Below are positions 1 to 40,781 of a DNA stretch of 40,781 nucleotides, in pieces. Source of the stretch: an uncultured bacterium (GTDB lineage: Bacteria; Acidobacteriota; Thermoanaerobaculia; Thermoanaerobaculales; Thermoanaerobaculaceae). The position numbers and the translations under genes are program-made. Location: the NCBI GenBank assembly GCA_937924755.1, contig CALEVZ010000023.1, positions 1 to 40,781 on the forward strand. The letters are read 5' to 3'. Under the pieces are notes generated by a model, which was not told the DNA's origin, did no database searches, and saw nothing but the letters and a program-made list of their open reading frames with translations. Positions within the stretch are counted from its first letter, which is position 1. Every line of letters begins with the position of its first letter.

Positions 1-432
1 AAGCTTCGGGCCTGGCGCGAGCCTGGCGTGCGCTTTTGCGTGATCCGCGACAACGACGGTGCCGACTGTGCGGCGTTGAAGCGGCGCCTGGCTGATTTGT
101 GCGCGCAAAGCGGCCGCGGCCACACCCTCGTGCGCATCGCCTGCCAGGAGCTGGAGGCGTGGTACTTCGGCGCGCCGGACGCACTGGCGGATGCCTTTGG
201 CGATGAGCGGCTGCGCCAGATCGCGGCGCGGGCGCGCTTCCGTGACCCCGACGCCATTGCCCGGCCGGCCGCCGCGTTGGCCGAGCTGGTGTTTGAGTTT
301 CAAAAGGTCTCCGGCGCGCGGCGCATGGCGGGGGCGCTGTCACGCGAGAACCGCTCGCAGAGCTTTCAGCTCTTGATGGCAGGGATCGACCGCTTGTACA
401 AACCATTTGGCGAGTCGGCGCGAGAGAACTGA
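1..432 (+). CDS. DUF4276 family protein, 3' part (5' end outside window)
   Basis: The frame is open from the first base and stops at TGA 430-432, so the start lies upstream and 143 codons are visible. The segment has the DUF4276 signature: an RDND acidic stretch followed by a Cys, a CQELEAWYFG block, FRDPD, and a C-terminal block ending SFQLLMAGIDRL. DUF4276 proteins are usually about 200 residues. They have a TOPRIM-like fold and are commonly encoded just downstream of an AAA/SMC-like ATPase in defence islands; that partner would lie left of this window (inference). The acidic RDND residues fit a metal-binding TOPRIM site. Substrate is unknown. It shares strand and island with the ATPase that follows 350 bases later, but that ATPase appears to have its own promoter. 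Confidence 0.8.
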   Translation, partial: KLRAWREPGVRFCVIRDNDGADCAALKRRLADLCAQSGRGHTLVRIACQELEAWYFGAPDALADAFGDERLRQIAARARFRDPDAIARPAAALAELVFEFQKVSGARRMAGALSRENRSQSFQLLMAGIDRLYKPFGESAREN

Positions 433-712
<280 letters not shown>

Positions 713-763
713 TGTCCTTCGTGAGAGGACACCTTGCGATCGATGCGTCCTTGACAGAAGGAC
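713..763. promoter_or_regulatory. Tandem 17-bp palindromes, candidate operator pair
   Basis: Two inverted repeats of the same design occur in tandem. The first is GTCCTT-N5-GAGGAC at 714-730 (extended by a T/A pair to 713-731, one mismatch between arms). The second is GTCCTT-N5-AAGGAC at 747-763, with perfect arms. Their centres are 33 bp apart, about three helical turns, so two dimers would bind the same face of the DNA. The second copy covers the -35 hexamer of the promoter for the ATPase gene. This layout fits a repressor site. The regulator is not identifiable from the window. Confidence 0.55.
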
Positions 764-780
764 ACACGGGAGCCTATCCT
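751..780 (+). promoter_or_regulatory. Promoter of the AAA ATPase gene
   Basis: A consensus -35 box TTGACA (751-756) is followed after 18 bases by TATCCT (775-780, four of six consensus positions). The expected transcription start is about 787, exactly at the proposed GTG start codon, so the transcript would be leaderless. A GGGAG at 768-772 is too far (14 bases) to be a typical ribosome binding site for that codon. The -35 box lies inside the second palindrome. Confidence 0.55.
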
Positions 781-786
781 TGGCCC

Positions 787-2112
787 GTGCCGCTCCACCC
801 GATTCTCGCCGAGACGCTGCGGATGGCGCTCGAACCGTCGGAACCCACCCGCCGGACCCGGCGCGATGCCCGTCTCCCGGCGGTGCCCGGCAAGGTGCAC
901 TCGGTGATCGGCATGCGCCGTTCGGGCAAGACCACGTTTCTCCGCCAGCTCCTGGAGGAGCGGCGCGCGACCCTGCCGCCCGAGCGCGCGATCTTGATCG
1001 GGTTCGACGACGACCGGCTGGCCGGCATCGAGGCGGACCAGCTCGCGCTCCTTCTCGAGGAGTACTTTCGCATTCACCCCGAGCTGCGCGCACGCGAGCC
1101 GGTCCACTGGTTCCTCGACGAGATCCAGCTGGTCCCCGGCTGGGAGCGCTTCTGCCGCCGGGTGCTGGATACCGAGCGAGTCGAACTGGTGGTGTCGGGC
1201 TCGTCGGCGCGGCTGCTCTCGCGCGAGGTGCACACCGCCCTGCGTGGTCGCAGCATGGCCACGGTCATCCGCCCGTTCAGCTTCCGCGAGTTCCTGCGCC
1301 ACCGCGGCGAGGAGCCGGCACCGGGCGGTTTGCGCCCGACGGCCGTCGAGCGGTCACTGGTCGAGAAGCGCTTCCGGGAGTTCCTGGTCGAGGGCGGCTT
1401 TCCGGAGGTGCAGGGCCTTCCCGCCGCCGTGCGCATCGAGCTGCTCCAGGGCTATGTGGACACGGTGCTCTTTCGCGACGTGGTCGAGCGCTACAAGGTG
1501 TCGCAGGTGGAGGCGCTGCGCTGGCTGGTGCGCCAGTGCCTGCGCAACCCGGCCGGGCACTTGAGCGCGCATCGACTGTACCGCGATCTGCGCTCGCAGG
1601 GGTATGGCGTGGCCAAGGACACTGTGCACGCCCTGCTCGGGCACTTGACCGATGCCTTTCTGATCTCCGCCCTGTCGATCGCCACCGACTCCGAACGCCA
1701 GCGCCACGCCAACCCGCGCAAGATCTATCCCGCCGATCCGGGACTGATCCGCGCTTTCGATTGGAGCGGCCGCGCAAATCTCGGCCATGCTCTCGAAACG
1801 GCGGTCCTCAACGAGCTGGAGCGGCGCGGCGCCGAGGTGGGCTACGCGAAGACCGCCGAGGGCCTTGAGGTGGACTTCCTCGCCCGCCATCCGGCGGGCG
1901 GCGAGGAGCTGATCCAGGTGTGTGCGGAGGTTTCGGATCCGGCGACCCTCGAGCGTGAATTGCGAGGACTCCAGGCTGCCGGCAGGGAACACCCTCGCGC
2001 CGCCAAGCGCCTGCTCGCGCTCGATCGCGATGCCCTGCCGCATGCCGCGCCGCCGGGTGTCGAGGTCCAGCCGGCGTATGAATGGCTACTGACGCCACCC
2101 CAGGCGGACTGA
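787..2112 (+). CDS. ATP-binding protein, AAA_14 plus DUF4143
   Basis: The product is 441 residues. The N-terminal AAA_14 ATPase domain has Walker A GMRRSGKTT (residues 42-50) and Walker B WFLDEIQ with D111/E112. The SGSSARLLS and LRGR blocks that follow are typical of the family. The C-terminal DUF4143 region ends with a PD-(D/E)XK-like arrangement: E361-V-D363 followed by an LIQV strand. The family is common in defence islands and toxin-antitoxin-like loci; its biochemical role is not established. GTG at 787 is preferred because it matches the expected transcription start of the promoter; an in-frame GTG at 721 would lie within the operator. The gene ends 19 bases before a second start codon that opens the broken DUF499-like remnant. 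This suggests the original partner of this ATPase was the DUF499 gene now displaced to 10492. Confidence 0.82.
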   Translation: MPLHPILAETLRMALEPSEPTRRTRRDARLPAVPGKVHSVIGMRRSGKTTFLRQLLEERRATLPPERAILIGFDDDRLAGIEADQLALLLEEYFRIHPELRAREPVHWFLDEIQLVPGWERFCRRVLDTERVELVVSGSSARLLSREVHTALRGRSMATVIRPFSFREFLRHRGEEPAPGGLRPTAVERSLVEKRFREFLVEGGFPEVQGLPAAVRIELLQGYVDTVLFRDVVERYKVSQVEALRWLVRQCLRNPAGHLSAHRLYRDLRSQGYGVAKDTVHALLGHLTDAFLISALSIATDSERQRHANPRKIYPADPGLIRAFDWSGRANLGHALETAVLNELERRGAEVGYAKTAEGLEVDFLARHPAGGEELIQVCAEVSDPATLERELRGLQAAGREHPRAAKRLLALDRDALPHAAPPGVEVQPAYEWLLTPPQAD

Positions 2113-2130
2113 AACGGGAGGATCGAACGA

Positions 2131-2177
2131 CATGGCCCTCACCAATCACGAACGCGTCGGCAAAGCGCTGGAGCTGC
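2131..2177 (+). repeat. 47-bp direct repeat, left copy
   Basis: This 47-base stretch is identical to 10491-10537. Both copies begin with CATGG, where the ATG is a start codon, and encode the first 15 residues of the Swt1/DUF499 protein. Sequence on either side differs between the copies. The pair brackets the entire Cmr-CARF cassette. Confidence 0.95.
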
Positions 2178-2266
2178 GTGGGGGCCGGCTTGCACCCTGC
2201 GTGGAGCGCGAGCTGGCCCGCCACTGCCGCGACGGCGCACGGATCGAGAGCCTGTCGTACAATTGA
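2132..2266 (+). pseudogene. Truncated, chimeric 5' remnant of a DUF499/Swt1-HEPN gene
   Basis: A 44-codon frame starts at ATG 2132 behind GGGAGG (2116-2121) and stops at TGA 2264-2266. Its first 15 residues ([15 protein letters not shown]) are identical at DNA level to the intact DUF499 gene at 10492. The next residues (RLAPCVEREL) still align with the intact protein ([10 protein letters not shown]), but the DNA has diverged, so this half derives from a different paralogue. The frame then degenerates and stops, where the intact protein continues for 1118 residues. I read it as a chimera left by recombination between two DUF499 5' ends, probably non-functional. It could still be translated because it keeps a ribosome binding site. 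Confidence 0.7.
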
Positions 2267-2323
2267 TTCCTCGGAGCTGGCGCGGAATCGTTTGGCTTGC
2301 GATGGAGAGCGGCAGTCGTCACA

Positions 2324-2345
2324 CCGAACAGGTTGCTCTGTTCGG
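2324..2345. promoter_or_regulatory. Perfect inverted repeat just upstream of cmr1
   Basis: Arms CCGAACAG (2324-2331) and CTGTTCGG (2338-2345) are perfectly complementary over 8 bp and separated by six bases. The repeat ends 12 bases before the cmr1 start codon and directly abuts the GGGGAGG ribosome binding site (2344-2351). It could be a repressor operator at the Cmr promoter or an RNA hairpin affecting ribosome access. The best -10 box I see upstream is TACAAT (2258-2263), without a good -35. Confidence 0.5.
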
Positions 2346-2357
2346 GGGAGGCGAAGG

Positions 2358-3869
2358 ATGAGCCAACCGGCCAGGAATAGCGCTCCGGGTGCGGGGACAC
2401 AGGCCCCCAGCACACCGCGAGCCCCGTCGTACGAGCAGCTTCCGGCCGCGAAGATGCGCGCGGCGCGCGGCGGCCCGGAGGTTCGGGAGATCAGCGTTCA
2501 CCTCGAGGTGGTCACGCCGATCCTCGGCGGCGGTATCCAGACGCGAGCGGTCGACGAGGTCGATCTCATTCGGGCCGCCACGGTGCGTGGGCACCTGCGG
2601 TTCTGGTGGCGGGCGCTGTACGCGCATCGGTTTGCAAACGCGAAGGCGTTGTACGAACGCGAGAGCCAGGTCTGGGGGCGGGCGGCGACGGATGGGGGCG
2701 GTCGTTCTGCCGTCGAGATCCGCATCGACGTCGCGAAGACCGGCGCGATCGACGGGAGCGACATCCGGCTCTACGACTCGAAGGACGGCAAGGCGACGCC
2801 GGGTGCCTACGCGCTCTGGCCCGCGCGCGCAGAGAAGAAGACGGGCGCGGTGCCAGCGCCTCGCCGCCTGCCCGGCACGCAGTTCCGGCTCACGGTGAAG
2901 GTCGCCGGTAGTGCCGCGGATGAAGCCGAGGTCAAGAACGCCCTGCGCGCGTGGATTCTCTTCGGCGGCTTGGGCGGTCGTACGCGGCGCGGACTTGGGA
3001 GCCTCAGGGTAATAGAAGATCCCAGCTCGTGGTTGCCGTCCAAGGCGACGCGCGACGCCATCAAGGTCCTCTTCGGGTGCGACGTCCTCGCCTCGCCGGT
3101 GAACGCACCCGGCGATACGCCATGGCTCGGTGGCGCCGCGCTCCAGGTCGGCACGGCCGGCGCCGACGCGATGCAGGCGTGGATGACGGCGCTCGATTGG
3201 CTCAAGGAGTTCCGGCAGGGCACGGACGGCAGGCCCGGCGATCGCGCGCGAGAGCCGGGCACCGGCAAGCCGCCGCCCCAGCGGCCGTCGATCTCCAACT
3301 GGCCGGAGGGCGACAAGGTCCGCCGGCTCTCATTGCCAAAGGAGGGACTCCAGTGGGCTCACGACCCACGACACAACGGTACGCCTGCGTGGCCCCGGAC
3401 TGGATTCGGCCTCCCCATCATCGGGCAGTTTCAGCAGCAGAGCCGGATAGCGCGGCCGGGCTGGAAGAAGGGCGACAAGAAACCCAAGAATCTCTACTGG
3501 GACGAGCTTTCTTCCTCCCATCCGAACTACGGCACTGAACCGGCGGGGTTCGAGCTCCGCTGGCGATCCCCGAAGAGGGATCGGCCAGGCGAGTTTGAGG
3601 AGCACGACCGCCTCGCGAGCCCGCTCATCGTGAAGGCGCTGCCCCTCGCCGACGGTACCTTCGTGCCGTGTGCGCTCTGGCTGAACCGCGCCTACCCGGC
3701 AGGAGAGGTCATCCTCCGCGACGTGGACAACTCGCAAGCGCCGTTCGATCAACTTGTCGCCCCCGGCGACACGCCACAGTTCTCGGCTCTCAAGAACAAG
3801 CAGAGCCTCCGCCAGGCGTTCCTCGACTGGCTGCAGGCCAGGTACCACACGACGGTGGTGGCCCCATGA
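2358..3869 (+). CDS. cmr1: Type III-B CRISPR RAMP protein Cmr1
   Basis: Cmr1 caps the target-binding end of the type III-B (Cmr) complex and helps recognise the 3' part of the target RNA. The 503-residue product has the family hallmarks: a strand ending VTPILGGG near residue 56, the RGHLRFWWRALY block near residues 76-88, and a Gly/Arg-rich RAMP loop GLGGRTRRGLGS near 204-215. ATG 2358 is chosen because a GGGGAGG ribosome binding site sits just upstream and the conserved core begins about 45 residues later. The open frame extends further upstream, but only through the remnant and inverted-repeat region. It overlaps cas10 by four bases (ATGA). Confidence 0.93.
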   Translation: MSQPARNSAPGAGTQAPSTPRAPSYEQLPAAKMRAARGGPEVREISVHLEVVTPILGGGIQTRAVDEVDLIRAATVRGHLRFWWRALYAHRFANAKALYERESQVWGRAATDGGGRSAVEIRIDVAKTGAIDGSDIRLYDSKDGKATPGAYALWPARAEKKTGAVPAPRRLPGTQFRLTVKVAGSAADEAEVKNALRAWILFGGLGGRTRRGLGSLRVIEDPSSWLPSKATRDAIKVLFGCDVLASPVNAPGDTPWLGGAALQVGTAGADAMQAWMTALDWLKEFRQGTDGRPGDRAREPGTGKPPPQRPSISNWPEGDKVRRLSLPKEGLQWAHDPRHNGTPAWPRTGFGLPIIGQFQQQSRIARPGWKKGDKKPKNLYWDELSSSHPNYGTEPAGFELRWRSPKRDRPGEFEEHDRLASPLIVKALPLADGTFVPCALWLNRAYPAGEVILRDVDNSQAPFDQLVAPGDTPQFSALKNKQSLRQAFLDWLQARYHTTVVAP

Positions 3870-5650
3870 CCGCTCACCTGCTCCTGGTCACGCTCGGACC
3901 CGTCCAGGACTTCATCGCCCAGGCGCGCCGGACGCGTGACCTATGGTACGGGAGCCACCTTCTCTCCGAGCTCGGCCGTGCGGCCGCGCGCGCTCTCGCC
4001 GACGGCGGTGCGGAGCTCATCTTCCCGTCGCTCCAGGCAGGAAGCGTAGAGCTCCAGCCTTGCCCTGCCCCGCTGCGCCCCGATGGAACGCTACCTCGGA
4101 ACGTGGCGAACAAGCTCCTCGCCGAAGTCCCCTCGGGGGTCGATCCGCAAGAGCTGGCGCGCGCCGTGCGCGAGGCGGTCACGCGGTACTGGCGCGAAGA
4201 TCTTGCGGCACCCGTCAAGGCAAAATGTGCAGGCCTCCTTGCCTCCGGTGTCGATGACGTGTGGATCGAGCAGGTGGACACCTTCCTCGAGTTTGCGGCG
4301 AGCTGGTTGCCCATCACGGACTACGCCGAAACCCGCCGGCGGCTCGAGCACGCCATCGGCGCGCGCAAGATGCTGCGCGATTTCTGCGTGTGGACGAAGG
4401 GGCGGGGTGCCGTGCCGAAGTCGAGCCTCGACGGCGCGCACGAGACGGTGCTGCGGCCGCCGGACAGCCGCGATGCCAGTCTCGTGCGCAAATACCGCAT
4501 CGCCGATGGTGAGCAGCTCGATGCCATTGGGCTCGTCAAGCGCTGCGGGGGCGAGCCCGATCAGTTCGTGCCAGTCGTCAACGTCGCGCTCGCGTCGTGG
4601 GTGGATCTCGCAAGCCGCGTGGCCCCGTCGGAGCTCGATGGGCTCCGTGCCGCGTGCCGCGAGGCCGGCGTCTCGCGTGTCGAGCGAAGGGATCTGCCGT
4701 GTGCGGCACCGTTCCTTTTCGACGCCAGCGTCCTGCTCCCGAGCCGCTGGCGTTCGGTCTTCGAGGAGCAAGGACTGCCCGGCGACCCGGAGTCGTGGGG
4801 CCGCCGGCACGTCGGGCCGGTCCTCGACAAGCTTTCGGAGCCGTATCCCTACGTGGCGTGTCTGGTCGCCGACGGCGACCACATGGGGCGCGCGATCGAC
4901 CGACTGGGCTCCGCAGAGGAGCACCGCGCGTTCTCCGGGGCGCTCGCGCGGTTTGCCGGCGAGGCGCGCAACGTCGTCGAGCAAAAGCATCGCGGCGCCC
5001 TCGTCTACGCGGGCGGCGACGACGTGCTCGCGTTTCTCCCGCTTCCGGAAGCCCTCTCGTGCGCGGACGACCTCCGCAAGGGCTTCGCCGACGCGATGGC
5101 CTCCGCCTGCCAGTCGATCGCGGCCGCAGAGCGTCCGACGCTCTCGGTCGGCCTCGGGATCGGGCACCTCATGGAGAGCATGGGCGACCTGCTCGCGCTC
5201 GGGCGACAGGCAGAACGCGAGGCCAAGCGCGACCGCAACGCGCTCGCGGTGCTTGTGGACAAACGCTCGGGTGGCACCCGATCCTGGCGTGCATCGTGGA
5301 GCGACGATCCTGCCCGGGTGCTGCGCCATGCGACCGCGCTGCTGCAAGACCGCCTGTCCTCGCGCAAGGTCTACGAGATCGCGAGCACGCTGGCGCGCCT
5401 GCCGGGGCCCGGCGAGACGGCCGAACAGGGATGGGCACGTCTGCTCGCGCTGGAGGTCAGACGCTCGCTTGCTCGTGTTGAGGGCGGCCCCGTGAGCCCG
5501 CAGGAGGCCGGCCTCGAGCTCGACGAGGGCGCCGGCTATGCGGCGCTGCACGACCGCGTTCGCAGTTGGGTGGCACTCATGCTCATCGCCCGCACGTTCG
5601 CGCAGGCGACGCCTTGCGAGCGGCGGCGCGGGGAGGAGGTAGCGGCATGA
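3866..5650 (+). CDS. cas10: Cas10/Cmr2, HD-less large subunit with cyclase motif
   Basis: Cas10 is the large subunit of the type III effector complex. When target RNA is bound, its palm domain makes cyclic oligoadenylates from ATP. The 594-residue product opens directly with the Cmr2 palm motif (GPVQDFIAQARRTRDLWYGS, from residue 11), so there is no room for an N-terminal HD nuclease domain. The second palm domain has VADGDHMG followed by the catalytic G383-G-D-D386 motif in YAGGDDVL, so cyclase activity is expected while HD-dependent DNA cleavage is not. ATG 3866 overlaps the cmr1 stop (ATGA), and the stop overlaps the cmr3 start the same way. Function in this organism is inferred from the family. 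Confidence 0.93.
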   Translation: MTAHLLLVTLGPVQDFIAQARRTRDLWYGSHLLSELGRAAARALADGGAELIFPSLQAGSVELQPCPAPLRPDGTLPRNVANKLLAEVPSGVDPQELARAVREAVTRYWREDLAAPVKAKCAGLLASGVDDVWIEQVDTFLEFAASWLPITDYAETRRRLEHAIGARKMLRDFCVWTKGRGAVPKSSLDGAHETVLRPPDSRDASLVRKYRIADGEQLDAIGLVKRCGGEPDQFVPVVNVALASWVDLASRVAPSELDGLRAACREAGVSRVERRDLPCAAPFLFDASVLLPSRWRSVFEEQGLPGDPESWGRRHVGPVLDKLSEPYPYVACLVADGDHMGRAIDRLGSAEEHRAFSGALARFAGEARNVVEQKHRGALVYAGGDDVLAFLPLPEALSCADDLRKGFADAMASACQSIAAAERPTLSVGLGIGHLMESMGDLLALGRQAEREAKRDRNALAVLVDKRSGGTRSWRASWSDDPARVLRHATALLQDRLSSRKVYEIASTLARLPGPGETAEQGWARLLALEVRRSLARVEGGPVSPQEAGLELDEGAGYAALHDRVRSWVALMLIARTFAQATPCERRRGEEVAA

Positions 5651-6813
5651 CGACCACCGCCCGTCTGGCTCTCGTCCCGCGGGACGGCCTCTTTTGCATG
5701 GACGGCAGGGGCTGGCATACCAGCGCCTCCGGTCGCGGACACGGACTCGACTGGCCGTGGCCGTCCACGATCCTTGGCGCCCTGCGCACCGCCTGGGGAC
5801 GAGGCGAGGAGGCACGACGCGGCAGCCTTTTCAGTCGCGAGGATTGGAAGACGCATACCGCGCAAGTGCAGCTCGGACGCACCCTCGCCCTGCGTCGATC
5901 ACATGCAACGGAGTGGCGCTTCGAACACACCGTCTGGCCGGTCTCGGCGGACGCGATCTGGCTGGAGGGCCGGAAGGACGTATGTCGGCTCGATCCCGAA
6001 CCTGCCGACGTGCCCACCCTCGGACGGGACGACGACGGGGCGCGGGAGGGGCTCTGGCGCCCACGATTCCCCGCGGCGGGCAAGCCGCTGCCAGCCCCGC
6101 GACGGTGGCACTGCGAAGATTTCGTGACGTGGCTCGCTGGGCGATCGGTGCCGGCGCGGGGGCGCAGTGACGCTCTCGCGCCGGCCCGGCGGGTGCAGGT
6201 CCACGTGGGCATTCGCCCCGAGGAGCTCACGGCCGACGAAGGCGTTCTCTTTTCGCACGATGTCCTCGAAACGCTCGACCGCCAGATCGAATGGGCGATC
6301 GGCGCCGAGGTCACGGTCCCGAACGGCGTGTGCTCCAGCCTGGCGACGCTCGGCGCCGATGGTCGCCTCGCGCGCGTGGAACCCCTGCCCGCGGCGCTGT
6401 TCGAGCCTCCTCCACGGCTGCTCGAGGCGTTCCGGTCGTCAAGCTGGGGCCTGCGCCTCGTCGCGGTCACGCCCCTCTGTTTCGTGAAAGGCTGGTTGCC
6501 AGATGGCTTCGAGGAGCGGAACGGGAAGTACCGCGGCCGAGTGCCGGGGCTCGACAGCGACGTGGTCTTGCGTGCAGCTTTCGTTCCACGGCCGGTCCAC
6601 GTGTCGGGTTGGGACCTGGCGGCCGGTGCGCCCAAGCCGACCTCCCGCATGGTGGCGCCGGGAGCCGTCTATTTCTTCGAGCGGACCGACGGTAACCCCT
6701 TCGGCGAGGCCGAGGCCCGCGCGCTCTGGCTTGCGGCCCTCGGCACACGCACCGATGAGGGCTTCGGCCGTGTCGTCCCGGGACTCTGGAGCCCGGCAAG
6801 GAGCACGCCATGA
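5647..6813 (+). CDS. cmr3: Type III-B CRISPR RAMP protein Cmr3
   Basis: Cmr3 binds the 5' tag of the crRNA and bridges it to Cas10 at the foot of the Cmr complex. The 388-residue product begins with the family's N-terminal block (VPRDGLFCMDGRGW) and a WPWPSTILGALRTAWG segment near residues 37-52. It ends with a Gly-rich RAMP loop GTRTDEGFGRVVPG near residue 370. The start is fixed by the four-base overlap with cas10 at 5647-5650, and the stop overlaps the cmr4 start by four bases. Confidence 0.9.
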   Translation: MTTTARLALVPRDGLFCMDGRGWHTSASGRGHGLDWPWPSTILGALRTAWGRGEEARRGSLFSREDWKTHTAQVQLGRTLALRRSHATEWRFEHTVWPVSADAIWLEGRKDVCRLDPEPADVPTLGRDDDGAREGLWRPRFPAAGKPLPAPRRWHCEDFVTWLAGRSVPARGRSDALAPARRVQVHVGIRPEELTADEGVLFSHDVLETLDRQIEWAIGAEVTVPNGVCSSLATLGADGRLARVEPLPAALFEPPPRLLEAFRSSSWGLRLVAVTPLCFVKGWLPDGFEERNGKYRGRVPGLDSDVVLRAAFVPRPVHVSGWDLAAGAPKPTSRMVAPGAVYFFERTDGNPFGEAEARALWLAALGTRTDEGFGRVVPGLWSPARSTP

Positions 6814-7673
6814 AGACGAGACCATTCCTCCTGCACGCGCTGTCTCCGCTGCACGCCGGCACCGGCCATGCGGCGGACGTCATCGACCTGCCGACCGCAC
6901 GCTACAAGGCCACGGGAATTCCGTTCCTGCCCGGCTCCTCGATCAAGGGCGTGCTGCGGGACGCGCGTCGCGCCAGTGATCGCGACAAGACGGAGGCCGT
7001 GTTCGGTCCCTCGGACGACCCGGCCGCGCACGCGGGAGCACTCGTCGTCGGAGACGCGCGCCTCTTGGCGCTGCCGGTGCGGAGCTTCCGCGGCACGTTC
7101 GCGTGGACCACATCGCCGCTCCTGCTCACGCTCGCCAAGCGTGACCTCGAGGAGGCCGCCCTCTCAACTCCCAGCATCACCGGTCGCGGTGCGCTGCTCG
7201 CTCGAGGAAGCTGCTGCGTCCATCAGGACCGGCTGTACCTCGAGGACCTCGATCTGCCCGCAGCTGAGTCGGACGAAGCGACGGCCTGGGCGCAGAAACT
7301 CGCGCCGCTCGCGTCGCCCGGCGACGACATCTTCACGAAGCGCTTCGCCCTCGTCGACGATGACACGATGGCGTTTCTGTGGGAGACAGCGACCCAGGTC
7401 GACGCGCGCGTCCGCCTGGACGAGAAGACGCGCACCGTCGCGCCCGGCGCGCTCTGGCTCGAGGAGAGCCTGCCCCCCGAGACCCTGCTCATCGGCATCC
7501 TCGCGGCGGATCGAAGCCGTCGGCGCGGCGAGGAAATGTCCCCCGACGACGTCCTGGGCTTCGCGCTCGCCGGCGAGGAGGTCCTTCAGTTCGGTGGTAA
7601 GGCCACCACCGGGCACGGCCGGTGCCGGATCATCCCCATCATGCAAGAGGAAGCAGGTCATGGCGAACGCTGA
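6810..7673 (+). CDS. cmr4: Type III-B backbone RAMP and target RNase Cmr4
   Basis: Cmr4 forms the helical backbone of the Cmr complex and cleaves bound target RNA at 6-nucleotide intervals. The 287-residue product shows the canonical pattern: SPLHAGTG (12-19), VIDLPTARY (24-32), GIPFLPGSSIKGVLR (from residue 36), and the C-terminal Gly-rich loop GGKATTGHGR. D26 in the IDLP motif aligns with the catalytic Asp known from Cmr4 of other organisms, so target RNA cleavage is expected to be intact (inference from family). The start is set by the ATGA overlap with cmr3. The end overlaps cmr5 by 14 bases. Confidence 0.94.
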   Translation: MKTRPFLLHALSPLHAGTGHAADVIDLPTARYKATGIPFLPGSSIKGVLRDARRASDRDKTEAVFGPSDDPAAHAGALVVGDARLLALPVRSFRGTFAWTTSPLLLTLAKRDLEEAALSTPSITGRGALLARGSCCVHQDRLYLEDLDLPAAESDEATAWAQKLAPLASPGDDIFTKRFALVDDDTMAFLWETATQVDARVRLDEKTRTVAPGALWLEESLPPETLLIGILAADRSRRRGEEMSPDDVLGFALAGEEVLQFGGKATTGHGRCRIIPIMQEEAGHGER

Positions 7674-8040
7674 CACTCCCCAGAAGCCCCTTCTGCGCGA
7701 CCAGCGGCGTGCGCTCCACGCCTACGAGTCGGTCGGCGCGGTGCCGAAAGAACATTGGAAGGACTACACGATCGCGGTCAACGACCTCGGCGCCAACATC
7801 CTGCGCAGCGGCCTGTGCGCGGCCATCGCCGCCGTGCAGCGCCTCGGCAACCGTGGCGACGTCCTGCTCGGGCATCTGGCGTCGGCTGGTGTCCCTGGCC
7901 TCGAGAACGCGAGCGCACGGGATTTCGCGGCGCACGTGCGTAAGCTCGACGCGGACGCCTACGTGATGGCCACCCGGGAGCTGCTCAGGGTCGCGGCGTG
8001 GCTCAAGCGCGCGGCGCAGGCGACGTTCGAGGAGATGTAA
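7660..8040 (+). CDS. cmr5: Type III-B small subunit Cmr5
   Basis: Cmr5 is the small alpha-helical subunit that forms the minor filament of the Cmr complex beside Cmr4. The 126-residue product is helix-rich with the usual alternation of Ala/Leu and basic residues. Its segments LRSGLCAAIAAVQRL and VMATRELLRVAAWLKRAA match the family's conserved helices. ATG 7660 lies within the 3' end of cmr4, behind AGAGGAAGCAGG. Start and identity are supported by position between cmr4 and cmr6 and by length. Confidence 0.88.
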   Translation: MANADTPQKPLLRDQRRALHAYESVGAVPKEHWKDYTIAVNDLGANILRSGLCAAIAAVQRLGNRGDVLLGHLASAGVPGLENASARDFAAHVRKLDADAYVMATRELLRVAAWLKRAAQATFEEM

Positions 8041-8042
8041 CG

Positions 8043-9239
8043 ATGCGGCAGGCCCTTCAGAGCGTCGGCACTCCCGACCATGTGGCGCTCGCGTACGACG
8101 CGTGGGCGCCCGTGGGCGACGACGGCAAGGTGCCCGATAACGACAGGCCCGATTGGCTCTCCCAAATCGCCGGCATCTCCGTCTCGCCCGACTACTCCCG
8201 AAGCTTCGAGCGCTGGAGGAAGAGCTTCTCGGCGGCTGGCGATCGAGTCTTCGAGCTCGCGCTCGCGAGCCGGCTGCTCGTCGGGCACGGCAACTCGAGC
8301 GCGAGCGACATCGGCCTTACCGTGCATCACACATGGGGCGTCCCGCTCATCCCCGGCTCGGCGCTGAAAGGCCTGGCCGCGCATTATCTAGATGCCGTGT
8401 ATGGACCGTCGGACCCCGACAAAACCCCCTGGGAACAGGAAGGCGAAGAGCGCATCCGGGCGGCGTACCAGGGCGTTTCGTGGCGGGGCCGGCGCATCGA
8501 GCGTGGACCCGGTGAGGTCTACCGCGCGCTCTTCGGTGCGCCTGACGCCGATGGAGACGATGCGATGCGGGAGAATGGGCTAGAGGCAGGCGCAACGGCG
8601 GGCCTCGTCACCTTCCACGATGCGCTCTACGTGCCGGGTAGCGTGCGCGAAGACAAGCCCTTTGTGGCTGATGTGCTGACGGTTCATCAGAAGGGCTATT
8701 ACGACTCGGCGGGCGGAAGTTTGCCCAACGACTCCGACAGCCCCAATCCGGTGGCGTTTCTCACCGTGCGTCCCGGCGTGCGCTTCCTCTTGGCGCTGTC
8801 GGGCCCGCCGGAGTGGACGGAGCTCGCCGAGCGGCTGCTTCGAGACGCGCTGGAAAAGTGGGGCGTCGGCGGCAAGACGAGCGCGGGCTACGGGCGGCTG
8901 ATCGCGCCCGAGCGATCGGCGGCGTCCGCGCACTCGGCAACCACCGCTCCGCGCGGCACGCTTCCGAAAGCCGGCGATCGTGTCGAGGCGACGCTCCTCG
9001 AGGAACGCACAAAAAAGGGCGGCTGGAAGGCCAGACACGACCCCTCGGGTCTCGCTGGACTCATCCACAATAGCGCCGATGTTCCAGCGACGGCGAAGGC
9101 AGGTGACCGTCTGACGCTCACCGTGGCCGCGGTGAGCGACCGGGAGATCGCCTTTCAGGTTCCGACCCGGGGGCAACCGCCTTCCCACCGGAAACGAAGG
9201 GAAGGAAGTAGATGGCAGAGGCCAGGTCCACTCTCCTGA
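8043..9239 (+). CDS. cmr6: Type III-B RAMP protein Cmr6 with C-terminal extension
   Basis: Cmr6 caps the Cmr4 filament next to Cmr1. The product is 398 residues. The RAMP core has VPLIPGSALKGLAAHYL near residues 100-116, a TFHDALYVPG segment and the Gly-rich loop GVGGKTSAGYGRL near 274-286. After the core there are about 100 further residues. A linker leads to a small beta-rich segment (GDRVEATLLEE, then GGWKARHDPSG, then GDRLTLTVAAV) resembling an OB-fold or S1-like nucleic-acid-binding module, followed by a basic tail. ATG 8043 follows the cmr5 stop by two bases. The last 28 bases overlap the CARF gene. Confidence 0.9.
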   Translation: MRQALQSVGTPDHVALAYDAWAPVGDDGKVPDNDRPDWLSQIAGISVSPDYSRSFERWRKSFSAAGDRVFELALASRLLVGHGNSSASDIGLTVHHTWGVPLIPGSALKGLAAHYLDAVYGPSDPDKTPWEQEGEERIRAAYQGVSWRGRRIERGPGEVYRALFGAPDADGDDAMRENGLEAGATAGLVTFHDALYVPGSVREDKPFVADVLTVHQKGYYDSAGGSLPNDSDSPNPVAFLTVRPGVRFLLALSGPPEWTELAERLLRDALEKWGVGGKTSAGYGRLIAPERSAASAHSATTAPRGTLPKAGDRVEATLLEERTKKGGWKARHDPSGLAGLIHNSADVPATAKAGDRLTLTVAAVSDREIAFQVPTRGQPPSHRKRREGSRWQRPGPLS

Positions 9240-10489
9240 TCTGCACTGTTGGCGGGAGCGCTGAGCCGGTGGTCGCCGCGCTGAACTATTGGCAGCCCGT
9301 GCGGGTTCTCTTCGTCCACACTCCGCAGACGAAAGCCTACATCGAAGCCGAGATCGTTCTGAAGGCGCGCGACGAAGGCGTGGATCTCGATGCAGGACGG
9401 TACGACCTGTTCGAGTTGCCGGACGGGCAGGACCTCGCGAGCTGCCTCGACCGGCTGCAAGAATTGAACGAGGAGGTCGAGCGGTGGACACACCGCGGTG
9501 CTGGATACCAGGTCGTCGTCGACTTCACCGGCGGTACGAAGTGCATGTCGGCGGCAGCTGCGCTCCAGGCCCGCCGGTGGCCCTGCCTGTTCTCGTATGT
9601 CGGCGGCAGCGGGCGCACCAAGGACGGCGTGGGCGTCGTGATCTCCGGTGCCGAGAAGGTCGTCCACCAGGCGAATCCCTGGGATGCACTGGGGTACCAA
9701 GCTGTCGAGGACTTCGTCGCGCTGTTCGACCAGCACGCGTTCCGCGCGGCCGCGCACATCGCCGGGACGGCGAAGAAGCGTGTGAGCCGCCCGGATCGCA
9801 AGCGCGAGTTTGCCGTGCTCGAGCGGTTGGCCAGTGGGTTCGACGCCTGGGACAGGTTCGACCACAAGACGAGCAAGGCCAGTCTGGAGGACATCGACAA
9901 GTGCGCCAACGACTTGCGCGCCGTGGTCGGTCAAGCCAGGGGGAACGCAGTTCTCGCCGCCTTGAGACAGAGCCGGACTTTTCTCGAGGAGATGTGCCGG
10001 GCAGCCCATCCGGGTCGTCCTCACATCCTCGACCTTCTGACGAACGCCAGGCGCCGCAAGCAGGAAGGCCGCCTCGACGATGCCATGGCTAGACTCTACC
10101 GGGCCATCGAGGCTCTGGGGCAGGTGGCGCTGCGGGAGCGACACGGCATCGAAAACACCGGGAGCGTCCCGCTGGAACGCGTCCCCGGGACGCTCCGCCA
10201 GGCGTGGGCAGCTCGGGCCAGCGAAGGCCACGTGAAACTCGGCCTGCAAGACGTGTTCGAGCTCCTCGCAAGCCTGCGGGACCCGCTGGGCCAGAGGTTC
10301 CACGATGCAGGGCTTGGCGGCCAGTCGTCACCCCTGGTCGCGCGGAATCAGTCGATCCTGGCGCACGGTTTCCAGCCGGTCGGCGACAGTGTGCTGGAGA
10401 AGCTTTGGCCCGTCGCGCTCTCGCTAGCGGACCTCGACGAGGCGAGCTTGCCTTCCTTCCCCACCCTCGGCGAGAGAGGGGAGCACTGA
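9212..10489 (+). CDS. CRISPR-associated CARF-HEPN effector, TIGR02710 type
   Basis: This is the likely ancillary RNase of the Cmr system. The 425-residue product has an N-terminal CARF (Rossmann-like) domain with the strand [13 protein letters not shown] and the ligand-binding loop [13 protein letters not shown] (G107-S113). The C-terminal helical region carries an R-x6-H HEPN motif, R378 to H385 in RNQSILAHG. Family knowledge: CARF domains of type III effectors bind cyclic oligoadenylate made by Cas10 and activate the HEPN RNase for non-specific RNA cleavage. Which ring size activates it cannot be read from the sequence. The start overlaps cmr6 by 28 bases, and the stop lies two bases before the DUF499 start codon, so it belongs to the same transcript. 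Confidence 0.88.
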
Positions 10490-10490
10490 G

Positions 10491-10537
10491 CATGGCCCTC
10501 ACCAATCACGAACGCGTCGGCAAAGCGCTGGAGCTGC
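10491..10537 (+). repeat. 47-bp direct repeat, right copy
   Basis: Identical to 2131-2177. It begins one base after the CARF stop codon (10487-10489) and covers the first 15 codons of the intact DUF499 gene. Upstream sequences differ between the two copies, so homology starts sharply at the start codon. Confidence 0.95.
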
Positions 10538-13500
10538 TGAAGTCCGGCCTGGGGCCTTTCGTCGCCCGCGAGATAAAAGCGGCCATCGAGTCGGGCCGCC
10601 TGAATCTGGAGCAGGTGCGCGGCTTCGCCGAAGACCCGCTGCTCGGCCAAAAGCCCATCGAGGAGTGGGATACCGCCGCCGTCTTGAAGCTGATGTGGGA
10701 AACCTGGAACGCGGTCTTCAGGAAGACGCTGGGCGCCTCCGAGCGCAGCCTGGTGTCGGAGATCCGCGACTGGCGCAACAGGTGGGCGCACCAGACGCCC
10801 TTTTCCAGTGACGATGCCTACCGCGCGCTGGATTCGGCCGGGCGTTTGCTGACGGCGGTCTCCGCCCCGCAGGCGGAGGAGGTGGACAAGATCAAGATGG
10901 AGCTGCTGCGCGTGCGGTTCGACGAGCAGGTGCGGAACGAAAGGCGCAGGAGCGCGGGCACGGCCATCGAGAGCCAGGCGACGGGCGGCCTGAAGCCCTG
11001 GCGCGAGGTGATCACCCCCCACGAGGATGTGGCCAGCGGCCGTTACCAGCAGGCGGAGTTCGCCGCCGACCTCTGGCAGGTCCACATCGGCCAGGGGAGC
11101 GACGAGTACCGAGACCCGGCCGAGTTTTTCCGACGCACGTACCTCACCGAAAGCTTGCAGCGGCTCCTCGTCAACGCGGTGCTGCGCCTCGCGGGCAGGG
11201 GCGGCGACCCGGTGGTGCAGCTGCAGACCAACTTCGGCGGCGGCAAGACCCATTCGATGCTGGCGCTTTATCACCTGCTCTCCGGGGTTGCGCCCGGTGA
11301 GCTCGCAGGCGTCGACGCCGTTCTCGCCCAGGCTGGTACCAGCGAGCTCCCGATCGCGCGCCGGGTCGTCCTGGTCGGCAACAAGATCTCGCCGGGCAAC
11401 CCGGTGACCAAGCCCGACGGCACGGTGGTGCGCACCCTGTGGGGGGAGCTCGCCTGGCAGCTGGGCGGCAGAGACGCGTTCGAGCGGGTGCGCGCCGACG
11501 ACGAGCGGGCCACCAGCCCGGGAGATGCGTTGCGGGAGCTCTTCAACCGGTACGGCCCCTGTCTGGTGTTGATCGACGAGTGGGTCGCCTACGCCCGCCA
11601 GCTCCACGAGCAGAGCGACCTGCCCGCCGGCAGCTTCGAGACGCAGTTCACCTTCGCCCAGGTGCTCACCGAGTCCGCCCGGCTCGCCACGAACTGTCTG
11701 CTGGTCATCAGCCTGCCGGCCTCGGATACCGCGGGCTCACCCCACGCCAGCGCCGATGACGCCGAGGTCGGCGGTCAGCGGGGCCGCGAAGCGCTCGACC
11801 GACTGCGCAACGTGGTCGGCCGGCTCGAGTCGTCGTGGCGGCCGGCCAGCGCCGAGGAAGGGTTCGAAATCGTGCGCCGGCGGCTGTTCCAGCCGCTTGT
11901 CGAGCCAGGTCAGTTCGTGGCTCGCGATACCGTGGCCCGCGCGTTTTACGACTTTTACCGCACCCAGGCCCAGGAGTTTCCCCCCGAGTGCCGCGACGCC
12001 GAGTACGAGAAGCGCCTGCGCGCCGCCTATCCGATCCATCCCGAAGTGTTCGACCGCCTGTACACCGACTGGTCGACGCTGGTGAAGTTCCAGCGCACCC
12101 GCGGCGTGCTGCGCCTGATGGCGGCGGTCATTCACAGCCTGTGGGAGAGGGGCGACCGCAACCCACTGATCCTGCCGGCGAGCATCCCCATCGACGACCC
12201 GCGCGTGCAGTTCGAGCTGACCCGCTACCTCTCGGACAACTGGCTGCCGGTCATCGAGAAGGATGTGGATGGGCCGAACTCCTTGCCGCTGCGGCTGGAC
12301 AGCGAAATCCCCAACCTGGGCAAGTCCGCCGCCTGCCGCCGGATCGCTCGCACGATCTACCTCGGCTCGGCGCCGACGCTGACGGCGGCCAACCGTGGCA
12401 TCGAGGACCGCCGCGTGAAGCTCGGCTGCGTGATGCCCGGCGAATCGCCTGCGATCTTCGGCGATGCCCTGCGGCGGCTGGCCGGCGCCGCGACGTACCT
12501 CTATCAGGACGGACCCCGCTTCTGGTACTCGACCCAGCCCACGGTCACCAAGCTCGCCGAGGACCGCGCGGAGCAGCTCAAACGCGACCCCGACAAGGTG
12601 GTGCAGGAACTGGAGCGACGCCTGCGTGGCGACCTGCACAAGACCGGCGATTTCCGGCGCGTCCACCCGTTGCCCAGATCGGGGCAGGACGTGCCGGACG
12701 ATCTTGACACCCGCCTGGTGGTGCTCGGCGTCGAGCACCCCTACAGCAAGGAACCGAAAAACCCCGCCGAGGTCGCCGCGCAGGCCATCCTCGAGTTCCG
12801 CGGCAGCGCGCCGCGCCTGTATCGCAACACCCTGGTCTTTCTCGCCGTGGACAGAACGCGGTGGCAGGACCTCGACGAGGCCGTGCGCCGCTACCTGGCC
12901 TGGGAGTCCATCGTGGCCGAGAAGGACACCCTGGACCTCTCGCCCCATCAGGTGAAACAGGCGGAAGCGCAGCGCCAGGCGGCGGACGGCGCGGTGACCG
13001 CCCGGCTGCCGGAGGCGTACCAATGGTTGCTCGTTCCAACACAGAGCAGCCCACAGGCCCCCATCGAGTGGCAAGCCATCCGTCTGTCGGGCCAGGACGC
13101 GCTGGCCGTGCGGGCGAGCAGGAAGCTGCGCAACGACGAGCTGCTGGTGACCGGCATGGCCCCTTCGCGCCTGCGCATGGAGCTGGATCGCGTACCCCTC
13201 TGGCGCGGCAATCACGTCGCCATCCGACAGCTCGTGGAGGACTTCGCCAGATACCTCTATCTCCCGAGGCTCGCCGACTCCTCCGTGGTGCTGGAGGCGA
13301 TCCGGGGTGGCCTGGCCCTCTTGACGTGGGATCTGGACTCCTTCGCCTACGCCGAACGCTACGACGAACAGGCCAACCGCTTCCAGGGCCTGCAGTACGC
13401 CCACCTGGTGCAGCTTGCCGACCGCGACCCCGTGGGTTTGCTCGTCAAGCCCGAGGCGGCGCGCGCCCAGCTGGAGGCGGAGCGGCCGGCGGTCACCACA

Positions 13501-13848
13501 CCACCACCTTCGGCGCCGCCGGCGCCGAGTGGACAAACGGGCACCGAGGTCGGGCCATCGCCCGGCGGCGCGGCCGGCGCATGCCCGCCGGTTTCACCGA
13601 GCGGCGTGGACCGGCCAAAGCGTTTCCATGGGACGGTGGCGCTGGATCCGACCCGCGTCGGCAGGGACGCCAGCCGCATCGCCGACGAGGTCATCACCCA
13701 CCTGGCAGGTCTGGTCGGAGCAGAGGTCAAGGTGACCCTGGAGATCGAGGCGATCGTTCCCCCCGGTGCCCCCGAGCACGTCGTGCGCACGGTCACCGAG
13801 AACTGCCGCACGCTCAGATTCACAAGCCACGGGTTCGAAAACGAGTGA
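10492..13848 (+). CDS. Swt1-type HEPN / DUF499 (COG1483) ATPase
   Basis: The product is a large 1118-residue predicted AAA-superfamily ATPase. The N-terminal ~130 residues form a Swt1-like HEPN domain with an R-x4-H motif (R95-NRWA-H100). The ATPase core has Walker A FGGGKTHS (residues 248-255) and Walker B CLVLIDEW (357-364, D362/E363). The C-terminus ([18 protein letters not shown], then [10 protein letters not shown] and ENCRTLRF) matches the conserved end of DUF499 ATPases. DUF499 proteins elsewhere sit in defence islands with DUF1156 DNA methylases, which are absent here. Two bases separate the CARF stop from its ATG, and GGGGAG within the CARF gene serves as ribosome binding site, so it is co-transcribed with the Cmr genes. 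Whether it acts with the Cmr complex or separately is unknown. Confidence 0.88.
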
Positions 13849-13857
13849 AGCGGGCAG

Positions 13858-13875
13858 GCCGGCCGCGCGGCTGGC
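13858..13875 (+). terminator. Weak hairpin at the end of the defence operon
   Basis: GCCGGCC and GGCTGGC form a 7-bp stem (one G-U pair) around a GCGC loop, 10 bases after the DUF499 stop and just before the end of the convergent DUF3891 gene. Only a short T-rich stretch (CTTTGTCT) follows, so termination is plausible but not assured. Confidence 0.35.
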
Positions 13876-13883
13876 GGCTTTGT

Positions 13884-14696
13884 CTACGCCTCGGCTGCCG
13901 CGCCGTCCCTCCCGGCTCCCCGCCCGCCGGGGGCGGGCGTGCCGGGGGCCAGCAGCGTCCATGACAGGGTGACGACCGCGGCGGTGCGCCAGGCGGCCCG
14001 CAACTGCGCGTCGCTTTCGTAGAAGCGCGCGGGAAGCACCACCCCCTCGGCGTGCACGCTCAGGCGACGGCCGGCCAGGGGCCAGGGGCGCAGGCGGTAG
14101 GTCCGCTCCCCGACGCGGGTGACTTGCAGCTCCGCCTCTCCCTCCCGCTGCGGTAGGCCCGGCAAGGTGCGCTGTCCGCCTGCGCCGACGCTCAACAGCA
14201 CCGCCAGCGCGTCGGTGAGGCGCAGGATGGCGCGGTTGCGGCGGTCCCCTTCGCCCCGGAACAGATCCGCGTAGCGGGGCTGCGCCGCCAGCTCCTCTGC
14301 CAGCGCCGCCTGGCGCCCCTGCTCACGGGCCAGGAACTCCGGGGAGGGTGAGGACGAGTAGCTGCGCGCCAGGTGGGCGACGTGGTGCGACACCAGGTAC
14401 GCCACGTAGCGGCCGCGGGTGGCGGCGCGCTCCACGCAGGCCGTCCACACCTCTTCGTGCTCGCCCGGCGGCAGCGAATCGAAGGCCACCGGCGCGCCGC
14501 TCGCCGCGCGGCGGGGCTCCTCCTCCCGCCCATCCCAGCCGGCGTCGTGCAACAGCGCCGCCGCCAGCACTTCGGCACGGGGCGCCGGCCGCGGCGTAGT
14601 GCGGTTGCCCCAGTGGTCGGCCAGCTGGAAGGCGAGCAGGGCGTGGGTCGACTGGCGGAGGGCGATCCAGCCGTCGCCGCAGGGATGCAGGATCAT
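13884..14696 (-). CDS. DUF3891 family protein
   Basis: The 270-residue product fits DUF3891. An N-terminal HD-like histidine/aspartate pattern is visible: STHALLAFQLADHWG near residues 16-30 and LAAALLHDAGWD near 44-55. A further His pair (VSHHVAHLAR) follows. The biochemical role of DUF3891 is unknown; the HD-like arrangement hints at a metal-dependent hydrolase (inference). The ATG at 14696 overlaps the stop of the patatin gene by four bases, so the two are one operon. The C-terminus is Gly/Ala-rich low-complexity sequence and may be disordered. Confidence 0.75.
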   Translation of the reverse strand: MILHPCGDGWIALRQSTHALLAFQLADHWGNRTTPRPAPRAEVLAAALLHDAGWDGREEEPRRAASGAPVAFDSLPPGEHEEVWTACVERAATRGRYVAYLVSHHVAHLARSYSSSPSPEFLAREQGRQAALAEELAAQPRYADLFRGEGDRRNRAILRLTDALAVLLSVGAGGQRTLPGLPQREGEAELQVTRVGERTYRLRPWPLAGRRLSVHAEGVVLPARFYESDAQLRAAWRTAAVVTLSWTLLAPGTPAPGGRGAGRDGAAAEA

Positions 14697-15595
14697 GGCC
14701 GGCTCCCTCCCCGCCCCGCCAGGGCGGCGCGGATGGCCGGCAGGGCGGCGCGCGCCGCGTCCTCTCCCGCCTCGATGAGCCGCTTCTTTTGGGAGAAGTC
14801 GTTGTAGGCCACGTCGCCCACCCGGGGCTCGATCACCACGTCGGCGTCCCGGGCCTTGAGGCGGCCGATTTCGGCGGCCATGATGGCGACGGCGTGGTAC
14901 GCGATCCCCAAAGGCGAGCGGGGCGCCGTCGGGGGGATGGCTGCGGGGATGGCGACGGCGATGACGACGTCGGCCCCCAGGCGGCGGGCCACCGCCACCG
15001 GCACCGGCTCCACCACCCCGCCGTCCACCAGCGTCACCTCGCCCACCTGCACCGGCACGAACACTCCCGGGATGGCGCAGGAGGCGTGCACCGCTTCGGC
15101 CACCGGGCCGCGGCTGAAGACCACCGGGGCCCCGGTGCGCAAATCGGTGGCCACGGCGGCGTAGGGCACCGCCATGTCCTCGATGTTCCTGGCCTTGACA
15201 TGGGCGTTGACGAACCTACGCAGCCGCTCCCCCTTGACGAAGCCGCCGGAGAAGATGGCCAGGGCGCGCACGTCGAAAAGATCCTCCTCCTGCACGTCGA
15301 GGGCGTGGAACTCGGCGTCCAGCACCCGCCCGGAGTCGGCGTACAGCGCCCCCACCAGGCTGCCCACCGAGGTGCCCACCACCAGGTGGATGGGGATCTT
15401 CTCCTGCTCCAACACCCGCAGCACGCCGATTTCAGCAAACCCGCGCGCGCCGCCGCCGCCCAACGCCAGCCCCACCCGCGGTGCGGGAGCGACCTCCGAA
15501 CTCGCCGGGAAAGCCGCCTGGGGAGGTGGCGCGGAGGCACACCCGCCGGCCCCAAGGGCGAGAAGCACCAGGCCGTTACGCACTCTTTCCCGCAT
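14693..15595 (-). CDS. Patatin-like phospholipase, probable exported lipoprotein
   Basis: The 300-residue product is a serine lipid hydrolase of the patatin/RssA type. It has the oxyanion-hole loop GGGGARG (residues 46-52), the nucleophile elbow G-T-S76-V-G and the catalytic Asp in VDGGVVEP near residue 190, so the Ser-Asp dyad is complete. The N-terminus is a short basic stretch, a hydrophobic segment and AGGC at Cys19, a near-match to a lipobox, so it may be a membrane-anchored lipoprotein. ATG 15595 is preferred over GTG 15601 because GGGGAG lies nine bases upstream of the ATG. It is divergent from the glycosyltransferase at 15676. Confidence 0.85.
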   Translation of the reverse strand: MRERVRNGLVLLALGAGGCASAPPPQAAFPASSEVAPAPRVGLALGGGGARGFAEIGVLRVLEQEKIPIHLVVGTSVGSLVGALYADSGRVLDAEFHALDVQEEDLFDVRALAIFSGGFVKGERLRRFVNAHVKARNIEDMAVPYAAVATDLRTGAPVVFSRGPVAEAVHASCAIPGVFVPVQVGEVTLVDGGVVEPVPVAVARRLGADVVIAVAIPAAIPPTAPRSPLGIAYHAVAIMAAEIGRLKARDADVVIEPRVGDVAYNDFSQKKRLIEAGEDAARAALPAIRAALAGRGGSRP

Positions 15596-15663
15596 CTGCA
15601 CACACTCCCCGCCCGAGCTCGCGAGCGGTCGGCCCGCCGCCCGGGGCGCGGCACTTCGTCCTT

Positions 15664-15675
15664 TAGAATACCCGG
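15664..15675 (+). promoter_or_regulatory. TAGAAT -10 box directly before the GT-C gene
   Basis: TAGAAT (15664-15669, five of six consensus positions) lies six bases before ATG 15676, with no ribosome binding site between. This is the arrangement expected for a leaderless mRNA. No good -35 hexamer is visible 16-18 bases upstream. Confidence 0.4.
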
Positions 15676-17850
15676 ATGAACAGCCGTCTGGGATGGTTGG
15701 GGGTGGCAGCGGTCATCGCCATGTCCGTCTGGGCGGCCCACGTCGACGACGCCGGTGGCCGCGAAGCCCTGGCCGGGCTGGCGCCGCTGCTGGAGCTCCT
15801 CACCGGGGCGGGTGAGTGGGTGGACGGTGGGGCGCGCGAGCTGATCCTGGGGGGAGGGTGGGCGGTGGTGGTGGCCCTTGCGGCGACGGTGCCGCGCCGG
15901 CGGGCGACGCCGCGGCGTGCGGCGCTGGCGGTGATGGCGCTGGCCGGCGCGGCGCAGCTGGCTCTGCTGGCCGACTGGGTGGCCGTGGGCGCCGCTGGAT
16001 GGGCGGTGGCGGCGGTGGTGGCGCTGGCGAAGCGGCAAAGACTCGCCGAGACCCTCGAAGCAGACACGGCCAACCCGACCCCGTGGAGCGCAGTCGACAC
16101 CGCCTGTCTGGTCGGCATTGCGGCCGCGGCCGCGCTGCTGCGCACCTGGGCTCTAAATACGATCCCAGACTCCATCGATGGCGAGCTGGGAGGCTTTTGG
16201 AACGGCGCCACCAACCTCTGCGGCATCCTGCTCGCCAACGAAGGGGTGGGCGGCGCCTGGGCACCCCTCGGCCTGTTGTACTACCTGCCCATGTACGGCG
16301 TGTTTCGGATCACCGGTGCAACGCTGCTGGGCGTTCGCCTGGCCTCGGCGGTGGTCGGGATTGTGACCACCGCTACGATCTTTCACGTCACTCGACGCCT
16401 GTTCGGGCGCCGCGCGGCTGTGCTGGCGGCCCTCATCTATACCCTCGAGCCGCTGCAGATCGGTTGGGGAAGAACCGACGTCCACCCCCACCACGCCACC
16501 TCCTGGGTCGGGCTGCTGCTGGTGCTGGCCACCGTGCGCGCCCTGGAGAGCGGGGCCAAGCGCCACTGGTGGTTGGTGGCGGGGCTGCAGGCGCTGTCGT
16601 GGCACCAGTACCCGTCCGGCCAGGTGGCGGTGCTGCTGCCCGCCGTGCTGCTGGGGCTGCACGTGCTGCGCGGATACGGCAAGGGAGGAGCGTGGCGGGT
16701 GCCTGCCGCAGCCGTGCTTTCCGGCGTCCTCGCCTGGGGCGCGGGGGGGGTGGCCCTCACCGCGGCGGTCACCGGTGAAGTGTCGCTGACGCGCTATCTG
16801 GATCGCCTGGGGCCGCGGGTACAGATCCAGCAGGAGGACGCACCGGGCACTCTTGCCCAACGGCTCGCCGGCGCCGGGCGCACGTCGGTGCGGCACACCG
16901 CGGACCTGGTGCGGGGGCTCACGCACGAGGCGCCGTACCTGTTCCACCAGGATCTGGTCAATCCGACTGCGGGGCTGCGTACGCGCACGGCCGCCTGGGC
17001 GGTCGTCGCTCTCTCTTTGCCCCTTCTCCTGGTCGGACTGGCGCACCCAGGGGCACGGCGACTGGCGGCGGTGGCCTGGTTGGCGGTGCTGGCAACCCTT
17101 CCCGCCGTCCTCTCCGAGGCCGCCTATCCCAAACGCGCTTCGATGCTCTTCCCGGCCCTGTGCATCCTCGCCGGCACCGGGGGAGCGATGCTGCTGGAGG
17201 CGGTCGAGAAAACGTGGGGGCGGCGCGGGGCGCTGGGCGCCCGGACCCTCACGGGAGCGGCGTTTGCGCTGTGGTTGTGCTTGGACTCCTTTCTGTTCTT
17301 TTCCGGGCAGCGGTTACCGCGCGCCCGGGTGGCGGACGTGGAGGCCGCGCGCCGCATCGCCGCCCAGATCGTGCCCGGAACGGTGGTACTGGGCCGTTTC
17401 GGCCACGCCTGGGCCGAGGGGCTCCTCCCTTTCCTCGTGCGTGATGCGCTGGTGCAGGAAGGGCGCGCCCCGGCGCTCGTCTACATGAGCTACGACGCGC
17501 GCGACAGCTGGCGCGCGATGCTCGCCGACCCCACCCGCATGGTGGCACGAATCCTCGATCACCCCCCTTACTACCTGGTCTGGGGCGCCGTGCCGGTGGA
17601 CGAGAGGTACTGGCGGCGCGCCGACGCCATCCGACGCGTCGTTCACGTGGTCTCGGTGGGCGACTGGCCAGCCGGTGAACCGACTCCCAGCGACGATTTG
17701 TGGGCCTCCGGCCTGCAACCTCTACCTGTGCGGTTTTCTGCACAACCCCGGGAGTACTTCGGGTGGATCGACGTGGCCGTGCAGGACCTCCCCGCAGACG
17801 GTACAGCCGCGGCCCCCCGGCCGACGGTGGACGGCGAACGGCCAGAGTGA
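15676..17850 (+). CDS. GT-C membrane glycosyltransferase (PMT/ArnT-like)
   Basis: The 724-residue product has many hydrophobic segments throughout the N-terminal two thirds, the layout of GT-C transferases that use lipid-linked sugar donors at the outer face of the inner membrane. After several membrane spans comes an acidic loop (TIPDSIDGELGGFWNGA, near residue 165), the position where GT-C enzymes carry their catalytic Asp. Segments such as LYYLPMYGVFRITG and GRRAAVLAALIYTLEPLQI resemble the PMT_2 family. The final ~170 residues form a soluble domain. Substrate cannot be read from the sequence. It is convergent with pilY1, separated by a strong hairpin. Start is the ATG six bases after a TAGAAT box. 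Confidence 0.78.
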   Translation: MNSRLGWLGVAAVIAMSVWAAHVDDAGGREALAGLAPLLELLTGAGEWVDGGARELILGGGWAVVVALAATVPRRRATPRRAALAVMALAGAAQLALLADWVAVGAAGWAVAAVVALAKRQRLAETLEADTANPTPWSAVDTACLVGIAAAAALLRTWALNTIPDSIDGELGGFWNGATNLCGILLANEGVGGAWAPLGLLYYLPMYGVFRITGATLLGVRLASAVVGIVTTATIFHVTRRLFGRRAAVLAALIYTLEPLQIGWGRTDVHPHHATSWVGLLLVLATVRALESGAKRHWWLVAGLQALSWHQYPSGQVAVLLPAVLLGLHVLRGYGKGGAWRVPAAAVLSGVLAWGAGGVALTAAVTGEVSLTRYLDRLGPRVQIQQEDAPGTLAQRLAGAGRTSVRHTADLVRGLTHEAPYLFHQDLVNPTAGLRTRTAAWAVVALSLPLLLVGLAHPGARRLAAVAWLAVLATLPAVLSEAAYPKRASMLFPALCILAGTGGAMLLEAVEKTWGRRGALGARTLTGAAFALWLCLDSFLFFSGQRLPRARVADVEAARRIAAQIVPGTVVLGRFGHAWAEGLLPFLVRDALVQEGRAPALVYMSYDARDSWRAMLADPTRMVARILDHPPYYLVWGAVPVDERYWRRADAIRRVVHVVSVGDWPAGEPTPSDDLWASGLQPLPVRFSAQPREYFGWIDVAVQDLPADGTAAAPRPTVDGERPE

Positions 17851-17875
17851 TCCTCCTCCCCCCCGGCAAACGAAC

Positions 17876-17907
17876 GGCGGGGCGGATCCCTTCGGACCCG
17901 CCCCGCC
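17876..17907. terminator. Strong bidirectional hairpin between convergent genes
   Basis: A 14-base stem (17876-17889 with 17894-17907) around a CTTC loop pairs at 13 of 14 positions; the odd pair becomes G-U on the minus-strand RNA. It is very GC-rich and lies between the stop of the + strand glycosyltransferase (17850) and the stop of the - strand pilY1 gene (17933). It can serve as terminator for both. There is no clear U-tract on either side. Confidence 0.7.
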
Positions 17908-17932
17908 CCCGGTGCGTCACGCTTGGCCGGCG

Positions 17933-20900
17933 CTAGCGCAGCTCACGCCACCACACCACCTCGTTGCCGCTGCCGCCGGCGGCGATGGAGATCTCCGGCA
18001 CCTCCTCGACGTAGGCGCGCCCCTGGGAGCCGATGAAGGAGTAGACGGCAATCACATTGCCCCCGGCGGTGATGGCCAGACCGGCGGCGGCTCCCTTGCC
18101 CCCGCGGTAGGTTTTGAACTCGGCGTTGTTGAGATTGGCGGGATCGAAGTTGACGCGCACAACGTAGGATCGGCCAGTGCACGCCTCGGCGTCGGGGTCG
18201 TAGACCAGGAAGAGGGCGAAGGGCAGCCCCGAGTAGCCCTCCGCCGGAGTGAAGATGAAGGGCGCCGAGGTCAGCATGGTGCGGGTCCCCAGGGTCCCCA
18301 CTCCCCCCGGCCCGGGGAGCTCGTTGAGCGGCTTGGCCAGCAGCGTCGGCGGTCCCCCCGCGGTGAGACTCTTGACGGCGATGAATAGTTTGGGGATGTG
18401 GTTCCCCGGGGTGCCGATGCTCCAGCCGGTGACGTTGGGGCTGCGCTCGTAGAAGGCGCCGGAGCCAAAGGCGTAGAGGGAGTACTGGGGCCCGGAGGTG
18501 GGGAACCCGGCCACCGCAGGTGGGTAGTAGATGGGATCGTCGCTACCCACATCCACCAGGATGGTGGGGGTGTAGGCGTTGGGTTCGAACACCCACAGGC
18601 GGCCGTGCAGATCGGCCTGCACCCCCTGGTTGACCAGGTTGTCCGGGGCGAAGAAGCGGGAGTTCTTCTGCCACAGCACGGTGTCGGCGAAACTCTGGTT
18701 GCGCACCAGCGCACCGGTGTTCTGGTTGGTGAGGCTGCGGCTGCGCACCAGCGAGCCGTCCAGGGGATCGAGGTGGAACATCTTGGGAACGTCGTCCAGG
18801 GCGAAGCGCTCGTCCCATCCTCCGCCTATCTGGAGGAGCCAGGAGTCGCTGTCTATGGCCCCCAGGGCCGGGATGCTCCAGGATTGCCCCAGCAGAGGGT
18901 TGTTACTGCGGGTCTTGGTCCACAGCACGGTCACCGGGGCTTTCTCCTCCCAGCCCCAGTCGCTCTCCTCGTTGATCGCCGTCTTGGAGGCGCGTGGGGT
19001 GATGTTGCCGTCATTGTTGAGGTCCCGTCCCCACGGTGCGGTGACATCGATGGCGTGGACGGCAGTACCCCCCGGGCCCTCGGTGAGGTACATCACGGTG
19101 CGGAACTTGGCCTCGGCCGGAGAGCCGCCGGGATCCCAAACGTCGCCAAACCGGGGGGAGTTGGCCACTCCGTAGATGTGCCGATCGGCGGCCTTGGGCT
19201 GCCCCACCGGGGAATCGATGGGGTTGGCTTTGAAGACGTTGTACCGCTGCACCTGGGCGCCCAGCTTGGTGGGCGGAAGGAGGGCCAGGATCTCCGCCCC
19301 GTCTTCGGAGTCGAAGGCGTGCAGCATGCCGTCGGAGCTGCCCACCCAGACCAGCTGGTGCCGCATTTGCTGGTCGGTTTCGAAGGTGGCGTGCCCCGCC
19401 ACGGTGCCCTGCTTCCACACCTCCGGAGCGCCCACCACGGTGGGGGTGGAGTTGATGATCGCCCCCAGCGCCCAGGCGCGGGGGTTACCGGTCCCGTCGT
19501 TGCCGCGCAGGAAGTCAATCACCTCGGCGTTGAACGGGCAGCCGGGATCGTGGCGATCGCAGCCCACCAGGGCCCGGATGCTCATCAGGTTGTCCGCACT
19601 CACCTCGATGAGGGTGCCCGGATCGGCGGGATCCCAGGTGTAGATCTTCCGCGTCACGCCGTTGTTGCGGTCCTTACGCGCCGTGACCGTGCCGTCGGCT
19701 GCAAAGGCCGTCCCCGCGCCCAGGGAGAGCACCTCCCCGGCGTCCCAGACACAGTTGGAGCGGACAATCCGGGTCGTGCCGTCGGGGTTGGTGACGGTGG
19801 TGCTCCAGCCGCAGGGTTTGGTGCAGTCCCAGTGGGGGCTGCTGCAATCGGCGGCCAGGTTGTAGGCGTAGAGGTGGCCCCGCCAGCCGGGGTAGCGGGT
19901 GGCGCTGACGAAAGCTACCCGCCCAGCGGTGGCACTGCCCGCCGCCACCACCGGCGCCGCGGTGGTGTAGTCACCGGCGCCGAAGTTGCTCAGAATGCTC
20001 TCCACCGCCCGCGCCAACTCCTCGGCGGTGTTGGCGAAGAAGGCGTAGTGCCCTCCGGCCGGGTCAAAGCGGCTTTCATCGTCGGTGAAGTTGGTATCGC
20101 CGGTGAGTTCATCGGTGGGGGGCAGGCGGGGGTTGTCGAAGTAGAAGAAGCCGCCATCGCCCAGGGGGCTCGAGGCATCGGTGCGCCCCATGTAGGCGGT
20201 GAGGTCCAGCTCGCAGGGAGAGACGTCCTGGGAGAAGCCGATCACCCAGCTGCGCAAACCCTCCTGGATGATGGTCTCGCCGTCGTCGGCCATGCGGTAG
20301 CTGATCTTGGAGTTGAGCCACAGGTCGTTGGCCACCCCCGGCGGGTAGTCGCGGTACTCCCCCGGAGTGCGGCTGGTGCAGCCGTCAGGGGACCGGTTTT
20401 CGGCCCAGAACCTGTTGTTGGGGTTGCACTCGTTGGACTCGCCGTCGGTCACCAGGATCAGGGCGGTGGTGCGACCGCACTGGGATTTGGGGTCGTTGGC
20501 CACCGTCTGGACGGCCGCCATTTGCGCCAGCTCCAGCCCCGCGCGGGTGGGCGTCCATCCAGACGCGCCCAGGCCCCTGGGGTGATCGGCATCCACTGGC
20601 GCCGCCGAGGTCAGGCGCATCATCGACAGGATGCGCTGGGCCTCGTTGACGGTGGGATCGCCGATGGGATCCACCTGCACGCGGATACACACCGGCTTGG
20701 CGGGGTCGATCTCACCGCCGGAGCACTGCGGCACCGCGGACAGGTCGGGGCACCACCTGACCTCGTGGTCCGTTCCGCCGTGGTAGGTGAGCAGCCCCCA
20801 GTTGACCCTGTCGGCGTTCTTGCCCACCACGTTCAGGGGCGCCTGGGTGCCCGGGAAGGTGCCCCTGGTGGGCATATTGTTGTTGGCCTCGTCGATCGCG

Positions 20901-22936
20901 TCGAAGGGCTCGCCGGGGTCCGGAAAGCGAGACGAAGAGGAAACCACCCACGTCCAAGTTCGCTTCCAGACGCAGTGGTCAGCCATGAACCCGCTGTCTA
21001 CGCAATCACTTTCGGTGAATTCGTGATCGTACGGTTCCACACTGACGGTTCTGAGTGACCACTCAAAATTGGTCACTTCCGCCAGTTGCCCGGCCTCGGA
21101 GGCCCACGCTGCTGGCGGACGCCAGGGAAGAGTGATACTCACCGAATCGCCCAGGGCGTTCTTCAAGGTCGCCATGCGGCTGGGTGTGTTTTGCGCTACC
21201 TCGAGTTTGTAGCGCCAGACGCGGCAGCGGTTTTCCCCGCCGGCCTGGGCCAGCAGCGGCGCTGACAGCGCCGGCGCCACTACGGCATGGCCGGGCCGCA
21301 TCACCACCGCCTCGGCGCTGGGGATCACCCCCCAACCGCGGGTCGAGTCGGGCAGCAGCGGCGCGAGCAGGCGCCACAGCAACCCCCGCTTGGGAGCCGG
21401 GGAAGCGGACGACAGCGAGGCCATCGCGGCGCCGGCACCGGCCGCCGGGTTCACCGTGGGCTCGGCCTGCGGGCGCACGGCCCGTGGGGTCCTGGTGGGC
21501 GTCGGTGTCGGCGGCGCCGGCGTGGGGGTGCGCGTCGGCGTCGCCGTCGGCGGCAGCGGCGTGGGGGTACGGGTCGGCGTCGCCGTCGGTGGCGCCGGCG
21601 TAGGGGTGGGCGTGGGGGTGCGCGTCGGCGTGTTCGTCGGCCCAGGCGTGAAGGTCGGGGTGCGCGTCGGGGTCGCCGTCGGCGGCGCCGGCGTCGGAGT
21701 GCGCGTGGGAGTGCGGGTCGGGGTGCGCGTCGGCGTCACCGTCCGTGTCGGCGTCACCGTCCGTGTCGGCGTCACCGTCCGTGTCGGCGTCACCGTCCGT
21801 GTCGGCGTGCGTGTCGGCGTCACCGTCGCCGTCGGCGTGATGGTCGCCGTCGGTGTGATGGTCGCCGTGGGCGTGACGGTCGGGGTGCGGGTCGCCGTGG
21901 GGGTGCGGGTCGCGGTGGGAGTCGTCGTGGGCGTCGCGGTCGGCGTCGCGGTCGGGGTCACCGTCGGCGTCACCGTGGGTGTCGAGGTCGGGGTGGGGGT
22001 CGGGGTCACGGTGGCCGTGGGAGTGGCGGTGGGGGTGGGGGTGCGGGTCGGCGTGAAAGTGGGAGTGGCCGTGGGGGGCACACCCTCCATTGGGTACAAT
22101 TGCTGGACGGGGATGGGTTCGTGCCACTGATTGCCGGGTGAGCTGCTCCAGTACAGCTTCAACCCGCTCTGGCCGGTCCTCTCAAAGAAATCCACACGAA
22201 TCGGGTATCTCTCACACGCCACGAGGGGAATAAACCCGGATTCCGCGTTGAAAAAGATGGCCCCCTGATCCCTCCAGGAGTCGATGATCAAGACCCCGTT
22301 GAGCCAGACCCGCACACCGTCGTCGCTCCAGACGTGGAAGCGGTAGTCGTCGGTGAACAGCGGCTCCACCCACCCTTCCCAGCGCACCGCGAAATGGTCG
22401 CTACCGACGGATGGGTCCGGGCGGCCATTGCTCCAGTCGAAGTCGATGTTCTCCGGCGGGGCGCTGGCGCCGAACCCGACGCCGTGTACCGCTTTGAGGG
22501 CGGCGGCGCCGCTCGAAATCCAGCTGTCCAGCGATGGGCGGGGGTTGGTATAGGCTGCGGGGTTGACGTCGTAGTACAGGCCGCGCAGGCCGGTGCCCGC
22601 GGAATCGCAGCCGCAGTTCTCGCCTTCGACGATCCACTGGGCCGTGGGCGGCTGCCCGACCGAATCCACACCCACCCAGTTGCCGGCGATGTCGTTCTCC
22701 ATGGAACCGGAAAGATCGACCACCAGTATCAGGTTGGGGGGCAGGATCTGTTCGGTGATCTGGCGCATGGGGTCGTACCCCTCGCGACCGGGGTCGATGG
22801 TCTGCGCTTTGAGGGGCAGCGCCGTCACTTGGGTTAGCAGAAAGGCCACCAGCATGGCCACGGCCTGGCGCCACGCGGGGTGGCATTGCCCTTGGCTCGA
22901 AAGTTCGAGACGTGCCATCTTCAAGATGCGTTTCAT
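17933..22936 (-). CDS. pilY1: PilY1-like tip adhesin with PA14 insert and Thr-Pro linker
   Basis: The 1667-residue product belongs to the PilC/PilY1 family: cell-surface or pilus-tip proteins that promote type IV pilus extension and adhesion. An N-terminal hydrophobic signal (about 22-45) is followed by a VWA MIDAS motif D74-LSGS. A PA14 domain (about 114-285) and a Thr-Pro-rich linker (about 289-484) then interrupt the VWA fold, which resumes with [12 protein letters not shown] much later. The C-terminal half is the PilY1 beta-propeller, with an EF-hand-like calcium loop (DLNNDGNI). ATG 22936 has AGGAGG seven bases upstream and follows the pilX stop by 14 bases. It is the last gene of the minor-pilin operon. 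Insertion of PA14 suggests carbohydrate binding (inference). Confidence 0.85.
21485..22072 (-). repeat. Thr-Pro-rich repeat region in pilY1, with 18-bp tandem units
   Basis: About 196 residues of alternating Thr-Pro dipeptides with occasional Arg, Val or Ala ([18 protein letters not shown]). At DNA level it contains four perfect tandem copies of an 18-bp unit, GTCACCGTCCGTGTCGGC on the + strand, at 21735-21806. A longer imperfect unit with Pro-Ala-Pro-Pro recurs at 21500-21700. Such tracts usually form an extended stalk and may be O-glycosylated. Copy number can change by slippage without shifting frame, since units are multiples of three. Confidence 0.9.
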
Positions 22937-22950
22937 CTCAAGGCCTCCTG

Positions 22951-23580
22951 CTACTGCGGGGTGAAGACCCCGGAACTGGTGCCCCCCTGATCGGAGAGCT
23001 TCTGCGCCGATGGGCTTTGCGCCGCCCCTAGGAAATTGAACTCTTCTTCCACCGTTTTGGCCGCCAGCACTCGCCCCCGCGCATCGGCGATCCAGCCCAC
23101 CGAGATCAGGCGGATGCGCGGGTCACCGTTGACCAAGGGGCCGCTGACGTCATCCTCGTTGTTGCGCACATAAAGGCTATAGAACGCCCGGTCCTTGCCC
23201 GGCAGCTGAAACGCCGCGGTGCTCTCGATATTGGCCAGCTCCACGCCGCCGTCGGTGAGGTACGCCCCCAGGCGCCTGGCATCCCAGGGGGGAGGAGGTT
23301 CGGGGATTCTGGGGTAGGCCGCCGGCGTCTGGGTGGTCGAGGCATACTGCAGCATGGCGGTCAGCGTCAGGTTGGAAAACGGCGTGTTGCGGAGCACTCG
23401 CTCACCATGCCGCAGCCCCGCCTCGGCCACGTATAAAGCCGCCTTCTGCAGCTCGTTCTGCCGCGCCGTGCGGTTTTCCTGGGTCATCATGATGGCGGCG
23501 GTGATGCCCAGCACCGTGAGCACCAGCAGCACCACGATGACGCTGACCAGTGCGATGCCCCGTTGGCGACTGTGACCCAT
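22951..23580 (-). CDS. pilX: Minor pilin PilX-like protein
   Basis: The 209-residue product starts with a short basic leader and a hydrophobic helix ([25 protein letters not shown]), then [22 protein letters not shown], a pattern typical of the PilX N-terminal domain. PilX helps initiate type IV pilus assembly and carry PilY1 to the tip. ATG 23580 is preferred to GTG 23586 because the GTG lies inside the Shine-Dalgarno-like GGGGGTGG, which overlaps the pilW stop. It is fourth in the pilus operon, directly before pilY1. Confidence 0.8.
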
Positions 23581-23589
23581 GACCACCCC

Positions 23590-24744
23590 CTACATTCCAA
23601 TGGTGCGGTTGCGCAGCAACGCGGTGGACGACACGGTAAAGCGCGCGAAGCCGTCCGCCGCCTCACCCAGCTCCTCGCCTCCCGGACGGTTTTCCGCCCG
23701 TGGCCGGTAAAAGCGACTCTGCCCCGCCCCCAGCTGCTCCTGCCCCGCCCGGCCGGTGACCGTGACACGCACGCCAATCACGTCACGCGCCTGGGCCGCG
23801 GTGGGAACCCCGCCAATAAGGGTATGGGCGGGGTCGTTGTTCCAAATGACGTCGCCCATCCCACCACCACCCACCTCCTGATTGAAGATGTAGGCGAACT
23901 GCAAGTCCTCCACGTTGGGCAGGACAGGGACGAAGCCGTCGTCGGGGTTGGCCGGGTCGATGATGCCATCTTTTTGCTGCAGCCAGCCCCCCTTGACGCG
24001 CAGGGTGGCGTAGCGCAACCCGACGATCAGGCGAGGGTTGCTCATGCCCGCATAGCCGCCCACAGGGATGATCCCGCCGGTGCAGGCGCTGTCCGCCTGC
24101 ACGACCACGCAGGCTTGGTCGCAGGGCAGCGTCATCGAGCAGTGCGCTCTGGTGTAGGAGCAGATCTGGTAGACGGCGGCCTGCCCGGCATCGTCGAGCA
24201 GGAGCAACAGCTCGCTGGGGCTCGTATCGCTGGTGAACCCGGTGAGCTGCTTGAAGAGCGCCATGTTGGCGGCTTCTTTTTCGGCCTCGGTGCCGGGGAG
24301 GCGACAGCCGCCGTCGAAGGCCCACCACCACACGCCGCCCGCGTCCTGCCCGCCCTGCACACGCACGGGAGTGATGGTGGTGCCCTCGTGGAAACGGGCG
24401 AACGTGACGATATCCGTGCCCACATCGGCGAGATTGGCGTCGGTGACGTTGTCGTAGGTGAGCTGGGTGTTGTTGCCTCCCCACCAGGCGTTCACCAGCA
24501 GCGCCACCGAACCGGCGTTCTCGAAGGGCGGATCCATGGCGCCGCGCAGCATGAAGGTAACGTAATCGGCGGCGCCCCGCGCCGTCTGCCGGGCGTCCAC
24601 GGCGTACTGCTGCTGCAGCGCCGAGCGGCGCATGGCGAAGACCAACTGCCCGGTGAGCACCAGGATAATGGTCAGGGTGACCACCACCACCAACATCTCC
24701 ACGAGGCCGAAGCCGGCCTGCCGCCTAGGGGATGACCGCCACAT
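23590..24744 (-). CDS. pilW: Minor pilin PilW-like protein
   Basis: The 384-residue product has a prepilin-type N-terminus: basic leader, Gly-Phe-Gly-Leu-Val-Glu (the Glu5 equivalent follows the GF cleavage site) and a hydrophobic helix LVVVVTLTIILVLTGQLVFAM. The large C-terminal domain with paired Cys residues (CSYTRAHC, CDQAC) fits PilW, which bridges core minor pilins to PilX/PilY1. Its start overlaps the pilV stop by 20 bases. Confidence 0.82.
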   Translation of the reverse strand: MWRSSPRRQAGFGLVEMLVVVVTLTIILVLTGQLVFAMRRSALQQQYAVDARQTARGAADYVTFMLRGAMDPPFENAGSVALLVNAWWGGNNTQLTYDNVTDANLADVGTDIVTFARFHEGTTITPVRVQGGQDAGGVWWWAFDGGCRLPGTEAEKEAANMALFKQLTGFTSDTSPSELLLLLDDAGQAAVYQICSYTRAHCSMTLPCDQACVVVQADSACTGGIIPVGGYAGMSNPRLIVGLRYATLRVKGGWLQQKDGIIDPANPDDGFVPVLPNVEDLQFAYIFNQEVGGGGMGDVIWNNDPAHTLIGGVPTAAQARDVIGVRVTVTGRAGQEQLGAGQSRFYRPRAENRPGGEELGEAADGFARFTVSSTALLRNRTIGM

Positions 24745-25258
24745 ACCTCACCGCCTTTGCCGCCGAGACGCTGCCCAGGTAGCGACGCCCCTCGCCGCGG
24801 GGATCCGCTCCCACCACCACCCGCCAGCGCCCCGCGGCACCGCCCGGGTGGGCGGTGTAGTGCAGCACAAAGCGAGCGTCCTGCTCCACCACATTGACCC
24901 CGGCCGGCCCCCAGAACGCCCAGGTGGTGGCTGCCGGGGAGGTGGGCAGGGTCACCTTGGTGCCAGGGGCCAGCGCCGCCAGATCAACCCCGGAGTTGGC
25001 CTTGGCCGTATCGAACAGCGTCGGATTCGCGTCCTGGAGGCTGTAGATCCAGCGAATCGCCTCCCCCACCCGCTGGGCTCGGTAGGTGAGATCCGTGCGC
25101 GCTTCCGAGCCCATGTTCACGGCGTAGGCCAGGGTGAACATTTCCAACACCGACAGAGAAATCACTAGCAGGAGAAAGAAGGCCACGAGGACTTCCACCA
25201 AACTCATCCCGGCCTCACCGCGACGGCGAGGCACGGCGGCGTCGTCGCTGCGCCTCAT
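24725..25258 (-). CDS. pilV: Minor pilin PilV-like protein
   Basis: The 177-residue product has a prepilin leader ending in GEAG, then MSLVEVLVAFFLLLVISLSVLEMF, the methylated N-terminal helix with Glu5. Size and position between the GspH-like gene and pilW match PilV. ATG 25258 overlaps the stop of the preceding gene (ATGA). The frame is open further upstream, but that would lie inside the neighbour. Confidence 0.8.
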   Translation of the reverse strand: MRRSDDAAVPRRRGEAGMSLVEVLVAFFLLLVISLSVLEMFTLAYAVNMGSEARTDLTYRAQRVGEAIRWIYSLQDANPTLFDTAKANSGVDLAALAPGTKVTLPTSPAATTWAFWGPAGVNVVEQDARFVLHYTAHPGGAAGRWRVVVGADPRGEGRRYLGSVSAAKAVRYVAVIP

Positions 25259-25809
25259 TCCACCACCTCCTTGGCCACATCCACGCGCCACAGGGGATAA
25301 ATGCGGACTTCATAGCGCAGGCGCGGCTTGAGCCGCCCGGTCACCACGTCCCGGTGGGTGACCGTCAGCGTCTGGACGGCGGTCAACGGCGCTCCGGTCA
25401 CGGTGGTGGTGCGCCCGAAGGTGTCCAGCCGCAGTCGCCACGGCCCGTTGGACGCCACCGGCGGCCAGTTGGTGTCCACGGCCCCCAGCACCCCCATGGA
25501 GAAGTTCACGTAGTCGGGGACCACGTACTCATTCAAGACGACCGACAGTCCGGCATCCCTGGTCACGCGCAGCCGAAAGGGAGGACCCGAAACCAGGCCG
25601 AAAAACACCTCCGCCTGGCTGCTCACCATGTGCTCGTACGCCGACTCCAGCAAGGAGTCGATGTCGTTGACCGCGGTCTCCAGGCGCATCTTCTGATAGG
25701 TGCTTTGCAAGGTGCCGACAACGATGGTCGCCGCGATCCCCAGCAGCGCCACCACCACCAGCGCCTCCAGCAAAGTGAAGCCGCGCGTACGAAAGCTGCA
25801 AGACTTCAT
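25255..25809 (-). CDS. GspH/FimT-like pseudopilin, first gene of the minor-pilin operon
   Basis: The 184-residue product has a type IV prepilin signal: SFRTRG cleavage site followed by FTLLEALVVVALLGIAATIVV with Glu5. The C-terminal half fits the GspH/FimT/FimU fold, and the gene order (this gene, pilV, pilW, pilX, pilY1) matches the fimU-pilV-pilW-pilX-pilY1 cluster of other bacteria. ATG 25809 is chosen for its excellent AAGGAGG ribosome binding site; the frame is open up to GTG 25938 but codes for no prepilin-like leader there. Confidence 0.83.
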   Translation of the reverse strand: MKSCSFRTRGFTLLEALVVVALLGIAATIVVGTLQSTYQKMRLETAVNDIDSLLESAYEHMVSSQAEVFFGLVSGPPFRLRVTRDAGLSVVLNEYVVPDYVNFSMGVLGAVDTNWPPVASNGPWRLRLDTFGRTTTVTGAPLTAVQTLTVTHRDVVTGRLKPRLRYEVRIYPLWRVDVAKEVVE

Positions 25810-25840
25810 CGCGCCCTCCTTCTTGCATATCCCATGCCAG

Positions 25841-25930
25841 TCACGCAAGATGCGGCAGCAGCAGATGTTCCATCGTCGACCCGGAGGCTGCTGACGCCCT
25901 CCACGATTTTGCCCGGCTCCACTGTGACAT
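25841..25930 (-). other. Possible 29-codon leader ORF before the pilin operon
   Basis: A short frame starts at ATG 25930 behind a near-perfect AAGGAGG with nine-base spacing and ends at TGA 25841-25843, 31 bases before the pseudopilin start. The peptide (MSQWSRAKSWRA, continuing with Leu-rich MEHLLLPHLA) matches nothing I know. The strong ribosome binding site is the only support. It may be an upstream leader peptide or chance. Confidence 0.2.
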
Positions 25931-26083
25931 CTGGTCACACCTCCTTCAAGCCAGCGGTAACGCGTCTTGCAGTGTACCGCGGATTACGGGACGTGAGAGG
26001 AATTGGTACCGGTTCCGCACTTCTCCTTCCCGGCGCATCGAAACGGGGCACGGGCGGGGATCGCCGGACCCCCGGCTCCGAGG

Positions 26084-26110
26084 TTGTGAAAAGACGAATA
26101 AGGTGCTAAT
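26084..26110 (+). promoter_or_regulatory. Candidate promoter of the sdh-mdh operon
   Basis: TTGTGA (26084-26089) and GCTAAT (26105-26110) lie 15 bases apart in a locally AT-rich patch, about 250 bases before sdhA. Spacing is short of the ideal 17, so the exact boxes are uncertain. It would give a long 5' leader. Confidence 0.3.
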
Positions 26111-26369
26111 GTCGCCCCCGTGTCGTGCGACGATGCGAGTCGTCGCCTCCGAAGCGAGGGGGACGGGGGGCGTGGACACCTGCACGAAGGGCTGGCACAG
26201 GCCACAACGGTGCGGCGTGCCTGCCGCCGGATTACACCCGGGGTGCGGGTCCTCCTCGTTCACTCACTCCTCACCGACAAAGGAGATCTGCCGCCCCGGG
26301 GGCAAAGTCGCCGCCGCGAAGCCGGTGGAGACGGGCTGTGTCACGGCGAACTGAGAGGGAGGATTGACG

Positions 26370-28085
26370 ATGGCTCAGGTGATCACCCACGACGTCCTCA
26401 TCCTGGGGGCGGGTCTAGCGGGGCTGCGAGCCGCGGTGGAGATCTCGCGCAAGAGCGGTGGCAAGATCGACATCGGCATCGTCTCCAAGGTGCAGCTGAT
26501 GCGCGCCCACTCGGTGTGCGCCGAGGGCGGCACGGCGGCGGTGTTGCGCCCGGAGGAGGGTGATTCCTTCGACTTGCATGCCTGGGACACGGTGAAGGGC
26601 TCCGACTTTCTCGCCGACCAAGACGTGGTGCACCGATTCGTGCGGCAGATGCCGGAGGAAATTCTGCTGCTGGACCACTGGGGCATCCCCTGGACAAGGG
26701 ACGAACACGGCAGGATTTCCCAGCGCCCCTTCGGCGGGCACTCTTACCCGCGCGCCACGTTGGCGGCCGACAAGACCGGCTTTTTCGAGATGCAGACGTT
26801 GTACGACCAATTGCTGCGGTATCGCAATTTTTCCCGCTACGACGAGCTGTTCGTCACCGACATTTTGGTCGCCGAAGGCCGTTTCGCGGGGCTGGTGGGT
26901 ATCCACGCCCCGTCGGGCGAGACCGTGGTGCTGCGCGGCAAGGCGCTGCTCATCGCCTCGGGCGGGGCCGGCACCCTGTACGGCTTCACCACCTACTCCC
27001 AGACGGTCACCGGCGACGGCATGGCCATGGCCTACCGCGCCGGCCTGCCGCTGGAGGACATGGAGTTCTTGCAGTTCCACCCCACCGGGCTGGTGCCTTC
27101 CGGCATCTTGATGACCGAGGGGTGCCGGGGCGAAGGCGGCTACCTCAAGGACAACGCCGGTCAACGCTTCATGGACAAGTACGCGCCCAAGCTTATGGAG
27201 CTGGCGCCGCGCGATATGGTGTCACGGGCGGAGATGACGGAAATCCTGCAGGGGCGCGGTTTCCAGCGCGAGGATGGCCTTCACTACCTGCACCTGGACC
27301 TCACCCACCTGGGCGCCGAGCGCATCAACACCCGTCTGCCCCTGATCCGCGAGGTGTGCATCAAGTTCCTGGGAATCGACCCGATCACCCACCCCATCCC
27401 CATTCGCCCGGTGGCCCATTACTCCATGGGCGGGGTGGAGACGGACATCAACGGCAAGACGCGGGTGGAGGGGATCTGGGCCGCCGGCGAGGCCGCCTGC
27501 GTTTCCCTGCACGGCGCCAATCGCCTGGGCTCCAACTCCACCGCCGAATGCCTGGTGTGGGGCGGCATCACCGGCGCCGAGATCGTCGCGGCGATGCCCA
27601 AGCTCAAGGATCCCGCCCCCGTCCCCGAGAGCATGGTGAAGGCCGCCCAGGAGCACGTGGCGGAGCTCAAAGGACGCCGGGGGAGCGAGAATCTGTACGA
27701 ACTCCGCCGGGAACTGCGTGCCACCATGGACCACAACGCGGGGGTCTTCCGTACCGGCGAGGGGCTCGCCAAAGCGCTGGAGACGGTCCAAGCGATCCGG
27801 GAACGCGCGCGCCAGGCCCCGGTGGTGGATCAGGGCCAGACGTATAACTCCAACCTCTTCCATGCCCTGGAGCTGGAGAACCTGATCGACCTCGCCGAGG
27901 TGCTGGTGACGGGGGCGCTGGCGCGGCAGGAATCCCGCGGCGGTCATGCCCGGCGGGATTTCCCCACCCGGGACGACGACAACTGGCTCAAACACACCCT
28001 CGCCTTCAAGACCGAGCGGGGCCCACGCCTGGAGTACAAGCCGGTCACTATCACCACGTGGAAGCCGGTGGAACGGAAGTACTGA
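26370..28085 (+). CDS. sdhA: Succinate dehydrogenase/fumarate reductase flavoprotein subunit
   Basis: This subunit oxidises succinate to fumarate at FAD (or the reverse in fumarate reductases). The 571-residue product has the FAD-binding GAGLAGL (13-19), the AHSVCAEGG segment with His47 at the usual covalent-FAD position, HPTGLVPSG, and the HGANRLGSNSTAEC active-site block with the catalytic Arg region. ATG 26370 has GAGGGAGG seven bases upstream. It is followed after 17 bases by the membrane-anchor genes and then the iron-sulfur subunit. Confidence 0.95.
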   Translation: MAQVITHDVLILGAGLAGLRAAVEISRKSGGKIDIGIVSKVQLMRAHSVCAEGGTAAVLRPEEGDSFDLHAWDTVKGSDFLADQDVVHRFVRQMPEEILLLDHWGIPWTRDEHGRISQRPFGGHSYPRATLAADKTGFFEMQTLYDQLLRYRNFSRYDELFVTDILVAEGRFAGLVGIHAPSGETVVLRGKALLIASGGAGTLYGFTTYSQTVTGDGMAMAYRAGLPLEDMEFLQFHPTGLVPSGILMTEGCRGEGGYLKDNAGQRFMDKYAPKLMELAPRDMVSRAEMTEILQGRGFQREDGLHYLHLDLTHLGAERINTRLPLIREVCIKFLGIDPITHPIPIRPVAHYSMGGVETDINGKTRVEGIWAAGEAACVSLHGANRLGSNSTAECLVWGGITGAEIVAAMPKLKDPAPVPESMVKAAQEHVAELKGRRGSENLYELRRELRATMDHNAGVFRTGEGLAKALETVQAIRERARQAPVVDQGQTYNSNLFHALELENLIDLAEVLVTGALARQESRGGHARRDFPTRDDDNWLKHTLAFKTERGPRLEYKPVTITTWKPVERKY

Positions 28086-28102
28086 GGAAGGGGGGAGCGA
28101 GC

Positions 28103-28555
28103 ATGCTCACTGCCAAGGGATACCCGAACCGCCTGGGGGTAGGGGGGTGGCTGGGAGGTGGGCGCTGGGGGATGGAGCGTTACCTCTACACCCTGCACCG
28201 CCTCACCGGGCTGGGGCTGATCTTCTATTTCCTGCTGCACATCCTGGTCACCTCCGCCCGCGCCTTCGGCGAGGCAGCGTGGGTGGCCTCCATGGGGAGG
28301 GTCACCGGGCCGCTCTTCACCGTGGGTGAGTACCTGGTGTTCTTGGCCTTCGCCTTTCACGCCGCCAACGGTCTGCGCCTGGCGTTCATCGAGCTCGGTT
28401 GGGGGGTGGGCAAGCCCTTCGAGCCGGTCTACCCCTACAAGACCTCGGTGGACTTCCAACGTCCACTGGCGATCGTGGCGCTGCTGCTGGCCGCCCTGCT
28501 GGCAGCGGCGGGTACCCTGGACTTCTTCGTTCTGCACAAGGGGGTGACGCCATGA
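28103..28555 (+). CDS. sdhC: Succinate dehydrogenase membrane anchor, cytochrome b subunit
   Basis: The 150-residue product has three hydrophobic segments. The first follows HRLTGLG, a typical SdhC motif, and ends with a His (FLLHILV) suited to bind heme b. The second has AFAFHAANGLR. It anchors SdhAB in the membrane and carries electrons to quinone. ATG 28103 lies behind AGGGGGGAG. It overlaps sdhD by four bases (ATGA). Confidence 0.85.
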   Translation: MLTAKGYPNRLGVGGWLGGGRWGMERYLYTLHRLTGLGLIFYFLLHILVTSARAFGEAAWVASMGRVTGPLFTVGEYLVFLAFAFHAANGLRLAFIELGWGVGKPFEPVYPYKTSVDFQRPLAIVALLLAALLAAAGTLDFFVLHKGVTP

Positions 28556-28935
28556 TCCGCGACGCCAAGCTGTGGACCTGGCACGTGCTCGCTGGCCTGG
28601 TCATTTTCGTCTTTCTAGGGCTGCACATGCTCATCATGCACCTGGACGACGTGGTCAACATCGCCTCCTTAAACCCGGCCGGCGGCCATCCCATCGATTG
28701 GGCCAACGTGGTGGCGCGGGGCAAGATGATCTTCTTCCCCGTCACCTACACGGTACTGCTGGGGGCGGCGCTCTTCCACGGCCTTTACGGGCTGAAGAAC
28801 ATCCTCTTCGAGCTCAACCTCGGTGATGGGGTCAAGCGCGCGACGACCGTGGTTCTGGCGCTTTTGGGCCTGGGACTGTTCGTCTACGGCACCTGGGCGG
28901 CGTTCGCCAGCCTGGCGCTGGCACGGTCATTGTAA
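28552..28935 (+). CDS. sdhD: Succinate dehydrogenase second membrane anchor
   Basis: The 127-residue product has three membrane segments, beginning LWTWHVLAGLVIFVFLGLHMLIMH. The His residues in the first helix and in AALFHGLYGLKNI are plausible heme or quinone-site ligands. It resembles the short SdhD-like partner found with the SdhC type upstream. The start overlaps the sdhC stop, and sdhB follows after 12 bases. Confidence 0.82.
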   Translation: MIRDAKLWTWHVLAGLVIFVFLGLHMLIMHLDDVVNIASLNPAGGHPIDWANVVARGKMIFFPVTYTVLLGAALFHGLYGLKNILFELNLGDGVKRATTVVLALLGLGLFVYGTWAAFASLALARSL

Positions 28936-28947
28936 AGGGGGGTGGCG

Positions 28948-29778
28948 ATGGACTTTGCCAACGTCAAAGAGGTCACCTACCGCGTCCGCCGCTTTGATCC
29001 TGACAAAGATAGGGCACCCCACTGGGAGGAGTACCGCATCCCCTACGCCCCCGGCATGACGGTCCTGGACGGCCTGTGGCTGGTCAAGGAGCTCCACGCT
29101 CCGACCCTGGCGTGGCGCTCGTCGTGCCGCATGGGGGTGTGCGGCTCCTGCGGCATGCTCATCAACGGCTCGCCCCGCCTGGGTTGCAACACTCAGATTT
29201 GCGAGTTGGAAACCACCACCGTAGCCGTGGGTCCACTGCCCAACTTCAATATTATTAAGGATCTAGTGCCAGACCTCATGCCCATGCTGGAAACTCACCG
29301 GCAGCTTCTCCCTTTCATCGTGCGCGACGACCACGAGGAGATGGAGAAGCCCTCCGGCGAGTTCTGGCAGTCGCCGGAGGAACTGGAGCACTACTTGCAG
29401 TTTTCCTACTGCATCAAGTGCGGGTGCTGTATGGCCGCCTGCCCCACCTGCGCCACCGACCCGGTGTACTCCGGACCCATGCCCCTGGCCCAGGCGCACC
29501 GCTACAACTCCGACTCCCGGGACAACGGTTTCACCCACCGGCGCCAGGTGCTGGAGGGGGAGCGCGGCCCCTGGCGCTGCCACTTCGCCGGGGAGTGCTC
29601 CCGGGTGTGCCCCAAAGGAGTCGATCCGGCCAAGGCCATTCAGCTCATGAAGCGGGAGCTGGTGGCCGACTACTTCAAGTTGCGTGAGCAACGTTGTCCC
29701 GCCAGGCTGGCGGAGACCCCGAAGGGAGTGGCGCGGCGCGAGGGCATTCCAGAAGCCCCCGCTCCGACCGTGCGGTAA
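28948..29778 (+). CDS. sdhB: Succinate dehydrogenase iron-sulfur subunit
   Basis: The 276-residue product transfers electrons from FAD to the membrane anchor. The N-terminal ferredoxin domain binds [2Fe-2S] via CRMGVCGSC and a further Cys in RLGC. The C-terminal domain has CIKCGCCMAACPTC for [4Fe-4S] and CSRVCPKGVDP for [3Fe-4S]. All cluster ligands appear present. ATG 28948 follows AAAGGGGGG by six bases; GTG 28942 would lie within that site. It is fourth in the operon rather than next to sdhA. Confidence 0.94.
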   Translation: MDFANVKEVTYRVRRFDPDKDRAPHWEEYRIPYAPGMTVLDGLWLVKELHAPTLAWRSSCRMGVCGSCGMLINGSPRLGCNTQICELETTTVAVGPLPNFNIIKDLVPDLMPMLETHRQLLPFIVRDDHEEMEKPSGEFWQSPEELEHYLQFSYCIKCGCCMAACPTCATDPVYSGPMPLAQAHRYNSDSRDNGFTHRRQVLEGERGPWRCHFAGECSRVCPKGVDPAKAIQLMKRELVADYFKLREQRCPARLAETPKGVARREGIPEAPAPTVR

Positions 29779-29821
29779 AACAAGCGACCGAAGATCGACA
29801 GGCGAAGGAAGGAGGGGTGAA

Positions 29822-30832
29822 ATGCTGAAGAAAATCGGATTGATCGGCGGCGGCTACATCGGTGGAGTCCTGGCGCAGGAAATCGCCCAGCGCGCCCTGG
29901 CGCGGGAGATCGGCATGGCCGACCCGGCCCCCATGCCCAACCCCGCAGACCCGCCGGAGCGGCAGGAGGTGGTGAAAAAGCAGTCGGTGGCCATCGGCAA
30001 GTGCCTGGACATCGCCGAAGGGCTTCCGACCATCGCCAGGGACATCAAGCTGGTGGGGTCGAAGGACTACTCGGCGCTGGCGGGGGCGGAACTGGTGATC
30101 AACACCGCCGGGGTGCCCCGCAAAGCGCGGCCCGACGGCACCTTCCCCAGCCGCGAGGAACTTTTGGCCATCAACCTCAAGGTGACCATCGAGGTGGCCA
30201 AGGGCATCCAGCAGTACTGTCCCGACGCCATGATCATCTCGGTGGCCAACCCCCTGGATGCCATCGTCTACACCCTGGACAAGCGGCTGGCGCCGCCCAA
30301 GAACAAGCTCATGGGGATGGCGGGGGTGCTGGATTCCGGGCGTTACCGCTACTTCGTCGCCGAGGCGGCGGGGGTGTCGGTGGAGAACGTCAACGCCATC
30401 GTGCTGGGCGGCCACGGCGACGACATGGTGCCGGTGCGCAGCTCCTGCCAGATTGCCGGTATCCCGGTGACCAAGTTCCTGGATGCCGACACCCTGGCCA
30501 AGATCGAGTCGCGCACCCGCAAGGCCGGCGGCGAGGTGGTGGGCCTTTTGGGGTTCGGCTCGGCGTTCGTGTCACCGGCGTGGGCGGCGCTCGAGATGGC
30601 CGAGGCGATCATCTTCAACAAGCGCAAGATCCTCGCCGTGTGCGCCAAGCTCGAAGGGGAGTACGGGGTGCACGGCCTTTTCGTCGGCGTTCCCGCCATC
30701 CTGGGTGCCGGCGGCGTGGAGAAGATCATCGAGCTGGACCTCACCGACGAGGAGCGCGAGGCCCTGGCCAAGTCGGTGGCCGGCGTCAAGAAGACCTGCG
30801 ACGAGGCCGAACAGATGCTGGCCTCGTTCTAA
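29822..30832 (+). CDS. mdh: Malate dehydrogenase, LDH-like family, with loop insertions
   Basis: The 336-residue product oxidises malate to oxaloacetate with NAD. It has the Rossmann motif IGGGYIGG (8-15), a ribose-binding Asp34, GVPRKA with the substrate-loop Arg, NPLDA, GVLDSGRYR (catalytic Asp and substrate Arg), and GGHGDDMVP with the catalytic His. Compared with typical bacterial Mdh there is an insertion of about 16 residues after Asp34 (Pro/Glu-rich, PMPNPADPPERQ) and about five extra residues in the mobile loop after PRK. ATG 29822 has AAGGAAGGAGGGG upstream. It closes the TCA operon. Confidence 0.9.
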   Translation: MLKKIGLIGGGYIGGVLAQEIAQRALAREIGMADPAPMPNPADPPERQEVVKKQSVAIGKCLDIAEGLPTIARDIKLVGSKDYSALAGAELVINTAGVPRKARPDGTFPSREELLAINLKVTIEVAKGIQQYCPDAMIISVANPLDAIVYTLDKRLAPPKNKLMGMAGVLDSGRYRYFVAEAAGVSVENVNAIVLGGHGDDMVPVRSSCQIAGIPVTKFLDADTLAKIESRTRKAGGEVVGLLGFGSAFVSPAWAALEMAEAIIFNKRKILAVCAKLEGEYGVHGLFVGVPAILGAGGVEKIIELDLTDEEREALAKSVAGVKKTCDEAEQMLASF

Positions 30833-30855
30833 CGATACTCGCAGCGTCCCCTGCG

Positions 30856-30877
30856 GGGGCGGAGGCGACTCCGCCCC
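30856..30877 (+). terminator. Hairpin after mdh
   Basis: GGGGCGGAG and CTCCGCCCC form a perfect 9-bp stem around a GCGA tetraloop, 24 bases after the mdh stop, followed by GCGTGTTT. Likely rho-independent-like terminator of the sdh-mdh operon, though the T-tract is short. Confidence 0.5.
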
Positions 30878-31002
30878 GCGTGTTTCCCCAAGGGTGATCG
30901 CCGGGCCAAACCGCATCTGTTGGGGGGAATGGTTTACCAACTGGCGGGGTGATTCGACACGTTTTCGTTGCCTTTTCGTGCCTGCTGCGGCACCATTGTC
31001 CC

Positions 31003-31752
31003 ATGCGGGCGCACGTCATCGGCATGGGAGAGGTCGGGCGCAGGCTGGCCGGGGCCCTGGACCGGTCCGGCGTGGAGGTGAAGCCGGTGACCCGTGGGGA
31101 GGGGTGGGACACCCTGGCCGCAGGGGATGGCCCGGTGCTGGTATGCGTGCGGGAGGAAACACTGCCGGAGCTGTTGCCGCGCCTTTCCGGGATCCACCGA
31201 CACCGCCTGGTGTTCGTGCAAAACGGCTGGGTCCGACCGCTGCTGGCGGCGCTGCCGGAGAGCTCCCGGGGGCTTATCTGGTTTACCTCCAAGGGCGAGT
31301 TCTTCCAGGTCCTGCGCCCCTCCCCCTTTACCGGCCCGCTGGCACAGTCCCTTGCCCGGTGCCTGAGCCAGGGCGGTATCCCCTGCGTTGCCCTGGCCGC
31401 TTCTGATTTCGCCGCCGCCGATGTGGAAAAGATGGGGTTCAACTGCGTGGTCGGCCTGCCCCTGGCGGTGCGGGGGTTGAACCTGCGCGAGTACCTCGAA
31501 AGTTGGCGAGAGGAGGCCAGGGCGGTGTTCCAGGAGGCGGTGACGGTCCTGGCCCGGGCGGTGGGGATCGAGCCCGATCCTGCCTGGTGGGCGAGCTTCG
31601 AAGCGAGCGCGGCGCCGCTGCACTGGGTGCGGGTGAGCACCGCCAAGGCGCTGGAGTGGCGCAATGGCGCAGTGGTGCGGGAGGCCCGCCGCCTCGGAAT
31701 GAGCGCCCCGATCAACGAGAAGCTGCTGGCAGCCGTAGATTTCACGCTGTGA
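31003..31752 (+). CDS. PanE/ApbA-like reductase
   Basis: The 249-residue product resembles ketopantoate reductase. It has an N-terminal Rossmann motif GMGEVGRRLAG (residues 6-16), a VQNGW segment at the usual NADPH/substrate site, and a C-terminal helical domain with VEKMGFNCVVGLPL, which carries the conserved Lys region. It is shorter than canonical PanE (about 300 residues) and the Rossmann domain is compact, so it may use another 2-oxo acid; substrate uncertain. No ribosome binding site is evident; TTGCCT (30968-30973) and CACCAT (30991-30996) give a weak promoter ending six bases before the ATG. It overlaps the next gene by four bases (GTGA). Confidence 0.65.
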   Translation: MRAHVIGMGEVGRRLAGALDRSGVEVKPVTRGEGWDTLAAGDGPVLVCVREETLPELLPRLSGIHRHRLVFVQNGWVRPLLAALPESSRGLIWFTSKGEFFQVLRPSPFTGPLAQSLARCLSQGGIPCVALAASDFAAADVEKMGFNCVVGLPLAVRGLNLREYLESWREEARAVFQEAVTVLARAVGIEPDPAWWASFEASAAPLHWVRVSTAKALEWRNGAVVREARRLGMSAPINEKLLAAVDFTL

Positions 31753-34031
31753 GGACAGCGACGCGCCGGGTTGCGGTCAGCACCCTGCTTGCTGCCCTCA
31801 CCCTGCTCGCCACCTGGCCGCAGGTGTTGCATCTGGGTGACCGCGTCAAGGACCCCGGCGACCCCCTCTTCAACTCCTGGGTGCTGGCCTGGAACGCCCA
31901 TAAGCTCGCGCGCCTGGAGTTCGCCGATTACTTCGACGCCAACATCTTCTTTCCCCACCGGCGCACGCTGGCCTACTCGGAGCACCTCTTCCCCCAGTCG
32001 CTGCTGGCCGCTCCCCTCATCTGGGCCGTCGGCAACCCTGTCCTGGCCCACAACGTCATCCTGTTGTTGGCCTTCTTCACCTCGGCGCTGGGAATGTACG
32101 CCCTCGCCCGCCGCCTCACCGGCGCCACCTTGCCCAGCCTTCAGGCCGGGGTGATCTTTGCCTTCTGTCCCTTCATGTTCGATCACCTTTCCCACGTCCA
32201 GGTATTGGCGGCCGGCGGGATCCCCCTGTCCTTGCTGTTCCTCGATCGCTTCCTCGAACACCGGCGGAGCTGGGATGCCCTGCTGTTTGCCGCCGTTTTC
32301 ACTGCCCAGATCCTCGCCAACGGTTACTACGCCCTGTTCCTGAGCCTCGCTGTGAGTTTCTTCCTGCTCATCGAGCTGCCCCGCCGCCGCCTGCTGGGCG
32401 ACGGCAGCACCTGGCGCGGGCTGGCGATTGTCGGCCTCGTCGTCGTCGCCGTGGCCGCCCCGTTCTTTCGCCAATACGTTCTCATGCAGCGGGAACTCGC
32501 CCTCCGCCGGGAGGTGATGTCCAAGCCGACGCTGGCGTCCTTCCTCGCCGCCCCACAGGTCAATCGCCTATACGGTACATGGTCCAAACCCCTGCGCACC
32601 CCCGAGGGGCAGCTTTGGGCCGGAGTAATGGCCTTGTTGCTGGCGCTGGTCGGGGCGGTGGCCTGGGCACGCTGCGGCGGTCCGACCGGACGCGCCGAGA
32701 AGGCCCTCACGGCGGCAGCCGCGGTGGCGGCATCGAGCGCCGCCTGGGTGGCGGTGTTGGGCCCCCTGTCGCTGCGCCCCCTCCTGTCGGTGTCCTCGCC
32801 GCTGCGGCCGGCCATGCTGGCCGCCCTCCTGCTGGCGGCCGCGGCGCTGGCCCGCACGTTCCGCCTGCCCCGTGAGGGGGACGGGCGCCTGGGGGTATAC
32901 GTAGCCCTGGGCCTGCTGGCGTTCGCCTTGACCTTCGGCGAGAAAGGGCCATACTGGCTCCTTCTGCGCTTTGTGCCAGGTTTCAACGGCATTCGCGCGG
33001 TCTCCCGGGTGCACGTCCTGACCATGCTGGCCATCGCCCTGCTGGCGGCGTGGGGGACGCGAGCGTTGCTGGCGGGAGCGCGCCAACGGCCCACTCTGAT
33101 CTTCACCGCTCTGCTCGCTGTGGTGGCGTTGGAGTACGCCTCCGTGCCTCTGCCCCTGGTCCCGGTTGCCCTGGACGAGGAGGAACACCGCCTCTACCAC
33201 TGGGTGGCTCGTAGCACCGGACATCGCGACGGCATCCTGGAGCTCCCGCTGCCTCGCGACCGCCACGAATGGTGGCGCATCGAACCGCGGCGCATGCTCG
33301 CCTCCACCACCCACTGGCGACCGCTGGTGAACGGCTTTTCCGGGGTTGCCCCGCCGGCCTACGAGGAGCTGCAGCGCCGCTGGCGCGAGCTGCCCCTGGC
33401 CGACAATCTGGCTGACGCCCGCGCCTTGGGGGTGCGCTACCTGGTGGTTCATCGGCGGCGCGATGGCACGTCGTGGAAGGCGGGTGTCGCCCTCGGCGGG
33501 CAGCTGCAGACCGCCCCGGGCGTGAGGCTCGTGCAGCTGCTCCCCCAGGCGTGGGTGTTCGAGCTGGAGGGCAGCCACCCTGCCTCCTTTCGGCGGGGGA
33601 AGCTTCCCCCGGCCGTGGTGCCGGTGCACCGTATTACGGCCTCGGCGTGTCCCGAGGCCGCTCCCCTGGCAGTGGACGGGAAGCTCGCCACGCGCTGGAG
33701 CACCGGCCACCGCCAACGGCCCGGCGACAGCGTGACCATAGAGTTGGGGAAAGTGCAGGGCGTGACCGGTCTGCGGCTCCACCTGGGGGAGAGCTCTCTC
33801 GATTACCCCCGCGGCTGGCTGGTGGAGGCGGCTCGCGAAGGTCAGTGGATGGTCGTCGCCGCCGATGCCATCGTGGCCCTTCCGATTACCTTCTTCCTCA
33901 GCCCCCGCGACCCCTTCCTCGACATCACCTTCCCCCCCACCTTTGCCGACGCCCTGCGGCTCACCTGTACCGAAGAGGACGCGGTGTACTACTGGTCCAT
34001 CCACGAGGTGGAGGTGCTCGCCGCCCGCTGA
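31749..34031 (+). CDS. GT-C-like membrane protein with C-terminal discoidin-like domain
   Basis: The 760-residue product has about ten or more membrane segments. It begins with the loop KDPGDPLFNSWVLAWNAHKL, which is typical of a group of GT-C-type integral membrane glycosyltransferase-like proteins and supplies the acidic residues expected in the first outer loop. The last ~130 residues resemble an F5/8 type C (discoidin) beta-sandwich: LAVDGKLATRWSTG, VTIELGKVQGVTGLRLHLG, and a closing YWSIHEVEV strand. GTG 31749 overlaps the stop of the PanE-like gene. Sugar substrate and acceptor are not readable. The discoidin-like part may bind glycans outside the cell (inference). Confidence 0.7.
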   Translation: MRTATRRVAVSTLLAALTLLATWPQVLHLGDRVKDPGDPLFNSWVLAWNAHKLARLEFADYFDANIFFPHRRTLAYSEHLFPQSLLAAPLIWAVGNPVLAHNVILLLAFFTSALGMYALARRLTGATLPSLQAGVIFAFCPFMFDHLSHVQVLAAGGIPLSLLFLDRFLEHRRSWDALLFAAVFTAQILANGYYALFLSLAVSFFLLIELPRRRLLGDGSTWRGLAIVGLVVVAVAAPFFRQYVLMQRELALRREVMSKPTLASFLAAPQVNRLYGTWSKPLRTPEGQLWAGVMALLLALVGAVAWARCGGPTGRAEKALTAAAAVAASSAAWVAVLGPLSLRPLLSVSSPLRPAMLAALLLAAAALARTFRLPREGDGRLGVYVALGLLAFALTFGEKGPYWLLLRFVPGFNGIRAVSRVHVLTMLAIALLAAWGTRALLAGARQRPTLIFTALLAVVALEYASVPLPLVPVALDEEEHRLYHWVARSTGHRDGILELPLPRDRHEWWRIEPRRMLASTTHWRPLVNGFSGVAPPAYEELQRRWRELPLADNLADARALGVRYLVVHRRRDGTSWKAGVALGGQLQTAPGVRLVQLLPQAWVFELEGSHPASFRRGKLPPAVVPVHRITASACPEAAPLAVDGKLATRWSTGHRQRPGDSVTIELGKVQGVTGLRLHLGESSLDYPRGWLVEAAREGQWMVVAADAIVALPITFFLSPRDPFLDITFPPTFADALRLTCTEEDAVYYWSIHEVEVLAAR

Positions 34032-34103
34032 CCGGCCCAACCTTGCCCCCCGCGGGGTCCCGGCGACTGCCCCGGTCTCAGTCGGGGTTGCTACCATCGG
34101 GCC

Positions 34104-34578
34104 GTGCCGATTTTCCTCCCCTGGACACTGGGCAGCATCGTCGCGGTGTGGCTGGCGGTGGGGCTGCTGGCGGTGCTGGGGCGCTCCATTCCCCGTCGCG
34201 ACCCCGGGGCCGGGCGTTTCCTCGCACTTTTCGGCCTGGTATTCGCGGCGACGGCCACCGCCTTACCTGGCCAACTCCAGGCGCCTCACTCACCTGGACA
34301 GCCAGCCCCCAGCCTGGACGGCGGTGAGCCTGGTGCGCGGCGGGGATTTCACCGTGGACGAGTTCCGGCCCGCCCTTGACCCCATCCTGGTGTAGTGCAT
34401 CACCACCCTGGCGGGGCGGATCGTCCCCATGTGCCCCCGGCAGCACCCTGGCCCTGGTACCGTTTTTCCTCCCGCTGACGAGAAGGTGGAGGCCGACGAC
34501 CACGTCCATCCGGTGGTGGTGGACGCCGCCGGGCATCCTCCACCCTACGTAAAGCTGGTCTACATCATGAGGGAGTGA
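34104..34578 (+). pseudogene. Frameshifted membrane-protein pseudogene
   Basis: A GTG frame from 34104 codes for a membrane segment (LGSIVAVWLAVGLLAVLG), then loses sense near 34258. There the +1 frame continues coherently: YLANSRRL, then WTAVSLVRGGDFTVDEF, like loops of hypothetical polytopic proteins that follow the first helix. That frame hits TAG at 34393-34395 but reads on sensibly (ITTLAGRIVPM), shifts again into PGSTLALVPFFLP, and a further frame ends with VDAAGHPPPYVKLVYI before TGA 34576-34578. At least two shifts and one stop in under 500 bases suggest decay rather than one sequencing error. A TACCAT box lies six bases before the GTG. Confidence 0.6.
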
Positions 34579-34585
34579 GCCCCGC

Positions 34586-37500
34586 CTACCCCGGGGCGAA
34601 GGCCGCCTCGACGAGCGCCTGCTGCTCCTGCTGGTGGCGGCGGGCGGAGCCGGTGGCCGGGCTGCCCGAGGGCGGCCTCCCCACGTAGCGGACGCGACAA
34701 TCCCCCAGCACCTCTTGCAAGAGCGGGGCCACGAAGCTCCAGGCGCCCATGTTGCGGGGCTCCTCCTGGACCCACCGCACGTCGTCGGGCGGGCCATAAC
34801 GCCCGACGATGGCCGCCAGTTCCCGGGCCGGGAACGGATTGAGCTGTTCCAGCCTGACCACCGCCGTTTCGGCGCCCAGCTCGGCCCGGCGAGCCAGAAG
34901 GTCGTAGGCCACCTTGCCGGTGCACAGCAGGAGCCGACGCACTGGCGTCGGCGGCGCCGGATCGTCCAAGACCAGGCGGAATTCGGCGTCGGTGAACTCG
35001 ACGGCGGCACTGCGCGCCTCGCGGGCGCGCAACAGGCTCTTGGGCGTCATCACCACCAGCGGCACGGCCGGCTCCAGGTACGCCTGCCGGCGCAGCAGGT
35101 GGAAGTGCTGGGCGGCGGTGGTGGGCACGGCCACCCGCAGGTTGTCGCCGGCGCACAGCTGCAGGAAGCGCTCCAGGCGCGCCGAGGAGTGCTCCGGTCC
35201 CTGTCCCTCCTGGCCGTGGGGCAGGAGCAGCACCAGGCGGGAGCGCTGCCCCCACTTCTCTTCCGCCGCCGCCAGGAACTGATCGATGACGATCTGGGCG
35301 CCGTTGGCGAAGTCGCCGAACTGCGCCTCCCACAGCACCAGGGCCTCGGGGCGGCTGACCGAGTAGCCGTACTCGAACCCGCACACGGCGTACTCGGACA
35401 GCAGCGAGTCGTAGATCAAAAAGGGCGCCTGGGAGGGCGAGAGGTGGCGCAGCGGCGTGTAGCTGGCGCCGGTCTTGAAATCCACCAGCACGGCGTGTCG
35501 CTGGCTAAAGGTGCCCCGCCGAGAGTCCTGGCCCGACAGCCGCACCGGAACCCCTTCCAGCAGCAGCGAGCCGAAGGCCAGCAGCTCCCCGGTGCCCCAA
35601 TCCACCGCGTCCTCGGCGAGCATGCGGGCGCGGCCGGCAAAGGCACGGGCCAGCTTGGGGTGCATGGTGAAACCAGCGGGAACCGCCGTCATACCCGCCA
35701 GCACCTCCTCCAGCGTGAAGCGATCCACCGCCGGCACCGGCCTCTCGGTCTCCACCGCCTCCGCCACCGGCGGCGCGACGGTGGCGCCGCCCAGATCCCG
35801 CGTCTCCGCGAATGCCTCCTCCAGCCGCGCCTTGTAGTCAGCCAGCGCCCTCTCCGCCTCCTCCAAAGTCAGGTCACCGCGGTTGATCAGTCTCTCGGTG
35901 TAGAGCTTGCGCACCGAGCGCTTGGCGGCGATACGCTCGTACATCAGGGGCTGGGTGTAGGCCGGCTCATCGGCCTCGTTGTGGCCGTGCACCCGGTAGC
36001 AGATGAGGTCCACGACCACATCCTTGCCGAAGGTGTGGCGGAACTCGAAGGCCAGATCCATCACCCGCAGACACGCCTCCGGATCGTCGCCGTTGACGTG
36101 GAAAATGGGCGCCTGCACCATCTTGGCCACATCGGTGGCGTACACCGAGGAGCGCGCGTCGACGGGGGCGGTGGTGAAGCCGATGCCGTTGTTGATGACG
36201 ATGTGCACCGTGCCGCCGGTGCGGTACCCGGCCAGAGCACTCATGTTGAGGGTCTCGGCCACCACCCCCTGCCCGGCGAAGGCGGCATCGCCGTGCAGCA
36301 GAACCGGCAGTACCCGCCGACGTTCGCCGTCGCCCAGACTGTCCTGGATGGCCCGCGCCATGCCCTCCACCACCGGGTTGACCGCCTCCAGGTGGGAGGG
36401 GTTGGAAGCCAGCGTCACCTTCACCCGGCCTCCGGCGGGGGAGGTAAACGTGCCCTTGGCGCCCAGGTGGTACTTCACATCGCCGGTGCCCTCACGGCTC
36501 TCCGGGTCCAGCTCCCCTTCGAACGCCCTGAATATCGTCTTGTAGCTCATGCCCACGATGTTGGAGAGGACGTTGAGGCGGCCGCGGTGGGCCATGCCCA
36601 TGACCACTTCTTCCACGCCGACGTCGGCGGCGCGGGACAGCAGCCGATCCAGCATGGGGATCACCGATTCCCCGCCCTCGAGACTGAAGCGCTTGTGGCC
36701 CAGATAGTTGGTGTGGAGGAACCGCTCGAAGGCCTCGGCGGCGTTGAGCTTGAACAGCAGGCGCCGCTTCTCCTCGGCGGTCAGCCACGCCTCCTTGTCG
36801 ACGCCCTCCACCCGTTCCTGGATCCACACCTTCTGGTCGGGTTCCTGGATGTGCATGTACTCGATGCCCACGGTGTCGCAGTAGGCGTCCTGGAGGATGC
36901 GCAGGATCTCCCGCAGGGTGGCCCGCTGCCGGCCAGCCAGGCCGCCGGTGAAGAACTCCCGGTCCAGATCCCAGATGGACAACCCGTAGCGCGCCAGTTC
37001 CAGCTCCGAGTGGCGGGGCATCTCGCTGCCCAGAGGATTGAGGTGGGCCAGCAGGTGGCCCCGCACCCGGTACATGTTGATCAGGTGCAGCACCGGCGCC
37101 TGCTTGGCCACCAGCGCATCGGCGCCGGCGGCGAGGGCGGGGTTGACGTCGCGCGCCAGCCGGAAGGGCAGGTGGGGGGCGTCCAGGGCGGCGAACATCT
37201 CCTCGTAGAAATCCTCCTCACCTGCCAGTAACCCGGCGAGGACGCCGAGGAACGTGCCGCTTTCCGCCCCCTGAATGACGCGGTGATCGTAGGTGCAGGT
37301 CAGGGCCATGACCTTGCTGATCCCCATCCGGGCCACCACCTCCGGATCGGCCAGCTGGTACTCGGGCGGATACGCGATCGAGCCGGCGGCGAGGATGAAG
37401 CTCTGCTCGGGCATGAGACGGGGCACCGACTGGGAGGTTCCCAGCATCCCCGGGTTGGTGAGACTCACGGTCGTGCCGGCGAAGTCCTCGGGGGAAACCT

Positions 37501-38134
37501 GGTTGGCGTTGACCCGTCGCAGCAGGTCGTTGTAGGCCGCGAAGAAGGTGGCGAAGTCCATCTGCTCGACGGCCTTGAGGTTGGGCACCAGCAGCGTGCG
37601 CGTGCCGTCACGGCGCACGACGTCCACCGCCAGGCCGAGGTTCACGTGCTCAGGGATGATGCGGTGGGGTTGACCGTCGATCTCGCGGTAGACGGCCCAC
37701 ATCCCCGGGCGGGCCTTGAGGGCGCGCACCAGCGCCCAGGCGAGGATGTGGGTGAAGCTGACCTTGCCCGCCTGGGAATCTTTCAGGTGGTGGTTCAGGA
37801 GGGCGCGGTTCTCCTCCAGCAGCTTGACCGGCACGGTGCGCACGGTGGTGGCGGTGGGGACGGTGAGGGAGGCGTCCATGTTGGCGGCCAGTCGTGCGGC
37901 GCCGCCGCGCAGCGGTTCAGCGCCGCGCGGCGCCACGAGGTGTGCTTCCTCGCCAAAAAAGGCGGGGACGGGCGCCGGGGCAGGCACCGTTCGTCCTGCC
38001 GGCGGCCGGTAGTCGGCGAAGAACTCCTGCCAACTCTCCCCCACCGAGGCGGGATCCGCCAGGTAAGCGCGGTACATCTCGTCCAGCAACCAGTCGTTGG
38101 GCCCGAAGGCCGATCTGCGTGCATCTTGGCTCAT
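34586..38134 (-). CDS. kgd: Fused 2-oxoglutarate decarboxylase/dehydrogenase E1 with E2 succinyltransferase domain
   Basis: The 1182-residue product combines two TCA-cycle activities. An N-terminal segment (NDWLLDEMYRAYLADPASV) is followed by a Pro/Ala linker, an E2o acyltransferase domain (about 85-320) with catalytic D283-H284-R285 in TYDHRVIQGAESG, and a complete ThDP-dependent E1o domain (about 330-1182). E1o motifs include GMAHRGRLNVL, HGDAAFAGQGVV and YRVHGHNEADEP. There is no lipoyl domain. This is the Kgd architecture known from Actinobacteria, where it decarboxylates 2-oxoglutarate and, with partner E2/E3 proteins, forms succinyl-CoA. ATG 38134 follows GGAAGGTGGGA. It is divergent from larE. 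Confidence 0.93.
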   Translation of the reverse strand: MSQDARRSAFGPNDWLLDEMYRAYLADPASVGESWQEFFADYRPPAGRTVPAPAPVPAFFGEEAHLVAPRGAEPLRGGAARLAANMDASLTVPTATTVRTVPVKLLEENRALLNHHLKDSQAGKVSFTHILAWALVRALKARPGMWAVYREIDGQPHRIIPEHVNLGLAVDVVRRDGTRTLLVPNLKAVEQMDFATFFAAYNDLLRRVNANQVSPEDFAGTTVSLTNPGMLGTSQSVPRLMPEQSFILAAGSIAYPPEYQLADPEVVARMGISKVMALTCTYDHRVIQGAESGTFLGVLAGLLAGEEDFYEEMFAALDAPHLPFRLARDVNPALAAGADALVAKQAPVLHLINMYRVRGHLLAHLNPLGSEMPRHSELELARYGLSIWDLDREFFTGGLAGRQRATLREILRILQDAYCDTVGIEYMHIQEPDQKVWIQERVEGVDKEAWLTAEEKRRLLFKLNAAEAFERFLHTNYLGHKRFSLEGGESVIPMLDRLLSRAADVGVEEVVMGMAHRGRLNVLSNIVGMSYKTIFRAFEGELDPESREGTGDVKYHLGAKGTFTSPAGGRVKVTLASNPSHLEAVNPVVEGMARAIQDSLGDGERRRVLPVLLHGDAAFAGQGVVAETLNMSALAGYRTGGTVHIVINNGIGFTTAPVDARSSVYATDVAKMVQAPIFHVNGDDPEACLRVMDLAFEFRHTFGKDVVVDLICYRVHGHNEADEPAYTQPLMYERIAAKRSVRKLYTERLINRGDLTLEEAERALADYKARLEEAFAETRDLGGATVAPPVAEAVETERPVPAVDRFTLEEVLAGMTAVPAGFTMHPKLARAFAGRARMLAEDAVDWGTGELLAFGSLLLEGVPVRLSGQDSRRGTFSQRHAVLVDFKTGASYTPLRHLSPSQAPFLIYDSLLSEYAVCGFEYGYSVSRPEALVLWEAQFGDFANGAQIVIDQFLAAAEEKWGQRSRLVLLLPHGQEGQGPEHSSARLERFLQLCAGDNLRVAVPTTAAQHFHLLRRQAYLEPAVPLVVMTPKSLLRAREARSAAVEFTDAEFRLVLDDPAPPTPVRRLLLCTGKVAYDLLARRAELGAETAVVRLEQLNPFPARELAAIVGRYGPPDDVRWVQEEPRNMGAWSFVAPLLQEVLGDCRVRYVGRPPSGSPATGSARRHQQEQQALVEAAFAPG

Positions 38135-38270
38135 GGCTTCCCACCTTCCCGGCGATGCGGCGTGGCGACCAACATTTCAAGTCTATCGCGCGCCAGGGCA
38201 CACTACGTGCATCGGCAACCCATGCACGGGGAGGAGTTGTTCCCCCACCGTCGGGAGCCTGCCCTGTCGA

Positions 38271-38283
38271 TATAATGAGTCGC
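38271..38283 (+). promoter_or_regulatory. Consensus TATAAT box directly before larE
   Basis: A perfect TATAAT (38271-38276) lies seven bases before ATG 38284. An alternative ATG (38275) is inside the box and so unlikely to be translated. No ribosome binding site or clear -35 is visible. A leaderless transcript beginning at or one base before 38284 is the simplest reading. Confidence 0.5.
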
Positions 38284-39096
38284 ATGGTAGAGCCGCATGC
38301 CCTGGTCAACCACTTGCGCGGCCTCGGCAGTGCCCTGGTTGCCTTCTCCGGGGGGGCCGACTCCACCCTGGTGGCGTGGGCGACGCAGCAGGCCCTGGGG
38401 GATGGCGCCGTGGCCGTGACCGCTCGCTCCGAGAGTCTAGCCGCCGGGGAGGCGGAAGCCGCCCGGCAACTGGCCCGGCGCATCGGCATCCGCCACCAGG
38501 AGATCACCTACTCCGAGCTGGCCATCCCCGGCTACGCCGCCAACCCCCCTGAGCGCTGCTACCTCTGCAAAGGCGAGCTGTTCCGGCGGCTCGTCACCCT
38601 GGGCCGGCAACTGGGGATGGACACGGTTCTCGACGGCACCAACGCCGATGACCAGCGGGATTACCGGCCAGGGCGACGGGCCGCCGCCGAGGCCGGGGTG
38701 CGTTCGCCCCTGGCCGAGCTGGGCTGGGGAAAGGAGGACATCCGCGCCGCCCTCAGGGCCCTCGACCTGCCCGTCTGGAACAAGCCCGCCTCCCCCTGCC
38801 TGTCCTCCCGGGTGCCCTACGGGGAGCCGATCACCGCGGAGAAGCTGGCCCAGGTGGGGCGCGCCGAGGCGGCCCTCAAAGAGCTGGGTTTCTCCGAGCT
38901 GCGGGTGCGCCACCACGGCGCGGTGGCGCGGCTGGAGGTGCCGCGGGCGGAGATGAGCCGTCTGCTGGCCCCCGACCTGGCCGACGAGGTGGTGCGCCGC
39001 CTCAAGCAGGCCGGCTTTGCCTTCGTCGCCCTCGACCTCGAAGGGTTTTCCTCCGGCTCCTTGAACCGGCTGTTGTCAATCACCTCCAAACCCTGA
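38284..39096 (+). CDS. larE: ATP-dependent sacrificial sulfur transferase LarE
   Basis: LarE adenylates the biosynthetic precursor of the nickel-pincer nucleotide and donates sulfur from its own cysteine. The 270-residue product has the PP-loop FSGGADSTL near residue 19, the ERCYLCKGELF block, DGTNADDQRDYRPGRRA, and SPCLSSRVPYG with Cys172, which lies where the sacrificial Cys of Lactiplantibacillus LarE is expected (inference). Partner genes larB and larC are not in the window. ATG 38284 is chosen over 38275 because the latter overlaps the -10 box. Confidence 0.88.
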   Translation: MVEPHALVNHLRGLGSALVAFSGGADSTLVAWATQQALGDGAVAVTARSESLAAGEAEAARQLARRIGIRHQEITYSELAIPGYAANPPERCYLCKGELFRRLVTLGRQLGMDTVLDGTNADDQRDYRPGRRAAAEAGVRSPLAELGWGKEDIRAALRALDLPVWNKPASPCLSSRVPYGEPITAEKLAQVGRAEAALKELGFSELRVRHHGAVARLEVPRAEMSRLLAPDLADEVVRRLKQAGFAFVALDLEGFSSGSLNRLLSITSKP

Positions 39097-39168
39097 GCGG
39101 CAGCGGGCCGTATCATGATCGACAACGCTGCGCGCGCTGGCGTCGCTGCCAGCGCCGGGGAGTCGACG

Positions 39169-39819
39169 ATGCGACGATGCGCCATCCTGGCCCTCGCCCT
39201 GGTGGCCGCTGTCCCTGCGGCTGCGCAACTTGACCCCCATCTTCGCTCCTTCTCTGACGGGCCAGAGGGGTTCCTGCTCACCGAGGCCGAGAAGGCCGCC
39301 TGGGAAAAGGTGACGTCCGACGAGGAGGCCGAGCGCTTTCTAGCGCTCTTCTGGGCCCGTCGCGACCCGGACCTCGCCACGCCGGAGAACGAGTTCCGGC
39401 AGGATTTCGAGCAGCGGGTGGCAGCGGCGGACAAGCTGTTCTCCTACGCGGGCGTCCGTGGGGCCCTCTCTGCACGCGGCAAGGTTTTGATCCTCCTCGG
39501 CATGTGCGACAGGCGCATGGATCTCGAGGCAGGCGGCAGGCGCGGTCAGGACCGCTTCGAGCGGTTCGGCCCCCGGGGCTACGCCTACGTGGAGTCGGGG
39601 GCGGTGCAGATCTGGGAGTACCAGCCCAGCCGATTCCCCAGCCTCAAGGCCAGGGAGCCGATCCACGTGGTGTTCCGCGAGCGCAACCCCAACGCCGGCG
39701 ATTTCGAGCTGCTCATCGAAAAGCGCGTCAACATGCAGACCCTGCGCCTGCTCAAGGAAGCGCCGGAGGGGTTCATCCGCCACCCCGACCTGACCGAGCC
39801 TCCCGCGGTTTCCCGGTGA
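39169..39819 (+). CDS. GWxTD-domain exported protein
   Basis: The 216-residue product has a Sec signal peptide (MRRCAILALALVAAVPAAAQ) and a GWxTD-type domain. The visible pattern is LLTEAEKAAWEKVTSDEEAERFLALFWARRDPD followed by TPENEFRQDFEQRVAAADKLF, read here as separate conserved blocks. GWxTD proteins are frequent in Acidobacteriota; their role is unknown, and envelope location follows from the signal peptide. ATG 39169 has GGGGAG upstream; an in-frame ATG at 39115 would give an N-terminus without a proper signal. Confidence 0.8.
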   Translation: MRRCAILALALVAAVPAAAQLDPHLRSFSDGPEGFLLTEAEKAAWEKVTSDEEAERFLALFWARRDPDLATPENEFRQDFEQRVAAADKLFSYAGVRGALSARGKVLILLGMCDRRMDLEAGGRRGQDRFERFGPRGYAYVESGAVQIWEYQPSRFPSLKAREPIHVVFRERNPNAGDFELLIEKRVNMQTLRLLKEAPEGFIRHPDLTEPPAVSR

Positions 39820-39898
39820 CGGCCTTCTTGGCCACCCCCAAGGAGAGGAAGGCGTCCGTCAGGATCGGTCCGGATCACCCCGGGGGCACTGAAGGGCG

Positions 39899-40603
39899 CT
39901 ATCCGGCCAGGCGGGACAGCTGATCTTCGAGCCGCGCTTCTCCGTCGCCGTCGAGCTCGGAAAAGGTGATCCCCACGCCGGTGTAGGGCTCGCGCCGTTC
40001 CACCGTGTGGCGCACCACGCGGGCTCGCCCGGACACCGGCGGGAAATCCGGGCGCAGCGTGAGCTCGAAGCGAACCTCCGAGCCCAGCGGCAGCACCCTC
40101 GGCAGGCGCACCAGCATGCCGGTGGCCGACACGTTCACCGTCTGGCAGAGCACGCGGTGCGCCAGTGGCTGGCTGACCAGGTCCAGGCGGCTCACCCCCT
40201 TGACCTTGACCCGTGGCGCGACGCGCAGGAGGCGATCCAGCAACCCCGGCAGCATCCGCGGCGCGTCCTCCACTCCCACCACCCGGTTGGCGCCCCAGCC
40301 CACGAAGGCCTCGGCGTTGCTGCGGGTGGCGCTCGAGGCCACGAACACGAACGCCGCCTGCCGGCTGGCCGAGTTGGGGTGACGCAGGGTCGAGAGAAAC
40401 GCCCGGGTGGAGTCGACAGCCAATGGGTAGCTCGCCACGATGGCGTCTACGGCCGCCGCTGTCGCCTGTTCCAGGGCGGCCACAGGGCTCGCCGCGGCGA
40501 TGGTGAAGCGCCGGCTCCCCAGCGCCTCCCCCAGCGCCTCGACGCCAGCCGGGTCGAAACCCACCAGCAGGACCGTTCGCCCGGAGCCGTTGCCAGCCGC
40601 CAT
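39899..40603 (-). CDS. Pseudo-receiver plus PilZ-domain protein
   Basis: The 234-residue product has an N-terminal CheY-like domain (about 9-125), but the usual phosphoacceptor position after the third strand reads VDAIVASYPL, without the DLxMP Asp, so phosphorylation is doubtful. The C-terminal PilZ domain (about 130-230) keeps NVSATG, matching the (D/N)xSxxG c-di-GMP motif, but I see no RxxxR arginine motif before it, so ligand binding is uncertain. It resembles PilZ proteins of Myxococcus type. ATG 40603 has AGGGG five bases upstream. It is convergent with the GWxTD gene. Confidence 0.75.
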   Translation of the reverse strand: MAAGNGSGRTVLLVGFDPAGVEALGEALGSRRFTIAAASPVAALEQATAAAVDAIVASYPLAVDSTRAFLSTLRHPNSASRQAAFVFVASSATRSNAEAFVGWGANRVVGVEDAPRMLPGLLDRLLRVAPRVKVKGVSRLDLVSQPLAHRVLCQTVNVSATGMLVRLPRVLPLGSEVRFELTLRPDFPPVSGRARVVRHTVERREPYTGVGITFSELDGDGEARLEDQLSRLAG

Positions 40604-40720
40604 CGCAACCCCTGCGATTGAGTATGGGACAGCAGGGAGGCCGGGACAGTGACGCAGATCACTGGAGGCAACAGCGACTACGAGGTGACAGGAGAGATGC
40701 GGAGCTGGCAAGGGCTCTCG

Positions 40721-40759
40721 CCGGGCAACGTTGCCCGGGGGTCTCCGAGTCCCTATACT
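40721..40759 (+). promoter_or_regulatory. Palindrome-overlapped promoter at the right edge
   Basis: A perfect 18-bp palindrome CCGGGCAACGTTGCCCGG (40721-40738) overlaps the -35 hexamer TTGCCC (40731-40736) of a promoter whose -10 box is TATACT (40754-40759), with the ideal 17-base spacing. It points rightward to a gene outside the window. The layout fits repression by a dimeric regulator. Confidence 0.5.
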
Positions 40760-40781
40760 TGAGAGGGAACTTGTTGGAGTG

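Follow-up and report, generated by a model that had tools for sequence, protein, structure and literature searches.

Two palindromes upstream of a candidate defence ATPase gene, close to the start of the window (the whole stretch of 40,781 nucleotides analysed here), form a real and selected operator on the promoter of this gene, as the initial annotation had proposed, and they are kept upstream of its orthologues. Judging from sequence co-variation and a structural model, we consider it likely that this tandem operator is bound by dimers of the ATPase itself through a winged-helix domain, and that binding is probably repressive.

The palindrome pair, its promoter and its surroundings

The first palindrome, GTCCTTCGTGAGAGGAC (GTCCTT-N5-GAGGAC, positions 714-730), and the second, GTCCTTGACAGAAGGAC (GTCCTT-N5-AAGGAC, 747-763), neither of them assigned to a strand, were found with the sequences and the 33-bp offset, start to start, that had been described. 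The second also covers a perfect TTGACA, as previously noted, at 751-756 on the + strand. This -35 element is followed, after a spacer of 18 bp, by the -10 element TATCCT (775-780, + strand), and the two constitute the only sigma-70-like promoter match in the region searched (600-2600). Such a matched pair had been judged unlikely to arise by chance, and our counts bear this out: the pattern GTCCTT-N5-RAGGAC gives three strand-matches in the window, while 100 dinucleotide shuffles average 0.04 and none reaches three. Together with the family-wide and control-promoter scores given below, these shuffle counts rule out a chance origin of the pair. No other copy of the exact GTCCTTN5AAGGAC was found elsewhere in the 3.35-Mb genome. 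When the same genome was searched for TGTCCTTN5AAGGACA with up to two mismatches, only the pair at 714-763 matched at one mismatch; two extra places appeared at two mismatches, which is not above the control (three matches), so that no regulon is apparent elsewhere in this genome.

The ATPase gene occupies positions 787-2112 of the + strand, begins with a GTG and encodes 441 amino acids. We take GTG 787 as the true start, and not that of a longer open reading frame from 721, because the alignments with orthologues begin at residue 1 of this frame. Since just six bases separate the -10 element from this codon, the promoter geometry predicts that the ATPase mRNA should be leaderless.

The pair had also been proposed to control the whole island. 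This part of the annotation found no support: neither the Cmr nor the Swt1-DUF499 genes carry a copy of the motif, and with no further copy anywhere in the window we rejected the idea that these sites also regulate them. Transcription from the ATPase promoter may run on into the Cmr genes, because the region 600-2600 shows no terminator-like site. These genes belong to a type III-B operon (2082-10489) that comprises Cmr1, Cas10/Cmr2, Cmr3, a Cmr4-like RAMP, Cmr5, Cmr6 and a Csx1/Csm6 CARF-HEPN protein. The operon and Csx1 lie between the two copies of an exact 47-bp repeat (2131-2177 and 10491-10537), which corresponds to the first codons of the Swt1-HEPN/DUF499 gene, duplicated directly after the ATPase gene. 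In three other loci (L011, L022 and L010) the ATPase gene is directly followed by a start similar to that of the Swt1-HEPN/DUF499 gene, which suggests that the two genes may have been separated by insertion of the Cmr cassette. The window further holds the end of a DUF4276 gene (PADLOC HEC-01A; 1-432), cut by the contig start, and a 1181-amino-acid protein (34589-38131) in which acyltransferase and 2-oxoglutarate dehydrogenase E1 domains are fused, an arrangement known from actinobacterial Kgd.

Conservation of the operator across the ATPase family

A scan of genome contigs recovered 47 relatives of the ATPase, many of them 60-75% identical, in records from Planctomycetota, Acidobacteria, Nitrospira, Gemmatimonadetes, Spirochaetes, Verrucomicrobia, Eisenbacteria, Latescibacterota, Acidimicrobiia and beta-, gamma- and deltaproteobacteria. 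Nearly all close relatives carry the same palindrome pair 5' of the ATPase gene. The half-sites are thus conserved in orthologous promoters, the opposite of the outcome that the initial annotation had named as refuting its proposal. Site 1 is kept as well, in a more degenerate form than site 2, and the TTGACA is conserved in most close orthologues. The consensus of 34 upstream regions reads aAgGTGtCCTT....gAaGgcC.GATT....a.AATcTGTCCTTGACAgAAGGACAC, and in these regions the start codon lies 29-36 bases from the centre of site 2 (31 or 32 bases in 25 of the 34). Arm sequences vary between clades around a constant layout, and some variants alter both arms jointly, for example GGCCTTGACAGAAGGCC. 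The half-site of the family can be written (A/T)(T/G)T[G/A/C]TCCTT.

We scored 118 distinct upstream regions long enough for the purpose, drawn from phylum-wide searches and other loci, with a pair score that rewards two palindromes with common half-sites and leaves their spacing free between 26 and 40. The score exceeded all 40 shuffles in 73 of the 118 regions, and 58 of these 73 pairs were spaced by exactly 33. The best pair stood at exactly 33 bp in 78/118 family regions, against 11/86 promoters of other genes used as controls. This spacing was the best one in 67 of 77 close members and in 11 of 41 distant members. Mean z of the pair score was 4.31 for the family and 0.33 for the control promoters. 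In a count over 396 genomes from the phylum of the window, 6 of the 11 exact copies of TGTCCTTN5AAGGACA lie directly 5' of PDC-S01 family genes (one of the six precedes an ATPase copy cut by a contig end), while a reversed control pattern gave two matches.

Several variations on this layout were observed. In one locus (L128) three tandem palindromes about 33 bp apart precede the ATPase gene, the last one ending at the start codon, and one relative beyond the 47 above, 72% identical to our ATPase, is encoded on a viral contig from IMG/VR (L085) and is preceded by both operator sites. Certain clades have the second palindrome running into the start codon, and the first codons, for example ATGCAAGGACAA, then contain a half-site. 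By eye, the distances between site 2 and the start codon seem to cluster by clade near 22, 11, 1, -6 and -11 bases, partly at intervals close to one helical turn. A distant clade in the Desulfobacterota set (L181-L185, L079, L100) shows another type of palindrome 5' of the ATPase gene, for example CCGGTAATAATTATTACCGG. Among distant plasmid homologues, 25-35% identical, one (L165) seems by eye to have a similar pair, and two (L167, L169) to have other inverted repeats upstream. On plasmids L171, L166 and L172, distant DUF4143 ATPases were found in or beside defence genes, in the orders cas3-ATPase-cas4 and hsdR-ATPase-methyltransferase and after qatD.

The palindromes could in principle work at the RNA level, as hairpins of a 5' leader, with 6-bp stems and 5-nt loops able to fold, and their extension to the start codon in some clades would suit this reading. 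We consider it highly improbable: both sites of the window lie upstream of the predicted +1, no Rfam match was found in the window, and among arm mismatches the C-A/A-C type (45) is nearly as frequent as the wobble-compatible T-G/G-T type (57). On these three grounds an RNA element was rejected.

The ATPase as candidate binder

The protein matches PF13173 (AAA_14, 102 bits) and PF13635 (DUF4143, 51.9 bits), both over their gathering cut-offs, and the PADLOC PDC-S01 model PDLC04787 over residues 36-436 (E 1.3e-90), which makes it a member of the PDC-S01/AAA_14-DUF4143 ATPases (COG1373). The C-terminal domain of this family has been described as PD-(D/E)XK-like, and PDC-S01 is listed as a candidate defence gene, with validation pending for most PDCs (PMC12988326). 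A WYL domain, the mark of defence regulators of the BrxR/CapW type, is absent both from the ATPase, where Pfam finds AAA_14 and DUF4143 only, and from the other open reading frames scanned in the window. An AlphaFold model of the protein (pLDDT 90.3, pTM 0.90) places a winged helix between the AAA+ and the C-terminal (DUF4143) domain, at residues 237-297 (positions 1495-1677, + strand), formed by helices 241-253, 261-270 and 277-289, the last being the recognition helix, and by a strand at 293-296. The ATPase is thus predicted, on the basis of its modelled fold, to carry a winged helix of DNA-binding type. The only hint of this domain in the sequence is a weak match of residues 241-285 to the RpoN box of sigma-54 (E 0.026-0.035), which places K277 opposite the first R of ARRTV. 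In the RpoN box, replacing R455 or R456 by alanine leads to loss of binding to the -24 promoter element (PMC7175178). The likeness is confined to this one small domain and does not imply a sigma factor function for the ATPase.

The best matches among solved folds are the archaeal AAA+ ATPases PABY2304 and Sso1545 (Z 15.7 and 14.8 over about 270 residues, at about 16% identity), followed by the NLR and CED-4 nucleotide switches. Orc1/Cdc6 initiators, which likewise combine AAA+ with a winged helix and which read inverted-repeat DNA, are also present among the matches; their identity to the ATPase is about 15%, and here the sites sit on a promoter, with no origin context. The presence of Orc1/Cdc6, MuB and TnsC in the fold search could nevertheless mean that the pair serves an initiator- or transposition-like ATPase for docking or recombination, either for mobility or as a reference sequence, and does not control transcription. 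That the gene spreads alone and occurs within defence clusters, such as the cas3-ATPase-cas4 and hsdR-ATPase-methyltransferase arrangements, is compatible with this idea. However, the positions of the sites are fixed relative to the promoter and the start codon in close orthologues. In 25 orthologues, moreover, the first 400 bases 3' of the gene contain no palindrome, so there are no transposon-like ends and the pair was ruled out as the ends of a mobile element. We therefore regard a docking or recombination role as quite improbable.

We then considered which protein reads the operator. Paired inverted repeats over a -35 element are typical of dimeric repressors, and this resemblance, together with the fact that the window begins at a contig end and leaves its upstream neighbours mostly unseen, would fit a distinct trans-acting regulator whose gene sits at another place in the host genome or is no longer present in the window. 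Yet no gene family recurs beside the ATPase across orthologues (the biggest common neighbour cluster holds 4 loci), although the same pair is found across many phyla, where an outside regulator would need to have the same specificity each time. The genome itself, as described above, shows no regulon of the motif, and co-variation points to the winged helix of the ATPase. A separate regulator is hence unlikely, and the dedicated repressor put forward by the initial annotation gives way to the ATPase as the likely regulator of its own gene, because its winged helix co-varies with the operator and no neighbour recurs.

The co-variation was measured by comparing operator divergence with divergence in protein windows of 40 residues, overall protein divergence being removed, across 55 sequences. 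Residues 252-291 were the best predictor of operator divergence (rank 1 of 397 windows, r 0.375; median r 0.038, best window elsewhere 0.22). This region kept its first rank when the E262 clade or several outliers were left out, in 84 of 100 random subsets, and also after thinning to less than 72% identity, where the difference was close (r 0.48 against 0.42 for the best window elsewhere). Of the top 25 co-varying columns, 10 fall within 257-290 (p 7e-6). Restricted to the H262 clade, the scan ranked the winged-helix window only 8th of 133. In a first column scan, on the -8 base, the winged helix was not enriched overall (Mann-Whitney p 0.67), and the divergence-corrected window scan was chosen after this result had been seen.

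Individual residues follow the half-site too. His262 goes with G in 107 of 126 half-sites and Glu262 with C in 46 of 50, while Asn262 is found with A (18) or G (16). GGCC arms occur in 5/5 sequences with Arg277 and in 2/26 with Lys277 (Fisher p 1e-4, uncorrected for relatedness); Arg277 is also found with TCTCC arms. Placed on the tree, single-residue co-variation fits in direction, with few independent events and non-significant sign tests. Because these events are too few, the co-variation claim rests on the whole-domain test, and the chemically sensible pattern at residues 262 and 277 illustrates rather than proves it. Direct binding of the operator by the ATPase is the most likely reading of the co-variation.

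Proposed mechanism and its place among known systems

We propose that each palindrome would be bound by an ATPase dimer through the winged helix between AAA+ and DUF4143, helix 261-270 (for example residue 262) and recognition helix 277-289 (for example residue 277) reading the half-site TGTCCTT. With about three helical turns between the two sites, up to four protomers could assemble side by side. Because the -35 element of this predicted leaderless promoter lies inside site 2, occupancy should block RNA polymerase and would keep the ATPase scarce. It is from this overlap that we favour repression as the probable effect, while activation from site 1 is possible. Nucleotide state, invading DNA or assembly might act as the trigger that releases the protein and frees the promoter. 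A more speculative extension, to which we give low confidence, treats PDC-S01 proteins as AAA+/STAND-like switches with sequence specificity that rest as assemblies of up to four protomers on the promoter of their own gene. The putative nuclease effector would then both repress and store itself, and on infection promoter and effector would be freed together.

A paired operator over the own promoter is a familiar trait of autoregulated defence genes, such as those of controller proteins, antitoxins and BrxR/CapW. In those systems the binder is a small dedicated regulator, whereas here it would be the ATPase itself. A precedent for a promoter-binding ATPase regulator is the mycobacterial IniR, which has an Sso1545-like ATPase domain (PMC5760070). 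IniR differs from the ATPase of the window in its MalT-like domain, in carrying DNA binding on a separate C-terminal domain, and in acting as an inducer of iniBAC (PMC5760070). The gene family described here is known; neither an operator nor autoregulation of PDC-S01 is described in the literature searched, which covered few subscription papers, and within that scope the operator is new, the variation being that a large ATPase would itself be the binder.

Such an operator, built into the gene and paired with a predicted residue-to-base pattern, makes a concrete and cheap test of DNA binding by PDC-S01 proteins, and it offers a natural DNA ligand for structural work on them. It can also be used as a marker for correcting start codons in family members. 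For the biology of the family, the operator suggests that PDC-S01 expression needs holding down. PDC-S01 is abundant: among the (candidate) defence systems of prokaryotes it is reported to rank fourth in frequency (PMC12988326).
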